Shown piece after piece: positions 1 to 64,000 of a stretch of DNA of 64,000 bases. The notes under the pieces are model-generated. The model was not told the DNA's origin, made no database searches, and worked only from the letters and a program-made list of their open reading frames with translations. A program made the position numbers and the translations under genes. Source of the DNA: Clostridia bacterium (GTDB lineage Bacteria > Bacillota > Clostridia > UBA1381 > UBA9506). The DNA is taken from assembly GCA_017416855.1 (NCBI GenBank), contig JAFQAZ010000025.1, positions 62,001 through 126,000 of the forward strand. The letters are read 5' to 3'. How positions within the stretch are numbered: the stretch's first letter is position 1; the number at the start of each line of letters is the position of its first letter.

Positions 1-1
1 C

Positions 2-256
2 TGTCTTTCACATCGGGATGCATTATCTTTTATGCAGGCTGATGAGGGACTGAAAAGTAAGGCGTTTGAGTTTTTGAAAAAGCCTGAGCGGGTAACTCAT
101 TATTTTGAATACTATACCGGCGTAAAACCGGTTGTATTATATAAGAAAATCCGTTTTGTGCCCATTGGCGGACGCGTGATTGCATTTGACTATGAACACG
201 GGTTGGCGGTGGATGTAACAGCGGAAATTGAACAGGAGGAAACAGCAAATGTTTAA
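2..256 (+). CDS. 3' end of an unrecognised gene upstream of thrS
   Basis: The frame is open from the first bases of the window and closes with TAA at 254-256, so only the last 84 or so residues are seen and the real start lies outside. The visible C-terminus is basic and aromatic (Lys-Lys-Pro-Glu-Arg, then a Tyr-Tyr-Thr-Gly-Val-Lys segment) and ends in an acidic tail. The last 8 bases overlap the thrS start, and the thrS ribosome site lies inside this gene, so the two are probably translationally coupled. In many Firmicutes the gene before thrS is a YtxC-type sporulation protein, but the Cys-rich YtxC ending is absent and I do not make that call. Function unknown. Confidence 0.6.
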   Translation, partial: CLSHRDALSFMQADEGLKSKAFEFLKKPERVTHYFEYYTGVKPVVLYKKIRFVPIGGRVIAFDYEHGLAVDVTAEIEQEETANV

Positions 257-2189
257 AGTTACGTTAAAGGATGGAAGTCAGTTAACAGTAGAAAATGCAA
301 AAACTCTGTTTGAACTGGCCGGCGACATTAGTGGTGGTCTGCAGCGCGCAGCACTGGCAGCGGAGGTGAATGGTACAGTTACCGAGCTCACCCGAACTAT
401 TGACGCTGACGCTTCCGTCAGCTTTCTGACCTTTGACGACCAAAAGGGTAAGGATACCTTCCGCCATACGGCGTCTCATATTCTGGCGCAGGCGGTTAAA
501 CGGCTGTATCCCCAGGCAAAACTGGCCATTGGTCCGGCCATTGAAAACGGTTTTTACTATGATTTCGACTGTGATGTTTCTTTCACAGCTGAAATTTTAG
601 AAAAAATAGAAGCTGAAATGCAGAAAATCGTAAAAGAAGACGTAGCACTGGAACGGTTTACCATGAGCCGTGAAGAAGCCGTTCAATATTTTGAAGAAAA
701 AGGGGAACCCTATAAAAAGGAATTGGTTGAAGACCTGCCGGAAGGGGAAGAAATTTCCTTCTATAAACAAGGTGATTTCACCGATTTATGTGCCGGCCCC
801 CACTTACCCTCAACCGGTAAGGTGAAGGCATTTAAGCTGACTCAGGTTGCTGGTGCTTACTGGCGTGGTGATGAAAAGAACAAGATGCTGCAGCGTATTT
901 ATGGTACAGCATTCCCGAAAAAGAGTGAATTGGAAGCTCATTTAGAAGCCATTGAAGAAGCAAAAAAGCGTGACCATAATAAAATTGGTCGTGAACTTGG
1001 TTATTTTACCACTTCTGAACTGATTGGTCAGGGTCTGCCCATTCTGCTCCCTAAGGGTGCCCGTGTGATTCAACTGATGCAGCGCTTTGTTGAAGATGAA
1101 GAACAAAAGAGAGGCTATTTGCTGACCAAAACACCCTTTATGGCAAAACGTGATCTGTATAAAATCTCCGGACATTGGGATCATTATAGAGACGGCATGT
1201 TTATTATGGGTGATCCTGATGCTGAGGGTGAAGTGTTTGCTTTGCGTCCTATGACTTGCCCCTTCCAGTTTCAGGCATATCTGACCGAAATGCGTTCTTA
1301 CAGAGATCTGCCTCTTCGTTATGCAGAAACTTCCACTCTGTTCCGTAATGAAGCTTCCGGCGAAATGCATGGCTTGATTCGTGTTCGTCAGTTCACCATT
1401 TCGGAAGGCCATTTAGCTTGTACACCGGATCAGTTAGAGGGCGAATTTGCACAGTGTGTTGAACTGGCAAAATATATGCTCACAACCTTAGGCTTGGGCG
1501 ATGATGTTTCTTACCGCTTCTCTAAGTGGGACCCCAACAATAAGGAAAAATACATCGGCTCTGAAGAAGAATGGGAAACCGTTCAGAACCGTATGCGTGA
1601 AATTTTGAATGACCTGAAGATTGACTACACCGAAGAAGAAGGCGAAGCTGCTTTCTATGGTCCGAAGTTGGATATTCAGATTAAGAATGTTCACGGTAAA
1701 GAAGACACTTTGGTTACTGTGCAGATTGACTTCCAGCTGGCTGAACGTTTTGGCATGGAATATGTGGATTCTGACGGCACAAAGAAATATCCTTACGTTA
1801 TCCACAGAACCTCCATTGGTTGTTATGAACGTACCTTGGCGCTGCTGTTAGAAAAATATGCCGGCGCACTGCCTACCTGGCTGGCACCCACACAGGTTAA
1901 AATTCTGCCCATTGCCGATGCACATCGTGATTATGCGTATGCCGTTCGCGATATGTTAATGGAACAGGGTGTGCGCGTGGAAGTGGATAGCCGTAATGAA
2001 AAAATCGGTTATAAAATCCGTGAAGCTCAGATGGATAAAGTGCCTTACATGCTGGTTGTCGGCGGTAAAGAGTGCGAAGAAGGAACGGTTTCTGTTCGTG
2101 CACGTCGAGCAGCTGATATGGGTGCTATGACCAAGGAAGCATTCTGCGAAATGCTTTTAGAAGAAATTAAGACAAAAAAGAATGACTAA
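249..2189 (+). CDS. thrS: Threonyl-tRNA synthetase
   Basis: Cytosolic class II synthetase that charges tRNA-Thr. The product is 646 residues, the usual length. Domains in order: TGS (about 1-62), second additional/editing domain (about 65-230, with HTASHILAQA), class II catalytic core (about 240-540) and anticodon-binding domain (about 545-646). Motif 2 is seen as FRNEASGEMHGL and motif 3 as GCYERTLALLLE; the zinc-binding Cys is in RPMTCP, with His residues in EMHG and VIHRTS. The start at 249 was chosen over an upstream in-frame codon because AGGAGG at 235-240 is spaced correctly and the protein then begins MFKVTLKDG. No T-box leader is present, because coding sequence runs directly into it. 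Confidence 0.97.
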   Translation: MFKVTLKDGSQLTVENAKTLFELAGDISGGLQRAALAAEVNGTVTELTRTIDADASVSFLTFDDQKGKDTFRHTASHILAQAVKRLYPQAKLAIGPAIENGFYYDFDCDVSFTAEILEKIEAEMQKIVKEDVALERFTMSREEAVQYFEEKGEPYKKELVEDLPEGEEISFYKQGDFTDLCAGPHLPSTGKVKAFKLTQVAGAYWRGDEKNKMLQRIYGTAFPKKSELEAHLEAIEEAKKRDHNKIGRELGYFTTSELIGQGLPILLPKGARVIQLMQRFVEDEEQKRGYLLTKTPFMAKRDLYKISGHWDHYRDGMFIMGDPDAEGEVFALRPMTCPFQFQAYLTEMRSYRDLPLRYAETSTLFRNEASGEMHGLIRVRQFTISEGHLACTPDQLEGEFAQCVELAKYMLTTLGLGDDVSYRFSKWDPNNKEKYIGSEEEWETVQNRMREILNDLKIDYTEEEGEAAFYGPKLDIQIKNVHGKEDTLVTVQIDFQLAERFGMEYVDSDGTKKYPYVIHRTSIGCYERTLALLLEKYAGALPTWLAPTQVKILPIADAHRDYAYAVRDMLMEQGVRVEVDSRNEKIGYKIREAQMDKVPYMLVVGGKECEEGTVSVRARRAADMGAMTKEAFCEMLLEEIKTKKND

Positions 2190-2220
2190 GATATTTTAGC
2201 AAAAAGGCGGTCGATATTCT

Positions 2221-2418
2221 ATGTGGATGGTTGTGTATGTAACACAAAGTAAAGAAGCAGCGGAGAAAATCAGAACGCTTTTGCAGGAAGCCGGCTTACC
2301 GGTGAAAATTCGTAGTGTGAATCAAAGCGGTAACGACCAGTTTGGTTGCTATGAGGTTTTGGTACCGGAAGCAGAGCTTTCAGAAGCACATAATTTGATT
2401 ATTGACAAGGTTTTGTAA
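2221..2418 (+). CDS. DUF2007-type small protein
   Basis: A 65-residue protein of the putative signal-transducing DUF2007 type. The visible pattern is a beta strand (VVYVTQS), a helix rich in Glu/Lys (KEAAEKIRTLLQEAGL), a strand (VKIRSV), a second strand ending in YEVLVPE, and a C-terminal helix (EAHNLIIDKV), a compact alpha/beta fold. It lies 31 bases after thrS and 15 bases before pfkA, all in one direction, so it is probably cotranscribed with both. Small proteins of this type commonly precede pfkA in anaerobic Firmicutes, but no biochemical role is established. The second Met, two codons in, is an alternative start. Confidence 0.75.
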   Translation: MWMVVYVTQSKEAAEKIRTLLQEAGLPVKIRSVNQSGNDQFGCYEVLVPEAELSEAHNLIIDKVL

Positions 2419-2433
2419 GAAAGGGTGAGTGCC

Positions 2434-3396
2434 ATGAGAAAAATTGGTGTTTTAACCAGTGGCGGCGATGCGCCGGGCATGAATGCGGCCATTCGTTCCG
2501 TTGTTCGTATGGCTCTTTCCAGCGGTATGGAGGTTTGTGGTATCCGCAGAGGATATACCGGTCTGATTACCGGTCAGTTTGAAAGTATGACAGCCCGTAG
2601 TGTATCCGATATTCTGCACCGCGGCGGTACCATTCTGCAATCCTCCCGTTGTCCTGAATTTTGCAAGCAGGAGGGTGTTTTAAAAGGTATTGAAAGAGCT
2701 CGCAAAGAGGGCATTGAAGGCATTGTGGTGATTGGTGGAGACGGTTCTTTTCGTGGTGCCTGTGCGTTATCATTGGCCGGCATGCCCACTATCGGTATTC
2801 CCGGTACCATCGATAACGATATTGGGTGTACGGAGCTGACTATCGGGTTTGATACGGCGCTCAATACCGTAAAAGATGCCATTGATAAAATCCGTGATAC
2901 AGCACAATCTCACGAGCGTTGCTCTGTGATTGAGGTTATGGGCAGAGACGCAGGCTATATTGCGGCTTATGTTGCCATTGCCTGCGGTGCTGAAGCAGCC
3001 ATTATTCCGGAAAACCCTTATGATTTTGAACAGGATATCATCAAGCCCATTGTAGATGGTAAAAAACGTGGCAAAGAGAATAATCTGATTGTGGTAGCAG
3101 AGGGCGTGGGCGGCTCGGTTGAACTGGCAGAACGAATTGAAAAAGCCACCGGCATTGAAACCCGTGCTACCATTTTAGGCCATATTCAGCGTGGAGGCAG
3201 TCCCACAGTTAATGACAGAATGCTTGCCAGCCGTATGGGCATCCATGCGGTTAAGCTTTTGAGCGAAGGCATTGGTAACCGTACTGTGGCAATTAAAAAT
3301 AATGTGATTGTGGACTATGATATTCTAGAAGGTCTTGACATGAAAAAAACCATGCCACAGGATATTATGAATATGGCGAAGATTTTAAGTCTGTAA
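2434..3396 (+). CDS. pfkA: 6-phosphofructokinase (ATP type)
   Basis: Glycolytic kinase converting fructose 6-phosphate to fructose 1,6-bisphosphate in the cytosol. The 320-residue length matches bacterial PfkA. Visible motifs are GGDAPGMNAAIR (ATP site), GGDGSFRGA, PGTIDNDI containing the catalytic Asp, EVMGRDAGYIA, and LGHIQRGGSPTVNDR near the allosteric/substrate site. The GGDGS motif is the ATP-type form rather than the pyrophosphate-type variant. The ATG at 2434 was preferred to the GTG at 2425 because AAGGGTG at 2421-2427 is then a correctly placed ribosome site. A terminator about 90 bases downstream ends the thrS-pfkA unit. Confidence 0.97.
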   Translation: MRKIGVLTSGGDAPGMNAAIRSVVRMALSSGMEVCGIRRGYTGLITGQFESMTARSVSDILHRGGTILQSSRCPEFCKQEGVLKGIERARKEGIEGIVVIGGDGSFRGACALSLAGMPTIGIPGTIDNDIGCTELTIGFDTALNTVKDAIDKIRDTAQSHERCSVIEVMGRDAGYIAAYVAIACGAEAAIIPENPYDFEQDIIKPIVDGKKRGKENNLIVVAEGVGGSVELAERIEKATGIETRATILGHIQRGGSPTVNDRMLASRMGIHAVKLLSEGIGNRTVAIKNNVIVDYDILEGLDMKKTMPQDIMNMAKILSL

Positions 3397-3483
3397 CAAA
3401 AGGAGATGTAAAAAAAGTCCAGAGCGCAAAAAATAATATATAACTGAGAATGTAAATGTTTTATTGATTTATTTTAATAGGAT

Positions 3484-3511
3484 GAAAAATCTCAATTAGT
3501 TGAGATTTTTT
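3484..3511 (+). terminator. Rho-independent terminator after pfkA
   Basis: AAAAATCTCAA, a TTAG loop and TTGAGATTTTTT form a perfect stem with a run of T. It probably ends the thrS-DUF2007-pfkA transcript. Confidence 0.8.
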
Positions 3512-3524
3512 GAAAATAAATTTT

Positions 3525-3593
3525 TTGCTATGGACAAACGTCACCTCTCAACGTACTTAAGTACGTCTTCGGGATTCCGTTTATCCATTCTGG
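3525..3593 (-). repeat. Dispersed imperfect palindrome, copy A
   Basis: A 69-base imperfect palindrome with ends TTGCTATGGACAAACG and TTTATCCATTCTGG and a perfect inner palindrome ACGTACTTAAGTACGT. Its reverse complement aligns closely with 17073-17138, and its right half with 13434-13485. It is non-coding and lies between the pfkA terminator and the Sua5 gene. Confidence 0.7.
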
Positions 3594-3617
3594 AGCATTT
3601 TTTCCTATCTCCCGGAA

Positions 3618-3647
3618 GGCGGTGTAAAAAGTCAATTTTACACCGCC
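3618..3647 (+). other. Hairpin just upstream of the Sua5 gene
   Basis: GGCGGTGTAAAA and TTTTACACCGCC form a perfect 12-bp stem around a six-base loop. It ends about 13 bases before the ribosome site of the next gene and is not followed by a T run, so it is not a typical terminator. It would form in the mRNA leader. Whether it regulates anything cannot be told. Confidence 0.5.
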
Positions 3648-3671
3648 ATATCTTGTATTTGAGGGAAGATT

Positions 3672-4709
3672 ATGACAAAGGTAATTACAGTTAAAGAAGA
3701 CAGTAAGGTGCTCAAAGAAGCAGCAGAAAAACTGGCTGCAGGCGGTTTGGTGGCATTCCCCACAGAAACGGTTTACGGTTTGGGTGCCAATGCACTGAAT
3801 GAAACAGCGGTGGCCAATATTTTCGTTGCTAAAGGCAGACCGCAGGATAATCCTCTGATTGTGCACATCAGCGACAGGGAGATGCTTGAAAAAGTAGTGC
3901 GGTCTATTCCGGAACGTGCAGAGCGCTTAATGGAAGCCTTTTGGCCCGGTCCGTTAACGATGATTTTTGAAAAATCAGAGATGGTTCCCATTACTGTAAC
4001 CGCAGGCCTTAACACCGTTGCGGTGCGGATGCCTTCTCATCCTGTGGCGCTTTCTTTAATTCAAAAAAGCGGTGTACCGGTGGCGGCACCCAGCGCCAAT
4101 TTGTCCGGTAGTCCCAGCACCACCAGGGCAGAGCATGTGATAGCGGATTTATCCGGTAAGGTGGATTATATTATAGATGGCGGGGCCTGTCAGGTAGGTC
4201 TTGAATCCACGGTTCTGGATTTAACCGGTGAGGTGCCGCAGATTTTGCGTCCCGGCGGCATTGGTATTGAAGCGCTGCAGTCCGTTTTGGGTGAAGTCCG
4301 TTATGAACCGGCATTGAAAGATAGCCGCCAGGTGCCTAAAAGTCCCGGCATGAAATATCGTCACTATGCCCCCAAAGCGGAGTTGTTTTTGGTCGAAGCA
4401 AGTGACAGAGAATTGATTGAACAACATCTTGCTGACTATCGGCAGAAAGGCAGAAAATCAGGTGTGCTCAGCTGTGGCGGTCACTATGAGGCGGATATTC
4501 TCTTAGATTGTGGACAAAGTGCCGAGGACTATGCCAGAAATCTGTTTGATATGCTTCGAAAAATGGATGAGTTAGGTGCAGATGTGATTTTGGCAGAACT
4601 GCCCAAAGATAGCGGTGGCATTGTGCCGGCTCTTAAGAATCGATTGCTTAAGGCGGCCGGCGGACAGGTGCTGTCTCAGTATGTGGAGACAAAAACAGAA
4701 CGGATTTAA
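3672..4709 (+). CDS. tsaC: Sua5/YrdC/YwlC-type L-threonylcarbamoyladenylate synthase
   Basis: Makes threonylcarbamoyl-AMP from threonine, bicarbonate and ATP, the first step of t6A modification at position 37 of ANN-decoding tRNAs. At 345 residues it is the long Sua5 form: an N-terminal YrdC domain (about 1-200; PTETVYGLGANA near 30, KGRPQDNPLIVHI, then AAPSANLSGSPSTT) followed by a C-terminal Sua5 domain (about 215-345), introduced by PKSPGMKYRHYAPKAE. The start is the ATG preceded by GAGGGAAG. It is followed 10 bases later by rimI and then tsaD, so the t6A enzymes TsaC and TsaD are in one operon here. Confidence 0.93.
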   Translation: MTKVITVKEDSKVLKEAAEKLAAGGLVAFPTETVYGLGANALNETAVANIFVAKGRPQDNPLIVHISDREMLEKVVRSIPERAERLMEAFWPGPLTMIFEKSEMVPITVTAGLNTVAVRMPSHPVALSLIQKSGVPVAAPSANLSGSPSTTRAEHVIADLSGKVDYIIDGGACQVGLESTVLDLTGEVPQILRPGGIGIEALQSVLGEVRYEPALKDSRQVPKSPGMKYRHYAPKAELFLVEASDRELIEQHLADYRQKGRKSGVLSCGGHYEADILLDCGQSAEDYARNLFDMLRKMDELGADVILAELPKDSGGIVPALKNRLLKAAGGQVLSQYVETKTERI

Positions 4710-4719
4710 GGTACATACT

Positions 4720-5163
4720 ATGATGACTCAAATCAAAGAATTAACAAAGGATCATCTGCAGGCATTGGTAGTCTTAGAGCAGGCTTGTTTTGCTCATCCC
4801 TGGTCAGAAACTATGTTCCAGGGGGATTTAGAAAGCCCGTTAACCGTTTACCGAGGCGTGTTTTCAGAGGGAACGTTGGTTGCCTATATGGGCATGTGGT
4901 GCGTGGCGGATGAAGGGCAGATTACCAATGTGGCGGTGCATCCTGATTATCGGCGCAAAGGCTTTGCCAAACAGCTGATCGAAGCCTTGATTGTAATAGC
5001 AAAAGAAAAGAAATTAACGTCTTTAACCTTAGAGGTGCGTGAGCATAATGAAGCGGCCATCAGCCTATATGAAGCCATGGGTTTTGAACAGGTTGGCCGG
5101 AGAAAAGGATATTACGAGGGAAAAGAAGATGCCTTGCTGATGACATTGTTTTTTGGGCGGTAA
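4720..5163 (+). CDS. rimI: Ribosomal protein S18-alanine N-acetyltransferase (GNAT)
   Basis: GNAT-fold acetyltransferase of 147 residues, expected to acetylate the N-terminus of ribosomal protein S18 using acetyl-CoA. Visible signatures are the substrate-side segment [11 protein letters not shown], the strand [19 protein letters not shown] holding the acetyl-CoA pyrophosphate-binding loop (R-R-K-G-F-A), and the C-terminal [28 protein letters not shown] typical of RimI. The in-frame opening begins upstream inside the Sua5 gene, but the ATG at 4720 after TTAAGG fits the family N-terminus. It sits between tsaC and tsaD; rimI beside tsaD is a very common arrangement. Confidence 0.92.
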
Positions 5164-5189
5164 TCAGCAGACGCAAAGGAGAGAAAACA

Positions 5190-6197
5190 TTGAGTGACTT
5201 AATTCTGGCAATTGAATCTTCCTGCGATGAAACAGCGGCAGCCGTTTTAAAAGATGGCAGAGAAGTGCTTTCTAACATCATTTCATCACAGATTCCCATT
5301 CACGAGCGGTATGGCGGTGTGGTGCCGGAAATTGCTTCCCGCAATCATGTTCTGAATCTGCCGGATGTAATTGGCAGGGCCTTAACAGAAGCCGGTTGCG
5401 GTTTTGAAGATTTGTCGGCAGTGGCTGTGACCTATGGTCCCGGTTTGGTAGGCGCTTTGCTTACCGGTGTTTCGGCGGCAAAGGCAATTGCATCGGCCAG
5501 AAATTTGCCCTTGGTTGGTGTGAATCACATTCACGGGCACATTGCGGCAAACTACATTGCCCATCCTGAACTGAAGCCGCCTTTTGTGTGTCTGGTGGCT
5601 TCCGGTGGACACAGTCATATTGTGTATGTGAAGGATTATACGGAATTTGAAATTTTAGGTCGAACCCGCGACGATGCGGCAGGAGAGGCCTTTGATAAAA
5701 TTGCCCGTGTGTTGGGTCTTGGATATCCCGGTGGACCGAAACTGGAAAAACTGGCTCAGGAGGGAGACAGTCAGGCGATTAAATTCCCGCGGGTGAGCTT
5801 TGGTGACGGCTGCTATGATTTCAGCTTCAGCGGTGTGAAAACAGCGGTTATTAACTATGTTCACAAGCAGGAACAGAAGGGTGAAGAGATTTGCAAGGCA
5901 GATTTGGCAGCATCCTTCCAGCGGGCAGTAGTAGAGGCGCTGGTTGAACATACCATGGCGGCGGCTCGCGAGAAAAAGTGTAAAATTGTGACTTTGGCTG
6001 GTGGTGTCAGCGCTAATGGTGCGTTGCGTGCAGCTTTTGATGAGGCGGCCGGTCAAAACGGCTTGACTCTGTATTATCCGCCTCTTATATTGTGTACTGA
6101 TAATGCAGCTATGATTGGATGTGCCGGTTATTATTTATACAAGAAGGGTGTTTTTGCAGACAGCGCTTTAAATGCTGTGCCGAATCTGAAACTGTAA
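5190..6197 (+). CDS. tsaD: tRNA N6-threonylcarbamoyladenosine transferase TsaD
   Basis: Catalytic subunit (Kae1/Gcp/YgjD family) that transfers the threonylcarbamoyl group to A37 of tRNA. The product is 335 residues. Visible motifs are [12 protein letters not shown] at the N-terminus, the metal-binding HIHGH near residue 110, [29 protein letters not shown] and [10 protein letters not shown] in the ASKHA-type nucleotide-binding fold. The start is TTG at 5190, supported by AAAGGAGAG seven bases upstream. TsaD normally needs TsaB and TsaE; neither gene is in this cluster, so they should be elsewhere in the genome. Confidence 0.96.
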
Positions 6198-6218
6198 AAG
6201 GGAAAGCGGGGGCTATTA

Positions 6219-7232
6219 ATGCGAAAGAAAAAAAGAAAAAGCGTTGGAATGACGGCGATTATTTCGGTTTTTCTACTGTTGGTTCTTAGTCTATCTTTGT
6301 CATCAGTTATCAGCGATTATAAGGGAAAGCCCGGCAGTGATTTTGTGACTGTTACGGTGAAAGAGGGAATCGGAACAGCACAGATCGCCGATGTTTTAAA
6401 GGAAAATGGCATTATTCGCTATCCTTTTTGGTTTCGTCTTGCTTCTAAATTGGGCGGTCACGATGGTAGCTATCTTCAGGGAACCTTTACCATGAGCCGG
6501 AATGCCGGATATGAAGCGGTGTTTAAAGGATTAAAAAGTCCGGATAATGTGCTGATCCGTGTGACAATTCCGGAAGGCTTTGAGCTCAGACAAATTGCTG
6601 ACCGTCTGCAAGAAGAAGGCTTAATTGACAGAGACCGCTTTTTTGAAGTGGCTGAAAAAACAGAGTTTGATTATTGGTTTTTGAAAGATTTACCTAAACG
6701 AGAGAATCGGTTGGAGGGGTATTTGTTTCCGGATACCTATTTGTTCAAAAAAGGCGATACGGAAGAGAATATTATCAATATGATGCTGGCACGATTTGAA
6801 CAGATTTATACAGATGAATTCAAAAAACAGGCCAAAGCTCTTAACATGAGCGATGATGAGATTATCATTCTGGCCTCTGTTATTGAACGTGAGGCTATGG
6901 GCGATACTGACCGGGATAAGGTTGCCAGTGTGTTTCATAATCGCTTGAAAAACAGCCAATATCCTTATCTGGAGTCCTGTGCGACAGTGCAGTACATTTT
7001 AAAAGAAAGAAAACCAGTGCTATCGGTGGCAGATACACAAATTGATTCGCCGTATAACACATATCGGAATTCTGGGTTGCCGGCAGGGCCGATTGCTTCA
7101 CCGGGGAAAGCCTCTATTGAGGCGGCATTGTATCCTGCCAAAACGGATTATTTGTTTTTTGTGCTGGATTCTTCCGGTGTCCATCGGTTTGCAAAAACCT
7201 ATGCAGAGCATCAACAGAATATGAGAAAGTAA
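6219..7232 (+). CDS. mltG: Endolytic murein transglycosylase MltG (YceG-like)
   Basis: Membrane-anchored lytic transglycosylase that cleaves nascent peptidoglycan and is thought to terminate glycan strands. The product is 337 residues: a basic cytoplasmic tail (RKKKRK), one membrane helix (about 11-31), a LysM-like segment (about 40-150, TVKEGIGTAQIADVLKENGII), and the catalytic YceG domain. LEGYLFPDTYLF, ILASVIEREAM with the catalytic Glu, and SPYNTYRNSGLPAGPIASPG are all conserved. It follows tsaD by 21 bases and is the last gene before a strong bidirectional terminator. Confidence 0.94.
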   Translation: MRKKKRKSVGMTAIISVFLLLVLSLSLSSVISDYKGKPGSDFVTVTVKEGIGTAQIADVLKENGIIRYPFWFRLASKLGGHDGSYLQGTFTMSRNAGYEAVFKGLKSPDNVLIRVTIPEGFELRQIADRLQEEGLIDRDRFFEVAEKTEFDYWFLKDLPKRENRLEGYLFPDTYLFKKGDTEENIINMMLARFEQIYTDEFKKQAKALNMSDDEIIILASVIEREAMGDTDRDKVASVFHNRLKNSQYPYLESCATVQYILKERKPVLSVADTQIDSPYNTYRNSGLPAGPIASPGKASIEAALYPAKTDYLFFVLDSSGVHRFAKTYAEHQQNMRK

Positions 7233-7270
7233 AAAAATGCAGTAGGGCTTTTTTCCTACTGCATTTTTTT
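7231..7270. terminator. Bidirectional terminator between convergent genes
   Basis: AAAATGCAGTAGG and CCTACTGCATTTT form a 13-bp stem flanked by A and T runs on both sides. It serves mltG on the plus strand and the thioesterase gene on the minus strand. Confidence 0.88.
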
Positions 7271-7979
7271 ATTCTATACTTACCGAACAGGTGAACATCA
7301 GTGTGTCATCGGCAGAAAGGCCTTTGATATAAGCGGTTTTTTCCTCAATTTTGTGGTAAAGAGTTAACGGTTCGTGGCAGAGCACCTCGTGAAGATAATC
7401 AATTTGAAAGGCATTGATGCTACCGCCAAAATCACCGAGAGAAGACATAACAAAATCAGCATAAAAGGTGTTGTTCACATGACCATTCACATCAATAGTG
7501 GATTCATCAGGGGTGAGAACAAAGGCCTTGCTGTTTGTCTCAAAGTTACGGAGCCTTGGTGCTTTTTCGGGGAAAACGGATTCATCCACAAAACTATTTT
7601 CAGGGAAAATATCAGCAAAGGATGCTAGTCGTCGGCTTTCTATATCCATCAGAACCCAATTGGAGGAGCCTTTAATAAGCACAGTTCCGTTTTCGCTTGA
7701 AACAATGTATTCACGCTTGCTCCCCAAACGGTTAGGCGGTGTAGGCCAGGTGGTAATGGTGACAGTTTCGCCGGGTTTGGGATAGGATTCTACCTGATAG
7801 CGGGTTTGGGTTACCACCCAGAGAAGGTGGTGGGCTACCACGGCATCGTGGTCAACGCCTAACAATATAGCGTGACTGTCAGCAGCTTTCTGAAAAACAG
7901 TTAAAACTTGTTGAGGTGCGAGATTACCCTGAGCATCAAAATTCTCCGGTGACAAGGTGACGGTAATGGTGTGCTTCAT
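7269..7979 (-). CDS. Acyl-ACP thioesterase (FatA/B-like, double hot-dog)
   Basis: Predicted to hydrolyse acyl-ACP, releasing free fatty acids. The 236-residue length fits bacterial acyl-ACP thioesterases with two hot-dog halves. The N-terminal half carries LSPENFDAQGNLAPQQVLTVFQKAA and WVVTQTRYQVESYPKPGETVTITTWP. The C-terminal half has DVNGHVNNTFYADFV, the Asn-x-His element typical of the active site. It is transcribed alone from its own promoter, divergent from the rhamnulokinase. A convincing ribosome site (CGGAG) precedes the ATG. The in vivo substrate chain length cannot be read from the sequence. Confidence 0.88.
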   Translation of the reverse strand: MKHTITVTLSPENFDAQGNLAPQQVLTVFQKAADSHAILLGVDHDAVVAHHLLWVVTQTRYQVESYPKPGETVTITTWPTPPNRLGSKREYIVSSENGTVLIKGSSNWVLMDIESRRLASFADIFPENSFVDESVFPEKAPRLRNFETNSKAFVLTPDESTIDVNGHVNNTFYADFVMSSLGDFGGSINAFQIDYLHEVLCHEPLTLYHKIEEKTAYIKGLSADDTLMFTCSVSIE

Positions 7980-8011
7980 CTAAAATATCTCCGTTTCATA
8001 GAATTAATGCT

Positions 8012-8040
8012 ATTATATCACATTATGGGTTTAGATTCAA
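8012..8040 (-). promoter_or_regulatory. Sigma-A promoter for the thioesterase gene
   Basis: Read on the minus strand, TTGAAT (8035-8040) and TATAAT (8012-8017) are separated by 17 bases. Confidence 0.75.
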
Positions 8041-8051
8041 GGAGTGAACAA

Positions 8052-8080
8052 TTGACAAAACCGGAAAAATGCGGTACAAT
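8052..8080 (+). promoter_or_regulatory. Sigma-A promoter for the rhamnulokinase gene
   Basis: TTGACA (8052-8057) and TACAAT (8075-8080) are separated by 17 bases, 33 bases before the start codon. It is divergent from and adjacent to the thioesterase promoter. Confidence 0.82.
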
Positions 8081-8113
8081 TATACTATTAAAATTAGTTT
8101 GGGAGGAATTTAA

Positions 8114-9418
8114 ATGGATTATTGTTTGGCGATAGATATCGGCGCATCCAGCGGACGTCATATTTTGGGCTGCATGGAAAATGGCGAAATTAAAACACAG
8201 GAAATTTACCGTTTTGAAAACGGCTTTGAAACTGTGGACGGCACCTTTGCCTGGAATGTAGAAAACCTGGTCAGCTCTATTGTAGAGGGTATTAAAAAAT
8301 GCTCTGAGGTGGGTATTATCCCCAAAAGCATTGCCATTGACACCTGGGGTGTTGACTATGTCCTCTTAGACGAAAATAAGAAGGAGATTCTGCCGGCGGT
8401 TGCCTATCGTGATGACAGAACCGTTGGTGTGCCTGAAAAGGTGGATGCCATTATCAGCCGCGAGGAGTTATATGCCAAAACCGGTATTCAGAGAGCAAAT
8501 TACAACACTATTTATCAGCTTTACTGTGATGTGCAGACCGGAAAACTGGAAAAAGCGGCACATTTGTTAATGATGCCGGCGTATCTTTCCTATCGTTTGA
8601 CCGGTGTGATTAAGAATGAATATACCATCGCATCTACCTCTTCTTTGGTGAATGCTGAAACAAGAGACTGGGATGTAGATATTATTAAAAGCCTGGGTGC
8701 TAATCCCGAAATTTTTGCCCCCATTTGCCCCCCGGGCAGCTTTGTTGGTAATTTAAAAGATGAGATTAAGGACTATGTAGGCTTTGATGCCAAGGTGGTG
8801 TTTGCGCCGGCTCATGATACGGCTTCTGCTGTGGCTGCCTGCACCTTCTCTAACCACGGTGTGTTTATTTCTTCCGGCACCTGGAGTTTGGTGGGCGCGG
8901 AAAATAAATATCCTGTTCTGACAAAAGAGGCGATGGAAGCCAACTTTGCCAATGAGGGTGGCGTGAATAACACCTACCGTTTTCTGAAGAATATTATGGG
9001 TATGTGGTTGTTCAAGAATATCAGAAAGAATTTAGATAAGAAGTATACATACGATGAAATGATGTATATGGCTATGGACAGTAGCTATAAAAAGACCTTT
9101 GATCCCAATGATGAGCGCCTTGTGGCACCGGAGAATATGGTTGAAGCAGTACGGGATTGCTTAGGTGAAAAGGATTTACCCATTGCTGATGTGCTTGCCA
9201 GCGTATATCATTCTCTGGCAGCGTCTTATAAACGAGTTGTAGAAGAGATTGAGAAGGTCACCGGCGAAGCTGTGGACGGCATTAATATTGTGGGTGGTGG
9301 CTGTCAGGATACATATTTAAACAAACTGACAGAGGAATATACCGGCAAACCGGTTCGCACCGGCCCCATAGAGGCAACGGCTATTGGCAATTTGAAAACA
9401 CAGTTAAAAGCATTATAA
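8114..9418 (+). CDS. rhaB: Rhamnulokinase (FGGY family)
   Basis: Predicted to phosphorylate L-rhamnulose to rhamnulose 1-phosphate with ATP. The N-terminal FGGY half shows AIDIGASSGRHILG (phosphate 1 loop), SIAIDTWGVDYVLLD and YRDDRT. The C-terminal half shows the ATP-binding elements FISSGTWSLVGAE and NIVGGGCQDTYLN, and then GPIEATAIGN. These are typical of RhaB. At 434 residues it is shorter than the E. coli enzyme (489); it stops soon after ATAIGN, where homologues continue with another helix, so the extreme C-terminus is missing or divergent. It is monocistronic, with its own promoter and terminator; no rhamnose isomerase or aldolase gene is nearby. The ribosome site is GGGAGG. Confidence 0.88.
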   Translation: MDYCLAIDIGASSGRHILGCMENGEIKTQEIYRFENGFETVDGTFAWNVENLVSSIVEGIKKCSEVGIIPKSIAIDTWGVDYVLLDENKKEILPAVAYRDDRTVGVPEKVDAIISREELYAKTGIQRANYNTIYQLYCDVQTGKLEKAAHLLMMPAYLSYRLTGVIKNEYTIASTSSLVNAETRDWDVDIIKSLGANPEIFAPICPPGSFVGNLKDEIKDYVGFDAKVVFAPAHDTASAVAACTFSNHGVFISSGTWSLVGAENKYPVLTKEAMEANFANEGGVNNTYRFLKNIMGMWLFKNIRKNLDKKYTYDEMMYMAMDSSYKKTFDPNDERLVAPENMVEAVRDCLGEKDLPIADVLASVYHSLAASYKRVVEEIEKVTGEAVDGINIVGGGCQDTYLNKLTEEYTGKPVRTGPIEATAIGNLKTQLKAL

Positions 9419-9428
9419 GATACCATTT

Positions 9429-9463
9429 AAATCGGTTGGACATTGTCCAACCGATTTTTTTTA
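9429..9463 (+). terminator. Terminator after rhaB
   Basis: ATCGGTTGGAC and GTCCAACCGAT form an 11-bp perfect stem with a three-base loop, followed by a run of eight T. Confidence 0.9.
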
Positions 9464-9484
9464 TGTAAAAATTTAAAAAATAGG

Positions 9485-9513
9485 TTGACATTTATATTCT
9501 ACAATGGTAGAAT
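9485..9513 (+). promoter_or_regulatory. Promoter of the BlaI-M56/LCP-SLH operon
   Basis: TTGACA (9485-9490) and TAGAAT (9508-9513) are separated by 17 bases. The -10 box lies inside the first predicted BlaI operator. Confidence 0.75.
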
Positions 9514-9533
9514 ATAATAAACTACACGTGTAG
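9496..9533 (+). promoter_or_regulatory. Two BlaI-type operators
   Basis: Operator 1 is ATTCTAC-AATG-GTAGAAT (9496-9513), a perfect dyad overlapping the -10 box. Operator 2 is CTACACGTGTAG (9522-9533), a perfect 12-bp palindrome just downstream. Both resemble the TACA/TGTA dyads bound by BlaI/MecI. Binding by the BlaI encoded immediately downstream is an inference. Confidence 0.72.
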
Positions 9534-9553
9534 AATGAAAATGGAGGGTCAAA

Positions 9554-9925
9554 ATGAAGCATATTAGTATTGGTGAGGCAGAACTGGAAATTATGAAGGT
9601 GATATGGAAGGCAAAAGAGCCGATAACATCATTGGAAATAGGTAGAGCAGTGGAAAACAAGGGATGGAAGAAAACAACCATTGCTACATTTCTTGCAAGA
9701 CTTGTTGAAAAGGGTGCTCTTTCTGCCCAAAAGCAGGGCAAACTTTATTATTACTCTCCGATGATTACAGAAGGAGAATACAAAAAATCTCAGACAAGGA
9801 ACCTAATTAAAACTTTGTATAATGGTTCTTTGAAGGACTTTGCCGTTGCCTTGTTTGAAGAAGAAAGTCTATCGGATCAGGATATAAAGGAGCTCAGAGC
9901 CATTTTTGATGATATGGAGGGCTGA
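9554..9925 (+). CDS. blaI: BlaI/MecI-family transcriptional repressor
   Basis: A 123-residue winged-helix repressor. The DNA-binding half matches BlaI/MecI (ISIGEAELEIMKVIWKAKEPITSLEIG, then KGWKKTTIATFLARLVEKGAL, then YYSPMITEGEY). The C-terminal helical part (about 80-123) is the dimerisation region, where the cognate protease cuts in characterised systems. The stop codon overlaps the first possible ATG of the next gene, so the repressor and its sensor protease are translationally coupled. The two dyads in its own promoter suggest autoregulation. No beta-lactamase gene is in the window, so it probably regulates its own operon rather than beta-lactam resistance. Confidence 0.92.
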   Translation: MKHISIGEAELEIMKVIWKAKEPITSLEIGRAVENKGWKKTTIATFLARLVEKGALSAQKQGKLYYYSPMITEGEYKKSQTRNLIKTLYNGSLKDFAVALFEEESLSDQDIKELRAIFDDMEG

Positions 9926-9927
9926 TG

Positions 9928-12744
9928 ATGACGGAGATTTTTAAAATGTTGTTCTTAATGTCGTGCGCAGGTACAGCTCTGGCGGCTATTCTTGCGGCAG
10001 TCAGACCCATCACAAAGAAACTGTTTTCCAGTAGTTGGCACTATTATATGTGGCTGGTGGTTTTGTGCGTTATGGTGTTACCAATCAGACTACATTTGCC
10101 GGCAACACCGGTAATGCAGTCTGTGCAAAGAGAATCTTATACCGCTTCAAATGAAGAGATGCTCGTTGAAACCTTAGAAGTAGCAGAAAAAGTGGAATCC
10201 GTTACGATAGAAGACGAGGCAATTTTGACAGAAAACGATGAAGCTTATGCTTTTATAGATTTAAACTGGATGCTCTTTTCTTATGTATGGCTGATGGGAA
10301 TGGTTCTTTCGCTCTTGGGAAAAATGATTAGTTATGGCATTTTCATCAGACAAATACATACACATTCTCAGGTGGTTGACTGTCCGGCGATAGTGCAATA
10401 CACCAAGCGAAAAGTTATTGTGAGAGTCAGCGATGGGATATGTTCTCCGCTGATGCTCGGCGTTTGTAAGCCAGTGCTGGTGTTGCCTAAGACAGAGCTT
10501 TCCGAAAAACAGTTACAATACATAATGGCTCATGAATGCACTCATCTTAATCGGCAGGATATTTTATATAAGTGGTTTCTCAGTATCGTTAAAAGCATTC
10601 ATTGGTTTAATCCGTTTATATACCTGATTACCCAACAAATTCATTTGGATTGTGAAATTGCCTGCGATATGGCGGTTGTGCAGCAGATGAATCAAAATGA
10701 AACGAAAGGGTATGTGGAAACGATACTTTTGCTATTAACGACTCAGAATGCGAAGCAAGTACCATTAACAACAGGCATGACCGGCACGAAAAAAACACTT
10801 AAAAAACGGTTTGCTATGATAAAAAATAAAATGACGGTGAAAACATCAATGACGGTGCTATCTGTGATTCTGGCAGTTGTGCTATTAAGCTGCGGCATTG
10901 TTATCAGCGGTGTTTTGAATGGCAAAACGAAGCCTTCGGCAGAGATGGCAACGGGCATACAAACAGACCAACGACGGGGAAACGAATTTAACTTTTTGAT
11001 GCTTGGCATAGACAACAATGGCAGAGCAGATGCTATTATGGTTTTCAATGTTAAAGAGGATGGACTAACAGGGTTATCCTTTCCCAGAAATGTGAACTTT
11101 ACAAGCGGAGAGGAAAGCGGCAGGATGTCTGACCTTTTAGCTAAAGAGAATGGTGACCAGCTGGTGGTTGATGCTATACGATCCTTTGGTATCCCCATGC
11201 ATTATTATGCCAAGGTTAATATTGAAGCGGTTGAAACGTTGATTGACAATGTGGGTGGTCTGCAATTGAATATACCGGAAGATATGGTATATGATGATCC
11301 ATATCAGAATTTACATATTGATATACCGGCAGGTCTTCAACGGCTATCCGGTGAGCAGGTGGGACAGGTTTTGCGATACCGTCGATACCCAAATGGAGAA
11401 GAAGGGCGGAGCATGACCTGGTATACGGTCATGACGGCCTTTGTGAATCAGATTCAACAGGAGAATAAGACAATTGATGTTGGGCAGCTGTATGAAACGG
11501 TTGCAAAGCATATCACGACCAACTATTCCCTTGAGGACTTGATTAAAGACATACCGTGGCTGTCGAACATTAATCGAAATAATGTTGTTTTTGAAGGAAT
11601 GCCCGGACAGAATATTACTAATGCTGATGGAACTTTTGGGTATCAGATTAATATGGCAGAGGCGAAAAGTTTGCTGCGAATTTTTAATGCGGATACCAGT
11701 AATGAACAATTGATTTCAGTTATTCCTTATGAAAATGATGTGATGGGTTTTTCCATTAAACTGCCGGAACGATGGAAGGGTAAATACGATGTGATGCAGT
11801 ATGATAATCAGGTAGTCTTTTTTCATAAAGGTATCTTTTTAAAATATGGAAAGGGATTTGGCCAATTGTTTTCAATTACTAAACTTACACCACCATTAAA
11901 GGAGGAAACGGCTGAACCCGTAGCTTATTTATATTGGGCTAAAGACTATGCTTTTGCCTGGTCTGTTGCATCGGATGTACAACATCCTGTCTGGGCAGAC
12001 AACGATGAGCAAGATGAAAAACTGGCAGAGGATTTTGAGGATATGCTGCGAGATTTGGAGTTTATCAAAAACAGTTTTTCTGTTTTGGCACCTCAGCCAT
12101 CTGAGAACAATATCGCGAGCGACCAGAAGCTACAGGGAAATGCAGAAGAGGCTACGGCTTATAATAAAACAATCCAAATACAAAAAAGGGTACATCCAAT
12201 ATCGGGCGAGGTGAGATACTTTCCTGTTTCTGTGAAGGTGAGTGCTGAAGAAACAACACCTACAGATGCGATAGAATCGATGCCTACAGCTATGCCAGTC
12301 GCGATTAAATCCAATGAAAAATCAGACATACCTTATGTTGGTTTTGAAAATTTAATTTTAGAAAATGCTGATATAGAAAAGATGCAGGCGTTATTGAAAC
12401 AGAAGGGTTCTGTGCAGGGAGGACAGCATTTTACGAAGCTTAGTGAGAGCTATATTGTTAATGACTATAGTTATGAAAATGATTTACAGCATAAAAATAC
12501 AGGAATTACCTGTGATGCCAACGGAAATATTTCGGTTTATTTTGCGGTCAACAGTGATAATTTAGTGGATATTTCCTTCTTTGATTCAGAAACGAAGGAA
12601 AGCGTTGGTTCTTATCTTGTGCTGGCCAATAATGAAAATGCCTATTCCTTTTTAGGGTTTGACCAGAATAAAACCTATGACATCAATATTCAGGGAAAAA
12701 CACAAGGAACTTGGCAAATTGATGGAGAATATCTCGTTTATTAA
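9928..12744 (+). CDS. BlaR1-like M56 sensor protease fused to an LCP domain
   Basis: A 938-residue membrane protein. Residues 1-340 form a BlaR1/MecR1-type M56 unit: hydrophobic helices near 5-27, 38-52, 115-140 and 307-330, and the zinc-protease motif HECTH at 202-206 within KQLQYIMAHECTHLNRQD. In BlaR1 the extracellular part is a penicillin-binding sensor. Here residues about 350-560 instead look like a LytR-CpsA-Psr domain: FLMLGIDNNGRADAIMVF, then LSFPRNVNF (PRD has become PRN), then KVNIEAVETLIDNVGGL, then LRYRRYPNGEEGRS, with the phosphate-binding Arg residues retained. A further roughly 375 residues have a segment FSIKLPERWKGKYDV of unknown role. Two ATGs (9925, 9928) are possible; the second is better spaced from GGAGGG. 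Confidence 0.82.
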   Translation: MTEIFKMLFLMSCAGTALAAILAAVRPITKKLFSSSWHYYMWLVVLCVMVLPIRLHLPATPVMQSVQRESYTASNEEMLVETLEVAEKVESVTIEDEAILTENDEAYAFIDLNWMLFSYVWLMGMVLSLLGKMISYGIFIRQIHTHSQVVDCPAIVQYTKRKVIVRVSDGICSPLMLGVCKPVLVLPKTELSEKQLQYIMAHECTHLNRQDILYKWFLSIVKSIHWFNPFIYLITQQIHLDCEIACDMAVVQQMNQNETKGYVETILLLLTTQNAKQVPLTTGMTGTKKTLKKRFAMIKNKMTVKTSMTVLSVILAVVLLSCGIVISGVLNGKTKPSAEMATGIQTDQRRGNEFNFLMLGIDNNGRADAIMVFNVKEDGLTGLSFPRNVNFTSGEESGRMSDLLAKENGDQLVVDAIRSFGIPMHYYAKVNIEAVETLIDNVGGLQLNIPEDMVYDDPYQNLHIDIPAGLQRLSGEQVGQVLRYRRYPNGEEGRSMTWYTVMTAFVNQIQQENKTIDVGQLYETVAKHITTNYSLEDLIKDIPWLSNINRNNVVFEGMPGQNITNADGTFGYQINMAEAKSLLRIFNADTSNEQLISVIPYENDVMGFSIKLPERWKGKYDVMQYDNQVVFFHKGIFLKYGKGFGQLFSITKLTPPLKEETAEPVAYLYWAKDYAFAWSVASDVQHPVWADNDEQDEKLAEDFEDMLRDLEFIKNSFSVLAPQPSENNIASDQKLQGNAEEATAYNKTIQIQKRVHPISGEVRYFPVSVKVSAEETTPTDAIESMPTAMPVAIKSNEKSDIPYVGFENLILENADIEKMQALLKQKGSVQGGQHFTKLSESYIVNDYSYENDLQHKNTGITCDANGNISVYFAVNSDNLVDISFFDSETKESVGSYLVLANNENAYSFLGFDQNKTYDINIQGKTQGTWQIDGEYLVY

Positions 12745-12756
12745 GGAGTGAATAGA

Positions 12757-13392
12757 ATGAAAAAAGTAATGGCTTTCTTGTTAATGCTCAATATGCTGTG
12801 GGTGACTACGACAGGAACTTTAGGACTTGAGGATATACAAAAGAAAACACTATACGATTTTGAGATTATGGTTGGCGATGAAACAGGGGAATTGCACTTA
12901 GAGCGTACCATTACAAGGGCAGAAGCAGCAAAAATGATATGTGTGGCAGGAAGTGTTACACCACAAACAGTTTTTACAGAAGAGGACGGCTTTCCGGATG
13001 TAAATGTTGAGCATTGGGCGTTTCCTTATGTTTGTGCATTAAAAGAAGCAGGAATTGTAAATGGTGATGAAAACGGACATTTTAATCCTGAAAATGAAAT
13101 TACCAACGAAGAAATTGTGAAAATGATTGTGGCATTGCTGGGATATAGTGAATTAGCAATAGCAAGAGGGGGCTATCCGGCCGGCTACACAGCCCAAGCC
13201 GGTGTTTTGGGCATTACAAAAGGCATGCAGTTTGCGGTGAATGTGCCAGCTGTGCGCCGTGATGTAGCTATCATGATTTATCAGGCTTTGGATGTGCCTT
13301 TGATGGTGATGGACGAGGAAGGTATTTATGTGATTAACAATGGAAAAAATGGAGTGCCGTTGAGAACATTGAGGATGAATATAGGAAGATAA
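12757..13392 (+). CDS. Secreted SLH-domain protein
   Basis: A 211-residue exported protein. The N-terminus is a signal peptide (KK followed by VMAFLLMLNMLWVTTTG). The rest consists of S-layer homology repeats: TITRAEAAKMICVAG near 55-70, then FPDVNVEHWAFPYVCALKEAGIVNGDENGHFNPENEITNEEIVKMIVALLGY, the canonical SLH pattern, and a weaker third repeat (AVRRDVAIMIYQAL). No other domain is visible, so it is probably a wall-anchored protein of unknown role. It begins 12 bases after the M56/LCP gene with AAGGAG upstream, so it belongs to the BlaI operon. A terminator follows directly. Confidence 0.85.
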   Translation: MKKVMAFLLMLNMLWVTTTGTLGLEDIQKKTLYDFEIMVGDETGELHLERTITRAEAAKMICVAGSVTPQTVFTEEDGFPDVNVEHWAFPYVCALKEAGIVNGDENGHFNPENEITNEEIVKMIVALLGYSELAIARGGYPAGYTAQAGVLGITKGMQFAVNVPAVRRDVAIMIYQALDVPLMVMDEEGIYVINNGKNGVPLRTLRMNIGR

Positions 13393-13396
13393 ATTT

Positions 13397-13435
13397 AAAG
13401 ACTGTAGAAGAATTTTTTTCTACAGTCTTTTTTAA
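13397..13435 (+). terminator. Terminator of the BlaI operon
   Basis: AAAGACTGTAGAA and TTCTACAGTCTTT form a 13-bp perfect stem followed by a T run. Confidence 0.9.
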
Positions 13436-13485
13436 AACTTTTCTTGGGACGTAGGGTACGCCGAGAGGTGAAGTTTATTCAAAGC
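13434..13485 (+). repeat. Dispersed imperfect palindrome, copy B (partial)
   Basis: GACGTA...GTACG...GAGAGGTGAAGTTTATTCAAAGCA matches the right two thirds of the palindrome found at 3525-3593 and 17073-17138. The left arm is degenerate and merges with the preceding terminator. Confidence 0.5.
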
Positions 13486-13497
13486 ATAAAGAATAAA

Positions 13498-13532
13498 AAA
13501 TAGGCATTCTCTTTTGTAGTGAATGCCTATTT
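13498..13532 (-). terminator. Terminator of the minus-strand catabolic operon
   Basis: AAATAGGCATTC and GAATGCCTATTT form a 12-bp stem. On the minus strand it is followed by a T-rich run, so it probably ends the M24-to-PHP transcript. Confidence 0.78.
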
Positions 13533-13591
13533 ATAAATTAAATTTAAGTTATATATCTTTGTGCGTTCTGTGCCTTTTGCTACAGCCTATG

Positions 13592-14713
13592 TTACATTCT
13601 TTCGTGTTTAATTAAGTCCCAGGCTGCCTGTACCAGGTTAGCAAAGGTGGGATTTTTCAATGCTTCGCAGATGAAGGACTGGCGGGGGGAGTTAATATCC
13701 TCACCGCAGATTTCCATCAGATTATATTGTGCACAAAGATCTCTGACGCGCATCAGCTGATCCATAGTGTTGCGGGTGGGCATATAAGTAACAGCCTTAA
13801 AGCCTAAGGAAGAAATTTCTTCAAACAAAAGGGGCAGGTAGTCATCTTCAAATTTTTGTGCCCGTTTATCACCGGTGACGCTGTCTCCCACATCGCCTAA
13901 GTAAGCATAAGCAGAAATGCCGCCCACTTCGTCAGCTAATTTGATGTATTCAGAAACGTGGGGACATTCATCGGTTGCATCAATATAAAAGTCCTTGACG
14001 AAGTGGCCTTTTAATACGCCCAAGAGGTCATATTGTTTTACATCGTTTTCAGGGTCTGTGAGCATGGCTCGCACCTTGTCAGATACAGGGATGTTGATGC
14101 TTTCTAAGTAGGCAACGATATCCGGATGTGCTTCAAGCAGTTTACCGGCCAGAGCAAAGAGAATATGACGCTCCGTTACACTACCGCCTTCTTTGTGCTT
14201 GGAGAGGGGGAGAACATCGGCATCAAAGTCGATGGTCACATCTGTTAAGGTGTTGATTTTATCCACCATCTTCCGGTTGCGCAGATTGCGCTTTTCGTTA
14301 TAGGGAGCAAAGAACTCTGCCACACGCTCAATGTTCTTGTGAGGAATGGAGTGAATGGTCACATAAGCTACACCGCATTGATCGGGGTTGTTAATTCGTT
14401 TGCCGGCAAGACGGGTACCGTCAAAGCTGACGCGGCATTCGCAACCAACGGTGGTGGGCAGGTCGGCAATTTCACCGGCGCGAATAAATTCACGGCAGCC
14501 GGATACAGAGTCGTGATCCATAATGCCGGCGGTGTCGAGACCTGCTTTTTTTGCCATATAGACAGCCTTGGTAGGGGAATAGGGAGAGAAGGAATAGAAG
14601 GTGTGAATGTGGTTATTCACATTGCCGGAGGGTTCTTGCTTCGGCAGGTCTTTCACCAGTTCCTCTAAAGCAGCCAAACGGACATTTATATCACTATGGT
14701 TTAATCTTTCCAT
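13592..14713 (-). CDS. PHP-domain metal-dependent phosphoesterase-like protein
   Basis: A 373-residue cytosolic protein with the PHP fold. Motif I is seen as NNHIHTFYSFSPYSP (about residues 33-47), followed by KKAGLDTAGIMDHDSV (motif II, with the Asp-His-Asp typical of the family). Later segments include GGISAYAYLGDVGDS and a C-terminal GEDINSPRQSF, probably the last metal-binding motif. PHP proteins hydrolyse phosphoesters, such as histidinol phosphate or cyclic and sugar phosphates; the substrate is unknown here. It is the last gene of the minus-strand operon, 13 bases after the SDR gene. A role on a sugar phosphate made by the operon is inferred from context only. Confidence 0.82.
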   Translation of the reverse strand: MERLNHSDINVRLAALEELVKDLPKQEPSGNVNNHIHTFYSFSPYSPTKAVYMAKKAGLDTAGIMDHDSVSGCREFIRAGEIADLPTTVGCECRVSFDGTRLAGKRINNPDQCGVAYVTIHSIPHKNIERVAEFFAPYNEKRNLRNRKMVDKINTLTDVTIDFDADVLPLSKHKEGGSVTERHILFALAGKLLEAHPDIVAYLESINIPVSDKVRAMLTDPENDVKQYDLLGVLKGHFVKDFYIDATDECPHVSEYIKLADEVGGISAYAYLGDVGDSVTGDKRAQKFEDDYLPLLFEEISSLGFKAVTYMPTRNTMDQLMRVRDLCAQYNLMEICGEDINSPRQSFICEALKNPTFANLVQAAWDLIKHERM

Positions 14714-14726
14714 TGGTTGTTTCTCC

Positions 14727-15890
14727 TTATTTCAGCATATTCTGACCACCGGTAACGGGAATAGCCTGACCGGTTTCATACATCTGTTCCATGCAGTAGT
14801 AAATAGCTTTCATAACGTCTTCCGGACGGCAACCACGGTTCATGGGCACCTTGGCTTCGTAGAACTTCTTCACATCAGCAACAGTTTTGGCACCGGGAAC
14901 CTTGCCGGCATCTAAGTACTGTTTAAAGAGGCCTTTTTCAGGGTCGCACCACAGGGGACCATCTAAGAAGTTACCGGGACAAACGGAGTTCACCTTAATG
15001 TTAAAGGGAACCAGCTCCAAAGCAAAGCTCTGGGTTAAACCAATACCACCGAACTTACTGCCGGCATAAGCAAAGTTTTTGTTGCTGCCGGTTAAGCCGG
15101 ATTTGGAGTTAATCTGGATAATATCCATAAAGTATTCGGGGTTGAAACGGTTCTGAATTTTCATCACCTTGGAAGCATATTTTGCACAGATGAAGTAAGC
15201 ATTGTAGTTAACTTTGGTGACTAAGTCAAAGTTTTCCAAGGTCATTTCATCTAAGCTTCCGGCACGAACAATGCCTGCATTGCTGATGAAGGCATCCAGA
15301 CCGCCGAAGGTTAATACGGTCTGATCAATCATAGCTTTGACAGAATCGGCATCAGAAACGTTAACGGAAACGGCAAAGGCTTTGCCGGCACCGTATTTGG
15401 CAGAGAGTTCATCAGCGTTTTTCTTTGCCAGTTCTACGTTTAAGTCAGCGATGACAACGTTTGCGCCATCTTTCATCAGTTCTTCGGCAATACCCAGACC
15501 AAAGCCCTGAGCACTACCGGTTACGATGATGATTTTTTCGGCTACGCGGCCGCTGGGTGCAGGGGCGTCAACTGTTTTGCCGTTTGTTAAAGTGGCTTTT
15601 TTGTTGTCTGCTTCTGCTTTTGTGTTGCCGATAGCATACACACCTAAACCTTCGACAGCAACCAGTTCAGGGGTAGCACCTTTCAGTGCATTTTCCAAAA
15701 CAGCAAACTGTTCTTCTAAGTCCTCTTTTGCTTCAATGAAGAGAGCGGAGGAAAGAGCTGATTCATTTGCAATATCCTTGCCGGGGATGAAGGTGACAAC
15801 AGGCTTTGTCAGCATACGGATGGCAAGGGATAAAGCAACGGCTTTATCAGTATCAAATTCTGCTTTAAAATTCATTTTTTCCAAAGACAT
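14727..15890 (-). CDS. SDR-family dehydrogenase with an N-terminal extension
   Basis: A 387-residue protein. The C-terminal 255 residues are a classical short-chain dehydrogenase: VTGSAQGFGLGIAEEL (NAD(P)-binding TGxxxGxG), a Rossmann acidic residue in VVIADLN, NAGIVRAG, the active-site Ser in INSKSGLTG, and Tyr-x3-Lys in YAGSK. The N-terminal 125 residues (KPVVTFIPGKDI, then PELVAVEGLGVYAIGNTKAEA) resemble the linker between aldolase and dehydrogenase parts in bifunctional rhamnulose-1-phosphate aldolase/lactaldehyde dehydrogenases, but no aldolase domain remains. Sorbitol-6-phosphate dehydrogenases are the other likely relatives. The start is the ATG after AAAGGAAAA. It probably oxidises or reduces a sugar-derived alcohol or ketone. 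Confidence 0.83.
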   Translation of the reverse strand: MSLEKMNFKAEFDTDKAVALSLAIRMLTKPVVTFIPGKDIANESALSSALFIEAKEDLEEQFAVLENALKGATPELVAVEGLGVYAIGNTKAEADNKKATLTNGKTVDAPAPSGRVAEKIIIVTGSAQGFGLGIAEELMKDGANVVIADLNVELAKKNADELSAKYGAGKAFAVSVNVSDADSVKAMIDQTVLTFGGLDAFISNAGIVRAGSLDEMTLENFDLVTKVNYNAYFICAKYASKVMKIQNRFNPEYFMDIIQINSKSGLTGSNKNFAYAGSKFGGIGLTQSFALELVPFNIKVNSVCPGNFLDGPLWCDPEKGLFKQYLDAGKVPGAKTVADVKKFYEAKVPMNRGCRPEDVMKAIYYCMEQMYETGQAIPVTGGQNMLK

Positions 15891-15940
15891 AATCGTATTT
15901 TCCTTTCTGTTTGGTTCTGTTTTCCACTATTGTATCACAA

Positions 15941-16993
15941 TTACAGCATTTTTTCAATTTTTTCTTTCACAGCTTTGGCTTTTTCTGCTTCAATGTAGCC
16001 GGCTTCCATATAGAATTCTAAGGTTTCGTTTGCGCCCAGCACTTTCAGCTGACCGTTGTTTTTGGCATTTTCATAGCCAATATGTTCAGCGGTAGCGGGG
16101 AGCACCATGCCCATTGCCTGCTCGTTTTTGGTGCGGGAAATCCAGCGGACACCGTTAGAGAGAACGTCTGTGGGGTGGGATACATAGCAGGCGCCTTTAT
16201 CGGAATATTGCATGGTGTATGCTCTGCCGGTTTCGTCTGCTTCGTACTTGATACCGAAGCAGATTTCAGGGTCGTAGCACTGGCCGGGAGCACCCACTTC
16301 ATCCATTAAGGAGAAGTCTTTTTCCAAAGCATCCATATAATCATCTAATGCTTTGTCGCCAACGGCACGGTAGAGCTTAATGTGCTCTGCATCCCGTTTG
16401 GCACTATAAATCAACTTGGCACCATCCATAGGGCGGAAGTTGATGTGGCAGAGGTACATATATTCCATAGGATAGTTGCGCTGGTTTTCCAGACGCACAG
16501 TAATTTTGAACACAGAGCTGTTTTCATACAGCTTGAGCTCGGGGGAGAATTTATATTTTCTGACAAAGGCGGTGTTATGGAACAAATCGCCGCCTAAGCA
16601 GATGTATTTTCCGTTTTCATCTTCGTCACAGCAGATATAAGCGCTGTTATATTCTTCGTTGGGGATTTCACCGTGGTGTGGATGCTCGGCATCGGGAGCA
16701 CCAAAGGAGATTACACCGCAATGATATAAAAAGCCACCGTAGTTTTTCAGATATGTCATGGTGTTCTGTGGCTCTTTAACGGGGGTATCCATAAAGATTT
16801 CTTTGCCATCTACGATAAAATGCCAGATTTGCTGACCCTTAAAGGGTGTAAAAATAAAGGAACATTTTTCGTTCTGAACTTCCAGCGCTTCCACACCGGA
16901 GGCATAGCGAAAAGCGGTGACGGTAAACTTGCCGTGGGTAACCAGTTCCTGTTTGGTTTCAGTAAAGAAGCTTTTTTGTAAGTTGAGTTTCAT
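15941..16993 (-). CDS. DUF4432 family (aldose-epimerase/mutarotase-like fold)
   Basis: A 350-residue cytosolic protein of the DUF4432 type, which has the galactose-mutarotase supersandwich fold. Visible features are TPFKGQQIWHFIVDGKEIFM, then YGGFLYHCGVISFGAPDAEHPHHGEIPNEEYNSA with the His-rich active-site-like segment, then MEYMYLCHINFRP, all typical of sugar-binding mutarotase-like proteins. It lies between the creatininase-family gene and the SDR gene and has a strong AGGAGG ribosome site. It may open or epimerise the sugar handled by the operon; the reaction is not established for this family. Confidence 0.82.
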   Translation of the reverse strand: MKLNLQKSFFTETKQELVTHGKFTVTAFRYASGVEALEVQNEKCSFIFTPFKGQQIWHFIVDGKEIFMDTPVKEPQNTMTYLKNYGGFLYHCGVISFGAPDAEHPHHGEIPNEEYNSAYICCDEDENGKYICLGGDLFHNTAFVRKYKFSPELKLYENSSVFKITVRLENQRNYPMEYMYLCHINFRPMDGAKLIYSAKRDAEHIKLYRAVGDKALDDYMDALEKDFSLMDEVGAPGQCYDPEICFGIKYEADETGRAYTMQYSDKGACYVSHPTDVLSNGVRWISRTKNEQAMGMVLPATAEHIGYENAKNNGQLKVLGANETLEFYMEAGYIEAEKAKAVKEKIEKML

Positions 16994-17072
16994 AATATGA
17001 CCTCCTTTAAATAAATAAGTAGGGGCTGTAATTGAAACAGCCCCGTATTCCGTAGACTGAAATTAAAATGAT

Positions 17073-17138
17073 GCAGAATGGACAAACTGAACCGAAGCTG
17101 TATACGGATACTGCAATGGTGAAGTTTGTTCATAGCAA
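17073..17138 (+). repeat. Dispersed imperfect palindrome, copy C
   Basis: Begins AGAATGGACAAAC and ends AGTTTGTTCATAGCAA, with the two ends inverted relative to each other. It aligns along its whole length with the reverse complement of 3525-3593. It lies in the gap between the creatininase-family and DUF4432 genes. Confidence 0.7.
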
Positions 17139-17162
17139 GAAGCACAACCGTTTGCTTCTTGC
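17135..17162 (-). other. Intergenic hairpin
   Basis: GCAAGAAGC and GCTTCTTGC form a perfect 9-bp stem around a ten-base loop, directly next to palindrome copy C. No T run follows, so it may stabilise or process the polycistronic mRNA rather than terminate it. Confidence 0.45.
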
Positions 17163-17190
17163 GGTCTGTACGTTTTGAGACAGTCTCCTA

Positions 17191-17925
17191 TTAAACGATT
17201 TTCTTTTCTAAGTATTCTAAAGATTTAGCAACCATTTCATCACCGATTTCTTTCGATGCCTCGGCTGCGCTCTCGGTAAACCAATGCTTAATATCGCCTA
17301 AACGCTCTAATTTAACAGCATCGGGGTATAAAGACATTAAGATAGAGCACTCATATTTGCCAGCGTGGTCGTAACCGGTGGCGTTCTGTACTTCGGTGCT
17401 CATGGTGGGGATAACCTTAATCCAGGAGAAGGGGTCATCGCTGCCGTCTAAATTGTCGTAGTAGGAAGCATAGTTTTCGCTGCCCCACCAGCCTTTGCCC
17501 TGAGTATTTTCTAAATATCTCATAATAGCACGCTGTGATGCTTTCATATAGGAAAGAGTCATGGGTTTCAGATTTTCCTGTTCAAACTGGTGGTGAATCA
17601 CCACATATACATTGCGGTGACCAGCGTATAGCATGCTAGTGAAAATCTGGAACAGATATGCTTCGAACACATCTTCTTCGATATGAACGGTGCCGCTGGT
17701 TTCATCGGCAACAGCATAGCTTGAAGGGCTATAGTAGATGGTGGGTGCAATCATAATTTCCTTCTTTTCAGCCAGTTTTTTAATTAAGCCTTCTGCTACT
17801 AAGGTATCGCAACCGTAGGAGCAGTGAGGACCATGATATTCAACTGTACCACCGCACAGCACAACAGGAATACGATTTTCTTGTACATATTTTACTTCTT
17901 TAGGAAAGCTCATATTCAGTTCCAT
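17191..17925 (-). CDS. Creatininase-family amidohydrolase
   Basis: A 244-residue metal-dependent amidohydrolase of the creatininase family. The family metal site is seen as GGTVEYHGPHCSYGCDTLVAEGL (Glu, His and Asp ligands, about 27-49), while the usual second motif (GHGGN-like) is replaced by VIHHQFEQENL near residue 108. Characterised members open cyclic amides (creatinine) or formamides, but many family members have other substrates. The ATG at 17925 was chosen because AAGGAG lies nine bases upstream. It follows the M24 gene and precedes DUF4432 in the operon. The sugar-catabolic neighbours make true creatinine use doubtful. Confidence 0.82.
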   Translation of the reverse strand: MELNMSFPKEVKYVQENRIPVVLCGGTVEYHGPHCSYGCDTLVAEGLIKKLAEKKEIMIAPTIYYSPSSYAVADETSGTVHIEEDVFEAYLFQIFTSMLYAGHRNVYVVIHHQFEQENLKPMTLSYMKASQRAIMRYLENTQGKGWWGSENYASYYDNLDGSDDPFSWIKVIPTMSTEVQNATGYDHAGKYECSILMSLYPDAVKLERLGDIKHWFTESAAEASKEIGDEMVAKSLEYLEKKIV

Positions 17926-17965
17926 AGTGTATGTCTCCTTATATAAAATTAACATAAATTGCAGA

Positions 17966-18010
17966 AATCGTCAGGCAGGCAGGCGAAAGCCTGCCATAGC
18001 CCTGACGATT
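17966..18010 (-). other. Strong intergenic hairpin after the M24 gene
   Basis: AATCGTCAGG pairs with CCTGACGATT, and an inner GCAGGC/GCCTGC stem is closed by a GAAA loop. It lies between the M24 and creatininase-family genes and has no T run. It may protect the upstream mRNA or partly attenuate transcription, giving more M24 protein than the later products. Confidence 0.55.
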
Positions 18011-18026
18011 GTAAGTACATTTTCAA

Positions 18027-19199
18027 TTAGAATTCCAGCTCGATGATGCCCTTCTTTAAGTAGTCGGTCATCTTCTTGCAGCCATCTTTTGTGATAGCAG
18101 CGCCGATTTCCCAACGGCAACCGAAGCCTTTACCCATAATAAAGGTGTCAACCTGGAAGGTCATATTTTCTTCCAGCTTGTAGTTGGAGTCGGTTTCCAT
18201 CCATGGGGGCTCAACCTCGATCATACCGGTTCCGTGGCAGGGACCGTATACATAGCTGTCTTTGTAGCCATTTTCAACATACATATTGTAGAAGCCCTTA
18301 GCAACATCAGAAGCCATAACGCCTGCTTTTAACTGATCGATGGTCCAGTCGTGAGCCTGTTTACAGAATTCAACAGTTTCTCTTCTTTCGCCTTCTAATT
18401 TACCCATAACAATGGGCAGACCGATAGCGGGGGAGTAACCGTCAATCTTAGCGGACAGGTTCAGCTGAACGATGTCACCTTTATTAATGGTTCTGTAGCC
18501 GGAACGGCTGATCGCGTGGCTGGTGGATTTTTCGCTGAAGACATACATGGGCAGACCTTCATATTCTGCGCCTTCTTCATAGATAACGCGCTGAGCGATA
18601 CCAACCATCTGCAGTTCAGTTACGCCGGGCTTTAAGTTTCTGATAACTTCATCGGTAGCCAGGTCAACAATGCGGAAGCCTTCCTGAATACAAGCCAGCT
18701 CGTTAGCACTCTTGATCTTTCTTAATTCTACCATAATGTCGTTACATTTAACGATTTCAGCTTCGGGATAGCTGTTCTTTAAGCCTTCGTAAATAGGCAG
18801 GGTGCATTCAACGTAGCTGCCCAGACCAATTTTGATTTTGTTGCCGGTTACGCCAATAGCTTTGAATACATCATTAAAAGTGCTGGCCTGCAACTCGGGG
18901 TAAGAGGGGTCAGCAGATTCTCTGAACTCTCTTAAACAGAAGACTTTATCAATCTTACCAACGTCCTGTGCGAAGATGATACATTCGGGACCTACCATCA
19001 AAGCAGCGTCGCCATTAGCAGCAATAGCCACACCTGCACGTTCAAACAGGGGCCAGAAACCGCTGAAATATCTTGCATTAGCATAGTCAGACTCGGTGCT
19101 GGAAACAACCATTACATCAAGGCCCTTTGCAGCAACCAGTTTGGCAGCTCTTGCAATTCTTTCCTTATACTCATAATCAGGAATGCAAATTCTTGCCAT
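18027..19199 (-). CDS. M24-family (creatinase/Xaa-Pro peptidase fold) protein lacking metal ligands
   Basis: A 390-residue cytosolic protein with an N-terminal creatinase domain (about 1-145) and a C-terminal pita-bread M24 domain (about 150-390). The substrate His is retained (GPCHGTGMIEVEPPWM). However, where M24 peptidases have Asp-x-Gly and Ser-Asp-x-Thr-Arg metal ligands, this protein reads VQLNLSAKIDGYSPAIG, so both Asp ligands are lost. Creatinase itself is likewise metal-independent, so a hydrolase on an amidine or other C-N bond is more likely than a peptidase. It is the first gene of the minus operon. The ATG at 19199 has AGGAG upstream. Confidence 0.82.
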   Translation of the reverse strand: MARICIPDYEYKERIARAAKLVAAKGLDVMVVSSTESDYANARYFSGFWPLFERAGVAIAANGDAALMVGPECIIFAQDVGKIDKVFCLREFRESADPSYPELQASTFNDVFKAIGVTGNKIKIGLGSYVECTLPIYEGLKNSYPEAEIVKCNDIMVELRKIKSANELACIQEGFRIVDLATDEVIRNLKPGVTELQMVGIAQRVIYEEGAEYEGLPMYVFSEKSTSHAISRSGYRTINKGDIVQLNLSAKIDGYSPAIGLPIVMGKLEGERRETVEFCKQAHDWTIDQLKAGVMASDVAKGFYNMYVENGYKDSYVYGPCHGTGMIEVEPPWMETDSNYKLEENMTFQVDTFIMGKGFGCRWEIGAAITKDGCKKMTDYLKKGIIELEF

Positions 19200-19390
19200 G
19201 GAAAACAACTCCTTTTTAATTTATTTTGATTTGCTACCTTAATTATATAATTTTATTCTTCTTATGTATTTAGAAAATAGTAAATACTTTTTGCATAATA
19301 TTAAATAAATTTAATTTCATACAACTATTGCTATTTTGCAGATAAGGTGGTAAAATGAATATATTAAAACTAAAATGGAAGGAGATAAAC

Positions 19391-21019
19391 ATGCTACATT
19401 CAAAAACAGATTTTATACATTATTTATCTAAAATAGTGACTCCTTTAAAGGATTATTACACAGCAGGCTGTGCTGGTATCAAGTGCGGTCACACAAGTGC
19501 TCACTATAGTGAGCGTGTTGCTTTGCTTGAAGCATTTTCCCGCGTGCTATGGGGGTTAGCACCCTTGTGGGGTGGTGGCAAGGATTGCAAGGAACTGGAT
19601 GCAAAATGCTTGCAGGGCATTATTAACGGCACAGACCCGGAGCATCCGGAATACTGGGGGGAAATTACATCTGGCAGTCAGAAAATGGTGGAAACAGCGG
19701 CCTTGGGTCTTGCTCTTGTTTTGGCGCCACACAAAGTGTGGGAGCCGTTAACAGAACATCAAAAGGAAAATTTTCATAACTGGCTCATGCAGATGAATGT
19801 GGCACAGGCAGACGGGGACAACTGGAAGTTCTTTGCTGTCATGGTGAATTTAGGGCTTAAAAATGTTGGTGTTTCTTACAGTCGTGAGATCATTGATCAC
19901 GGTATTGAATGTTTTGACAGTTATTATGATTCAAACGGTTGGTATCACGATGGACAGTCCCGACAAACAGATTATTACATTGCCTTTGCCATTCATTTTT
20001 ACGGCTTGATTTATGCTAAGGTGATGGAAGAGGAGGATCCTGTAAACAGTCGGAAGTTTAAAGAACGTGCTATGCTCTTTGCTCAGGATTTTATCTATTG
20101 GTTTGCTGAAGACGGCTCTGCTTTGGCCTTTGGTCGTTCCTTAACCTATCGGTTTGCCCAATGCAGTTTTTGGTGTGCCTGTGTGTTTGCCGGCATTGAG
20201 CCTTTTTCTATGGGTGTGATGAAGGGGATTATTACCCGCCATTTAGAGTGGTGGCTGTCTAAACCAATTTTTGATAATGGCGGTATTCTAACGGTTGGTT
20301 ATGGCTATCCCAACTATATTATGGCAGAATTTTATAATGCCTTTGGTTCGCCCTATTGGGCGCTGAAGTCGTTTTTGATTCTGGCGCTGCCGGATGACCA
20401 CGAGTTTTTTACAACGGAAGCATTACCCTTGCCAAAACTGGAGGCGTTGCATATTATCCCTCAGGCCAATATGGTGATGCAGCATTTTGGTAACAATACG
20501 GTTGCTTTAACCTCGGGTCAGTGGGCGAACTGGAATCCTACTCATTGTGCTGAAAAATATTCAAAGTTTGCTTACAGTTCAAAATATGCTTTTAGTGTGC
20601 CTCATTCCAACATCGGCATAGAAAAAGCGGGTACTGACAGTATGCTGGCTTTTGATATTGACGGTGTGATTGTTGTGAGAAGAGACTATGATGAATACAG
20701 TATCTCGAAGGAGGGCACAGTGTATTCTAAATGGTCCCCCTTCCGGGGCATTACTGTTGAAACAACGCTGATTCCTACGAAAGATGGACACATCAGAAAA
20801 CACATTGTGTCAAGCGATCTTGATTGTGTTGCCTATGACTGTGGCTTTGCTACACCCTTGGAACCCCAAGGCGGTGTGGAAGGTAAGGGGGAAGCAGTAG
20901 TCATTGACTGTGAACCGAATACAAACCTGATGAATCCTTCAACTAAGATGAATGCAGTGCGATACGAGATTAAAAAAGGTGTAACAGAGATTGAAACAAA
21001 GGTTGTGTATGAGGGGTAA
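19391..21019 (+). CDS. DUF2264 domain protein (alpha/alpha-toroid, polysaccharide-active candidate)
   Basis: A 542-residue protein with no clear signal peptide, so probably cytoplasmic. It belongs to the DUF2264 type: SERVALLEAFSRVLWGLAPLW near the N-terminus, DNWKFFAVMVNLGLK, then SNGWYHDGQSRQTDYYIAFAIHFYGL, then YRFAQCSFWCACVFAG, a helix-rich toroid like those of lyases and unsaturated-glucuronyl hydrolases, followed by a beta-rich C-terminal region (about 400-542). It is the first gene of the plus-strand arm, just before a GH1 glycosidase, and faces the M24 operon across a 191-base AT-rich gap. The ATG at 19391 was chosen because AAGGAG precedes it. The catalytic activity is not established. 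Confidence 0.8.
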   Translation: MLHSKTDFIHYLSKIVTPLKDYYTAGCAGIKCGHTSAHYSERVALLEAFSRVLWGLAPLWGGGKDCKELDAKCLQGIINGTDPEHPEYWGEITSGSQKMVETAALGLALVLAPHKVWEPLTEHQKENFHNWLMQMNVAQADGDNWKFFAVMVNLGLKNVGVSYSREIIDHGIECFDSYYDSNGWYHDGQSRQTDYYIAFAIHFYGLIYAKVMEEEDPVNSRKFKERAMLFAQDFIYWFAEDGSALAFGRSLTYRFAQCSFWCACVFAGIEPFSMGVMKGIITRHLEWWLSKPIFDNGGILTVGYGYPNYIMAEFYNAFGSPYWALKSFLILALPDDHEFFTTEALPLPKLEALHIIPQANMVMQHFGNNTVALTSGQWANWNPTHCAEKYSKFAYSSKYAFSVPHSNIGIEKAGTDSMLAFDIDGVIVVRRDYDEYSISKEGTVYSKWSPFRGITVETTLIPTKDGHIRKHIVSSDLDCVAYDCGFATPLEPQGGVEGKGEAVVIDCEPNTNLMNPSTKMNAVRYEIKKGVTEIETKVVYEG

Positions 21020-21048
21020 CTTTGAACGAAAGCTATAGGAGGATTAAT

Positions 21049-22407
21049 ATGAACTTTAAAAAAGATTTTGTATGGGGAACAGCCACCTCGTCCTATCAGA
21101 TAGAGGGTGCGTGGAATGAAGACGGCAGGGGCGAGAGTGTGTGGGATGTGTTTTGTCACGAACCCGGGCACATTGACTGCGGTCACACAGGAGATGTGGC
21201 CTGCGACCACTATCACAGATTTAAAGAAGATGTTGCGTTAATGCGCTCTTTGGGGATTAAGGCTTACCGCTTTTCCATCAGCTGGTCCCGGATTTTTCCT
21301 GAGGGTACGGGAACGGTTAACGAAAAAGGTGTACAGTTTTATTCAGATTTGATTGATGAACTGCTCCAAAACGGCATTGAGCCTTTTGTCACCCTGTTTC
21401 ATTGGGACTATCCTTATGCATTATATAAAAGAGGCGGTTGGCTGAATCCGGATAGTGTCGGTTGGTTTGCAGACTACGCCGCCAAAATCAGCGAACTCTA
21501 TTCTGACAGAGTGAAGTATTTTATCACCTTTAATGAGCCCCAGTGTTTTATTGGTCAGGGGTTCTTAATGGGTTTGCACGCCCCGGGGTTACAAGTGCCC
21601 TATCGGGATGCCTTTCAGATGTGCCACAATGTGTTAAAAGCTCACGGCGCAGCAACCATCGCCCTGCGGGAGAATGCTAAACAACCCATTTTTGTTGGGT
21701 TTGCACCAACCTGTGGTGTGTGTTATCCTAGTACGGACAGTCCGGCAGATATTGAAGCGGCGCGGGAAGAATATTTTAAATGCCCGCCTGTTGACAGCGA
21801 GGTTTTGTGGAATGTGTCCTGGTGGAGTGACCCGGTTGTGTTAGGACGTTACCCTGCTGACGGACTGGAACTTTATAAGGATTATCTCCCTGAAATAACC
21901 GAAGAAGATATGAAACTGATTCATCAGCCCCTTGATTTTTATGCGCAGAACATTTATAACGGCCGTGAAGTGAGAAGGGGAGCCGACGGAAAACCACAGG
22001 TGGTTGAGCGGTATGTGGGTTCGCCGAAAACGGCTATTCAATGGCCGGTAACACCGGAATGCATGCATTGGGGGCCACGTTTTTTATATGAACGGTATCA
22101 GCTTCCTGTATATATCACCGAAAATGGCATGTCAGCACACGACTGGGTGTCCTTAGACGGAAAGGTGCATGATCCCAACCGGATTGACTTTTTACACCGG
22201 TATCTGCTGGAGCTTGAAAAGGCCACCGATGATGGTGCCGATGTGGCAGGCTACTTCCTTTGGTCCTTTATTGATAATTTTGAGTGGTCAAAAGGCTATA
22301 CCGACCGCTTTGGTATTGTCTTCTGCGATTTTGAAACCCAAGAACGCATTCCCAAGGATTCGGCGTATTGGTATAAAACATGGATAGAAGAACACAGCAA
22401 ATCATAA
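21049..22407 (+). CDS. Glycoside hydrolase family 1 (beta-glucosidase-like)
   Basis: A 452-residue cytosolic retaining beta-glycosidase. The GH1 N-terminal signature is visible (FVWGTATSSYQIEGAW). The acid/base Glu is E163 in TFNEP and the nucleophile is E358 in ITENG. It ends with the usual DNFEWSKGYTDRFGIVFCDF. No Ser/Lys phosphate-binding loop of the 6-phospho-beta-glycosidases could be confirmed, so it most likely acts on an unphosphorylated beta-glucoside, perhaps a plant glycoside. The ATG at 21049 follows AGGAGG. It lies between the DUF2264 and MBL-fold genes. Confidence 0.92.
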   Translation: MNFKKDFVWGTATSSYQIEGAWNEDGRGESVWDVFCHEPGHIDCGHTGDVACDHYHRFKEDVALMRSLGIKAYRFSISWSRIFPEGTGTVNEKGVQFYSDLIDELLQNGIEPFVTLFHWDYPYALYKRGGWLNPDSVGWFADYAAKISELYSDRVKYFITFNEPQCFIGQGFLMGLHAPGLQVPYRDAFQMCHNVLKAHGAATIALRENAKQPIFVGFAPTCGVCYPSTDSPADIEAAREEYFKCPPVDSEVLWNVSWWSDPVVLGRYPADGLELYKDYLPEITEEDMKLIHQPLDFYAQNIYNGREVRRGADGKPQVVERYVGSPKTAIQWPVTPECMHWGPRFLYERYQLPVYITENGMSAHDWVSLDGKVHDPNRIDFLHRYLLELEKATDDGADVAGYFLWSFIDNFEWSKGYTDRFGIVFCDFETQERIPKDSAYWYKTWIEEHSKS

Positions 22408-22422
22408 AGAGAGGTATGTAAC

Positions 22423-23322
22423 ATGACAAGAGCAGAGTTTTTAACAGCAAAAAGAAGAGAAAAAGTGGAAGGTTATCATGGAAAACATGCGGATTTTTAT
22501 GCCAGCCCTTCTATTGCCCGCATAGAACCCTTTAAAATTGCAGACGGGCTTTACTATGTGGGGGATAAAAGCGTGTGCGTTCATATGATTGATACAGGAG
22601 ATGGCCTGATTCTGTTAGACTCCGGCTTTTTAGGTGCAGAGCATCTTTTGATTGACAGCATCTGGCGCATGGGCTTTGACCCGGCAAATGTTCGTTACAT
22701 CATTCATTCTCACGGTCACAGTGACCATTTTGGTGCATCCAGTGAGTTTAAAAATATGTTCGGGACCAAGCTGGCCATCAGCCGGATTGATGCCGAAATG
22801 CTGAGAAGAAGAGCTGATAAAGCTATTGCCAGAAGCATCTATCCCTTTGCTAAGCTTCCTGAGTTTGACCTTGAGTTTGAGGACGGGGATGTTTTTGAGC
22901 TGGGCAACGTGAAAATCCGTTTTGTTCTGACTCCCGGACACACTGCCGGCGTTCTGAGTATGTTTTTTGAAGTGACGGACAACGGCAAGACCTATCTGGC
23001 CGGTATGTTTGGCGGCGCAGGTGTGAATGCGCTTTCTCTTCCTTATATGTTCTGCAATGAATCAGGCTATGATCGTCCCCAGCAGATGCTTGCTTCCATT
23101 GAAAAGGTTTGGGATGAGCCGGTGGTGGTACATATCGGCAATCACCCCTATAACAGCAAGACTATGGAGAAAAGAGCACAACAGTTGGCCGAAGGCGGTA
23201 ATCCCTTTGTGGCACCTGACAGCTGGCATACCTTTTTAAGTGAGCTGAAAGGTAAGGTAGAAAAGGTGATGGCAGATAACGAACAGCTGGAAAAAGAAAT
23301 GGAAGCGCTTGGCTGCAAGTAA
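22423..23322 (+). CDS. Metallo-beta-lactamase-fold hydrolase
   Basis: A 299-residue MBL-fold protein without a signal peptide. Metal-binding motifs are HSHGHSDHFGAS (about 103-114), a His in LTPGHTAGVLSMFF, and a late His in HIGNHPYNS. The N-terminus begins with a YHGKHADFYASPSIARIEPFKIADGLYYVG segment. MBL-fold enzymes hydrolyse esters, thioesters, lactones or amides. In this operon a lactone or glycoside-derived ester is a plausible substrate, but it cannot be specified. It begins 15 bases after the GH1 gene and is followed by the regulator gene 22 bases later. Confidence 0.85.
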   Translation: MTRAEFLTAKRREKVEGYHGKHADFYASPSIARIEPFKIADGLYYVGDKSVCVHMIDTGDGLILLDSGFLGAEHLLIDSIWRMGFDPANVRYIIHSHGHSDHFGASSEFKNMFGTKLAISRIDAEMLRRRADKAIARSIYPFAKLPEFDLEFEDGDVFELGNVKIRFVLTPGHTAGVLSMFFEVTDNGKTYLAGMFGGAGVNALSLPYMFCNESGYDRPQQMLASIEKVWDEPVVVHIGNHPYNSKTMEKRAQQLAEGGNPFVAPDSWHTFLSELKGKVEKVMADNEQLEKEMEALGCK

Positions 23323-23344
23323 ACATTTTCGGTGGTGATGCTTT

Positions 23345-24217
23345 ATGGAATATAAATTAAAACGGTTTTCAAAGGTGATGGAGGTTTCTAAAATTGCCAA
23401 CATTCACTATTTTGAGTTTACCAAACAGTATCATACCTTTAAAGACCGGCACAGCTTCCGGGAACTGCTGTATGTCGATAGCGGTTTCATCAATGTGGAG
23501 GCGGATCATTACACGGGTGTGCTTTCTGAAAATCAGATTCTCATTCATCAGGCTGATGAAATCCATTCGCTGACATGCCCTGAGGAAGAGGCATCGAATG
23601 TCATTATCATCGGTTTTGAATGTATGGCACCGGAGCTTGATGTGTTTGCCGCTGAACCGGTCACTCTTACCGATGGGCAGATTAAACTGCTGACGGAAAT
23701 TATCAAAGAGGGCAGAAGTGTGTTTCTGCCGCCTTATGATGTGCCCAATCAGCGGGATATGAAAAAGCGGAAGGAATATCCCTTTGGGGCAGACCAGATG
23801 ATTAAAATTAAGCTGGAAAGTCTGTTTATTGAGCTGATTCGCAGTAAAAATAATGAAGCGTCTGAAGAAAACAGCGAGATATCTGACGATAAAATGCAGG
23901 GGATTGTGCATTATTTGAATGAAAATTTCAGGGGAAAAATCACTCTTTCGGAGCTTTGCTTTTTGTTTGGCACCAACAAAACCTCCCTTTGCCATAAATT
24001 CCGAGCGGTTTGCGGTGAAACGGTGATTGCCTATATTAATAAGTTGAAAATTAAAGAAGCCAAAAGGCTTTTAAGAAGCGGAAAGTATAACTTAACGGAA
24101 ATTGCCTCTTTGGTTGGCTTTTCTTCGGTGCATTATTTCAGCCGGATTTTCAAGCAGTATGAAAAGCAGTCGCCTACAAGCTATATGAAAACGATTAAGT
24201 CCCGGTTGATGCTGTAG
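23345..24217 (+). CDS. AraC-family transcriptional regulator
   Basis: A 290-residue regulator. Residues 1-130 form a cupin-like ligand-binding domain (FRELLYVDSGFINVEADHY, NQILIHQADEIHSL). Residues about 190-285 contain two helix-turn-helix units: ITLSELCFLFGTNKTSLCHKFRAVCG and LTEIASLVGFSSVHYFSRIFKQYEKQSPTSYM, a classic AraC C-terminus. It is the last gene of the plus-strand arm and is the likely local activator of the two divergent operons, responding to a sugar or glycoside. This is inferred from position; no operator was recognised in the 191-base divergent gap. Confidence 0.9.
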   Translation: MEYKLKRFSKVMEVSKIANIHYFEFTKQYHTFKDRHSFRELLYVDSGFINVEADHYTGVLSENQILIHQADEIHSLTCPEEEASNVIIIGFECMAPELDVFAAEPVTLTDGQIKLLTEIIKEGRSVFLPPYDVPNQRDMKKRKEYPFGADQMIKIKLESLFIELIRSKNNEASEENSEISDDKMQGIVHYLNENFRGKITLSELCFLFGTNKTSLCHKFRAVCGETVIAYINKLKIKEAKRLLRSGKYNLTEIASLVGFSSVHYFSRIFKQYEKQSPTSYMKTIKSRLML

Positions 24218-24277
24218 TGGCTGATGATTTTAGCGCAGGGCGTTTTAAGGGGAAGGATATTTATATGTAAGAATGTC

Positions 24278-24434
24278 ACAAGCCTTCCCCTCGAGGGGAA
24301 GGTGGGCAACGAAGTTGCTCGGATGAGGTGTAGAAAATGCATAGCATTTTCGTAAATGAATATAACGAGACTAATGTGGCTACACCTCATCAGTCTCGCT
24401 TTGCTCGACAGCTTCCCCTCGAGGGGAAGCCTTT
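24278..24434. mobile_element. MITE-like element with long terminal inverted repeats
   Basis: About 157 bases. The left end (AGCCTTCCCCTCGAGGGGAA, then TTGCTCGGATGAGGTGTAG) is repeated inverted at the right end (CTACACCTCATCAGTCTCGC, then TTCCCCTCGAGGGGAAGCC), giving imperfect terminal inverted repeats of about 52 bases around a short AT-rich core. Each end holds a perfect 16-bp palindrome TTCCCCTCGAGGGGAA. It has no coding capacity. Similar CTCGAGGGGAAG-type repeats are, from memory, common in Clostridia genomes. Confidence 0.72.
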
Positions 24435-24437
24435 ACA

Positions 24438-24473
24438 AAAAGAACACCAACTACAAAGAGTTGGTGTTCTTTT
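24438..24473. terminator. Terminator of the small RHH gene
   Basis: AAGAACACCAAC and GTTGGTGTTCTT form a 12-bp stem with T runs on both sides. It lies directly downstream of the minus-strand ribbon-helix-helix gene and could also stop plus-strand transcripts. Confidence 0.82.
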
Positions 24474-24475
24474 GT

Positions 24476-24649
24476 TTACTTTTCCTCTTCAATATTTTCT
24501 AATGCTACTTTTACAGCCTCGGTAACAAAAGCTGTAAAGGTACAGTTTTTTCCTTCAATGCTTTTTTCTATTTTATCAATAATATCATTAGGAAAGCGAA
24601 TGCATTTATTCGTTGTCGGTGGAATAGATGGAATTTTGAACTTTTTCAT
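24476..24649 (-). CDS. 57-residue ribbon-helix-helix protein
   Basis: A short gene on the minus strand: MKKFKIPSIPPTTNK, then CIRFPNDIIDKIEKSI, then TFTAFVTEAVKVALENIEEE. The strand (KCIRFP), first helix (NDIIDKIEKSIEG) and second helix (TFTAFVTEAVKVALENI) match the ribbon-helix-helix DNA-binding fold of Arc/CopG-like proteins. A ribosome site (GAGGTGATTG) precedes the ATG and a strong terminator follows the stop. It is monocistronic, with no toxin gene beside it, so a toxin-antitoxin role is not supported. It may bind its own promoter. Confidence 0.72.
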   Translation of the reverse strand: MKKFKIPSIPPTTNKCIRFPNDIIDKIEKSIEGKNCTFTAFVTEAVKVALENIEEEK

Positions 24650-24777
24650 GCAATCACCTCTGAGGTCCTATTATATCCAACGAATCTAAGTTTGTATGCA
24701 TTGCAATTGTATTGCAATTTTTTTGGTAATTTTGTGCTATAATTGAGTTTACTAAATGTAATTTGAGGTGGTTGAAT

Positions 24778-25059
24778 ATGTCAGAAATTTGCGTGGAATG
24801 TTTTGAAAAAATAACAGGAGAAAGAAATATTGAAAAGAATTTTATTATTTCTGATGAATTGGACTTATGTGAGGAATGCGGCGAGTTTAAACATGTAATT
24901 ATAGCAGAAAAAGGGTTTCCTATGCTTTTTATCAGACTATTTTTGTTTCCGTTTAAACTGATTTATCATATCTTTTATGGTTTGTTAAGTTTCTTTTTGT
25001 CGCTACCCAAAATTTGTAAAAATAAAAAAGTTAACAAAAGAGAAGAAGAACCAAAATGA
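24778..25059 (+). CDS. Small zinc-ribbon protein with a hydrophobic C-terminal segment
   Basis: A 93-residue hypothetical protein. Two Cys pairs (CVEC near 4-7 and CEEC near 33-36) suggest a zinc ribbon. Residues about 50-80 are hydrophobic and aromatic (FPMLFIRLFLFPFKLIYHIFYGLLSFFLSL), a likely membrane-associated helix, followed by a basic tail. The ATG at 24778 has GAGGTG eight bases upstream. It stands alone between repeat elements; no function is recognised. Confidence 0.65.
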   Translation: MSEICVECFEKITGERNIEKNFIISDELDLCEECGEFKHVIIAEKGFPMLFIRLFLFPFKLIYHIFYGLLSFFLSLPKICKNKKVNKREEEPK

Positions 25060-25098
25060 TGTAAATATAAATACTTAAAAACTTTTTTTGTTTCGTTT

Positions 25099-25240
25099 TA
25101 ACAGAAAGTTTTCTGTTAATGCCCTGCCGGGCGGGCCTACTTTTGATTGCAAAAGTAGCAAAACGAAGGGGGAGTTTCGATTCTCCCCCTTCCACCCCCT
25201 TAAAACGACACAGGGGCGAAGCCCCTGGACCCCTTTTGCA
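25099..25240. repeat. GC-rich multi-hairpin intergenic element
   Basis: The 370-base gap between 25060 and 25429 holds an AT-rich lead-in and a cluster of perfect hairpins. These are TAACAGAAA/TTTCTGTTA (25099-25118), CTACTTTTG/CAAAAGTAG (25137-25158), GGGGGAG/CTCCCCC (25169-25190) and CAGGGGC/GCCCCTG (25211-25227). The composition (CCTGCCGGGCGGG) differs sharply from its surroundings. It has no ORF and is probably a dispersed non-coding repeat. Confidence 0.6.
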
Positions 25241-25351
25241 AGTCATAATGCTTTTAATTCTCATTTTATCTAACTACAGGGGTCCATAATCCCTTGTTTT
25301 ATGTCAAATGTAACAAACTTTCATTATTTATGATAAAGTCATAAAAATTTC

Positions 25352-25380
25352 TTGACCTTTCCCTTAAAATGTTATATAAT
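25352..25380 (+). promoter_or_regulatory. Promoter of the DeoR/2-oxoacid dehydrogenase operon
   Basis: TTGACC (25352-25357) and TATAAT (25375-25380) are separated by 17 bases, 50 bases before the regulator's start codon. Confidence 0.75.
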
Positions 25381-25429
25381 AACACGTGTGTGAAAAAAAT
25401 TAACATTTTTTCGTTAGGTGGTGACGAGG

Positions 25430-26197
25430 GTGAAGGACAGACGGCAGTCCATTTATGAATTAATTGAACAAAACGGGCAAGTCACATTGCACGAGCTGGA
25501 AGGACTGTTTCCGGATGTTTCTTCCATGACAATCCGCCGCGATTTAGACCATTTGGAAACGGAAAATAAAATTGTTAAAATTAAAGGCGGTGCCAAGTCA
25601 CTCCGGCATCTTTCCCGCAGCCTGTTTCAGGATGTGGAAGGGGACTATGCCCAGCGCGAAATGTTACATGCGGCAGGGAAGCGGATTGTGGCTGAAAAGG
25701 CGGCACCCTTAGCCGAAACCGGCCGTAGCATTTTTATTGATGCAGGCTCTACCATGATGCAGCTTGCAGGCCTTTTACAAACCGGCCGTTTTACCGTGGT
25801 GACCAATGCGGTGAATGTAGCTTTGGAGCTTTCGCGCAATCAGAATGCGGCAGTGAACTTAATCGGCGGCGAAATTAATAGGCGAAATATGTGTGTGGCC
25901 GGGGCGGGTGCTCTGGACTATATGAGCCGCATTAATATTGATATTGCGTTTGTGGCGGCCAGCGGTTATAGTGAAGAAGCCGGATTTACCAACGGTACGT
26001 TGTATGACTGTGAACTGAAGCGGTTTGTCATAAAAAAAGCCAAAAAAACTGTTATTTTAATGGATAAAAGTAAATTGGGCAAAACCATGCCTTACACCTT
26101 CTGCAAACCGGAGGATGTGGATGTTTTAATTATGGATGGTCCACCGGAAGCAGAGCTTGCCGCTCTGGCAAAGCGTGTAGGTATGGAAATTATATAG
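25430..26197 (+). CDS. DeoR/GlpR-family transcriptional regulator
   Basis: A 255-residue sugar-phosphate-responsive regulator. The N-terminal winged helix-turn-helix is visible (RRQSIYELIEQNGQVTLHELEGLF, then SSMTIRRDLDHLETENKIVKIKGGA). The DeoR sensor domain (about 75-235) has IFIDAGSTMMQLA and VTNAVNVALELS, then VNLIGGEINRRNMCVAGAGAL, typical of phosphosugar binding. The GTG at 25430, six bases after AGGTGGTG, was chosen over an earlier GTG at 25418 that overlaps the ribosome site. It heads the operon with the dehydrogenase and the E2-E3-E1 genes and probably represses it until a phosphorylated intermediate accumulates. Confidence 0.88.
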   Translation: MKDRRQSIYELIEQNGQVTLHELEGLFPDVSSMTIRRDLDHLETENKIVKIKGGAKSLRHLSRSLFQDVEGDYAQREMLHAAGKRIVAEKAAPLAETGRSIFIDAGSTMMQLAGLLQTGRFTVVTNAVNVALELSRNQNAAVNLIGGEINRRNMCVAGAGALDYMSRINIDIAFVAASGYSEEAGFTNGTLYDCELKRFVIKKAKKTVILMDKSKLGKTMPYTFCKPEDVDVLIMDGPPEAELAALAKRVGMEII

Positions 26198-26258
26198 TGA
26201 ACAATACATAAAAAATATAGCATTCGTTGCAATGTCAACGAGGAAATGGAGTGTCAAC

Positions 26259-27506
26259 ATGAAAACAAAGGCAGTTAGACTGTACGGCAAAAATGACTTG
26301 CGTTTAGAAGAATTTGAATTGCCGGAAATTAAAGACTGTGAGATTTTAGCTCACGTTATTTCTGACAGTATCTGTATGTCTTCTTACAAAGCAGCCATCC
26401 AGGGCGCTGACCACAAGCGTGTGCCTGATGATGTGGCAGAAAACCCCATCATTATCGGTCACGAATTCTGTGGTGAAATTGTAAAGGTTGGCAGCAAGTG
26501 GGCAGATAAGTACAAAGCCGGTCAGCGCTTTGCTATTCAGCCTGCTATGAACTACAAAGGCTCTTTGGCAGCTCCCGGTTATTCTTATCAGAATATCGGC
26601 GGCAGCTCAACCTACATTGTTATCCCTAATGAAGTTATGGAAACAGGCAGCCTCTTAAACTATGGTGGCGAAGCTTTCTTCTATGGTTCATTGGCAGAGC
26701 CTATGAGCTGTATCGTTGGTGGTTTCCACGCAAATTATCACACCAAAGCCGGTTCTTATGTACACGAAATGGGTACTGTAGTTGGCGGCAACATGGCAAT
26801 TTTAGCCGGTGTTGGTCCTATGGGTTTGGGTGCTATTGATTATGCCATTCACAATGAAAGAAAACCAAAGCTGTTGGTTGTAACTGATATTGACCAGGCT
26901 CGTCTGGACCGTGCGGCTTCCATCTTAACAGTTGAAGAAGCTAAGAAAAACGGCGTTGAGTTGGTTTACTTAAACACCGGCAATATGGAAAACCCTGTTG
27001 AAGAAATGATGAAGCTCTCCGGCGGCAAGGGCTATGACGATGTATTCGTATTTGCGCCTGTTAAACCTGTTGTGGAAATGGGCGACCAGATTTTAGGCAA
27101 AGACGGTTGCTTAAACTTCTTTGCAGGCCCCACCAATCCGGAATTTAAAGCTGAATTCAATTTCTATAATGTACATTATGCTTCTACTCACATCGTTGGT
27201 ACCAGCGGCGGTAACACAGCTGACCTGATTGAATCCATTAAAATGATGGAAGAAGGCAAGCTGAACCCCGCTATGATGATTACCCATGTGGGTGGCATTG
27301 ATGCTATTATTGACACCACCCTGAATCTGCCCAAGATTCCCGGTGGCAAAAAGCTGATTTACTTGAACATCAATATGCCCTTGATTGCTCTTTCTGACCT
27401 GTCAAGCTCTGATGATCCTGTTTTACAGGAAGTCGGAAAAATGGTAGAAGCCAACAACGGCATCTGGTGCAAAGAGGCTGAAGAATATCTTTTAGCCAAT
27501 AAATAA
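26259..27506 (+). CDS. Zinc-type dehydrogenase, L-sorbose-1-phosphate reductase-like
   Basis: A 415-residue medium-chain dehydrogenase, longer than ordinary alcohol dehydrogenases and similar in build to L-sorbose-1-phosphate reductase (SorE). Visible features are IIIGHEFCGEIVKVGSKWADKYKAGQRFAIQP in the catalytic domain, EPMSCIVGGFHANYH, and the nucleotide-binding segment AILAGVGPMGLGAIDYAI followed by VVTDIDQARLDRA. The usual catalytic Cys-His pair is partly seen (ICMSSYKAA, then GHEFCGE). The ATG at 26259 fits the family start. It lies between the DeoR regulator and the E2 gene. The substrate is presumably a keto- or polyol-phosphate, by inference. Confidence 0.82.
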   Translation: MKTKAVRLYGKNDLRLEEFELPEIKDCEILAHVISDSICMSSYKAAIQGADHKRVPDDVAENPIIIGHEFCGEIVKVGSKWADKYKAGQRFAIQPAMNYKGSLAAPGYSYQNIGGSSTYIVIPNEVMETGSLLNYGGEAFFYGSLAEPMSCIVGGFHANYHTKAGSYVHEMGTVVGGNMAILAGVGPMGLGAIDYAIHNERKPKLLVVTDIDQARLDRAASILTVEEAKKNGVELVYLNTGNMENPVEEMMKLSGGKGYDDVFVFAPVKPVVEMGDQILGKDGCLNFFAGPTNPEFKAEFNFYNVHYASTHIVGTSGGNTADLIESIKMMEEGKLNPAMMITHVGGIDAIIDTTLNLPKIPGGKKLIYLNINMPLIALSDLSSSDDPVLQEVGKMVEANNGIWCKEAEEYLLANK

Positions 27507-27559
27507 GGTTATTCATTTGGTAACAAATCAATTTCATAATAAAAAAGGAGAGGATTTTA

Positions 27560-28900
27560 ATGGCAACACCGGTAATTATGCCCAGACAAGGTCAGTCCGT
27601 TGAGAGCTGTATCATTGCAAAATGGCATAAACAAAAGGGTGACCAGGTAAACGTTGGCGATCAGCTGTTTACCTACGAAACAGACAAAGCAACTTTTGAT
27701 GAAGAAGCAACCGTAGCAGGTACTCTGCTGGAGATCTTCTTTGAAGAAGGCGACGACGTTGAATGCTTATTAAACGTTTGCGTTATTGGTGAAGCGGGCG
27801 AAGATGCTTCTCAGTTCCGTCCTGCAGGCGAAGCAGAAGAAGCTGCTCCTCAAGCAGAAGCAGCTCCTGTAGCAGAAGCAGCAGCACCGGCAGCGGCACC
27901 TGTAGCAGTATCCGATGTAGCAAAAGACAATCAGTTTATTTCTCCCCGCGCAAAAGCACGTGCTGAAAAGCTGGGTGTTGATATCCGTTTTGCAGAAGGC
28001 TCCGGCCCCAAAGGTCGCGTAATTGAACGTGATGTAGAAGCTCTGGCTCAGAGTGGTGTTGCCTTCACAAAAGCTGCTCAGGCTGAAGCTGCAGGCAGCG
28101 CAGATAAATTTGAAGGTACCGGCATTGGCGGCCGCGTAACCACCGGCGACTTGAAGAGACCGGTTGCAGAAGCAGTAGCCGAAGCTATGAATGCACAGGA
28201 AGGTGTAGCTTACACAGATGTACCGCTGACCAACATCAGAAAGGTTATCTCCAAGGCTATGCACAACTCTTTATCTTCTACTGCACAGCTGACCTTAAAC
28301 ACCAGCTTTGATGCAACAGAGATTATGGCATATCGTAAGAAGCTGAAGGCTAACGCTGAAAAGCTGGGTCTTGGCAACATTACCTTAAATGATATCGTTC
28401 TGTATGCTGTATCCAGAACCTTATTAAACCATCAGGATTTAAATGCCAACATGCTGGATGACAAAATGCGCATCTTTAACCATGTTAACCTGGGCGTTGC
28501 CGTTGATACACCCCGTGGCTTAATGGTTCCTAACATTTTCTGTGCTGAACTGAAGACTCTGTCTGAAATCAGTGCTGAAACCAAGGAACTGGCAAGCGCT
28601 TGTCAGGGTGGTACCATCAGCCCTGACTTACTCAATGGTGGCAGCTTTACGGTTACCAATCTGGGGTCCTTCGGTATTGAATCCTTCACACCGGTATTAA
28701 ACGCTCCTCAGACCGGTATCTTAGGCGTTGACACTATTGTTCAGCGTGCTAAAGAAGTTAACGGCGAGATCGTTTACTATCCTGCCATGGGTCTGTCTCT
28801 CACATTTGACCACAGAGCAGTTGATGGTGCTCCTGCTGCTAAGTTCTTACAGGAACTGAAGACCAATCTGGAAAACTTCAGCGTTTTACTGGCTAAATAA
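27560..28900 (+). CDS. 2-oxoacid dehydrogenase E2 (dihydrolipoyl acyltransferase)
   Basis: Core acyltransferase of a 2-oxoacid dehydrogenase complex, 446 residues. Domains in order: lipoyl domain (1-80, lipoyl Lys43 in ETDKA), an Ala/Glu/Pro-rich linker (about 88-117), a peripheral subunit-binding domain (about 122-165, ending GPKGRVIERDVEAL), a second short copy resembling the end of that domain (GTGIGGRVTTGDLKRP, about 190-205), and the catalytic domain (about 215-446) with FDHRAVDG (His418, Asp422). The acyl group cannot be read from the sequence. It is followed by E3 and E1 genes in the same operon. Confidence 0.93.
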   Translation: MATPVIMPRQGQSVESCIIAKWHKQKGDQVNVGDQLFTYETDKATFDEEATVAGTLLEIFFEEGDDVECLLNVCVIGEAGEDASQFRPAGEAEEAAPQAEAAPVAEAAAPAAAPVAVSDVAKDNQFISPRAKARAEKLGVDIRFAEGSGPKGRVIERDVEALAQSGVAFTKAAQAEAAGSADKFEGTGIGGRVTTGDLKRPVAEAVAEAMNAQEGVAYTDVPLTNIRKVISKAMHNSLSSTAQLTLNTSFDATEIMAYRKKLKANAEKLGLGNITLNDIVLYAVSRTLLNHQDLNANMLDDKMRIFNHVNLGVAVDTPRGLMVPNIFCAELKTLSEISAETKELASACQGGTISPDLLNGGSFTVTNLGSFGIESFTPVLNAPQTGILGVDTIVQRAKEVNGEIVYYPAMGLSLTFDHRAVDGAPAAKFLQELKTNLENFSVLLAK

Positions 28901-28929
28901 TTTAATTACATAGAAAGAAGGCAAATTAA

Positions 28930-30294
28930 ATGGCTTATGATTTAATCGTGCTGGGCGGCGGCCCCGGCGGTTATCTGGCAGCAGAGCGCGCCGGACATGC
29001 CGGACTCAAAACCCTGCTTATTGAAAAGCGCTTTTTAGGCGGCGTTTGCTTGAACGAAGGCTGCGTACCTTCCAAGGCACTTTTATACTCCGCTAAAATT
29101 TATGATTATGCCCGTTTCTCCGATCATTACGGCGTAACCTGCGAAGGCGTTAAATTTGACCACAAGGCTGTACTGGACCGCAAGAAAAAGGTTGTTAACA
29201 CCTTGGTTTCCGGTATCCGTGCACAGATGAAGGCCAACAAGGTTACCGTTGTTGAAGGCGAAGGCGTTATCTGCGGCAAAGAGGGTAGCGACATTGTTGT
29301 TAAGGTTGGCGAAGAGAGCTATACCGCTCCCCGCTTAATCATTGCAACCGGTTCTATGCCTGTTATGCCACCCATCCCCGGCGTGAAAGAAAACTTTGAA
29401 GCCGGTACCGTACTGACCAATCGTGAAATTCTGGATCTTGAAGAACTGCCCAAGGAACTGGTTATCGTTGGTGGCGGTGTTATCGGTTTGGAAATGGCTT
29501 CTTACTTCAATTCTGCCGGTTCTAAAGTAACCGTTGTAGAAATGATGGATAAAATTGCAGGCCCCACCGATGCTGAAATTTCCAAGATTCTGATGAAGAA
29601 CTACGAAAAGAAAGGCATCACCTTTAAACTGGGCGCTAAGGTTACCGAAGTTAAGGCTAATGCTGTTGTCTTTGAAAAAGACGGCAAGACCGAAGAAATT
29701 CCCGCTGACAAAGTGCTCCTTTCCATTGGTCGTCGCGCTGTAACACAGGGCGTTGGTCTGGAAAGCTTAGGTGTTTTAACTGAACGCGGTGCTATCGTAA
29801 CCGACCGCTTCATGAAGACCAACATCCCCAACGTGTATGCTGTTGGTGACGTTAACGGTAAATCTATGCTGGCTCACACTGCTTACCGCGAAGCTGAAGT
29901 GGCTGTGAACAACATTTTGGGCAAAAAAGACATTATGCGTTACAATGCCATTCCGGCTGTTATTTACACCAACCCCGAAGTTGGTAGTGTTGGTGAAACA
30001 GAAGAAACCGCGAAGGCAAAGGGCATGGATGTTGAAGTTGCTAACATCACCATGAACTACAGCGGTCGTTATGTTGCTGAAAACGAAGGCGGCAACGGCA
30101 TCTGCAAGGTAATTGTAGATAAAAAGACCCGTCGTATGGTTGGTTGCCATATGTTGGCTAACTACGCTTCTGAAATTATCATTTCTGCCGGTATCATGAT
30201 TGAAACCGAAATGAGAATTGATGATATTAAGGAAATTGTATTCCCACATCCTACGGTTTGCGAAATCGTAAGAGAAGGAATTTTTCAACTGTAA
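28930..30294 (+). CDS. Dihydrolipoyl dehydrogenase (E3)
   Basis: FAD-disulfide oxidoreductase of 454 residues that reoxidises dihydrolipoamide with NAD+. Visible features are the N-terminal FAD motif LGGGPGGYLAAERAGHAG, the redox disulfide GGVCLNEGCVPSKALL, the NAD-binding motif VIVGGGVIGLEMASYF, the second FAD motif NVYAVGDVNGKSMLAHTAYREA, and the C-terminal His-Glu dyad in FPHPTVCEIVRE. It starts 29 bases after E2 and is followed 29 bases later by E1, so it is the dedicated E3 of this complex. Confidence 0.95.
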   Translation: MAYDLIVLGGGPGGYLAAERAGHAGLKTLLIEKRFLGGVCLNEGCVPSKALLYSAKIYDYARFSDHYGVTCEGVKFDHKAVLDRKKKVVNTLVSGIRAQMKANKVTVVEGEGVICGKEGSDIVVKVGEESYTAPRLIIATGSMPVMPPIPGVKENFEAGTVLTNREILDLEELPKELVIVGGGVIGLEMASYFNSAGSKVTVVEMMDKIAGPTDAEISKILMKNYEKKGITFKLGAKVTEVKANAVVFEKDGKTEEIPADKVLLSIGRRAVTQGVGLESLGVLTERGAIVTDRFMKTNIPNVYAVGDVNGKSMLAHTAYREAEVAVNNILGKKDIMRYNAIPAVIYTNPEVGSVGETEETAKAKGMDVEVANITMNYSGRYVAENEGGNGICKVIVDKKTRRMVGCHMLANYASEIIISAGIMIETEMRIDDIKEIVFPHPTVCEIVREGIFQL

Positions 30295-30323
30295 AATAAA
30301 ATTATAACGAAAGGAAGTTCATT

Positions 30324-32798
30324 ATGCCAAAGTCACAATTTATGGATCCCGATGTGCTGAGAAAACCCGGGTTTATTGAATTTGAACCCATTCCGGTAAA
30401 CCAGTACAATAAAACAATTAAAGAGGAAAGCAAAAACTTTTCTAAGGATGATTTTCTGCGTATCTACCGCGATATGGCTATCATCCGCGAATTCGAGCAG
30501 ATGCTCTTAGACATCAAAACCAAGAGCGAATATCAGGGTATTGCTTACAACAACCCCGGTCCTGCTCACTTATCCTTAGGTCAGGAAGCTTCTGCAGTTG
30601 GTCAGGCTTACCTGCTGGATAAAAATGACTACATCTTCGGTTCTCACAGAAGCCACGGTGAAATCCTGGCTAAAGGTCTTTCCTGTATTCACAAGTTAGA
30701 CGACAAAGAACTGCTGGCTGATATGGAAGGCTTCTTTGACGGCCGTACATACAAAGTTGTAGAAGGTAAAGAAAAAGATAAGGGCAATGTGAAAGACCTG
30801 GCTATCGACTTCTTGCTCTACGGCGCACTGGCAGAAATCTTTGCTCGTGAAACCGGTTTCAATAAGGGCTTAGGCGGCTCCATGCACGCTTTCTTTACTC
30901 CCTTTGGTATTTACCCCAATAACGCTATCGTTGGTGGTAGTGCAACCATCGCTATGGGTGCTTCTATGTTCAAGAGAATCAATGGCAAGCCCGGCGTTGT
31001 TGTATCTAACGTTGGTGACGCTTCTATGGGTCGTGGCCCTGTTTGGGAAGCTCTGAACATGGGTGCTATGGACCAGATCACTCAGTTGTGGGAAGAAGGC
31101 TACAACAAGGGTCTGCCCATCATCTTCAACTTCTTCAATAACCTCTATGGTATGGGTGGTCAGACAATGGGTGAAACCATGGCTTACAACTTCCTGGCTC
31201 GCGTTGGTGCCGGTGTTAGCCCCACTCAGCTCCATGCTGAACGTGTTGACGGTTACAATCCGCTGGCAGTTATCGACGCGATGAGAAGAAAACTGGATAT
31301 CATCCATACTCAGGGTGGTCCTGTTCTGATGGATACTCTGACCTACAGAATGACCGGTCACTCTCCCTCTGATGCTTCTACCTACAGAACTAAGGAAGAG
31401 GTTGATAAGTGGGCTGAGCATGATGTTCTGGTTAACTACGAGAAGAAGCTGGTTGACGCTAAGGTTGCTAAGGCTGACGACTTTGCTGCTATGCGTGAAG
31501 ATATCAGAGAACGTATGAAGAAGATCGTTACACTGGCAATTGATGACAGCGTTTCTCCCAGAATGGATCTCGTAAAGAACCCCAATATCATTGCTGATTT
31601 GATGTTCTCCAACGAAAAAGTTGCTAAGATGGAAGACCGCACTCCCGACGTTTTAATTCCGAAGGAAGAAAACCCCAGAGTACAGAAGATTGCTAAGAAA
31701 GAACGTTTTGGCTTTGACAAGAACGGCAAACCCGTTTCCAAGAACAAGGTTTACCAGCTACGTGACGGTCTGTTCGAAGCTATTATCGATAAATTCTACG
31801 AAGATCCTACCTTAGTTGCTTACGGTGAAGATAACCGTGACTGGGGTGGCGCTTATGCTGTATATCAGGGTCTGACTGAATCTCTGCCTTACCACAGATT
31901 CTTTAACTCCCCGATTTCTGAGTCTGCTATCGCAGGTTCTGCCGTTGGTTACGCTATGAGCGGCGGTCGTGTTATCGCTGAAATCATGTACTGTGACTTC
32001 ATCGGTTGCTGCGGCGATGAAATCTTCAACCAGCTGGCTAAATGGCAGTCCATGAGTGCCGGCGTTCTGAAAATGCCGGTTATCATCCGTGTATCTGTTG
32101 GTTCTAAATATGGTGCACAGCACTCTCAGGACTGGTCCAGCATGTGTGCACACGTGCCCGGTCTGAAGGTTGTATTCCCTGTAACTCCTTACGATGCTAA
32201 GGGTATTATGAACTCCGCATTGAACGGTACTGACCCCGTTATCGTATTCGAGAGCCAGAGAATTTATGATGTGGGCGAACAGTTCCACGAAGGCGGCGTA
32301 CCCGAAGGCTACTATGAAGTAGAAATCGGCGAACCCGATATCAAGAAAGAAGGTAAGGATCTGACCATCCTGACCATTGGTGCTACTCTGTACCGTGCTT
32401 TGGATGCTGCTAAGGAACTGGAAGAAAAATATGGTATTTCCTGCGAAGTAATCGACGCAAGAACCATCGTTCCCTTCAATTATGAAAAGGTATTAGAGTC
32501 CGTTAAGAAGACTGGCAGAATCGTTCTGGCAAGTGATGCTTGCACCAGAGGTTCCGCTTTGAACACCATTGCTCAGAACATCACTGAAATGGCATTCGAT
32601 TATCTGGATGCTCCGCCGGTTGTTGTTGGTGCGCAGAACTGGATTACACCTTGCCACGAGTTGGAAACTGCATTCTTCCCGCAGAAGGATTGGATCATTG
32701 ATGCTATCCATGAAAAGATCCTGCCCCTGCCCGGCTATACTGCAACTCACAACTTCACTGAAACCGAACAGATCAGAACCAACAAAAAAGGTGTTTGA
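30324..32798 (+). CDS. Fused 2-oxoacid dehydrogenase E1 (alpha plus beta)
   Basis: An 824-residue single-chain thiamine-diphosphate enzyme joining the normally separate E1 alpha and beta subunits. Residues about 40-440 form the alpha half: [40 protein letters not shown], and the thiamine site beginning [20 protein letters not shown] and ending in FNFFNN. In most E1 the motif starts GDG; here it is GDA, with an insertion before the Asn. Residues about 475-824 form the beta half: [32 protein letters not shown], then [26 protein letters not shown]. The fused form and the neighbouring sugar-phosphate dehydrogenase suggest a substrate other than pyruvate, but this is unproven. Confidence 0.9.
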
Positions 32799-32810
32799 TT
32801 GAGTTTTTCA

Positions 32811-32846
32811 AAGAGCCTGTGACCCTTGAGTCACAGGCTCTTTTCT
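32811..32846 (+). terminator. Terminator of the 2-oxoacid dehydrogenase operon
   Basis: AAGAGCCTGTGAC and GTCACAGGCTCTT form a 13-bp perfect stem with a six-base loop, followed by a T run. Confidence 0.92.
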
Positions 32847-32887
32847 TGACACAAAAATAAAAATCTGTTACAATAAATAACAGATTT
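32846..32887 (+). promoter_or_regulatory. Promoter and inverted-repeat operator for the AEC transporter gene
   Basis: TTGACA (32846-32851) and TACAAT (32869-32874) are separated by 17 bases. A perfect 10-bp inverted repeat, AAATCTGTTA (32861-32870) and TAACAGATTT (32878-32887), straddles the -10 box and probable transcription start, the usual place for a repressor operator. No regulator can be assigned. Confidence 0.72.
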
Positions 32888-32904
32888 TATTTGAGGTGAT
32901 TTAC

Positions 32905-33816
32905 TTGTTAGCTGTGCTGCAACAACTGTTGATTTTATACATTTTCATTTTTCTGGGCTGGGCATTCGGCAAACGGAAACCGGCGCTGGCTGAAACGGAT
33001 ATCCTTTCATTTTTATTGGTTAATTTAATGCTTCCCTGTAAGGTGTTTCAAAGTTTTGCAGGTAATTTTTCAGTCTCCTATGTAAAAGAGAATTATATGA
33101 CTTTCGTTATTTCGATTTCCCTGCTTTTGTTGTTGGTTGTGCTGTCGAAGGTGCTGGCACGTTGTATGACAAAGCATCCTTACGAACAAAGAGTGTTCCG
33201 TTACTCTTTTGCCATTGCAAACTACGCATATTTAGGGTATGTACTCATTGAAAATCTGTTTGGTGATGAAGGACTCACCAATATGATTCTATTCTGCATT
33301 CCCTTTGCGTTTTATACATATTCCTTTGGCTATGCCCTGTTAACCGGCAAAGGGGCAACCTTTAAAAAAATGATTAACCCCATGACTATTGCTATTTTTC
33401 TTGGTATGCTGTTTGGATTGTTTGGTATTACAATTCCCTCCATTTTAACACTGGTGCTGCAAATGTCTTCTGCCTGTGTGGGGCCTTTGAGTATGCTACT
33501 CACCGGCATTGTGCTCTCGAGCTTTAATGTCAAAGAACTGTTAACGAACGGTAAGGCATATATTTTCACAGTATTGCGATTGATGGTTCTGCCGCTTTTA
33601 GTGTTTGGATTTTGTAAAGTTTTGGGGCTTTTCATCACCTTGCCTCAGGCGGTGTTCCCTTATGCGGTCTTTATGGCTAGCATGCCCAGCGGATTGAATA
33701 CGGTTGTTTTCCCCAAACTGGTGGGCGAGGATTGCCGGTTGGGTGCTCAGTTTGCCTTTGTGTCTTGTGTGGCGTCTCTGATTTCGTTGCCGTTGTGGAT
33801 TCATTTTTTAACCTGA
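32905..33816 (+). CDS. AEC-family (auxin efflux carrier type) transporter
   Basis: An integral membrane permease of 303 residues with about ten hydrophobic helices, of the AEC/MleP type. Typical features are the N-terminal LYIFIFLGWAFGK, LLVNLMLPCKVFQSFAG, the helix with FAIANYAYLGYVL, SSACVGPLSMLLTGIVLS, and the C-terminal MASMPSGLNTVVFPKLVGED. Bacterial AEC members move malate, malonate or other carboxylates, or amino acids. Position between a 2-oxoacid dehydrogenase operon and a malate/fumarate operon makes an organic acid plausible. The TTG at 32905 was chosen because GAGGTG lies seven bases upstream, whereas an upstream GTG is inside that site. Confidence 0.85.
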   Translation: MLAVLQQLLILYIFIFLGWAFGKRKPALAETDILSFLLVNLMLPCKVFQSFAGNFSVSYVKENYMTFVISISLLLLLVVLSKVLARCMTKHPYEQRVFRYSFAIANYAYLGYVLIENLFGDEGLTNMILFCIPFAFYTYSFGYALLTGKGATFKKMINPMTIAIFLGMLFGLFGITIPSILTLVLQMSSACVGPLSMLLTGIVLSSFNVKELLTNGKAYIFTVLRLMVLPLLVFGFCKVLGLFITLPQAVFPYAVFMASMPSGLNTVVFPKLVGEDCRLGAQFAFVSCVASLISLPLWIHFLT

Positions 33817-33821
33817 TCAAC

Positions 33822-33866
33822 AAGAAGAAAGTTCAATAAAAAGGGCTTTCTTCTTTTCTTTTTTTA
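33822..33866 (+). terminator. Terminator after the AEC gene
   Basis: AAGAAGAAAG and CTTTCTTCTT form a 10-bp stem followed by TTCTTTTTTT. Confidence 0.72.
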
Positions 33867-33949
33867 CTCCTAAAAAGTCATTACAGAAAACGGAATGATG
33901 GTCGGCCGGAATAATGCGCTAAAAAATGAACAGATATTACAAAAAAGGA

Positions 33950-33967
33950 TTGTGAAATTTTTGACAA
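33950..33967 (+). promoter_or_regulatory. Rex-like operator upstream of the succinate operon
   Basis: TTGTGAA-ATTT-TTGACAA has the 7-4-7 layout of the Rex site TTGTGAA-n4-TTCACAA, with a single mismatch in the right half. Rex represses fermentation genes when NADH is low. The right half overlaps a possible -35 (TTGACA, 33961-33966). Confidence 0.6.
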
Positions 33968-33991
33968 TATGCTGAAAATTACGGATAACCA

Positions 33992-34020
33992 TTGATTTTT
34001 GAGGCTACTCATGATATAAT
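33992..34020 (+). promoter_or_regulatory. Candidate promoter of the succinate operon
   Basis: TTGATT (33992-33997) and TATAAT (34015-34020) are separated by 17 bases. The Rex-like site lies 25 bases upstream. An alternative -35 (TTGACA at 33961) has a much weaker -10. Confidence 0.62.
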
Positions 34021-34088
34021 TAAACATAATGGGGGAATTTTTTGTCATGATGTAATTTCCCTCTCTATGTGAAAGGATGGAACATACA

Positions 34089-34328
34089 ATGAAAGTAACA
34101 GTTTGTATTGGTAGTTCGTGTCATATCAAGGGTTCACGGCAGGTCGTTGAGCAATTGCAACAGCTTATCAATGAACGCAATCTTGGTGACAAAGTAGATC
34201 TTGGCGGTACCTTTTGTCTGGGTAAATGCCAACAGGGTGTTTGTGTAACTGTTGATGAAGTATTTCATTCTGTTACTCCGGAAAATGTTAATGAGTTTTT
34301 TGAAAACGAAATCGCTGCAAAGCTGTAA
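34089..34328 (+). CDS. Thioredoxin-like [2Fe-2S] ferredoxin
   Basis: A 79-residue protein of the NuoE/HymA-type thioredoxin-like 2Fe-2S fold. Four Cys ligands are present, in CIGSSC (Cys6, Cys11) and FCLGKC. It is first in the operon, 78 bases ahead of malate dehydrogenase. In NADH-dependent hydrogenases and complex I such a domain feeds electrons between a flavin subunit and other clusters. Here it probably acts as a small carrier or accessory subunit for the Hdr-Flx-Frd proteins encoded downstream; that is an inference. The ATG at 34089 was preferred because AAAGGATGG overlaps the earlier ATG at 34077. Confidence 0.85.
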   Translation: MKVTVCIGSSCHIKGSRQVVEQLQQLINERNLGDKVDLGGTFCLGKCQQGVCVTVDEVFHSVTPENVNEFFENEIAAKL

Positions 34329-34406
34329 GAACTTAGTCAATTACAAAAAAGGTTGAATCCAAACGATACATATCGTTAAACGAAAAATGAAAGGCGCGGA
34401 TCAGTT

Positions 34407-35348
34407 ATGAATAAAGTCACAGTTATCGGTTCCGGCAATGTAGGTGCCACAATAGCGTATACATTAACAGTTATGGGGCTTGCGTCTGAAATTGTTATGA
34501 TTGATGTTAATGAAGAGAAATCTCTCGGAGAGGCACTGGATATCAGACAGGGAATTCCTTTCTGTAATCCGGCAAATGTTTATGCAGGTACCTATGCCGA
34601 TGCAGAGAATTCTGACATTGTTGTTATTACATCAGGTATAGCAAGAAAGCCCGGTCAGTCAAGACTTGATCTGGCACAGACAAATGTTAATATTATTAAA
34701 AGTATAGCAGATAAAATTGTTCCGGTAGCACCGGAAGCTACTTACCTGATTGTAAGCAATCCGGTTGATATTTTAACATATGTATTTTTGAAGCATACGG
34801 GTCTTCCTCAGGAGCGTGTGGTTGGATCCGGAACTATTCTGGACACGGCAAGACTCCGTGCAAGAGTTGCTGAATATTACTCGGTGAATCAGAAAAATGT
34901 ACACGCCTATGTACTTGGCGAACACGGCGATAGTTCTTTTGTTCCCTGGTCTATTGCCAACATCTCCAATGTTCCCATTGAAGATTACGGAAATGCACTT
35001 CTTTCTAAAGGTGACTATCCTGAATTAAAGAGAGAAGAGGTTGAAAATTATGTCCGTAAATCAGGAGGCAGAGTCATCCAGCGTAAAGGGGCAACCTTTT
35101 ATGCGGTATCTGTATCGGTTTGTCATGTTATCAAATGCCTTTTAAGCGGCATTGATACAACTCTTACCGTATCAACAATGCTGAATGGGGAATATGGTAT
35201 TGATGATGTGTGCCTGAGCCTTCTGACAATTGTGGGCAATAAAGGCGCACACAACAAAATAATGCTTCCGCTTAATGACGTGGAAATTGCGGCGCTTCAT
35301 AACAGCGCGGCGGTGCTTAAGAATTTAATTAAAGATCTTGATATCTAA
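34407..35348 (+). CDS. mdh: Malate dehydrogenase (LDH-like fold, malate-type specificity residue)
   Basis: A 313-residue NAD-dependent 2-hydroxyacid dehydrogenase. The NAD motif is visible ([15 protein letters not shown]), as is the catalytic His in [13 protein letters not shown]. At first sight it is an L-lactate dehydrogenase. However, the substrate-specificity position, Gln in LDH, is Arg80 here (IARKPGQSR, with the second Arg at 86), the classic malate/oxaloacetate-type residue. Its neighbour is fumarase and PEP carboxykinase is at the end of the cluster, which fits a role reducing oxaloacetate to malate with NADH. It ends 19 bases before fumC. Confidence 0.84.
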
Positions 35349-35367
35349 ACAGAAAGGGATGCACGAA

Positions 35368-36744
35368 ATGGATTATCGTATTGAACATGATTCTATGGGC
35401 GAGGTCAAGGTGCCGGCAGATAAGCTTTGGGCGGCTCAGACACAAAGAAGCCACGAAAATTTTGAAATTGGTGTAGGGATTGAAACAATGCCTGCAGAAA
35501 TTATACATGCATTTGGTGTACTCAAAAAAGCGGCGGCCATCACAAATCATACTCTTCGCCCTGAAAAAATGACAGATAAAAAGCTTGAGGCCATTAAAAC
35601 GGCCTGTGACGAGATTATGGCAGGAAAGCTCAACGACAATTTTCCGCTTGTGGTGTGGCAGACAGGCTCAGGCACTCAGTCTAATATGAATGCCAATGAA
35701 GTGATTGCCAACAGAGGCAATCAGATTGCAGATGAAAAATTACTTCATCCCAATGATGATGTGAATATGAGTCAGTCTTCGAACGATACATTCCCCACGG
35801 CTATGCACATTGCAGCTGTGCTGACGCTGGAGAATAAATTGATTCCTGCTATTGAAGTACTGATTGATACGTTCAAGAGACTGGAAGCAGAAAATGAAGG
35901 CATTGTTAAAAGTGGCAGAACCCATTTGCAGGATGCTACGCCCATTACCTTCAGCCAGGAAATCAGTGGCTGGCGTTCAAGTCTTGAAAAGGATGTTGAA
36001 TTAATCCGCCGTTCTTTAGAGCCGCTTTACGAACTGGCTCTGGGCGGAACCGCTGTTGGAACCGGACTCAATGCGCCGGCGTCTTTTTCAGAGAAGGTGG
36101 CTGCAGAAGTTGCTGGCATTACCGGTAAACCTTTTGTAACTGCTGCAAATAAATTCCATGCCTTAACCTCTAAGGATGAATTGGTGTTTGCTCATGGTGC
36201 GATTAAGGCTCTTGCTTGTGATATGATGAAGATTGCTAACGATGTTCGTTGGCTTGCATCCGGCCCCAGAGACGGTCTCGGTGAAATTTTCATTCCTGAA
36301 AATGAACCTGGTTCTTCTATTATGCCGGGTAAAGTTAACCCCACACAATGTGAGGCTGTAACCATGGTTGCAGTTCAGGTTATGGGTAATGACGTTGCAG
36401 TCTCTATGGCAGCATCTCAGGGTAACTTTGAACTGAATGTGTTTATGCCTGTTTGTGCTTATAATTTCCTGCAGTCTGCAAGACTTTTGGCTGAGGCAAT
36501 TGTTTCCTTTAACAAAAACTGTGCTGTTGGTATTAAGGCTAATAAAGAAAAAATGCATCACAATCTGCATAATTCGTTAATGCTTGTGACAGCCCTGAAT
36601 CCTTATATTGGTTATGAAAATGCGGCAAAAACTGCTAAAAAAGCATTTAAAGATAATATTTCACTTAAGGAAGCTTGCGTTGAGCTTGGCTTTTTAACAG
36701 CTGAAAAGTTTGACGAAGTGTTCCATCCGGAAGAAATGGTTTAA
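35368..36744 (+). CDS. fumC: Class II fumarate hydratase
   Basis: Iron-free, oxygen-stable fumarase of 458 residues interconverting malate and fumarate. Typical motifs are present: [52 protein letters not shown], and the superfamily signature [15 protein letters not shown] with the mobile-loop Ser. The ATG at 35368 was chosen because AAAGGG is nine bases upstream; an ATG at 35359 directly abuts that site. Here it would dehydrate malate to fumarate, the electron acceptor of the fumarate reductase encoded in the same operon. Confidence 0.95.
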
Positions 36745-36759
36745 TCTGGAGGTATCAAA

Positions 36760-37551
36760 ATGAAGGTTAGTTATTTTCCGGGTTGTACCCTGAAAAATAA
36801 AGCGAAAGACCTTGATATGTATGCATATAAATCTGCAGAAGTGTTAGGGATTACGCTTGAAGAAATTGAAAACTGGCAATGCTGTGGTGGTGTGTTTACC
36901 ACGGCGAAAAACGAAATTGCGACAAAGCTTTCCTCTGTTCGCGCTTTGAAAGAAGCATATGCAAAGGAACAGTCTTTAGTTACGGTATGCTCAGCTTGCC
37001 ATAATGTTATTAAACAAACTAATTATGCCATGCAAAACGACAAGGACTTTTCTGACACCGTAAACCGTTATATGGCGGAAGATGGCGGATACTTTGGTGA
37101 GACTGAAGTGTATCACTATCTTGAAATGCTTCGTGATCTGGTTGGCTTTGATAAGCTGAAGGAAAAGGTTGTCAATCCCCTTGCAGGTAAGAAAATTGCG
37201 GCCTATTACGGATGTCTCTTGTTAAGACCCAGCGGTGTTATGAAAATGGATGATCCTGAAAATCCGACCATTATGGAGAACTTCATTAAAGCGTTGGGTG
37301 CAGAGCCGGTTATCTATGCGCAGCGCAATGAGTGCTGTGGAGGATATGTCAGCGTAGAAAGCCCTGAACTTGCTAAAAAGAACAGCAATGCCGTTGTACG
37401 GAACGCGAAGGCGCAGGGTGCTGAAATGATTATCACAGCTTGCCCGCTTTGTAAATATAATCTGGTGAAAAATGGTGCCGATATTCCGGTAGTTTATTTT
37501 ACGGAGCTGTTAGCAGAGGCTCTTGGCGTAAAGGAGGATACAAATGAATAA
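36760..37551 (+). CDS. hdrB: Heterodisulfide reductase-type subunit B
   Basis: A 263-residue protein with the two CCG domains of HdrB. Motif 1 is CTLKNKAKDL followed by NWQCCGGVF; motif 2 is ACYGCLL-like (AAYYGCLLLRP) followed by QRNECCGGYVS, then ACPLCKYNL. In methanogens these Cys motifs hold two non-cubane [4Fe-4S] clusters that reduce a disulfide. Here no coenzyme M/B chemistry is expected; the subunit probably passes electrons to a partner such as the fumarate reductase (inference). The 3' end overlaps hdrC by 8 bases. Confidence 0.92.
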   Translation: MKVSYFPGCTLKNKAKDLDMYAYKSAEVLGITLEEIENWQCCGGVFTTAKNEIATKLSSVRALKEAYAKEQSLVTVCSACHNVIKQTNYAMQNDKDFSDTVNRYMAEDGGYFGETEVYHYLEMLRDLVGFDKLKEKVVNPLAGKKIAAYYGCLLLRPSGVMKMDDPENPTIMENFIKALGAEPVIYAQRNECCGGYVSVESPELAKKNSNAVVRNAKAQGAEMIITACPLCKYNLVKNGADIPVVYFTELLAEALGVKEDTNE

Positions 37552-37930
37552 TCAGTATCTTCGTGAGGAATTAATCCGTCAAAGCGGCGTGAATCCTAAA
37601 AAATGTATGAAATGCGGAAAATGTTCTGCAACTTGCCCTGCTTATGATGAGATGGAATACCATCCTCATCAGTTTGTCAGCATGGTTGAAAGTGGCGATA
37701 TAGAGCCGCTTTTACAGTCAGAATCATTATATAAATGTTTATCTTGTTTCGCCTGCATCGAAAGATGCCCCAGAGGCGTGGAGCCTGCTAAATTGGTGGA
37801 GGCAGTCCGCCTTTCTGCTATCAGAAAACAAGGTGAAAACAGAATGACAGCCAATGATGTTCCGGCTCTTTTAGATGAAGATACACCGCAACAGCTTTTG
37901 GTCAGCGCATTCAGAAAATATAGTAAGTAA
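37544..37930 (+). CDS. hdrC: Heterodisulfide reductase-type subunit C
   Basis: A 128-residue ferredoxin-like subunit with two [4Fe-4S] motifs: CMKCGKCSATCPAY (about 21-34) and CLSCFACIERCPRGVEP (about 65-81). HdrC relays electrons from HdrA to HdrB in characterised complexes. The start overlaps the hdrB end, implying coupled translation and stoichiometric synthesis. HdrA follows 14 bases later. Confidence 0.92.
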   Translation: MNNQYLREELIRQSGVNPKKCMKCGKCSATCPAYDEMEYHPHQFVSMVESGDIEPLLQSESLYKCLSCFACIERCPRGVEPAKLVEAVRLSAIRKQGENRMTANDVPALLDEDTPQQLLVSAFRKYSK

Positions 37931-37944
37931 GGAGGAAAAGACGA

Positions 37945-39939
37945 ATGCAAAGAGTTGGTGTTTTTGTATGTTGGTGCGGTAGTAATATTGCAGGTACAGT
38001 AGATGTGCAAGCAGTATCAGAAGCCCTGAAAAGCGAACCGGGCGTTGTCTTTTCCGCCAACTATCAATATATGTGTTCTCAGGCAGGACAGGATATGATT
38101 AAGGAAGCGGTTAAAGAGCATAATCTTACCGGTATTGTGGTTTGCTCCTGTTCACCGCGTATGCATGAGGCAACCTTCAGAAAAACGGCGGCTGCCGCAG
38201 GCATTAATCCGTATATGGTTGAAATTGCCAACATTAGAGAACAGTGTTCCTGGGTTCATAAGGATATTGCTACAGGAACAGAAAAAGCTATCATTCTCGG
38301 TAAAGCGGCTATTGCTAAAGTTAATCTTAACACACCGCTTACACCTGGAGAATCACCGGTAACTAAGAGAGCGCTGGTGATCGGCGGCGGTATTGCCGGT
38401 ATTCAGACAGCTCTTGATATTGCAGATGCCGGTTTTCCGGTTGATATTGTTGAAACAAAGCCTACCATCGGTGGTAAAATGGCACAGCTTGATAAAACGT
38501 TCCCCACTCTTGACTGTGCGGCTTGTATTTTAACACCTAAAATGGTGGATGTTGCTCAAAACGAAAAGATCCGTATTTTCTCATATAGTGAGGTATCTGA
38601 AATAAAGGGTTTTGTGGGTAATTTTGATGTAACCATCAAGAAAAATGCCCGTTATGTAAAAGAAGATATCTGCACAGGCTGCGGTGCCTGCGTAGAAAAG
38701 TGCCCTATGAAGAAAGTTCCGAACGAGTTTAATCTCGGTATGGATAATCGTAGTGCCATTTACATTCCCTTTGCACAGGCAGTTCCCAAGGTGGCTACCA
38801 TTGATCCCAATGCCTGCAATATGCTTAAAAACGGAAAGTGCGGTCTTTGTGCAAGGGTTTGTACGGCAGGAGCCATTGATTATACACAAAAAGATGAATA
38901 TATCAACGAAAAATACGGTGCAATTGTTGTTGCCACCGGCTTTAATCCCATTAGTATGGATAAATTCGATGAGTTTGCCTACAATCAGTCCAAGGATGTT
39001 ATCACATCTTTGGAATTTGAGCGTCTGACCAATGCGGCAGGTCCTACAGCCGGCCATCTTGAAAGACCGTCTGACGGTAAATCACCGAAAACCATCGTAT
39101 TTGTTCAGTGTGTTGGTTCAAGATGTGATGCTTGCGCAGAAAAGGGTAAAGAGTATTGCTCAAAAATCTGTTGTATGTACACAGCGAAGCATGCTATGCT
39201 GACAAGAGACAAATACCCTGATACAGAGGTATATGTATTCTATATTGATGTGAGAACCCCCGGTAAAAACTTTGACGAATTTTATCGCCGTGCCGTTGAG
39301 GAATACGGTGTGAAATATGTTAAAGGTATGGTGGGTAAGGTTACACCTGAGGGTGATAAACTGAAGGTTCAGGCCTCTGACCTGATTGCCAATAAACAGC
39401 TTCACATTGATGCAGATCTGGTTGTTTTGGCAGCGGCTATTGAGCCGGATAAGTCGGCTCGTCCTTTAGCGACTATGCTGACGGCCAGCATGGATACAAA
39501 TGACTTCTTTACAGAGGCTCATCCAAAGCTTCGTCCGGTGGAAAGCCCCACGGCCGGTGTGTTCCTTTCCGGTGCCTGCCAGGGTCCGAAGGATATTCCT
39601 GAAACCGTTTCTCAGGCAGGCGCGGCCGCATCAAAGGTTATCGGACTGTTAGCCAAGGATAAATTAACAGGCAATCCCTGTGTGGCTCATTCAAATGAGC
39701 TGATGTGTAACGGTTGTTCTTCCTGTGAAAAAGTTTGCGCTTATGGTGCTATCACTTATGAAAATAAAGAATTCCGTATGCCTGACAGAACAACAAAAAT
39801 CAGAAGAGTTGCTGTTGTGAATCCTGCGGTTTGTCAGGGTTGCGGTGCATGTACGGTTGCTTGTCCGTCAGGCGCTATGGATTTGAACGGATTTGCAAGT
39901 AATCAGATTATGGCGGAGGTGGATGCAATATGCAAGTAA
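37945..39939 (+). CDS. hdrA: Heterodisulfide reductase-type subunit A (flavin bifurcation subunit)
   Basis: A 664-residue iron-sulfur flavoprotein, the flavin-based bifurcation centre in HdrABC complexes. Order of elements: an N-terminal cluster-binding domain (GVFVCWCGSNI; MCSQAG; VCSCSPRMHE), the FAD motif VIGGGIAGIQTALDIADAG (about 149-167), and ferredoxin motif CTGCGACVEKCP. Next come CGLCARVC, a Cys-rich insert (CVGSRCDACAEKGKEYCSKICC), and C-terminal ferredoxin motifs CNGCSSCEKVC and CQGCGACTVACP. The end overlaps the next gene by 10 bases. The C-terminal ferredoxin domain is where reduced ferredoxin is made in characterised members. Confidence 0.93.
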   Translation: MQRVGVFVCWCGSNIAGTVDVQAVSEALKSEPGVVFSANYQYMCSQAGQDMIKEAVKEHNLTGIVVCSCSPRMHEATFRKTAAAAGINPYMVEIANIREQCSWVHKDIATGTEKAIILGKAAIAKVNLNTPLTPGESPVTKRALVIGGGIAGIQTALDIADAGFPVDIVETKPTIGGKMAQLDKTFPTLDCAACILTPKMVDVAQNEKIRIFSYSEVSEIKGFVGNFDVTIKKNARYVKEDICTGCGACVEKCPMKKVPNEFNLGMDNRSAIYIPFAQAVPKVATIDPNACNMLKNGKCGLCARVCTAGAIDYTQKDEYINEKYGAIVVATGFNPISMDKFDEFAYNQSKDVITSLEFERLTNAAGPTAGHLERPSDGKSPKTIVFVQCVGSRCDACAEKGKEYCSKICCMYTAKHAMLTRDKYPDTEVYVFYIDVRTPGKNFDEFYRRAVEEYGVKYVKGMVGKVTPEGDKLKVQASDLIANKQLHIDADLVVLAAAIEPDKSARPLATMLTASMDTNDFFTEAHPKLRPVESPTAGVFLSGACQGPKDIPETVSQAGAAASKVIGLLAKDKLTGNPCVAHSNELMCNGCSSCEKVCAYGAITYENKEFRMPDRTTKIRRVAVVNPAVCQGCGACTVACPSGAMDLNGFASNQIMAEVDAICK

Positions 39940-40364
39940 ACGAACACAAACCTTTAATCGTAGCATTTTGCTGTAACTGGTGTTCTTATGCCGGTGCAGA
40001 TCTTGCAGGCAATAACCGCCTTAATTATCCCGCTGATGTCAAGATTATCAGAGTGCCTTGCTCTTGCCGTGTGAATCCTATGTTTATTCTTCGCGCCTTT
40101 CAGAGAGGGGCAGACGGAGTTATCATCTGCGGCTGCCATCCCGGTGACTGTCATTATACATCGGGTAACTATTATACACGTCGTAGAATGGCAGCACTCT
40201 TTTCTATGCTTGATTTTCTGGGCATTGAAAAAGAGCGTACCCGTGTGGAATGGGTTTCTGCTGCAGAAGGTGCAAAATTTGCGGCCACAATGAATGATTT
40301 TGTGGAACAGGTAACAGCTCTTGGTGAGAATAAAAGATTGGAGGATCTGCGATGCAAACGATAA
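39930..40364 (+). CDS. flxD: MvhD/FlxD-type [2Fe-2S] electron-transfer subunit
   Basis: A 144-residue protein of the MvhD family. Conserved Cys are in AFCCNWCSYAGADLAG (about 11-26), VPCSCRVNP and CGCHPGDCHY. In methanogens MvhD links hydrogenase to HdrA; in FlxABCD-HdrABC clusters of sulfate reducers, FlxD links the NADH-oxidising Flx proteins to HdrA. Overlaps with hdrA upstream and with the next gene downstream (13 bases) show tight coupling. Confidence 0.88.
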   Translation: MQVNEHKPLIVAFCCNWCSYAGADLAGNNRLNYPADVKIIRVPCSCRVNPMFILRAFQRGADGVIICGCHPGDCHYTSGNYYTRRRMAALFSMLDFLGIEKERTRVEWVSAAEGAKFAATMNDFVEQVTALGENKRLEDLRCKR

Positions 40365-41350
40365 CAAAACAACAGTTACTGGATAAAGCAGATTCTTTAC
40401 TTGCAAACGGTACTGTTACGGCAGTTTTAGGATGGAGCAAGGGTGAATTTGGTTACGATGTAACTCCCAAAATGTTTACAACCAAAGAAGATCTGGAACA
40501 GAATTTTGTCTGGAATGATTTTTGCGGCGTTAATTTTTCAAAATACCTTGTTTCCAAAACAGATAGATTTGAAGGTAAAATCCTTGTGTTTTTAAAACCC
40601 TGTGATACCTATAGCTTCAATCAGCTTTTAACGGAGCATCGTTTTGACCGCGAAAAGGTTTATGCTGTGGGCATTCCTTGCGAGGGTATGGTTGATGTTT
40701 CAAAGCTGAAAGCAGCAACAGGGGATGGAATCAGCGAAATAAAAGAAGATGGCGACAATCTTCTGGTTACAACCATTTATGAAGATGAGCCTGCTACGGT
40801 TCCTTGCAGGGATGTTTTGCTGGAACGCTGCATCAATTGCAAGAGCAAAAAGCACGTTGCTTATGACGAGCTTTTGGGCGATGAAGGCGAAATCATTGAT
40901 TCAGCCAGATTTGATGAGGTTGCCCAAATTGAGGCCATGACGCCTGATGAAAGATTTGCTTTCTGGCAGAACGAGCTTTCCCGTTGCATTCGTTGTAATG
41001 CTTGCCGTGATGCTTGCCCTGCCTGCACCTGCGAAAAGTGTGTATTTGATAACCCCAATTCCGGTGTTGAAAATAAAGCACCTGCCAATAGCTTTGAAGA
41101 AAAGATGTTCCACATCATCAGAGCTTATCATGTGGCAGGCAGATGTACTGACTGTGGCGAATGCTCAAGAGTTTGTCCACAGAATATTCCCCTTCATCTT
41201 CTGAACCGTAAGTTCATAAAGGATATTAATGAGTTTTACGGCGAATATCAGGCGGGGGCAGAGGTTGGTTCACGAGCTCCCCTTGTGGATTATACCACCG
41301 ATGATTTAGAGCCGGGTGAAGTGTTTGACAGGAGGGATATGGATGCGTAA
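40352..41350 (+). CDS. flxC: FlxC/FlxB-like ferredoxin subunit (first of two)
   Basis: A 332-residue cytosolic iron-sulfur protein. The N-terminal half has the fold seen in sulfhydrogenase beta subunits and related proteins (ILVFLKPCDTYSFNQLL; CINCKSKK). The C-terminal half has two [4Fe-4S] motifs, CIRCNACRDACPACTCEKC (about 212-230) and CTDCGECSRVCPQNIPLHLL. It has the same architecture as the next gene product, so the pair look like ancient duplicates. Which corresponds to Desulfovibrio FlxB or FlxC is uncertain. It probably carries electrons between FlxA and FlxD/HdrA. Confidence 0.75.
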   Translation: MQTITKQQLLDKADSLLANGTVTAVLGWSKGEFGYDVTPKMFTTKEDLEQNFVWNDFCGVNFSKYLVSKTDRFEGKILVFLKPCDTYSFNQLLTEHRFDREKVYAVGIPCEGMVDVSKLKAATGDGISEIKEDGDNLLVTTIYEDEPATVPCRDVLLERCINCKSKKHVAYDELLGDEGEIIDSARFDEVAQIEAMTPDERFAFWQNELSRCIRCNACRDACPACTCEKCVFDNPNSGVENKAPANSFEEKMFHIIRAYHVAGRCTDCGECSRVCPQNIPLHLLNRKFIKDINEFYGEYQAGAEVGSRAPLVDYTTDDLEPGEVFDRRDMDA

Positions 41351-42371
41351 ATGTTCTCTTGATACAATCAATGCTATTTTTGAAGCTATTGCAAAAACGG
41401 CTAAGCTTTATATTCCTGCTGATGATAAAGACGGTAGTGCTGTGTATAAACAGTGGGAAGAGGGCGTTCTTTGGAGCAATGCTTTAAATACCGTAAGAAG
41501 CCCCAAAGATTTCTTTTTCCCGCAAATGGAAACCCTGATGGAATTTAAAACAGAGGGTAAAAACATTGAAGTGATTGATACAAGAAGTGAAACAGAAGAT
41601 TTTGTTATCTTTGGCGTTCGTGCTTGTGATGTCAAAAGCTTTGAAGTGTTAGACAGAGTATTTTTAACAGAACCCGTTGACAGCTATTATGCGGCAAGAC
41701 GCGAAAAAGGAGTTATTGTGTCAACAGCCTGTGCAAAACCGGCAGAAACCTGCTTCTGCAAAACCTTTGGTATTTCTCCTGAGGAGCCTGCAGGTGACAT
41801 TTCCACCTGGAAGACAGAGAATGAAATCTTTTTTAAAGCCAACACCCCCAAAGGGGAGGCTCTTTTAGAAAAAATTGCTGGCCTCACAGAAGAGTGCGAT
41901 GAAACAGCAGTTGACAGTCAAAAAGAAAAGATTGCAAAGGTAATGGATAAACTTCCGCTGAAAGATCTTACGACAGATGGCTTTGGCGGTGGAAAAACAG
42001 ACGAGTTTTTCAATCATCCTGCCTGGGATGAACTGTCCGGCAGCTGCCTTGGCTGTGGAACCTGTACCTTTGTGTGCCCCACCTGTCAGTGCTATGACAT
42101 TAAGGATTTTAACACAGGCAACGGCGTCATCAGATTCAGATGCTGGGATTCCTGTATGTATTCAGAGTTTACCAAAATGGCTCACGGAAATAACCGATTG
42201 ACGCAGAAAGAGCGCTTCCGTCAGAGATTTATGCATAAGTTAGTGTACTATCCTGAAAACAACGAAGGTCTTTTTAGTTGTGTAGGTTGCGGCAGATGCC
42301 TTTCTAAATGTCCTATTTCTATGAACATTGTGAAAGTTATGAAAAAGATTGGAGGGAAGATGAGTGAGTAA
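41343..42371 (+). CDS. flxB: FlxB/FlxC-like ferredoxin subunit (second of two)
   Basis: A 342-residue protein resembling the beta subunit of sulfhydrogenase and anaerobic sulfite reductase subunit A. The N-terminal half includes FVIFGVRACDVKSFEVLD, equivalent to the CDTYSF segment of the preceding protein. The C-terminal half has CLGCGTCTFVCPTCQCYDI (about 231-249), DSCMYSEFTKMAHGN, and CVGCGRCLSKCPISMNIV. Such subunits pair with an FAD/NAD(P)H subunit, which here is the next gene. The ATG at 41343 lies behind AGGAGGG and overlaps the previous stop region by 8 bases. Confidence 0.78.
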   Translation: MRKCSLDTINAIFEAIAKTAKLYIPADDKDGSAVYKQWEEGVLWSNALNTVRSPKDFFFPQMETLMEFKTEGKNIEVIDTRSETEDFVIFGVRACDVKSFEVLDRVFLTEPVDSYYAARREKGVIVSTACAKPAETCFCKTFGISPEEPAGDISTWKTENEIFFKANTPKGEALLEKIAGLTEECDETAVDSQKEKIAKVMDKLPLKDLTTDGFGGGKTDEFFNHPAWDELSGSCLGCGTCTFVCPTCQCYDIKDFNTGNGVIRFRCWDSCMYSEFTKMAHGNNRLTQKERFRQRFMHKLVYYPENNEGLFSCVGCGRCLSKCPISMNIVKVMKKIGGKMSE

Positions 42372-43197
42372 CAGAGAAGAAACTTTAATTCCCAAAATCG
42401 GCGTTATCACAGATGTCCGCATTGATACCCCGGACATTAAAACCTTCAGGGTTGTAACGCCTGACGGCAAAAAAGCATTCGACCACCGTCCGGGACAATG
42501 TGCAATGCTTTCCGTTCCCGGGGTTGGCGAAGCCATGTTTTCTATTACATCTTCACCCACCAATGAAGATTATATGGAATTCTCCATTAAAAAGTGCGGA
42601 TGTGTAACAGAATGGCTCCACCAGGCAGAGGTTGGACAGCAGATCACTATCAGAGGACCTTATGGTAAGCCGTTCCCTGTTGATGATGTGTTTGCCGGTA
42701 AAAACCTTTTGTTTATTGCCGGTGGTGTTGGCCTGGCACCCCTTCGCTCAGTAATCAATTATTGCAGGCATTATCGTGACCGCTACGGCGAAATTGATAT
42801 TGTTTACGGCTCAAGAAGTAAAGATGATTTACTTGATTATAAGGAAATTATTGATGAATGGTCACAGGATGCCGGTGTTAAGGTGCATCTTACCATTGAT
42901 AATCCTCAGGAGGGCTGGGACGGCCATGTAGGCTTTGTTCCCAACTATGTAAAGGAGCTTGGCTTTGATACCAATAAAACGGCTGTTCTTTGCGGACCTC
43001 CGATTATGATTAAGTTTACATTAGATGGTCTTTGCAGCCTTGGATTTGACAAAACTCAGATTTACACAACCCTTGAACTCAGAATGAAATGTGGCGTTGG
43101 TAAATGCGGAAGATGTAATGTTGGCTCTAAGTATGTATGCAAAGATGGCCCGGTGTTCAGATGCGATGAGCTGGATGAACTTCCGGATGAGTATTAA
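42364..43197 (+). CDS. flxA: FlxA-like NAD(P)H-oxidising flavoprotein with a [2Fe-2S] cluster
   Basis: A 277-residue ferredoxin-NADP reductase-family protein. FAD-binding is suggested by RPGQCAMLSVPGVGEAMFSITSSP, and NAD(P)-binding by FIAGGVGLAPLRSVI (about 119-133) and VLCGPPIMI. The C-terminal Cys set CGVGKCGRCNVGSKYVC is the [2Fe-2S] site also seen in PyrK and sulfhydrogenase gamma. It would accept hydride from NADH and feed electrons into the FlxB/C and FlxD-HdrA subunits. The start is GTG at 42364, overlapping the preceding gene by 8 bases. Confidence 0.88.
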   Translation: MSNREETLIPKIGVITDVRIDTPDIKTFRVVTPDGKKAFDHRPGQCAMLSVPGVGEAMFSITSSPTNEDYMEFSIKKCGCVTEWLHQAEVGQQITIRGPYGKPFPVDDVFAGKNLLFIAGGVGLAPLRSVINYCRHYRDRYGEIDIVYGSRSKDDLLDYKEIIDEWSQDAGVKVHLTIDNPQEGWDGHVGFVPNYVKELGFDTNKTAVLCGPPIMIKFTLDGLCSLGFDKTQIYTTLELRMKCGVGKCGRCNVGSKYVCKDGPVFRCDELDELPDEY

Positions 43198-43209
43198 AGG
43201 AGAGGTAAC

Positions 43210-43884
43210 ATGGAAAAGATGGTAAATATTTTTCTGTTTGGTAAAAAATATGAAGTTCCTGCTAATTTAACCATTATGACAGCAATGGAATATGCCGGCT
43301 ATCAGTTGGTTCGCGGTTGCGGTTGCCGTAATGGCTTTTGCGGCGCCTGTGCAACGGTTTATCGCATTAAGGGCGACAAAGAATTAAAAGCTTGTCTTGC
43401 TTGCCAGACGCAGGTGGAAGACAATATGTACATTGCAACTCTGCCGTTCTTCCCTTTGGTTAAAGAGGTGTATGACATGGAGAAAATTACGCCTTCAGAA
43501 GCCGTTATGATGCAGCTTTATCCTGAAATTTATGCTTGTGTCGGCTGTAATGCCTGCACAAAGAGCTGCACCCAGGAGCTGAATGTTATGCAGTATATCG
43601 CCTATGCTCAGCGCGGTGATTTTGAAAAGTGTGCTGAGGAGTCATTTGACTGTGTAATGTGCGGTGTTTGTTCTTCAAGATGTCCTGCGGGGATTTCACA
43701 TCCTCAGGTTGCTATGCTGGCAAGAAGAATTAACGGTAAGTATCTGGCACCCGGTTGTGAACATCTTGATGCACGTGTGAAAGAGATTAAAGACGGTACC
43801 TTTAATGAACTGATTGAAGCCCTGATGCAAAAGCCTGTTGAAGAACTGAAAGAGCTTTATAACACACGTGAAATCGAGAAGTAA
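43210..43884 (+). CDS. frdB: Fumarate reductase/succinate dehydrogenase-type iron-sulfur subunit
   Basis: A 224-residue iron-sulfur protein. The N-terminal plant-ferredoxin-like part binds a [2Fe-2S] cluster (GCGCRNGFCGAC, then CLAC). The C-terminal helical part has two ferredoxin motifs, CVGCNACTKSCTQELNVMQ and CVMCGVCSSRCPAGISHPQ. Ordinary FrdB has one [4Fe-4S] and one [3Fe-4S] motif and docks to a membrane anchor; no anchor gene exists here. The layout is closer to soluble thiol:fumarate reductase TfrB of methanogens, but without its CCG domain, which here is supplied separately as HdrB. A GAGGTAAC site precedes the ATG. Confidence 0.82.
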   Translation: MEKMVNIFLFGKKYEVPANLTIMTAMEYAGYQLVRGCGCRNGFCGACATVYRIKGDKELKACLACQTQVEDNMYIATLPFFPLVKEVYDMEKITPSEAVMMQLYPEIYACVGCNACTKSCTQELNVMQYIAYAQRGDFEKCAEESFDCVMCGVCSSRCPAGISHPQVAMLARRINGKYLAPGCEHLDARVKEIKDGTFNELIEALMQKPVEELKELYNTREIEK

Positions 43885-43897
43885 GGAGGAGATCGGA

Positions 43898-45505
43898 ATG
43901 TATTCTGAGCAATTTCAAAAATCCATTAAAGCGGTTGAAGCAGCCAGAGAAGCGAATATTGCATTAGAGCCCGACCGCATGACGGCAAAGCAGAAGGAAG
44001 ATTTGCTGGCAGCATATCATCCTGACTATAAAAAAGATGAATTTGAAACTCTTAAATTTGGCCCTAACAAGGGTCAGGAGGTGCCTCGCGAGCTGTGTGA
44101 GCTGCTTCAGGCTAAAAGCCGCATTAAGGCTGATGACATTGATTTGAACGATGTTACCTATGATGTGGATGTTCTGGTTATCGGCGGCGGCGGTGCCGGC
44201 ACTTCAGCTGCTATTGAAGCCCACGAAGCAGGTGCAAAGGTTATGATTGCAACCAAGCTTCGCATGGGTGATGCCAACACAATGATGGCAGAAGGCGGTA
44301 TTCAGGCGGCTGATAAGCCTAACGATTCCCCGGCGATTCACTTTGTGGATGCTTTTGGTGGTGGTCACTTTGCTGCAAAGCGTGAACTGCTTTCCAAGCT
44401 GGTTTGTGATGCTCCGGAGGCAATTCAATGGCTTTCCAATTTGGGTGTTGAATTTGATAAAGAGGCTGACGGCACAATGGTTACAACCCATGGTGGTGGT
44501 ACATCCCGTAAGCGTATGCACGCGGCAAAGGACTATTCCGGCGCAGAAATCATGCGTACCCTGCGTGATGAGGTGTTAAACCGTCAGATTCCTGTTGTTG
44601 ATTTTACCGCAGCTATTGAACTGATTTTAGATGAAAAGGGCAATGCAGCAGGTGCGGTGCTTATGAATATGGAAACCAATGAACTGATGGTTGCCAAGGC
44701 GAAAACCGTTATCATTGCAACCGGAGGTGCAGGCAGAATGCACTATCAGGGTTTCCCCACATCCAACCATTATGGTGCAACGGCCGATGGTCTGGTGCTT
44801 GGCTATCGTGCAGGCGCTAAACTGCTTTATGCCGAAACATTGCAGTATCATCCTACAGGCGTTGCATATCCTGAACAGATTTTTGGTGCTTTGGTAACGG
44901 AAAAAGTGCGTTCGTTGGGCGCAAAGCTTGTTAATGTGAATGGTGATGTGTTTATGCATCCGCTGGAAACCCGTGATGTTTCTGCGGCTTCTATCATCCG
45001 CGAATGCACAGACCGTGGTAATGGTGTGGACACAGGTAGCGGCCTGGGTGTATGGCTGGATACGCCGATGATTGAAAAAATCGGTGGAGAAGGCACCATT
45101 GAAAAGAGAATTCCGGCGATGATGCGTATGTTCGGCCAGTATGGCATCGACATCCGCAAGGAGCCCATTCTGGTGTTCCCCACATTGCATTATCAGAACG
45201 GCGGTTTGGATATCAATGTTGACGGTTCAACTACCAATGTCGAAAATCTGTATGTTGCCGGTGAGGCTGTTGGCGGCATTCACGGTAAGAACAGACTGAT
45301 GGGCAACTCCCTTTTAGATATTATTGTATTTGGTAGAAATGCTGGTCAGAATGCGGCGGCAAAAGCGAAAAATGTGACCGTTGGTAAGCTTTCTTTAGAT
45401 CATATTGCAGCGTTTGATAAGGAACGTGCAGCAGCAGGTGTTGAAACGGATGCTGTTTCTCCTAAACTGTTGCCAGATTATACTAATCGTAAAAACAGAG
45501 CATAA
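43898..45505 (+). CDS. frdA: Soluble fumarate reductase flavoprotein subunit
   Basis: A 535-residue flavoprotein of the succinate dehydrogenase/fumarate reductase family. After a roughly 90-residue helical N-terminal extension comes the FAD motif VLVIGGGGAGTSAAIEAHEAG. Catalytic elements are LQYHPTG, the Arg in ETRDVSAASIIREC, LHYQNGGLDIN (substrate His), and FAD-binding ENLYVAGEAVGGIHGKNRLMGNSLLDIIVFG. The His that carries covalent FAD in membrane Sdh/Frd (S-H-T) is Asn127 here (DANTMMAEGG), so FAD should be non-covalent, as in soluble enzymes. The ATG at 43898 follows AAGGAGGAG, 13 bases after frdB. Confidence 0.86.
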   Translation: MYSEQFQKSIKAVEAAREANIALEPDRMTAKQKEDLLAAYHPDYKKDEFETLKFGPNKGQEVPRELCELLQAKSRIKADDIDLNDVTYDVDVLVIGGGGAGTSAAIEAHEAGAKVMIATKLRMGDANTMMAEGGIQAADKPNDSPAIHFVDAFGGGHFAAKRELLSKLVCDAPEAIQWLSNLGVEFDKEADGTMVTTHGGGTSRKRMHAAKDYSGAEIMRTLRDEVLNRQIPVVDFTAAIELILDEKGNAAGAVLMNMETNELMVAKAKTVIIATGGAGRMHYQGFPTSNHYGATADGLVLGYRAGAKLLYAETLQYHPTGVAYPEQIFGALVTEKVRSLGAKLVNVNGDVFMHPLETRDVSAASIIRECTDRGNGVDTGSGLGVWLDTPMIEKIGGEGTIEKRIPAMMRMFGQYGIDIRKEPILVFPTLHYQNGGLDINVDGSTTNVENLYVAGEAVGGIHGKNRLMGNSLLDIIVFGRNAGQNAAAKAKNVTVGKLSLDHIAAFDKERAAAGVETDAVSPKLLPDYTNRKNRA

Positions 45506-45532
45506 GTAATTAAGAAAAGAGGTCTTTTAGTT

Positions 45533-46795
45533 ATGACATTATTTGGTGGTGTTATTCCCGTAACGGGCATTACATTTTTGATGGTTTGCCTGTTTGCAAT
45601 TCTTTTTTGCGGTTACGCATTGGGAAGAATAACAATCAAAGGTGTGTCGCTGGGAGATGCAGGTGTGTTTATCGTTGCTCTTTTATTTGGTGCATTTTTC
45701 TTTGCACCCCTTGATAAACAGCTTGTTATCAAAGGTGCTGTTGAGGTAGGGTTTACTGACAAAGCACTTTCCATTATTGAAACACTTGGTCTTATTCTTT
45801 TTGTTACATCTGTCGGATTTATTGCAGGTCCTAAGTTCTTTGCCAATATGAAGAAGAACTTCAAATCTTATGTATTGATTGGTCTTGTGATTATCCTGTT
45901 CGGTGGCCTTTCGGCTGTTGGTTGTATCTACCTTGGTGAAGTGTTAGGCTACGGCGCATCGATAGAGACGCAGGATGGATTTGTTGCCATGATTGTAGGA
46001 CTTTTATCTGGCTCTCTAACATCAACGCCCGCATTTTCTGCGGCAAAAGCAACAGTTGCTCCTGAGTACACAAGCCTTGTTTCAGTTGGTCACGGCATCG
46101 CCTACATTTTCGGTGTTATCGGTGTTGTGCTGTTTGTGCAGATTATTCCCAAGCTGACAAAGGCTAATATGGAAGAAGAACGCGCAAAAATTGCCATTCA
46201 GGTTGATGAAACAGATAAAAAGGCTTGCACAGGTAAGCTTTTGAGCCTTGATGGTCACGGCTTCGCAGCATTTTCGTTGGCAGCAGTGCTTGGCGCCCTT
46301 GTTGGAAAAATTATGATTCCTTTATCATCGGCAGGTCTTTCGGGCACATGCTTTTCGCTGACAACAACCGGCGGTTGCTTACTGGTTTCCCTACTGATTG
46401 GTCACTTTGGCAGAATCGGCAAATTAAACCTTATGCCCGATACTACAACACTCAAGCTTTTCAGAGAACTGGGTCTTGTATTATTCCTGGTTGGTGCAGG
46501 CATTCCCGGTGGTGCAGACTTTGTGGCAAACTTTGACTCTATGTACTTTGTATACGGTATCATTATGACCGTTATCCCTATGATTGTAGGTTATCTGTTT
46601 GCTAAATATGTGCTGAAATTAAGCCTTTTAAACAACTTGGGTTCCATCACAGGCGGTATGACAAGTACACCGGCCTTGGGCACTCTGATTGGAACAGCAG
46701 GCACAGAAGATGTAGCGGCAGCTTATGCTTCTACATATCCTATAGCGCTCATTGCGGTGGTATTGGTATCACAATTTTTAGTTATATTATTTTGA
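45533..46795 (+). CDS. AspT/YidE-family membrane exchanger (candidate succinate exporter)
   Basis: An integral membrane protein of 420 residues with about ten hydrophobic helices. It shows the internal duplication of the aspartate:alanine exchanger family: the signature SGSLTSTPAFSAAK (about 166-179) recurs as TGGMTSTPALGTL near 378-390. Family members exchange aspartate/alanine, and the Corynebacterium member SucE1 exports succinate. Its place directly after the fumarate reductase genes suggests C4-dicarboxylate exchange or succinate export. It has no large cytoplasmic TrkA-C domain, so it is a short form. The ribosome site is AAAAGAGG. Confidence 0.85.
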   Translation: MTLFGGVIPVTGITFLMVCLFAILFCGYALGRITIKGVSLGDAGVFIVALLFGAFFFAPLDKQLVIKGAVEVGFTDKALSIIETLGLILFVTSVGFIAGPKFFANMKKNFKSYVLIGLVIILFGGLSAVGCIYLGEVLGYGASIETQDGFVAMIVGLLSGSLTSTPAFSAAKATVAPEYTSLVSVGHGIAYIFGVIGVVLFVQIIPKLTKANMEEERAKIAIQVDETDKKACTGKLLSLDGHGFAAFSLAAVLGALVGKIMIPLSSAGLSGTCFSLTTTGGCLLVSLLIGHFGRIGKLNLMPDTTTLKLFRELGLVLFLVGAGIPGGADFVANFDSMYFVYGIIMTVIPMIVGYLFAKYVLKLSLLNNLGSITGGMTSTPALGTLIGTAGTEDVAAAYASTYPIALIAVVLVSQFLVILF

Positions 46796-46841
46796 TTTTT
46801 TTTAAAAATAAAAATAAATTAAAAAAGGAAAGAGGTTAAAC

Positions 46842-48446
46842 ATGAAAAACATCGATTTAAGCAAGTATGGTATTACAGGTGTGAAGGAAATCATCCATAA
46901 TCCTTCATACGAAGAGCTGTTTGCTGCAGAAACCGATCCTTCTTTAGAAGGCTTCGAAAAAGGTCAGGAAACTGAACTGGGTGCAGTAAACGTAATGACC
47001 GGCATTTATACCGGCCGTTCTCCCAAAGATAAATTTATTGTTATGGATGAAAATTCAAAAGACACCGTTTGGTGGACTTCTGATGAATTCAAAAACGACA
47101 ACCACCCCTGCAGCGAAGAAACCTGGGCTGAATTAAAGAAACTGGCTATCGCACAGCTTTCTGATAAGAAACTCTACGTAGTAGACGTTTTCTGCGGTGC
47201 TAACGAAGACTCCAGAATGTCCATCAGATTCATTATGGAAGTTGCTTGGCAGGCTCACTTTGTAAAGAATATGTTCATCAACCCCACAGCTGAAGAATTA
47301 GAAAACTTCGAGCCTGACTTTGTTTGCTACAATGCCTCCAAAGCAAAGGTTGAAAACTACAAAGAATTAGGTCTTAATTCTGAAACAGCTGCAGTATTCA
47401 ACATCACTTCCCGTGAGCAGGTTATCTTAAACACCTGGTACGGCGGTGAAATGAAAAAGGGTATGTTCTCTATGATGAACTACTACCTGCCCTTAAACGG
47501 TATGGCTTCTATGCACTGTTCTGCAAACACTGATATGAACGGTGAAAATACTGCATTATTCTTCGGTCTTTCCGGTACCGGTAAAACAACTCTGTCAACC
47601 GATCCTAAGCGTCTGTTGATTGGTGACGACGAACACGGCTGGGATGACAAGGGTGTATTCAACTTTGAAGGCGGTTGCTATGCCAAGGTTATCAATCTGG
47701 ATAAAGATTCCGAGCCAGACATCTACAATGCGATCCGTCGTAACGCTCTCTTAGAAAACGTTACTGTAGATGCAAACGGCGTTTGTGATTTCAATGACGG
47801 TTCTGTTACTGAAAATACCCGTGTATCTTACCCCATTGATCACATTGAAAAGATTGTACGTCCCGTATCTGCTGCTCCGGATGCTAAGAACGTAATCTTC
47901 CTTTCTGCTGATGCTTTTGGCGTACTGCCTCCGGTTTCTATTTTAACTCCTGAACAGGCTCAGTACTACTTCCTGTCTGGTTTTACTTCAAAGCTGGCAG
48001 GTACTGAACGTGGTATCACAGAACCTACACCGACCTTCTCTGCATGCTTCGGTCAGGCTTTCTTAGAGCTGCATCCGACCAAATATGCTGAAGAGCTGGT
48101 TAAGAAGATGGAAAAGAGCGGTGCTAAGGCATACCTCGTAAACACCGGTTGGAATGGTACCGGCAAACGTATCTCCATTAAAGATACCCGTGGTATCATC
48201 GATGCTATCTTAGATGGCTCCATCTTAAAGGCTGAAACTAAAGAAATTCCTTACTTCAATTTTGCAGTTCCTACCGCACTGCCCGGCGTTGATTCCGGCA
48301 TTTTAGATCCCCGTGACACCTACGGTGATGCAGCTGAGTGGGATGCAAAGGCAAAAGACCTTGCTTCTCGTTTTGTTAAAAACTTCGAGAAATACACCGG
48401 CAACGATGCAGGTAAAGCATTGGTTAGTGCTGGCCCCAGCTTATAA
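46842..48446 (+). CDS. pckA: Phosphoenolpyruvate carboxykinase (ATP)
   Basis: A 534-residue ATP-type enzyme interconverting oxaloacetate plus ATP with PEP, CO2 and ADP. Motifs visible are [26 protein letters not shown], the kinase P-loop [11 protein letters not shown] (about 241-251), [23 protein letters not shown] with the metal-binding Asp, and RVSYPIDHI. In succinate-forming anaerobes it works towards oxaloacetate, conserving an ATP. That fits its position 46 bases after the succinate operon and may mean it is cotranscribed. A strong terminator follows. Confidence 0.96.
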
Positions 48447-48463
48447 TTTATACTGAAATGACA

Positions 48464-48498
48464 AAAACCGGAACCAGGATTTTCTTGGTTCCGGTTTT
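48464..48498 (+). terminator. Terminator after pckA
   Basis: AAAACCGGAACCA and TGGTTCCGGTTTT form a 13-bp perfect stem with a nine-base loop. Confidence 0.85.
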
Positions 48499-48508
48499 AT
48501 GGTATAAT

Positions 48509-48593
48509 GAACGCATACCTTAAAATTTTTTAATCGGTAGCGTTCATTGCACCACAAAATTCCTTGAATTTATTTTAATAGGAAAATTTGTGG
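48509..48593. repeat. Two tandem inverted repeats between pckA and the HIT gene
   Basis: GAACGC/GCGTTC arms (48509-48545) are followed by CCACAAAATTCC and GGAAAATTTGTGG arms (48552-48593). The loop of the second contains TTGAATTTATTTTAATAGGA, almost identical to TTGATTTATTTTAATAGGA at 3464-3482. Non-coding. Confidence 0.55.
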
Positions 48594-48596
48594 TAT

Positions 48597-48631
48597 AACA
48601 AGAGCCACACTCCGAATGGGTGTGGCTCTTG
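48597..48631 (-). terminator. Terminator of the minus-strand nifS-like/aroK-like/HIT operon
   Basis: ACAAGAGCCACAC and GTGTGGCTCTTGT form a 13-bp stem immediately downstream of the HIT gene. The T run on the minus strand is weak. Confidence 0.7.
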
Positions 48632-48640
48632 TTATATTAT

Positions 48641-48982
48641 TTACACCAAGCGGTCAAACTGATCACCGGCAAGCAAATGGAAATGCAAGTGGAAAACAGT
48701 TTGTCCGGCATTTTCACCACAGTTGTTGATGATACGGTAACCGTCTTCGGCAAAGCCCAAGTCCTTGGCCAGTTTTTGTGCTGTTAACAGAATGTGCCCT
48801 AACAGTGCCTGATGGGCAGGGGAGGCCTCGTTCATACCGGAAAAATGCTCTTTGGGGATAATCAGAATATGTACCGGAGCAGCCGGTGCAATATCGTAAA
48901 AGGCATAAACAAGCTCGTCTTCATACACCTTGTTGGAAGGAATTTCTCCGTTGATGATTTTGCAAAAAATACAATCGTTCAT
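48641..48982 (-). CDS. HIT-family (Hint-like) nucleotide hydrolase
   Basis: A 113-residue histidine-triad protein. The N-terminal CIFCKIINGEIPS carries the zinc-type Cys pair, and the active site is TVFHLHFHLLAG (His-x-His-x-His) near residue 100. HIT proteins of this class hydrolyse adenosine phosphoramidates or dinucleotide polyphosphates; the in vivo role is generally unclear. The ATG at 48982 was chosen because AAAGG lies upstream; an ATG at 48991 overlaps that site. It starts 5 bases after the stop of the shikimate-kinase-like gene. Confidence 0.92.
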   Translation of the reverse strand: MNDCIFCKIINGEIPSNKVYEDELVYAFYDIAPAAPVHILIIPKEHFSGMNEASPAHQALLGHILLTAQKLAKDLGFAEDGYRIINNCGENAGQTVFHLHFHLLAGDQFDRLV

Positions 48983-48987
48983 GATTT

Positions 48988-49500
48988 TCATCCTTTCAGT
49001 TTTTCATAATATTCAATAATTTCTGTTGCAGCCTTATCCATATCATTATGGTCGACAGAAATCACAAAGTCTGCTTGCTCATAATAAGGATTCCGTTCAG
49101 CCATCATTGCCTCAATGTCAGCTGGTGTGGCATTGGCCAGACCAGGACGGCGTGTGGCAGAATGGCGGGTGTTTTTATAAACGGTTTCAGCCGATGCCCG
49201 CAGCCAGAATAGAATGCCGTTCTTTTTCAGCTCAGAAAGATTGAATTCATCCATAACTGTATCGCCACCGGTGGAGATCAAGCAGTTTTCATTCTGAGCC
49301 AAAGTAGAAACGGCAAAGCGCTGTGCTCCTTCGAAGTATTTTTTTCCTTTTTTCTTCAAAAGGTCATACACAGGCATTTTTTCGCAACGGCGGATGGCTT
49401 CATCCGTATCGTAAAACTCAATATGCAGTTTGGCGGCAACACGTTTGCCAACGGTGGTTTTTCCGGAACCCATAAATCCGATTAACACAATATTTTTCAT
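48988..49500 (-). CDS. Shikimate-kinase-like protein
   Basis: A 170-residue P-loop kinase with the shikimate kinase layout: Walker A GFMGSGKTT (about 8-16), FYDTDEAI (metal and substrate Asp), a lid with ATRRPGL, and ERNPYYEQADF. Two substrate-site positions differ from true AroK. The Arg of the usual F-R-x-x-E is Glu (YFEGAQRF), and the Gly-Gly-Gly is Gly-Gly-Asp (STGGDTV). It could be a divergent shikimate kinase or act on another small hydroxylated substrate. It lies between a cysteine desulfurase and a HIT gene with no other aro gene nearby. The ATG at 49500 has AGGAG upstream. Confidence 0.75.
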   Translation of the reverse strand: MKNIVLIGFMGSGKTTVGKRVAAKLHIEFYDTDEAIRRCEKMPVYDLLKKKGKKYFEGAQRFAVSTLAQNENCLISTGGDTVMDEFNLSELKKNGILFWLRASAETVYKNTRHSATRRPGLANATPADIEAMMAERNPYYEQADFVISVDHNDMDKAATEIIEYYEKLKG

Positions 49501-49513
49501 AATATACTCCTGT

Positions 49514-50653
49514 TTACATTTTTGCCAGAAGGTTTGTTTGTTCGCGTACAGCGGATAACGCGGCTTGCACATCTGCTTCTGTTGTAAATGCCCCCAAACT
49601 GAAACGAATGGCGCCCTCTATTTCCTTTTTGTTATATCCCATGGCCACAAGGGTAGGACTGAGTTGGGGTTTGTTGGAGGAACAGGCGGAGCCGCTGGAA
49701 ACATAAATATCCTGCGCTTCTAAGGCATGGAGCAAGGTTTCTGACTTGATGCCGGGGAACACAGCTGACACAATATGCGGTGCCGCTACCTCTGTCGTAA
49801 TCACACGACAGCCGGGAATGCTGGCAAGACCTTCAGAAAGCAACTTGCGCAAACGGTGCATCTCTGCAGTTTTTGCCTGCACAGAAGCAAGAGTCATCTC
49901 GGTTGCTAAGCCAAAGCCAACAATGGCCGGAGTGTTATGAGTACCGCTTCGCAGGCCTTTTTCCTGACCGCCACCATAGGTGACGGGCTTAACATGAACT
50001 CCTTTGCGGATAAACAAACCGCCGGCACCCTTAGGGCCGTTGATTTTATGACTGCTGACCGATACTAAGTCAGCGCCGGATTCGCGGACAGAAACAGAGA
50101 CTTTGCCCAGAGCCTGCACCGCATCGGTATGGAACAGGGCCTGATGGTTTTTGGCTTTTGTCATCCGGCAAAGCTTCTGGATGTTCTGCACACTGCCAAC
50201 CTCGTTATTCACCGTCATAATGCTGACTAAGTCGGTGTCTTCATCCAATAAAGAGTAGAAGTGCTCCAGGTCAATCTGTCCGTTTGCATCTACTTCTGCA
50301 AAACGGCAATCTGCGCCGAGTGATTGTAAATATAATACTGTTTCAGCCACGGAAGGATGTTCGATTTTAGATGTAATGATTTTTGGTGTGCGACGTATAC
50401 GGCTGAGCATAGTGCCTATAATAGCCAGATTGTTAGCCTCTGTACCACCGGAGGTGAAAATAAACTGACCTTCCTCGCTACCGCCGAAGGCGGCAAGAAC
50501 CTGTTCTCTTGCCTGAGTCATAGCACGCTCTGCTATCACACCGGCGTGGTGCAGGGAGGAGGGATTGCCAAAGGTCTCTTTTTGCATAGAGGCCATTGCC
50601 TCAATCACTTCATCAAAGGGCCGTGTGGTGGCACTGTTATCCAGATAAATCAT
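49514..50653 (-). CDS. Cysteine desulfurase (NifS/IscS-like, PLP enzyme)
   Basis: Removes sulfur from cysteine for iron-sulfur cluster and thio-cofactor assembly; 379 residues from this start. Visible features are MIYLDNSATTRP at the N-terminus, the PLP-binding Lys in SVSSHKINGPKGAGGLFIRKG, an active-site Cys in YVSSGSACSSNKP, and NNEVGSVQNIQ. Alternative upstream starts at 50665 or 50680 would add 4 or 9 residues. It is probably not part of an isc operon (no iscU beside it), so it could serve tRNA thiolation or general sulfur supply. Many iron-sulfur proteins in this window would need such an activity. The 7-base TCTGCCC/GGGCAGA complement in its leader (50672-50678, 50713-50719) could pair near its ribosome site. 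Confidence 0.9.
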   Translation of the reverse strand: MIYLDNSATTRPFDEVIEAMASMQKETFGNPSSLHHAGVIAERAMTQAREQVLAAFGGSEEGQFIFTSGGTEANNLAIIGTMLSRIRRTPKIITSKIEHPSVAETVLYLQSLGADCRFAEVDANGQIDLEHFYSLLDEDTDLVSIMTVNNEVGSVQNIQKLCRMTKAKNHQALFHTDAVQALGKVSVSVRESGADLVSVSSHKINGPKGAGGLFIRKGVHVKPVTYGGGQEKGLRSGTHNTPAIVGFGLATEMTLASVQAKTAEMHRLRKLLSEGLASIPGCRVITTEVAAPHIVSAVFPGIKSETLLHALEAQDIYVSSGSACSSNKPQLSPTLVAMGYNKKEIEGAIRFSLGAFTTEADVQAALSAVREQTNLLAKM

Positions 50654-50828
50654 ATTAATTTCCATAGCCTTTCTGCCCACAAATAGTGATAATAAATATA
50701 TACGCTTTTTGCGGGCAGACAGGGCGTATAATGGAAATTATGCACATCGTCGTTTCGTATCGTGCACGATGGGAATTTTTCGATGATGCGATAAATTCCG
50801 CTGGAGGAAAATAACGCGATTTTTTATG

Positions 50829-52268
50829 TTATTCTCCTTTAAAAGAAGGGGAAGCTTCTGCCGGAGTAAGTTCTTCTGCATAAGGTAATGCAATAATAAA
50901 CCGGCTGCCAACCTCTTCTTCGCTTTTAACTTCAATATGACCGTTGTGCAATTTAACTGCATCCAAAGCAATGGAAAGTCCCAGACCGGTGCCACCTGTC
51001 TCACGGGCACGGGCTTTGTCTACGCGGTAAAAACGGTCAAAAACTTTTTGAATTTCTTCTTTTGGAATGCCGATACCGGTATCGGCGATGTCGATATATA
51101 CACTACCTAGGTCGCGGCTGACGTTTATACTTACTGTACCGCCGGGTTCAGTATATTTAATGCTGTTATCAGCAATGTTATACACAGCTTCTGTTAAAGT
51201 ATCACGCTCAACGGGAAGAATTACTTCGTCATCAGGTTGATTTAAGGATAAAGAAATATCCTTGTTTTTGGCCAGTGGCAGAAGCTTTTCATAGACTTCA
51301 CCGGTAATCTCGCGGATATCGGTATGAATAAACTGCATACTGGATTGGCTGGAGTCCATCTGTGTCATATCCAGCAATTTTTCGATAATACGGGTTAACC
51401 GTTCCACCTCTTTATTCATATCGCTCAAAAATTCTTTAATGAATTCCGGGTCAGGATTTTCTGTCTGAATCAAAGAGTCAGACAGCAATTTGATAATTGA
51501 CAAGGGTGTTTTGAGTTCGTGAGAGGCGTTGGACACGAAGGTGCGACGCTTTTCCTCCAGCTCAGCCATCCGGTCGATCAAATTGTTAAATGCAAGGGCT
51601 AACTGTCCGATTTCATCGTGGCTGTTAATTTGTACATGCTGTAAGCTGTCTTTCGGCATGTTATTAATAAACTTTGTAAACCGCTCAATGGGAAAGGTTA
51701 ACACACCGGCAATGGAGGTGCTGAAAATACCGACAAAAAGCAGAATTAAAGCACCTAACAGAACCAACGAATTCTGAATGTGTGCAATGATGCTTGCAAC
51801 AGAATCGCCGGAAACAATTAAGTATACAGCACCAACGGTCTGGCCATTTTTAATAATGGGAACAGTTGCATCAATAAACCAACTGCCATTATCTTTAAAG
51901 GCATTGGAAGAGTTCTTGCCGTTGGGCAGGAGCGCATTGGTAATGGAAGCGTTAATAAAAGTTTTACCGGTCATGCTGGTTTCCTTATAAGAATCGTATA
52001 GCACGATACTGCCGGTGTTCACCACAATGGCACGGGCATTTTTTTCCAACGGCATTTGCGGCAACTTCTGATTGATATAATCCGTTGTGAAATCTTCAGA
52101 AACAATGCTGGCAATAATGTTGGTATCCGTTAAAACATCCATCTTTCTCTGATCAAACAGATAGGAATATAAGGTGTTGAGCAAAAAGGCGCTCAACACC
52201 AGGAGTACAACCAGAATAATAATCAGATAAGTAGAAACAATTTTCCAGCGTATGTTTAAATACGGCAT
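50829..52268 (-). CDS. Sensor histidine kinase
   Basis: A 479-residue membrane kinase. Order of domains: transmembrane helix (about 9-31), extracytoplasmic sensor region (about 35-160), second helix (about 165-190), HAMP (about 190-245), HisKA dimerisation domain with the phosphorylated His in FVSNASHELKTPLSIIK (about 255-270), and a catalytic ATPase domain with NIADNSIKYT, DTGIGIPKEE and GGTGLGLSIA. It starts one base after the response regulator's stop, so the two are coupled. Architecture resembles WalK/PhoR-type kinases but it lacks a PAS domain. The signal is unknown. Confidence 0.9.
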   Translation of the reverse strand: MPYLNIRWKIVSTYLIIILVVLLVLSAFLLNTLYSYLFDQRKMDVLTDTNIIASIVSEDFTTDYINQKLPQMPLEKNARAIVVNTGSIVLYDSYKETSMTGKTFINASITNALLPNGKNSSNAFKDNGSWFIDATVPIIKNGQTVGAVYLIVSGDSVASIIAHIQNSLVLLGALILLFVGIFSTSIAGVLTFPIERFTKFINNMPKDSLQHVQINSHDEIGQLALAFNNLIDRMAELEEKRRTFVSNASHELKTPLSIIKLLSDSLIQTENPDPEFIKEFLSDMNKEVERLTRIIEKLLDMTQMDSSQSSMQFIHTDIREITGEVYEKLLPLAKNKDISLSLNQPDDEVILPVERDTLTEAVYNIADNSIKYTEPGGTVSINVSRDLGSVYIDIADTGIGIPKEEIQKVFDRFYRVDKARARETGGTGLGLSIALDAVKLHNGHIEVKSEEEVGSRFIIALPYAEELTPAEASPSFKGE

Positions 52269-52269
52269 T

Positions 52270-52956
52270 TTAAGCTTCTTTAAAATAGTAACCCACTCCC
52301 CATTTTGTGTGAATATAAACGGGCTCTGCCGGATTCGGTTCAATTTTTTCCCGCAGTCTTCTCACATGCACGTCCACAGTACGGACATCCCCGGGGTAGT
52401 CATAGCCCCAGATGATATCCAGAAGGTTTTCGCGGGAATATACCTTGCCTGCATTGCAGACAAACAAATCCATCAGGTCAAATTCTTTGGCAGTTAAATC
52501 AATGGTTTTATCGTCAATGGAAACGCGCCTTAAGTTATAATCTAATTTCACACCGCCGATGGAGACAATGCTCTCTTTGGTGCGACCGGCTTCGGCAGGG
52601 GTCATACGCCGCAGAACAGCCTTGACGCGAGCTTTTAATTCCAGCACGTTAAAGGGTTTGGTCAGGTAGTCATCGGCACCGTATTCCAAGCCTAAAATTT
52701 TATCCATATCTTCATTTTTGGCAGTCAGCATTACAATGGGCACATTAGAAAATTCACGGATTTTCTGACAGACGCTGAGGCCATCAATTTTGGGAAGCAT
52801 CAAATCAAGGATAATCAGGTCGATGGTTTTATCATAAGCCATTTTAATGGCTTCCTCACCATCGTAAGCGGCTAAAACGGTGTAGCCTTCCTGTTCAAAG
52901 TTATATTTAATGCCTTTGACCAATAACTTTTCATCGTCAACAATGAGTATTTTCAA
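52270..52956 (-). CDS. OmpR-family response regulator
   Basis: A 228-residue regulator. The receiver domain has the acidic pocket IVDDE, the phosphorylated Asp in IILDLMLPKIDG (about 52), the Thr in MLTAKNED and the Lys in LTKPFNVLEL. The C-terminal winged helix (about 130-228) includes YSRENLLDIIWGYDYPGDVRTVDVHVRRLREKIE. The sequence is close to WalR/YycF-PhoP type regulators, which control wall metabolism or phosphate uptake; the exact regulon cannot be read. It is followed immediately by its kinase. Confidence 0.93.
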   Translation of the reverse strand: MKILIVDDEKLLVKGIKYNFEQEGYTVLAAYDGEEAIKMAYDKTIDLIILDLMLPKIDGLSVCQKIREFSNVPIVMLTAKNEDMDKILGLEYGADDYLTKPFNVLELKARVKAVLRRMTPAEAGRTKESIVSIGGVKLDYNLRRVSIDDKTIDLTAKEFDLMDLFVCNAGKVYSRENLLDIIWGYDYPGDVRTVDVHVRRLREKIEPNPAEPVYIHTKWGVGYYFKEA

Positions 52957-52987
52957 CTGAAAAACCCCCTTTATGTAATGGAAAACA

Positions 52988-54190
52988 TTATTTTGCGTAA
53001 GTGGCAGCTTCTGCCTTTAAAATTTCAGCCTTGTCCAGCTTTTCCCAAGGCAGTTCAATGTCGGTACGGCCAAAGTGACCATAAGCGGCAGTTTGCTTAT
53101 AAATAGGACGACGTAAGTCCAGGGTTTTGATAATGGCCGCCGGCCGCAGGTCGAAATGCTTTTCAATCAGGGCTTCAATCACATGCTCAGGAACCTTGGC
53201 AGTACCAAAGGTATCCACACGAACAGAAACGGGTTCTGCCACACCAATAGCATAAGCCAGCTGTAGCTCGCAGCGGTCAGCCAACCCAGCGGCAACCACG
53301 TTTTTAGCCACATAGCGGGCAGCGTAAGCTGCACTGCGGTCCACTTTTGTGGGGTCTTTACCGGAGAACGCACCACCCCCGTGACGGGCTGCGCCGCCAT
53401 AGGTGTCCACAATGAGTTTGCGGCCGGTATGACCGGAGTCCCCCTGAGGTCCACCCACAACAAAACGGCCGGTGGGGTTAATGTAATATTTTGTGTTATC
53501 CGTTAGGAGAGAAGCGGGGATGACCGGCAGGATAACCTTGTCCATAATGGCCTTATGGAGTTCTTCCTGGGTCACATCTTCGCTGTGCTGAGTGGAAACA
53601 ACAACGGTATCCACAGCAACGGGAACATCGTTTTCATCGTAAATAACGGTAACCTGAGATTTGCCGTCAGGACGGATGAAGGTAATGTCACCGGATTTGC
53701 GCACTTCAGACAGCTTATAGGTCAGCTTATGTGCCAGATCAATGGCAAGAGGCATATATTCTTCGGTTTCATTGCAGGCATAGCCAAACATGATGCCCTG
53801 GTCGCCGGCACCGATTTCGCCCGGATCAACCTCGCCTTTTTTAGCTTCTAAGGAGTTGTTAACACCTAAGGCAATATCGGGAGACTGTTCATCAATAGCG
53901 GTAATAACGGCGCAGGTATCGCAGTCAAAACCATATTTAGCACGATCATAGCCAACCTGACGGATGCATTCGCGAACGGTTTTTGGAATATCTACATAAG
54001 TGGATGTGGATATTTCACCTACCACCAGAACGAGACCTGTGGTAACAGTTACTTCACAGGCTACACGACCCATGGGGTCGTTACGCATAATTTCATCTAA
54101 AATAGCATCTGAAATGATATCGGCAATCTTATCGGGATGGCCTTCGGTTACCGATTCAGACGTAAACAGCTTTTTCGTTTGTTCTTTCAT
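52988..54190 (-). CDS. metK: S-adenosylmethionine synthetase
   Basis: Makes S-adenosylmethionine from methionine and ATP; 400 residues. Motifs seen are [14 protein letters not shown] (N-terminal His and Asp), [12 protein letters not shown] (the family hexapeptide region), [20 protein letters not shown], and the glycine-rich [22 protein letters not shown]. It lies 22 bases downstream of the RNase J gene and may be cotranscribed with it. No SAM riboswitch could be present in so short a gap. Confidence 0.97.
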
Positions 54191-54212
54191 TTGTAAAACC
54201 TCTCAATCTTTA

Positions 54213-55880
54213 TTAAAGTTCCATAATAATCGGTAAAATCATCGGTTTGCGCTTGGTTTTGGCATAAACAAAATCGCTCATAGCGGTTTTTAAACTATTT
54301 TTAATACCAACCCAGTCTTTTACACGCTTGTTCTGACATTTCTGAAGAGCGAGAAGGGCAGCATTTTTGGCATCTTCCATTAAGTCTTCTGATTCTCGCA
54401 CATACACAAACCCACGGGAAAGAACTTCGGGACCGCACAAAATGGCTCCGGTTTTCTTATCAATGGTAACGGTAACCACAATGATGCCGTCTTCGGCCAG
54501 ATGTTTTCTGTCACGCAGGACCAGGTTGCCTACATCGCCTACGCCAAGACCGTCAATGAGTACCACGCCGGAGGGAACCGTTGCTGTTTGCTTTATGCTG
54601 TGGTGTGCCAATTCAATGACCTGACCGATATCAGCTAGTGCAATGTTCTTTGCAGGAATGCCGGCACGCTCGGCTAAAGCAGCGTGGAGCATCAGGTGTC
54701 GGTATTCACCGTGAACAGGAATGAAGAATTTAGGTTTAACCAAAGAAATTAACAGCTTTAATTCTTCCTGACAGGCGTGACCGGAAACATGCACATTTTC
54801 AAGCGATTTATAAATTACCTCAGCACCTTTTTTAAACAATTCGTTAATGACGGTGGAGATAGCTTTTTCATTTCCTGGAATGGGACTTGCAGAAACAATG
54901 ACCATATCTCCCGGAACAATTTCAACCTTTCGATGTTCAGAAAATGCCATACGGGAAAGGGCAGACATGGTTTCGCCCTGACTGCCGGTGGTGATGATGC
55001 AAAGCTGGTTAGGACGGTATTTGTGAATTTCGTCAATGCTGATCATAACACCATTGGGCACGGTCATATATCCTAAATTCATGGCAACTTCCACTACATT
55101 TTCCATACTGCGGCCAGATACGGCCACTTTACGGTTGTAGCGGTAAGCGGCATTGATGATTTGCTGCACTCTGTGAATGTTAGAGGCAAAGGTCGCCACG
55201 ATGATGCGTTTATCGAAGGCACCACGGAATAAATCGTCAAAGGTATCGCCCACAGTGGATTCGGACATTGTGTAGCCGGGACGCTCCACATTGGTGCTGT
55301 CTGAAAGCAGGGCGAGAACGCCCTTGTTGCCCAGTTCGCCAAATTTAGCCACATCCAGCATACCACCTTCAATGGGAGTGGTATCAATTTTAAAGTCACC
55401 GGAGTGAAGCACAATGCCCACAGGTGTGTGTAGCGCAATGGCTACGGCATCAGCAATGGAATGGTTCGTATGGATAAATTCCACACGAAAGGCGCCTAGT
55501 TTCACCGAATCACCGGCTTTAACCCGCATCAGCTTGGTTTTAGAAAGCAGATGATGCTCTTTCAGTTTACATTCAACCAGGCCCAAGGTCAGCCTTGTGC
55601 CGTAAATGGGGACATTAATCTTTTTTAAGAAATAGGGAATGCCGCCAATGTGGTCCTCATGACCGTGGGTCAGCACAATGCCCCGGATTTTATCCCGGTG
55701 CTTTTCCAGATAACTAATATCCGGAATCACCATATCAATACCGGGCATGGTTTCGTCGGGGAAGGCCATACCGCAATCCAACACAACAATGTCGTTGCCA
55801 AACTCAAAAACAGTCAGATTTTTGCCAATCTCATTGAGGCCGCCCAACGGGATAATTTTCAATTTTAAATTTTTTGCCAC
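54213..55880 (-). CDS. rnjA: Ribonuclease J
   Basis: A 555-residue beta-CASP metallo-beta-lactamase RNase with 5' exonuclease and endonuclease activity, central to mRNA decay and rRNA processing in Bacillota. Motifs are LTHGHEDHIGGIPY (metal-binding HxHxDH, about 76), HTNHSIADAV, HSGDFKID, the beta-CASP motif region SGRSMENVV and TTGSQGE, then IPVHGEYRHLMLHA. The start is the GTG at 55880, with CGGAGG upstream, giving the usual N-terminus (V)AKNLKLKIIPLGGLNEIGKN; an earlier ATG at 55922 lacks such a site. Confidence 0.95.
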   Translation of the reverse strand: MAKNLKLKIIPLGGLNEIGKNLTVFEFGNDIVVLDCGMAFPDETMPGIDMVIPDISYLEKHRDKIRGIVLTHGHEDHIGGIPYFLKKINVPIYGTRLTLGLVECKLKEHHLLSKTKLMRVKAGDSVKLGAFRVEFIHTNHSIADAVAIALHTPVGIVLHSGDFKIDTTPIEGGMLDVAKFGELGNKGVLALLSDSTNVERPGYTMSESTVGDTFDDLFRGAFDKRIIVATFASNIHRVQQIINAAYRYNRKVAVSGRSMENVVEVAMNLGYMTVPNGVMISIDEIHKYRPNQLCIITTGSQGETMSALSRMAFSEHRKVEIVPGDMVIVSASPIPGNEKAISTVINELFKKGAEVIYKSLENVHVSGHACQEELKLLISLVKPKFFIPVHGEYRHLMLHAALAERAGIPAKNIALADIGQVIELAHHSIKQTATVPSGVVLIDGLGVGDVGNLVLRDRKHLAEDGIIVVTVTIDKKTGAILCGPEVLSRGFVYVRESEDLMEDAKNAALLALQKCQNKRVKDWVGIKNSLKTAMSDFVYAKTKRKPMILPIIMEL

Positions 55881-56228
55881 AATCAAACCTCCGTTATAAA
55901 TTTGAAACAAAATCCCTCTCAAGGATTTTATGTAAGTTTTATATTCTGCATTTGGCAGAAAAACCGGCAGATAGCCGAAAAAAGTGTCGAATTTTCAGAG
56001 GAGTAACAACAAAAGAGTGCATACCACCCCTATAATATTTATTATACCAAATTTTTCTGGAATAATAAAGAACTTTTTAAAAAATAATTAAAAAAGTTGT
56101 GAAAAAAATGTATAGTCAAGCTATTCTATGATGCATTAAAAAGAATTATGATATCTGAAAGAAGATTTCGTGAAGAAAAAGAATAAAGAAAGAGGTTTGC
56201 TCCCAGAGAGCAAACCTCAATGTATTTG
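55881..56228 (-). other. Intergenic region upstream of RNase J
   Basis: A 348-base gap with no gene. It holds the gltX terminator at its far end, an AT-rich stretch with a TATAAT box on the minus strand (56041-56046), and a leader of about 160 bases before the RNase J start. The leader contains short imperfect stems (CTGCCAAATGCAG). No known riboswitch was recognised. Confidence 0.5.
56192..56218 (-). terminator. Terminator of gltX
   Basis: GAGGTTTGCTC and GAGCAAACCTC form an 11-bp perfect stem with a five-base loop; on the minus strand a T-rich run follows. Confidence 0.85.
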
Positions 56229-57680
56229 TTATTTGCTTAATAATTCAATGCCTTTTTTAACACGGGCAATGGTTTCTTCCTTGCCTAAAATTTCGGCCAG
56301 TTCCAAACCGCCGCCGGGGGTGAAGGCTTTACCGGAAACAGCTACACGCAAAGGCCACAGAATCAGACCATTCTTTACTTCTAATTTTTCAATTAAAGCA
56401 AAGAGTGCTTCGTGGAGAACATCAAAAGACCAGTCGGAAATGCCTTCTAACACCGGCAGAATAGCCTGCAGGGAGGTTAAGGAATTCTCTTCATTGGTCT
56501 TCATTTTCTTGTGACAGTAAAGCTCCGGTGTGTATTCCGGCAATGCATCAATAAAGTCTAACTGCTCGGGAATATCCATCAGCTTTTCACAACGATCGTG
56601 AAGCAGACTGGCCACCTTTGTAAGGTCAATATTTTCGTTTTTAATGGCTTCCTTCAAGTAAGGCAGAGCCTTTTCGTAAAAAGCTTCAGGGGACAGCTTT
56701 CTGATATATTCACCGTTTAACCAATCCAGCTTTTTCGGGTCGAAAATCGCAGGAGATTTGCTGATGCCTTTTAAATCAAAGGCTTTAATCATTTCGTCAA
56801 TGGTGAAAATTTCCTGCTCGCCTCCCGGACTCCAGCCTAAGAGGGCGATGTAGTTCAGTACAGCTTCTTTTAAGTAGCCTTTATTGATAAAGTCTTCATA
56901 AGAAGCATCGCCTTCACGCTTACTCAGCTTTTTGTGAGCGTCACGCATAACGGGGGAAACGTGAATATAAGTAGGAATCTCCCAACCAAAAGCTTCATAC
57001 AATAAGTTATATTTCGGGGTGGAAGAAAGGTATTCGCTACCACGGATGATATGGGTGATGTTCATTAAATGGTCATCAATAACGTTAGCAAAGTTATAGG
57101 TGGGATAACCATCGGATTTTAAGAGAACATTATCATCAAGAGTAGAGTTATCCACGGTGATTTTACCGAAAATTTCGTCATAAAAACTGGTGGTACCTCT
57201 TTTCGGGATTTTCTGACGAATAACATAGGGCACACCGGCAGCCAGCTTTTCCTCTATTTCTTCTTTGGAAAGACGGGAACAGTGACCATCATATTTCGGC
57301 ATCAGTTTAGCAGCTTCCTGCTGGGCACGGAGATCATCTAAACGCTCTTTATCACAAAAACAGTAATAAGCACCGCCTAATTCCACTAATTTCTGGGCAT
57401 ACTCTTTATATAAGGGCAAACGTTCGCTCTGAACATAGGGGCCGTAATTACCGCCAATGTCCGGACCTTCGTCGTGCACCAGACCGGTTTCTGCCATGGT
57501 TCTGTAAATCAAATCTACGGCTCCGTCAACATAACGTTCCTGGTCAGTATCCTCAATTCTCAGTATAAAATCGCCGCCCTGACTTTTGGCAACCAGGTAA
57601 GCATACAGTGCGGTACGCAGGTTGCCGATGTGCATATAGCCCGTGGGGCTGGGGGCGAAACGTGTTCTGACTTTACTCAT
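56229..57680 (-). CDS. gltX: Glutamyl-tRNA synthetase
   Basis: Class I synthetase of 483 residues charging tRNA-Glu (and possibly tRNA-Gln where indirect amidation is used). The N-terminus shows [22 protein letters not shown] with the HIGH-type signature HIGN, then [12 protein letters not shown]. The second signature is KLSKREG in place of KMSKS, and [22 protein letters not shown] is family-typical. The C-terminal anticodon-binding part runs from about 330 to 483. It is monocistronic, divergent from secA. Confidence 0.97.
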
Positions 57681-57838
57681 TCAGTTTCATCCTTTCCTTT
57701 GTCGCATACATATAGTATAATCCATTTTTTAGTGAAAATCAAGGATTTTATTTCAGAAATGACTTTACCTTCCTGTAATTTTATGATATACTATATAATA
57801 GAATAATTTTGATTGTTATTTCGAAGGGAATGGAATAG

Positions 57839-60571
57839 ATGAAAAAGCTTTTAGAGAAGTTTTTTGGCAGTCATAGTGAACGAGAATTAAAACGTATTCG
57901 TCCCATTGCTGATCAGGTTATGGCGCTGGAGGAAAAATTTGCCGATCTATCTGATGTGGATTTAAAAGCGCAGACAACAGAACTGAAAGAACGGTTAGCC
58001 CATGGCGAAACCTTAGATGATATTTTGCCGGAAGCCTTTGCTACAGTCCGCGAGGCAGCCTGGCGAGTGCTCGGTATGAAGCACTTTTATGTGCAGATTT
58101 TAGGCGGTATTATTTTGCATCAGGGTCGTATTGCCGAAATGAAAACCGGTGAGGGTAAAACTCTGGTATCTACCCTGCCTGCCTACTTGAATGCCTTGAC
58201 AGGAAAAGGTGTGCATATTGTTACGGTGAATGATTACCTTGCCAAGCGTGACAGCGAATGGATGGGCAAAGTATTTAAATTCTTGGGTCTGACTGTTGGC
58301 CTGATTATTCACGATATTCCGCCTCAGGAAAGAAAAGCCAACTATGAGGCTGATATTACCTACGGTACCAACAATGAATTTGGTTTTGACTATCTGCGTG
58401 ATAATATGGTCATCTATAAAGAACAGATGGTACAGCGCGGTCAGGCCTACGCCATTGTGGACGAAGTGGACTCCATTTTAATTGATGAAGCCAGAACACC
58501 GCTGATTATTTCCGGTGTGGGCGATAAATCTACAGAGCTTTATCACATAGCGGACCGGTTTGCCCGTGGTTTAACCTGTCACAAAGTGGCAGAGTCTGAT
58601 GACAAGAGCTTGGATGATGATGTTGATGCAGATTATATTGTAGATGAAAAGGCACACACAGCTACCCTGACCAAACGGGGCGTGCAGAAGGCTGAAAAAG
58701 CCTTTAATCTGGAAAATTTCTCCGATCCTGAAAATATGACTCTCCAGCATCATATCAATCAGGCCATCCGTGCTCACGGCATTATGCACCGGGATAAGGA
58801 CTATGTGAACAAAGACGGAGAAATTATTATTGTTGATGAATTTACCGGCCGTTTGATGATTGGACGCCGGTATTCTGACGGCCTTCATCAGGCGATTGAA
58901 GCCAAAGAAGGCGTTAAGGTTGAGCGTGAAAGCAAAACTCTGGCAACCATTACCTTCCAGAACTATTTCCGTTTATACGGCAAACTTTCCGGTATGACCG
59001 GTACAGCCCAGACAGAGGAAGAAGAATTTCGTGATATTTATGGTTTGGATGTTGTGGTTGTACCCACAAACCGCAATATGATTCGTCAGGATTTATCTGA
59101 TTCTGTTTATAAATCTGAAAAAGGCAAGCTGAATGCGGTGGTAGAGCAGGTTGTGGCTTGCCACGAAAAGGGTCAGCCGGTGCTGGTTGGTACGGTGACC
59201 ATTGAAAAATCGGAATTGATTTCTGCCATGCTGAAGCGTCGCGGTATAAAACACGAGGTGTTAAATGCCAAGCATCACGAAAAAGAAGCAGAGATTGTTG
59301 CGCAGGCCGGCAAACTGGGTGCTGTGACTATTGCTACCAATATGGCCGGTCGTGGTACAGATATTATGCTGGGTGGCAATGCAGAGTTTATGGCCAAACG
59401 TGAAATGAAACGCCGTGGTATGAGTGATGAACTGATTTCGGAGGCTATGGGCTTTTCAGATACTGACGATGAGGAAATTAAGGAAGCCCGTCAGCTGTTT
59501 TCTGAACTTTTGGCAAAATATAAAGAAGAAATTGCACCGGAGGCTGAAAAGGTTCGTGAGGCAGGTGGCTTGTTTATTATTGGTACGGAGCGTCATGAAT
59601 CCAGACGTATTGATAATCAGCTGCGCGGCCGTGCCGGTCGTCAGGGGGACCCCGGTACATCCCGGTTCTATATTTCTCTGGAAGATGATCTGATGCGCTT
59701 GTTCGGCTCTGACCGGATGACCAATGTGGCCAATGCATTGGGTATGGATGAAGACCAGACCATTGAAAATAAAATGCTGACCGGTGCTATTGAAAATGCC
59801 CAGAAACGGGTGGAAAGCCGGAACTTCCAGATTAGAAAACATGTGTTGCAGTATGATGATGTGATGAATCTGCAGCGTGAGGTTATTTACAGTCAGCGCC
59901 AGCAGGTGCTTAACGGTGATAGCATGAAGGAAAGTATCCTGAAAATGCTGTCCGGTGTGATTGATGAAACCGTTGACCGGTTTACCGGTAGTGCGGAAGG
60001 CGCGGATGAATGGAATTTAGACGGTTTGATGGATTATCTTGAAACGATTTTCCTCCCCAAGGGAACTGTAACCTTTACACAGGAAGACTTAGAGTATTTG
60101 ACCAAAGAGGAACTGAAAGACAAGCTGTATGAAGCAGGTCTTGCACTTTATGAACAGAAGGAAGCTGAATTTACTTCTGACAATATGCGCGAACTGGAGC
60201 GGGTGGTACTCTTAAAGACTGTTGACAGTAAGTGGATGGACCATATTGACGATATGGATCAGCTCCGCAACGGCATTAATCTTCGTGCTTATGCTCAGCG
60301 CGATCCTGTCATTGAGTATAAGTTTGAAGGCTCTAATATGTTTGATGAAATGATTGCCGCCATTCGTGAGGATACGGTGAAATATCTGTTCCATGTGCGG
60401 CTTGAGGCTCCACCGGAGCGCAAGCAGGTGGCTGAGCCGGTTCAGGCCGGCCTTGCCGGTGATGCAGAAAAGAAACCGGCGAAAAAAGATGAAAAAGTGG
60501 GCAGAAATGACCCTTGTCCCTGCGGTTCAGGCAAGAAGTATAAGAAATGTTGTGGAGCCGACATGGAGTAA
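57839..60571 (+). CDS. secA: Protein translocase subunit SecA
   Basis: The ATPase motor that drives proteins through SecYEG; 910 residues. Visible features are Walker A MKTGEGKT (101-108), [20 protein letters not shown] (DEAD-type motif), the preprotein cross-linking region, and [18 protein letters not shown] and [28 protein letters not shown] of the second ATPase half. The C-terminal zinc motif [20 protein letters not shown] is intact and contacts SecB-like partners and lipids. A GAAGGGAATGG site precedes the ATG, and a TATAAT box lies at 57794-57799. prfB follows after 178 bases, a common arrangement. Confidence 0.97.
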
Positions 60572-60580
60572 GGCTTTTGC

Positions 60581-60683
60581 GGCATTGTCCAAAACTTGTT
60601 TTGGTTAACAATGCCCATGCAAAGAACGTCCAAGAGGCAGAGGCATAGCCGACGGCCGATTGGCTGCGGACGACTGCTATGCC
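60581..60683 (+). repeat. Hairpin-rich segment between secA and prfB
   Basis: GGCATTGT..AAAAC and GTTTT..AACAATGCC (60581-60614) form one imperfect stem. GGCATAGC and GCTATGCC (60642-60683) form another around a GC-rich interior. Neither has a T run, so secA and prfB may be cotranscribed through them. The GC-rich part looks like a dispersed repeat. Confidence 0.5.
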
Positions 60684-60749
60684 AAGCCGCAGGCGAGGGA
60701 GTAAGCAGAAAACAGTATTATATTATTTTGATATGAGAGGACTGAGAAA

Positions 60750-61872
60750 ATGATAGAGTACGATCAGTATCGTCTTGACCTTCAGGCAATGAAGGATGTT
60801 ATCTTAGAATTGAGGGATTCACTTTGACATCCCTAAAAATGAAGCTGAGATAAAAGAATTGGAAGAACAGTCTGCAGATGCAAACTTCTGGAATGATATG
60901 GACGCCTCCCAGAAAGTTCTACAGAAACTGAAACAGTTAAAAGCAAAGGTAGGGCGTTACACCTCCCTTTACGGAGCATGGGAAGATGCCACCACCCTTT
61001 GTGAACTGGCTATTGAAGAAAATGATGACAGCTTGCTGGAGGAACTTTCTGAGGCTTATAAAACCCTTTCGGAGGATTTGGAAAGTCTTCGTTTGGATAC
61101 CTTGCTTTCCGGTAAGTATGATGCCAACAATGCCATTATTGCCATCCATCCCGGTGCCGGCGGTACCGAGGCGCAGGATTGGGCAGAAATGCTTCTCCGT
61201 ATGTATCAGCATTGGGCAGAACGCCGCGGTTTTGCAGTAGAAACCCTGGACTATTTAGCCGGTGATGAAGCCGGTGTGAAGAGCGTTACCATTCAGATTT
61301 CAGGTGATAATGCTTATGGCTATGCCAAATGTGAAAAGGGTGTGCATCGCTTGGTGCGTATTTCGCCCTTTGATGCCTCCGGCAGACGGCATACATCCTT
61401 TGTTTCGGTGGATGTTATGCCGGAAATCAGCGATGACATTGATGTGCAGATTAACCCGGAAGATTTAAAGATTGATACCTTCCGTTCCGGTGGTGCCGGC
61501 GGTCAGCACGTTAACAAAACGGACTCCGCAGTTCGTATCACGCATATTCCCACCGGTGTTGTGGTGGCTTGTCAGAATGAGCGTTCACAACATCAGAACA
61601 AGGATACGGCTATGAAAATGCTGAAGGCCAAGCTGGTGGAAATGGCAGAACGAGAACACAAGGAAAAAATTGACGACTTAAAGGGTGACATGAAGGATAT
61701 TGCCTGGGGCAGCCAGATTCGTTCCTATGTGTTCCATCCCTACAGCATGGTGAAAGACCATCGTACCAACTGGGAAACGGGGAACACCGGTGCTGTGATG
61801 GATGGTGACCTTGATCCCTTTATCAATGCATACTTAAAAGGTGCCAGCTTGGGTACATTGAATCTAAAATAG
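60750..61872 (+). CDS. prfB: Peptide chain release factor 2, with programmed +1 frameshift
   Basis: Recognises UGA and UAA stops. The first 25 codons run from ATG at 60750 to CTT at 60822-60824, followed by an in-frame TGA at 60825-60827. Reading then continues in +1 (GAC at 60826), giving [20 protein letters not shown]. The slippery CTTTGA with AGGGA just upstream is the classic autoregulatory RF2 site. The complete protein is 373 residues. The SPF stop-codon-recognition tripeptide is at 205-207, and GGQ (peptide release) is at 250-252. It should not be treated as a pseudogene or as starting at 60859. Confidence 0.96.
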
Positions 61873-61927
61873 TCATAAACTTGTCCGGAGTTTCATAAAC
61901 TGGTAAGGAACGTAAGGAGGCAGAAAA

Positions 61928-63091
61928 ATGATTAAGAAAACATTGTTTTTGTTTGTTGTACTGGCTGCTTTTTTAGCCACCAACATGGCAGCAGTTCTGC
62001 CGGAAAAAGCCATTGATTTTACGGATGTGGCTGAAAACCATGATTGGGCGGAAACGGCCATAGATTATCTTTTGTCTGAGGGCGTGATCACCGGTATGGA
62101 GGATGGCTCTTTTGCGCCGGATGCTGAGGTGACCAAGGAACAGTTTGCCAAAATGATGGCGCTGGCTTTGGATATTGAACCATCAGAAGATGCGGTGCAA
62201 ACCTACAGGGATGTTTCACCGGAGCGCTGGTCTTTCCCTTACATTGAAGCAACAAAAGAATATTTTCCGTTAGAGGAGGAACTGGCCGTTAATGAATATG
62301 CACCGGCCAAGGCGTTTCTTCGTCAGGAAGTGGCGGCTACCATTATTAACGGTATGGGTTTGAATAAGGATGTAAATGCCTTTAATAAAAAAGTGTTGGA
62401 AGAACTTTTTACTGATAGCAATCAGGTAACACCGGCCGTTAAAACACAGATTATTATTGCTGTGGAGCGTGGTATTCTGCGGGGAGCAGACGGTGTGCTT
62501 CGCCCCAACGATCCGGTCACAAGAGCGGAAGCGGCGGTGTTTATTTACCGTATGATGATGATTCGTCAGGGCAAGGGTGAAATTGCCTTTGTGACCAATA
62601 CGCCTATTGTGGCTGAAAGTCAGGTGTCCTTAGAACGAGCCAAGGAATGGGCTAAAGAACACGGCGCTCATCAGCGGTTCATTGATATTGCTGATATTTA
62701 CTGGAAATACGGTGAAATTACCGGTATTCGTCCTGAAGTGCTCTATGCACAGGCAGCCAAGGAGACCGGCTACGGAAAATATGGCGGTAGGGTATTGCCG
62801 GAGCAGAACAACTGGGCCGGTATTAAAACGGCAACGGCCAACGGTGATGAAACCTATGATCACGAATGCTTTGAAACCCCTGATGACGGCGTGCGGGCAC
62901 ATTTTAACCATATGTCTGCTTATCTGGGGTTAGAGCCGGTAGGGGAGCCTCATGGCCGGTATTTTACAGCCAGTCGCACAGCCTGGGCAGGCACGGTAAA
63001 GACGGTGGAAGAGCTTGGCAACAAGTGGGCACCGGAGCATACATACGGTTACAGTATGGTTGTTCGGTATATTCTGCCGATGATTGGGTAA
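61928..63091 (+). CDS. Secreted SLH-domain N-acetylglucosaminidase
   Basis: A 387-residue exported cell-wall enzyme. A signal peptide (KKTLFLFVVLAAFLATNMAA) is followed by three SLH repeats: FTDVAENHDWAETAIDYLLSEGVITGMEDGSFAPDAEVTKEQFAKM, YRDVSPERWSFPYIE, and AVERGILRGADGVLRPNDPVTRAEAAVFIYRM. The C-terminal part (about 235-387) is a glucosaminidase domain: GIRPEVLYAQAAKETGYGKYGG holds the likely catalytic Glu, then NNWAGIKTA and ETPDDGVRAHFNHMSAYLG. It probably binds secondary wall polymer by SLH and cuts peptidoglycan. It follows prfB by 55 bases and precedes the infC promoter. Confidence 0.88.
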   Translation: MIKKTLFLFVVLAAFLATNMAAVLPEKAIDFTDVAENHDWAETAIDYLLSEGVITGMEDGSFAPDAEVTKEQFAKMMALALDIEPSEDAVQTYRDVSPERWSFPYIEATKEYFPLEEELAVNEYAPAKAFLRQEVAATIINGMGLNKDVNAFNKKVLEELFTDSNQVTPAVKTQIIIAVERGILRGADGVLRPNDPVTRAEAAVFIYRMMMIRQGKGEIAFVTNTPIVAESQVSLERAKEWAKEHGAHQRFIDIADIYWKYGEITGIRPEVLYAQAAKETGYGKYGGRVLPEQNNWAGIKTATANGDETYDHECFETPDDGVRAHFNHMSAYLGLEPVGEPHGRYFTASRTAWAGTVKTVEELGNKWAPEHTYGYSMVVRYILPMIG

Positions 63092-63108
63092 AAATTTTAA
63101 AAAAGGTA

Positions 63109-63137
63109 TTGACAAAGCAAAATTGCTGTGTTACAAT
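63109..63137 (+). promoter_or_regulatory. Promoter of the infC-rpmI operon
   Basis: TTGACA (63109-63114) and TACAAT (63132-63137) are separated by 17 bases, a near-consensus sigma-A promoter. It is followed by a 160-base untranslated leader. Confidence 0.88.
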
Positions 63138-63297
63138 ATTTGAGAATGAGTAAGCGGAAACGTTTGTTTTCCACCATCAGGCAACGCCTCCATGGTCAAT
63201 ATGCTTTATCTAAGTGTATTAGCGGATTGGTGTATGCCTGTCCGCTTTTTTATTTGTCAGGAGCAATCCTGAAAAACTTTATGGAGGTGCTTTCAAC
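63138..63297 (+). promoter_or_regulatory. infC leader with attenuator-like terminator
   Basis: The leader has CCAT...ATGG pairing (63172-63194 region) and then a stem AGCGGA...TCCGCT (63221-63246) followed directly by TTTTTT. This is an intrinsic terminator placed before infC. Ribosomal protein autoregulation by premature termination is known for the infC-rpmI-rplT operon of Bacillus (L20 leader). A similar control is plausible here, although I cannot assign a specific Rfam family. Confidence 0.7.
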
Positions 63298-63819
63298 ATT
63301 AGTAAGCAGGAAATGAAGATTAATGAAGAGATCAGAGTAAGTCAGGCCCGCATTGTTGGTCCTGAGGGTGAACAGCTGGGCATTATGGATTCAGCTTCAG
63401 CTCTTGATCTTGCGTATCAGAAAAATCTGGATTTGGTTTTAATTGCGCCCAAGGCTGAACCGCCGGTTTGCAAGATTATGGACTATGGTAAATATAAGTT
63501 CGAGCTTGCAAAACGCGATAAAGAAGCGCGTAAGAATCAAAAAGTTGTGAATGTTAAGGAACTGCGCATTTCGCCGTCCATTGACGAACATGACTTTGAT
63601 ACTAAAATTAATCACGCCAAGAAGTTTTTGCAGGATGGCGATAAGGTTAAGGTTTCTATCCGCTTCCGTGGCCGTGAAATTCATCACTCCGCATTGGGTA
63701 TGAAGACATTGGAACGGTTCCGGGATACGCTGGCTGACTACGGCTCTGCCGATAAGCCGCCGAAACTGGAAGGTAGAAGTATGAGCATCCTCATCTCGCC
63801 TGCAGGTAAAAAAGACTGA
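63298..63819 (+). CDS. infC: Translation initiation factor IF-3
   Basis: A 173-residue factor that binds the 30S subunit and checks start codons. The N-terminal domain begins SKQEMKINEEIRVSQARIVGPEGEQLGI, the linker is basic (KYKFELAKRDKEARKNQK), and the C-terminal domain has ELRISPSIDEHDFDTKINHAKKFLQDGDKVKVSIRFRGREI. The proposed start is the rare ATT at 63298-63300. A strong GGAGGTG (63283-63289) is eight bases upstream, whereas the first ATG (63313) lies too far from it. AUU starts on infC are a known autoregulatory device because IF-3 discriminates against them. Confidence 0.94.
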   Translation: MSKQEMKINEEIRVSQARIVGPEGEQLGIMDSASALDLAYQKNLDLVLIAPKAEPPVCKIMDYGKYKFELAKRDKEARKNQKVVNVKELRISPSIDEHDFDTKINHAKKFLQDGDKVKVSIRFRGREIHHSALGMKTLERFRDTLADYGSADKPPKLEGRSMSILISPAGKKD

Positions 63820-63872
63820 GTAAACTTGTTTATCATTAATTAATATTTATTGAGTGGAAGGAGAACTACATT

Positions 63873-64000
63873 ATGCCTAAGATTAAAACACACCGGGCTT
63901 CAGCAAAAAGATTTAAAGTTACCAAAAACGGTAAAATCAAGATGAAGCATGCATTCAAAAGCCACATTCTGACCAAGAAGTCTACCAAGAGAAAGCGTCT
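63873..64000 (+). CDS. rpmI: 50S ribosomal protein L35 (partial, runs off the window)
   Basis: The first 42 codons of L35: [20 protein letters not shown], then [22 protein letters not shown]. The strongly basic composition and the TH-R-A-S-A-K-R-F motif are typical of L35. AAGGAGAA precedes the ATG. It follows infC by 53 bases; rplT would be expected just beyond the window. Confidence 0.96.

Follow-up and report, generated by a model that had tools for sequence, protein, structure and literature searches.

An M56 metallopeptidase of the BlaR1 type, fused to a LytR-CpsA-Psr (LCP) domain in the position of the penicillin sensor, is encoded within the window, i.e. the stretch of 64,000 nucleotides of Clostridia bacterium (assembly GCA_017416855.1) analyzed here. 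Together with the adjoining repressor BlaI, the fusion protein probably (at a rough probability of 0.58) constitutes a one-step signalling system of the BlaR1/BlaI type with a degenerate LCP domain as sensor. The membrane protease and repressor pair BlaR1/BlaI is known for penicillin sensing, and LCP domains in other bacteria bind lipid-linked cell-wall polymers. The sensing of lipid-linked wall-polymer supply by bacteria is, to our knowledge, poorly known. With an LCP domain in the penicillin sensor's place, the cell may be able to gauge the state of its wall-polymer supply.

Architecture of the fusion protein and its operon

A segment of 4 kb accommodates sensor and repressor genes, both operators, and one apparent target gene. 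The fusion gene is flanked by the following elements:

9485..9513, plus strand: operon promoter (TTGACA, 17 nt, TAGAAT), matching the consensus at 11 of 12 positions; sister operons show this layout ahead of blaI as well
9499..9510, plus strand: operator O1, CTACAATGGTAG, palindromic, BlaI-type, within the promoter spacer
9522..9533, plus strand: operator O2, CTACACGTGTAG, palindromic, BlaI-type
9554..9925, plus strand: blaI, BlaI/MecI-type repressor of 123 amino acids (Penicillinase_R, E 1.5e-30, over the cut-off); overlaps the fusion start by one base
12748..13392, plus strand: SLH-domain surface protein of 214 amino acids, third gene of the operon, 3 nt past the fusion gene (Pfam SLH, E 7.8e-15, two stretches)
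13397..13430, plus strand: bidirectional terminator-like hairpin closing the operon, found on the minus strand; read on the plus strand, the stem has TTTTTT behind it

The BlaI partner named in the first-pass annotation is thus encoded directly upstream of the fusion, and it is the only BlaI copy of the genome. It aligns with MecI over the full length without gaps, in line with a winged-helix repressor whose C-terminal part is predicted to be cleavable. The motif CTACN4GTAG occupies the O1 position in eight of nine fusion operons, with one mismatch in the ninth (L053), and the O2 position in all nine, five of the compared promoters having been read from the duplicate loci L034-L038. Promoter and operators in full combination occur only once in the genome, where other sites carry three mismatches at best, and the operon therefore appears to be its own main target. 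TCTACN4GTAGA, which is rarer than the reversed control, occurs at one other site in the genome, within a coding gene. Since a search of the genome with the operator and promoter-operator patterns found no second target promoter beyond the operon, the response looks narrow. The system thus apparently acts on its own operon, SLH gene included. The genome contains 108 SLH repeats and one match to the polysaccharide pyruvyl transferase family. Scanning the window for Rfam families and tRNAs gave no matches.

The fusion protein is composed of the following parts, to which a C-terminal tail is added:

9925..12744, plus strand: M56-LCP fusion gene, intact reading frame of 939 amino acids
9949..10821, plus strand: M56 metallopeptidase part, residues 9-299 (Pfam E 3.9e-54), HECTH at 203-207 and CE at 243-244
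10765..10779, plus strand: predicted autocleavage loop LTTG/M, residues 281-285, aligned to LSHS/F of S. aureus BlaR1
10843..10917, plus strand: fourth transmembrane helix, residues 307-331 in the model (hydropathy maximum 309-327), leading directly into the LCP domain
10945..11694, plus strand: LCP domain, residues 341-590; LytR_cpsA_psr (PF03816) over the cut-off at 367-511, E 1.8e-18

The reading frame opens with ATG ATG at 9925; the second methionine, at 9928, had earlier been taken as the start. By sequence alignment, the M56 part matches S. aureus BlaR1 (E 3e-15), and the best match of the LCP part among solved LCP proteins has an E of 2e-11. That the outer domain folds as an LCP domain, as had been proposed before, was borne out by structure prediction. 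In the AlphaFold2 model, which has a mean pLDDT of 58 and values of mostly 62-84 in the LCP region, residues 340-590 and 5-293 were aligned by VIA-align with TagT with LII-WTA (Z 21.6) and with BlaR1 (Z 19.0), respectively. A Foldseek search of the PDB with the same model places LCP proteins at ranks 1-33 and BlaR1 next. The zinc-motif residues His203, Glu204, His207, and Glu244 as well as the loop residue Met285 are invariant across nine fusions. Ser283-Phe284 of BlaR1 aligns with Gly284-Met285 of the fusion, the predicted autocleavage site with a bulky hydrophobic P1' residue. With the NCBIfam BlaR1 model, the fusion scores 127.8 bits, below the cut-off of 400. The fusion carries the sole M56 gene of the 2.37 Mb genome, and one other LCP gene is present, which is complete and stands alone.

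A Pfam match to a penicillin-binding (class-D beta-lactamase-like) sensor domain is absent from the fusion protein, the LCP domain being found in its place, and no resistance gene is located in the operon. Both observations argue against a classic response to beta-lactams or muropeptides in which the LCP domain is a mere structural spacer, and so does the conservation of the LCP binding residues, which are not free to drift. Although the bla-type M56 part, BlaI, and the operators would fit such a response, and a peptidoglycan fragment is reported to contribute to induction in Bacillus licheniformis as well (PMC3305447), this explanation is highly improbable.

Relatives of the fusion and residues of the LCP site

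Eight further genomes (L047, L048, L049, L050, L051, L052, L053, and L054) carry the same fusion, which is therefore more than a chance combination; the earlier reading of an LCP ectodomain replacing the penicillin sensor of an M56 protein is supported. These relatives are nearly all metagenome assemblies labelled uncultured Clostridia or Oscillospiraceae, several of them from ruminant gut. In all nine cases blaI is found directly upstream of the fusion gene. The arrangement is rare, with one fusion found outside the order among 391 genomes sampled across the class, and viral contigs yielded no relative. In the M56 tree, the fusions fall within one clade of 20 members (support 97/92), in other members of which this slot is occupied by M23 or Cu_amine_oxidN1-like ectodomains, likewise related to the wall. 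The fusion label requires at least two changes, either gains or losses, on this tree. A single origin is therefore not supported, and the ectodomain is swapped on a stable M56/BlaI core.

Residues of the LCP site were compared between ten proteins, namely the nine fused LCPs and the closest separately encoded one (L145), and stand-alone LCPs from the same order, using Cps2A numbering and residue roles according to PMC7831098 and PMC6381275. In Cps2A, Arg267 and Arg374 are phosphate-binding and Asp234 and Asp246 are metal-binding residues (PMC7831098). The corresponding residues of the window LCP are Arg388, Arg495, Asp363, and Asp369, respectively, all of which are kept together with Arg484 and Arg486. 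The phosphate-binding arginines reported in the first-pass annotation are hence in place, and the alteration of PRD to PRN stated there is likewise found at 387-389 (Asn389), PRN being present in 7/9 fused LCP domains.

Across the ten proteins, Arg267, Arg364, Arg374, Asp234, and Asp246 are kept without exception. Gln378, in contrast, is lost in all ten (Trp, Gly or His; Trp499 in the window) but present in 41/41 stand-alone LCPs of the order. Asp268 is changed in eight (Asn in seven, Glu in one) compared to Asp in 43/43 stand-alone LCPs, and Arg362 is replaced by Gln in six compared to Arg in 41/41, all these counts coming from related sequences and hence not representing independent events. 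The active site of the fused LCPs is thus drifting in its sequence, binding residues being kept and accessory ones changing, as expected of a sensor. Separately encoded LCPs of L177-L181 keep Gln378 and Arg362, which indicates that the drift is confined to the fused LCPs and the closest relative of theirs (L145) and that catalysis in L177-L181 may still be intact.

The retained residues also bear on a different explanation, in which an active glycopolymer ligase, the LCP domain, would be tethered to an M56 regulator for the sake of co-regulation or localisation, with sensing left to the extracellular loop, the tail or the like. Such a ligase would be in keeping with the main catalytic arginine (Arg267, TagT Arg118), Arg374, and both metal aspartates, kept in all fusions, and with the LCP-only proteins of split operons, which keep the full residue set. 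The changes at Gln378, Asp268, and Arg362, none of which is seen in the stand-alone LCPs compared, speak against it. So do the complete stand-alone LCP already present in the genome and the unrelated ectodomains which occupy the same slot in other members of the M56 clade, and a tethered ligase is regarded as quite unlikely.

Separate-gene versions and the C-terminal tail

In six more genomes (L145, L177, L178, L179, L181, and L182), the LCP domain is encoded by a separate gene with a BlaR1-type N-terminal junction. Five of the six have blaI and M56 genes immediately upstream of this gene; in L182, a like LCP gene is located at the contig start. The gene order in L177, L178, L179, and L181 is blaI, an M56 gene ending before the fourth transmembrane helix, and the LCP gene:

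L177:2488-4494: three-gene operon of blaI, M56-only gene, and LCP gene
L178:2759-4815: three-gene operon of the same kind
L179:3327-5388: three-gene operon of the same kind
L181:1868-5179: three-gene operon of the same kind
L145:4987-9792 (G227): split BlaR1-like system, blaI and an M56 gene without fourth transmembrane helix and ectodomain, then junction-bearing genes

The LCP proteins of L177, L178, L179, L181, and L182 start with LSTSFSRSGKKAKKRF or close variants, which resemble LSHSFNGKKSLLKRRL of S. aureus BlaR1, where this sequence forms the autocleavage loop and the beginning of the helix. Situated at the N-terminus of the LCP proteins from the split operons of L177, L178, L179, and L181 is LSTSF, a BlaR1-like autocleavage-loop motif. 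Among the 4,106 ORFs of the loci compared, no further match was obtained with the junction-motif pattern, which gauges specificity and is not an independent test since it was built after the motif had been seen. The downstream genes of L145 encode the M56 junction and a transmembrane helix, followed by an LCP, Cu_amine_oxidN1-like or DUF4825 ectodomain; with the junction profile these three score E values of 0.003, 0.016, and 0.11, the best after whole M56 proteins. In L145 and in the four three-gene operons, the LCP domain is preceded by a junction and a transmembrane helix of the type seen in the fusion. The split versions represent a natural dissection of BlaR1, protease and sensor being encoded separately and the split falling immediately ahead of the autocleavage loop. 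L180 (G031) was rejected as a split operon, its LCP gene having no M56 or BlaI neighbours.

Beyond the LCP domain, the fusion of the window extends into a long tail, as noted before, but the length of this tail is about 350 residues (591-939) and not 375. The tail comprises an unnamed domain of about 125 residues, a linker, and a C-terminal beta-rich domain (CT):

11722..12099, plus strand: unnamed domain, residues about 600-725, no Pfam match, phmmer matches
12184..12216, plus strand: KRVHPISGEVR, residues 754-764, resembling KRVHPITNEVR of the L054 M23 domain
12292..12741, plus strand: CT, residues about 790-939

The unnamed domain is common to the tails of other M56 proteins (L068, L070, L074, and L075). 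Among the fusions, L049 and L050 have no tail, L054 has an M23 domain, L047, L051, L052, and L053 have CT, L048 has the unnamed domain (cut by the contig end), and the window has both the unnamed domain and CT. The M23 domain of L054 (E 2.6e-26) starts with KRVHPITNEVR, and the similar peptide of the window is possibly the remnant of a lost M23 domain. A fold assignment for CT was dismissed, the model being weak (pLDDT 56) and the best Z of 7.9, to small beta-sandwiches, lying within chance range.

An SLH gene is found directly downstream in 8/8 M56 proteins with CT (window, L040, L047, L051, L052, L053, L090, and L183) compared to 2/47 of those lacking CT (Fisher p 4e-8, with no correction for kinship). 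L040 and L183 among the eight sit on a distant M56 branch. A further M56 protein (L079:3118-5013) contains SLH repeats within its own ectodomain. The constant company of CT and a downstream SLH gene, together with the SLH ectodomain of L079, points to SLH proteins as the putative output or partner.

The same two observations, and the M23 peptidase domain of the sister fusion L054, would also be compatible with binding of attached polymer or SLH protein by the whole ectodomain (LCP, unnamed domain, and CT), which would then report surface occupancy and not the lipid-linked precursor. However, the fusions of L049, L050, and L054 are devoid of CT and of a downstream SLH gene, so that the LCP domain is usable without both, and the phosphate-binding site of the LCP domain is kept in all fusions. 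Sensing of the finished surface is accordingly considered rather unlikely.

Proposed mechanism and comparison with known systems

The anatomy of the protein and its operon gives good support to BlaR1-style signalling through BlaI. In BlaR1, a loop of the protease itself, cut at Ser283-Phe284, restrains the enzyme, autocleavage prefers a bulky hydrophobic P1' residue, and sensor binding has been proposed to favour loop release and cleavage of BlaI at Asn101-Phe102 (PMC9834060). The predicted cleavage position of the window BlaI, Ala99-Leu100, aligns with Asn101-Phe102 of MecI; its P1' residue is Leu100, compared to the near-invariant Phe of known BlaI. At both predicted cut sites, Gly284-Met285 in the fusion loop and Ala99-Leu100 in BlaI, a small residue precedes one that is bulky and hydrophobic. 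A route via predicted BlaI cleavage is supported by the intact zinc ligands, the junction matching the BlaR1 loop, and the operators on the operon.

For the ligand, the direction of the signal, the cleavage of BlaI, and the role of the SLH protein we infer the following sequence of events. BlaI bound to the two operators at the promoter of its own operon would keep the operon off, and the autocleavage loop would restrain the membrane-bound M56 protease. The ectodomain may reasonably be supposed to sense a lipid-linked polymer; the extracellular LCP domain would bind a polyprenyl-(pyro)phosphate-linked wall polymer or the carrier, ligand binding at the LCP arginines replacing beta-lactam acylation as the trigger. 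A change in LCP occupancy would shift the fourth transmembrane helix and free the protease, whereupon BlaI would be cut. Once on, the operon would yield more sensor and more SLH protein, which would bind finished wall polymer. The wealth of SLH repeats and the polysaccharide pyruvyl transferase-family match of the genome are in favour of this reading. The narrow response, the swapped ectodomain, Leu at the predicted P1' position of BlaI, and the retention of Gln378 and Arg362 in the split LCPs of L177-L181 speak against it. A competition of the acidic extracellular loop for the arginine pocket was considered and rejected: the LCP fusions average a net charge of -7.4 compared to -3.1 in 32 others, but the values of close relatives without LCP (-2 to -8) overlap with theirs.

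More tentatively, with the odds slightly against it, the fusion may belong to a class of BlaR1-like wall-state sensors with a fixed M56/BlaI core and an exchangeable outer domain, either fused or a separate module with BlaR1 junction and fourth transmembrane helix. The LCP class would then be a decaying glycopolymer transferase turned receptor for polyprenyl-linked wall polymer and controlling SLH surface proteins. If the proposed sensor system is right, the penicillin-sensing machinery would be a single instance within a broader, modular family of wall sensors, and the LCP enzyme fold would be reusable as a receptor.

A description of a BlaR1 plus LCP, M56 plus LytR or BlaR1 plus S-layer homology arrangement was not found in the open-access papers searched. 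A Mycobacterium tuberculosis BlaR1 homologue without sensor domain has been reported (PMC9834060). Like the products of the M56-only genes of the split operons, it is an M56 protease whose chain does not include a penicillin sensor, but no LCP partner is described for it in PMC9834060. Fusions of M56 and M23 share with the present protein an M56 part with a wall-related outer domain, and the LCP fusion L054 also has M23. In contrast, M23 is a peptidoglycan peptidase and these proteins have no LCP domain; a review that mentions them assigns no function to the M56 part (PMC9662197).

The LCP glycopolymer transferases (TagT/U/V, Cps2A, and LcpA) share the fold, a single transmembrane helix directly before the domain, the binding arginines, and the metal aspartates. 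Unlike these enzymes, the LCP domains described here lack Gln378, mostly have PRN instead of PRD and often Gln at Arg362, and are joined to a protease under BlaI control. Similar in overall layout are the BlaR1/BlaI and MecR1/MecI systems of S. aureus, with an M56 protease of four transmembrane helices, an autocleavage loop before the fourth of them, an extracellular C-terminal sensor, an adjoining BlaI-type repressor, and promoter operators. The sensor of BlaR1 and MecR1 is a class-D beta-lactamase-like penicillin-binding domain, whereas here it consists of the LCP domain and tail, and where the bla and mec operons encode a beta-lactamase or PBP2a, the present operon encodes an SLH protein.

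Follow-up and report, generated by a model that had tools for sequence, protein, structure and literature searches.

An arginine at position 102 of the LDH-fold enzymes, the position held by Gln102 in lactate dehydrogenases (LDHs), pairs with the second carboxylate of oxaloacetate. In mutational work this arginine was described as strongly favouring dicarboxylates (PMC3268733, PMC9486893). One clostridial example is Ccel_0137 from C. cellulolyticum, an LDH-like enzyme with Arg81 that is encoded beside malic enzyme; it was reported as the main malate dehydrogenase (MDH) of this species, and the mutant retains 28% of the MDH activity (PMC3268733). The authors of that report cite Gln102Arg, and the two C. 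cellulolyticum enzymes were judged to overlap in substrate. A mixed LDH/MDH signature is also described for the intermediate MalDH group (Brochier-Armanet and Madern 2021, as cited in PMC9486893). According to PMC9486893, the LDH-like residue Thr246 disfavours oxaloacetate; within the intermediate group some T246 enzymes take both substrates, and the wild-type R102/T246 MalDH of A. fulgidus is described as not using pyruvate.

The succinate operon described for P. thermosuccinogenes (Pseudoclostridium) comprises fumarase, Flx-Hdr, fumarate reductase and a putative transporter, and the coupling of fumarate reduction to ferredoxin reduction by Flx-Hdr/fumarate reductase was proposed there as an assumption (PMC7282089). 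A literature search of titles and abstract openings revealed no report of an LDH-type MDH within a Flx-Hdr-fumarate reductase operon. The locus analysed here lies in a 64,000-nucleotide stretch from a Clostridia bacterium (the window), and its downstream gene set matches by name the one described for P. thermosuccinogenes; whereas no MDH is listed in that description, the window has a putative LDH-type MDH as the first gene and a PEP carboxykinase (PEPCK) as the last. There is precedent for each component. The novelty lies in a distinct clade with the signature Q68/R102/S199/T246/V250 and in its linkage to the fumarate reductase operon.

The LDH-fold enzyme and its signature residues

The ORF at 34407-35348 (+ strand) encodes a putative LDH-family malate dehydrogenase of 313 aa with the Pfam domains Ldh_1_N and Ldh_1_C. 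Its substrate-specificity loop (34641-34667, + strand), located by sequence and by alignment to PDB LDHs, reads A79-R80-K81-P82-G83-Q84-S85-R86-L87, and Arg80 (codon AGA, 34644-34646) is the equivalent of position 102. The best PDB matches of the protein are chains named L-lactate dehydrogenase; among these solved enzymes, Arg80 is aligned with Gln in 4m1q (AAQKPGETR) and 2zqy (APQKPGETR), and with Arg in 1y6j (ANRKPGETR). The preliminary description had placed an arginine at the substrate-discriminating Gln of the LDHs. This was borne out by the PDB alignment and by the close relatives, since Arg was found at position 102 in all 80 best matches. These relatives, at 57-87% identity and chiefly from MAGs of gut Clostridia, were the best 80 from one scan of named genomes, for which the peptide patterns excluded the loop.

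A class-wide sample of 148 genomes yielded 88 full-length LDH-family ORFs, which were taken from 89 matches of at least 275 bits outside the window's genome; two of them were below the model cut-off, the split match in G031 was omitted, and fragments and weaker LDH-family matches fell outside the sample. Position 102 was Q in 53, R in 32 and another residue in 3 of these ORFs. The Arg enzymes comprised 18 from the window's own clade, 12 from the clade of the 1y6j type and two others, and the 18 were all the same-clade enzymes in the sample (18/18 with Arg). Arg at position 102 is a lineage trait, beyond chance. Together with the 80 close relatives, these gave 98 window-type rows with 94 distinct sequences, as four of the 18 class rows repeat close relatives. 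The partial ORF L132 was excluded. The window-type counts also leave out a second LDH-family ORF in L073 (L073:2682-3638), which lies 5' of the Arg enzyme and whose product has Pro at position 102.

The catalytic set is intact (R86, D146, R149 and H173, equivalent to R109, D168, R171 and H195), and these residues are invariant in the 98 window-type rows. The NAD-selecting acid Asp33 is present as Asp in 96 of these rows and as Glu in the other 2. The signature positions 68/102/199/246/250, in the numbering of PMC9486893, were mapped via the GEHGD, GAT and D-x-x-H/Q-G motifs. The signature of the window clade is Q/R/S/T/V, in which Q68, R102 and T246 are present in 98/98 rows; position 199 is S in 82, A in 15 and G in 1, and position 250 is V in 85 and I in 13. 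In the window's enzyme, Gln48 and Ser177 occupy positions 68 and 199. The LDHs have mostly H/Q/E/T/I-V, the 1y6j type H/R/Q/T/I, and MalDH type 3 E-Q/R/M/A/P.

The enzyme shares with the canonical L-lactate dehydrogenases the T246 residue, the GEHGDS motif and a family-model score above cut-off; however, it differs from them at Gln102 (Arg in the enzyme), His68 (Gln) and Glu199 (Ser). Arg102 is common to MalDH type 3, and Gln68 to 8 of the 17 type-3 rows; whereas M199, A246 and P250 are absent from the enzyme. The clostridial LDH-like MDHs of the type of Ccel_0137 and C. thermocellum Cthe_0345 are similar in being LDH-type sequences with Arg102. However, that type has the 1y6j-type residues given above and adjoins malic enzyme, whereas the window's enzyme lies in a succinate operon of a genome in which malic enzyme was not found. 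Compared by description, the solved R102/T246 members of the intermediate MalDH group have H68 and P250, whereas the window clade has Q68 and V/I250. Judged by this distinct signature, the enzyme belongs neither to the canonical LDHs nor to MalDH type 3, and it is also distinct from the Ccel_0137 type.

The family models disagree on this protein. The NCBIfam equivalog for L-lactate dehydrogenase (TIGR01771) was passed with 334.1 bits (cut-off 303.55) and the broader MDH subfamily model PRK06223 narrowly so (286.3 against 283); whereas the MDH equivalog of MalDH type 3 (TIGR01763) was failed by 125 bits (227 against 351.85). As the L-LDH equivalog is passed and the MDH equivalog is not, annotation would mislabel the enzyme as a lactate dehydrogenase, as the preliminary description had anticipated; all 18 same-clade loci of the class-wide sample also score above the TIGR01771 cut-off. 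The label of PDB 1y6j might be a similar case. Malic enzyme adjoins both of the 1y6j-type loci that were checked (L193 and L197), and the L197 protein is 91% identical to 1y6j. Because of the Arg at position 102 and this identity to a protein whose gene adjoins that of malic enzyme, 1y6j, named L-lactate dehydrogenase, is probably a malate dehydrogenase of the LDH-like type.

The gene run and its conservation

FumC, HdrABC, FlxABCD and FrdAB are found in one run downstream of the enzyme within the window. The class II fumarase FumC (35368-36744; TIGR00979, 721 bits, cut-off 664.75) follows the dehydrogenase after a gap of 19 bases. Next are the HdrB-like (36760-37551; best family TIGR03288) and HdrC-like (37544-37930; best family TIGR03290) subunits, both under the cut-offs of these families, and an HdrA-like flavoprotein (37945-39939; HdrA2, 774 bits, under the cut-off of 1100) as the candidate bifurcating subunit. 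The Flx part consists of an FlpD/MvhD-like subunit (FlxD, 39930-40364; PF02662, 188 bits), a 4Fe-4S protein named FlxC from its position (40352-41350; Fer4_8/Fer4_9), a sulfhydrogenase beta/AsrA-like 4Fe-4S protein (FlxB, 41343-42371; Fer4_22, with ShyB/HydB/AsrA below cut-offs), and an FAD/NAD-binding subunit (FlxA, 42364-43197; PF00175, PF10418 and PF00970) that is the likely NADH entry point. These are followed by an FrdB-like subunit with 2Fe-2S and 4Fe-4S domains (43210-43884; Fer2_4 and Fer4_9, no NCBIfam match at 1e-20) and an FrdA/TfrA-like fumarate reductase flavoprotein (43898-45505; PF00890, 229 bits; TfrA, 339 bits, cut-off 718). The Hdr and Frd names rest on homology, as the best NCBIfam models all score below cut-off. 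The run from 36760 to 45505 (HdrABC-FlxDCBA-FrdBA) is a candidate NADH-dependent, ferredoxin-coupled soluble fumarate reductase.

The last two genes encode an AspT/YidE-type permease (45533-46795; PF06826, 182 bits), which is a candidate dicarboxylate exporter by predicted substrate, and an ATP-type PEPCK (46842-48446; TIGR00224, 815 bits, cut-off 590.05) that would supply oxaloacetate. All genes from a small ferredoxin gene upstream of the dehydrogenase through PEPCK are on the + strand, with intergenic gaps of -13 to 75 bases, and we infer that the run 34407-48446 is a single transcript. The FrdA-like protein has about 90 residues ahead of its FAD domain (in the ORF translated from 43868, FAD_binding_2 begins at residue 101), which are perhaps a docking segment; the FrdA matches in the class (n=22) align from query residue 1-11 onward.

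The small upstream gene (34089-34331, + strand; PF01257, 36 bits) encodes a thioredoxin-like [2Fe-2S] ferredoxin and ends 75 bases 5' of the dehydrogenase. It is possible that this is the first gene of the transcript, as a part that is not firm. As a conserved partner it was rejected, with a match in just 17 of 100 loci and frequently kilobases away. Further upstream, an AEC permease gene at 32896 is followed by a terminator-like hairpin (33822-33855), a feature from scans of weak power (21 hairpins and 40 promoter-like sites were found, where 15.6 and 31.1 would be expected). The 80 close loci gave no AEC permease match; a match of 25% was seen at the Gln locus L199. The permease was excluded from the operon because the hairpin follows the gene and none of the 80 close loci has a match. 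An Rfam scan of the window gave no match at gathering score. The region also encodes an 824-aa protein (30324-32798) that is an E1-alpha/E1-beta fusion of the pyruvate/acetoin dehydrogenase type of complex; its neighbours are an E2-like gene (27560) and one resembling dihydrolipoamide dehydrogenase (28930), both named from sequence only.

The linkage is widespread among the close relatives. FumC and/or HdrB were found within 4 kb downstream in 67 of the 80 close loci. Four of the 13 others have less than 1.5 kb of contig left; for the remaining nine, FrdA is present elsewhere in each genome (71-85% identity), as one match in eight genomes (two with one stop codon in the aligned stretch) and as two pieces in one, and it is adjoined by FrdB and FlxA in all nine. 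The order Hdr-Flx-FrdB-FrdA was the same in 12/12 loci, namely the window and 11 relatives that were followed for 13-16 kb; FumC is present in 8 of the 12, including the window. In the class sample, FumC and/or Hdr genes adjoin all 18 window-type loci, whereas within flanks of up to 5 kb they adjoin 0/23 Gln loci, 0/14 other Arg loci and 0/3 other loci. No FumC or Hdr neighbours were found at the 30 top Gln loci within about 1.5 kb of flank. One exception to a clean contrast is L115, a MalDH type 3 locus near which a 33% HdrC-like match occurs. At L046:3484-5942, an Arg enzyme is encoded directly after citrate synthase, another oxaloacetate enzyme. Three loci from Spirochaete MAGs (L041, L042 and L043) have the Arg enzyme and then FumC-HdrBCA in the same order, which suggests horizontal transfer unless the MAG bins are mixed.

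Co-occurrence with FrdA was also evident across the 148 genomes, in which FrdA was searched for with the window's FrdA as query (E 1e-100 or better). FrdA was found in 22 genomes and the full-length window-type enzyme in 19, the window's own genome included; 18 genomes have both, one the enzyme only, four FrdA only, and 125 neither (Fisher p 2e-18, with kinship ignored). The genomes with both belong to 13 family codes. The enzyme-only genome (G032) is 62% complete and has FumC adjacent to the enzyme. Among the FrdA-only genomes, G071 encodes a window-type enzyme as a fragment at a contig end. The other three show no window-type enzyme: G061 encodes a 1y6j-type enzyme with Arg, and the single LDH-model match in each of G030 and G110 has Gln.

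Phylogeny and the origin of Arg102

Two trees were reconstructed: a quick tree of 147 rows, which included 27 of the 80 close relatives and omitted L135 and L139 as repeats of L089 and L104, and a careful tree of 85 rows chosen by hand. In the quick tree, the window clade (46 tips, support 100) stood beside the LDHs, whose uniting node had a support of 5; in the careful tree it fell inside the LDHs with weak support (62/14). The window and 1y6j clades were separate in both free trees. None of four arrangements held for testing was rejected, namely a joint window and 1y6j clade (p-AU 0.60, log-likelihood 6.2 above the free tree), the window clade outside the LDHs (p-AU 0.715, log-likelihood 13.5 above), the 1y6j clade outside the LDHs (p 0.682), and all Arg rows on one side (p 0.564). 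All four held trees score above the free tree, and thus the free search was not optimal. The column of position 102 needs at least 3 changes on the free tree.

The preliminary description had called for placement in an LDH/MDH phylogeny and had regarded the arginine as a change from Gln. The placement gave the enzyme a clade of its own; however, the word change goes further than the trees, since the free trees disagree and the held tests reject nothing. No direction is claimed, whether Arg replaced Gln or the lineage never had Gln. One tentative scenario, with the odds leaning against it, is that a clade of gut Clostridia (and some Spirochaetes) reverted from LDH to MDH via Q68, R102, S199 and V250, with T246 kept, and was fixed at the start of an electron-bifurcating fumarate reductase operon, which would then encode both NADH-consuming steps of succinate fermentation. 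If true, this would be the reverse of the MDH-to-LDH transitions that are counted in PMC9486893.

Function of the enzyme and alternative readings

With the malate-selecting Arg and the position at the start of a succinate gene cluster, the enzyme is very probably the cell's malate dehydrogenase, in a bacterium that probably dwells in the gut. The best explanation of 34407-35348 is an L-malate dehydrogenase of the LDH branch that depends on NADH and serves succinate formation; the genomic context supports this reading well, with a probability of about 0.87. Arg80 would engage the second carboxylate of oxaloacetate, so that oxaloacetate would be reduced and not pyruvate. In the predicted direction of flux, PEPCK would form oxaloacetate from PEP and CO2, the enzyme would reduce it to malate as step two of the succinate branch, FumC would convert malate to fumarate, and FrdAB would reduce fumarate to succinate. 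The electrons for the last step would probably come from NADH via FlxABCD-HdrABC, where ferredoxin might also be reduced by flavin-based bifurcation. On this reading the enzyme would be an NADH-dependent MDH that feeds a possibly bifurcating fumarate reductase.

The genome searches are consistent with this function. In the window's genome, which is 96.9% complete (about 3% missing), the enzyme is the only Ldh_1 match, and neither an Ldh_2-type MDH nor malic enzyme (Malic_M) was found; the searches covered these three families. With the enzyme acting solely as a lactate dehydrogenase, none of the routes searched would supply FumC with malate from oxaloacetate. The malate-type function claimed in the preliminary description is thus favoured by the neighbouring genes, by the lack of another MDH in these searches, and by the co-occurrence with FrdA.

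An L-lactate dehydrogenase that tolerates Arg80 is a very unlikely alternative, in which the malate for FumC would be imported by the AEC permease at 32896 or fumarate would come from aspartate. It agrees with the L-LDH equivalog score and with the upstream permease gene; whereas the arginine is invariant in the clade (98/98 rows), the enzyme co-occurs with FrdA, and the permease is set apart by the hairpin and matched in none of the 80 close loci. The case of 1y6j, with Arg here, an LDH name in the PDB and 91% identity to the L197 protein, whose gene neighbours malic enzyme, also argues against it. An oxidative direction, in which imported malate would be dismutated, one part oxidised by the enzyme and another converted to succinate, concerns another flux through the same enzyme. 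The reaction is reversible and would call for no other genes, and the AEC permease is nearby; however, this direction is unlikely, as the ATP-type PEPCK at the end of the run fits sugar fermentation to succinate, and malic enzyme, the usual route from malate to pyruvate, was not found in the genome.

Dual specificity is rather unlikely as well, though less so than either of these, and it is compatible with MDH function. An enzyme with Arg102 and Thr246 would reduce both oxaloacetate and pyruvate, and form succinate or lactate by need. Thr246 is kept in 98/98 window-type rows, the enzyme is the only Ldh_1 match in its genome, and some T246 enzymes of the intermediate group are reported to take both substrates (PMC9486893). 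Against this stand the linkage and co-occurrence with the fumarate reductase genes, the strong preference for dicarboxylates ascribed to Arg102 in the mutational work, and the A. fulgidus R102/T246 enzyme, for which no pyruvate use is described (PMC9486893). Within the preferred reading of the enzyme as a malate dehydrogenase, the retained Thr246 may still allow some pyruvate activity.

Genomes of this kind would be annotated with a lactate dehydrogenase and without a malate dehydrogenase, although they are probably succinate makers, and metabolic models resting on the LDH label would lose the oxaloacetate-to-malate step. The clade also provides a natural experiment for identifying the residues that, besides position 102, determine malate specificity in an LDH scaffold.
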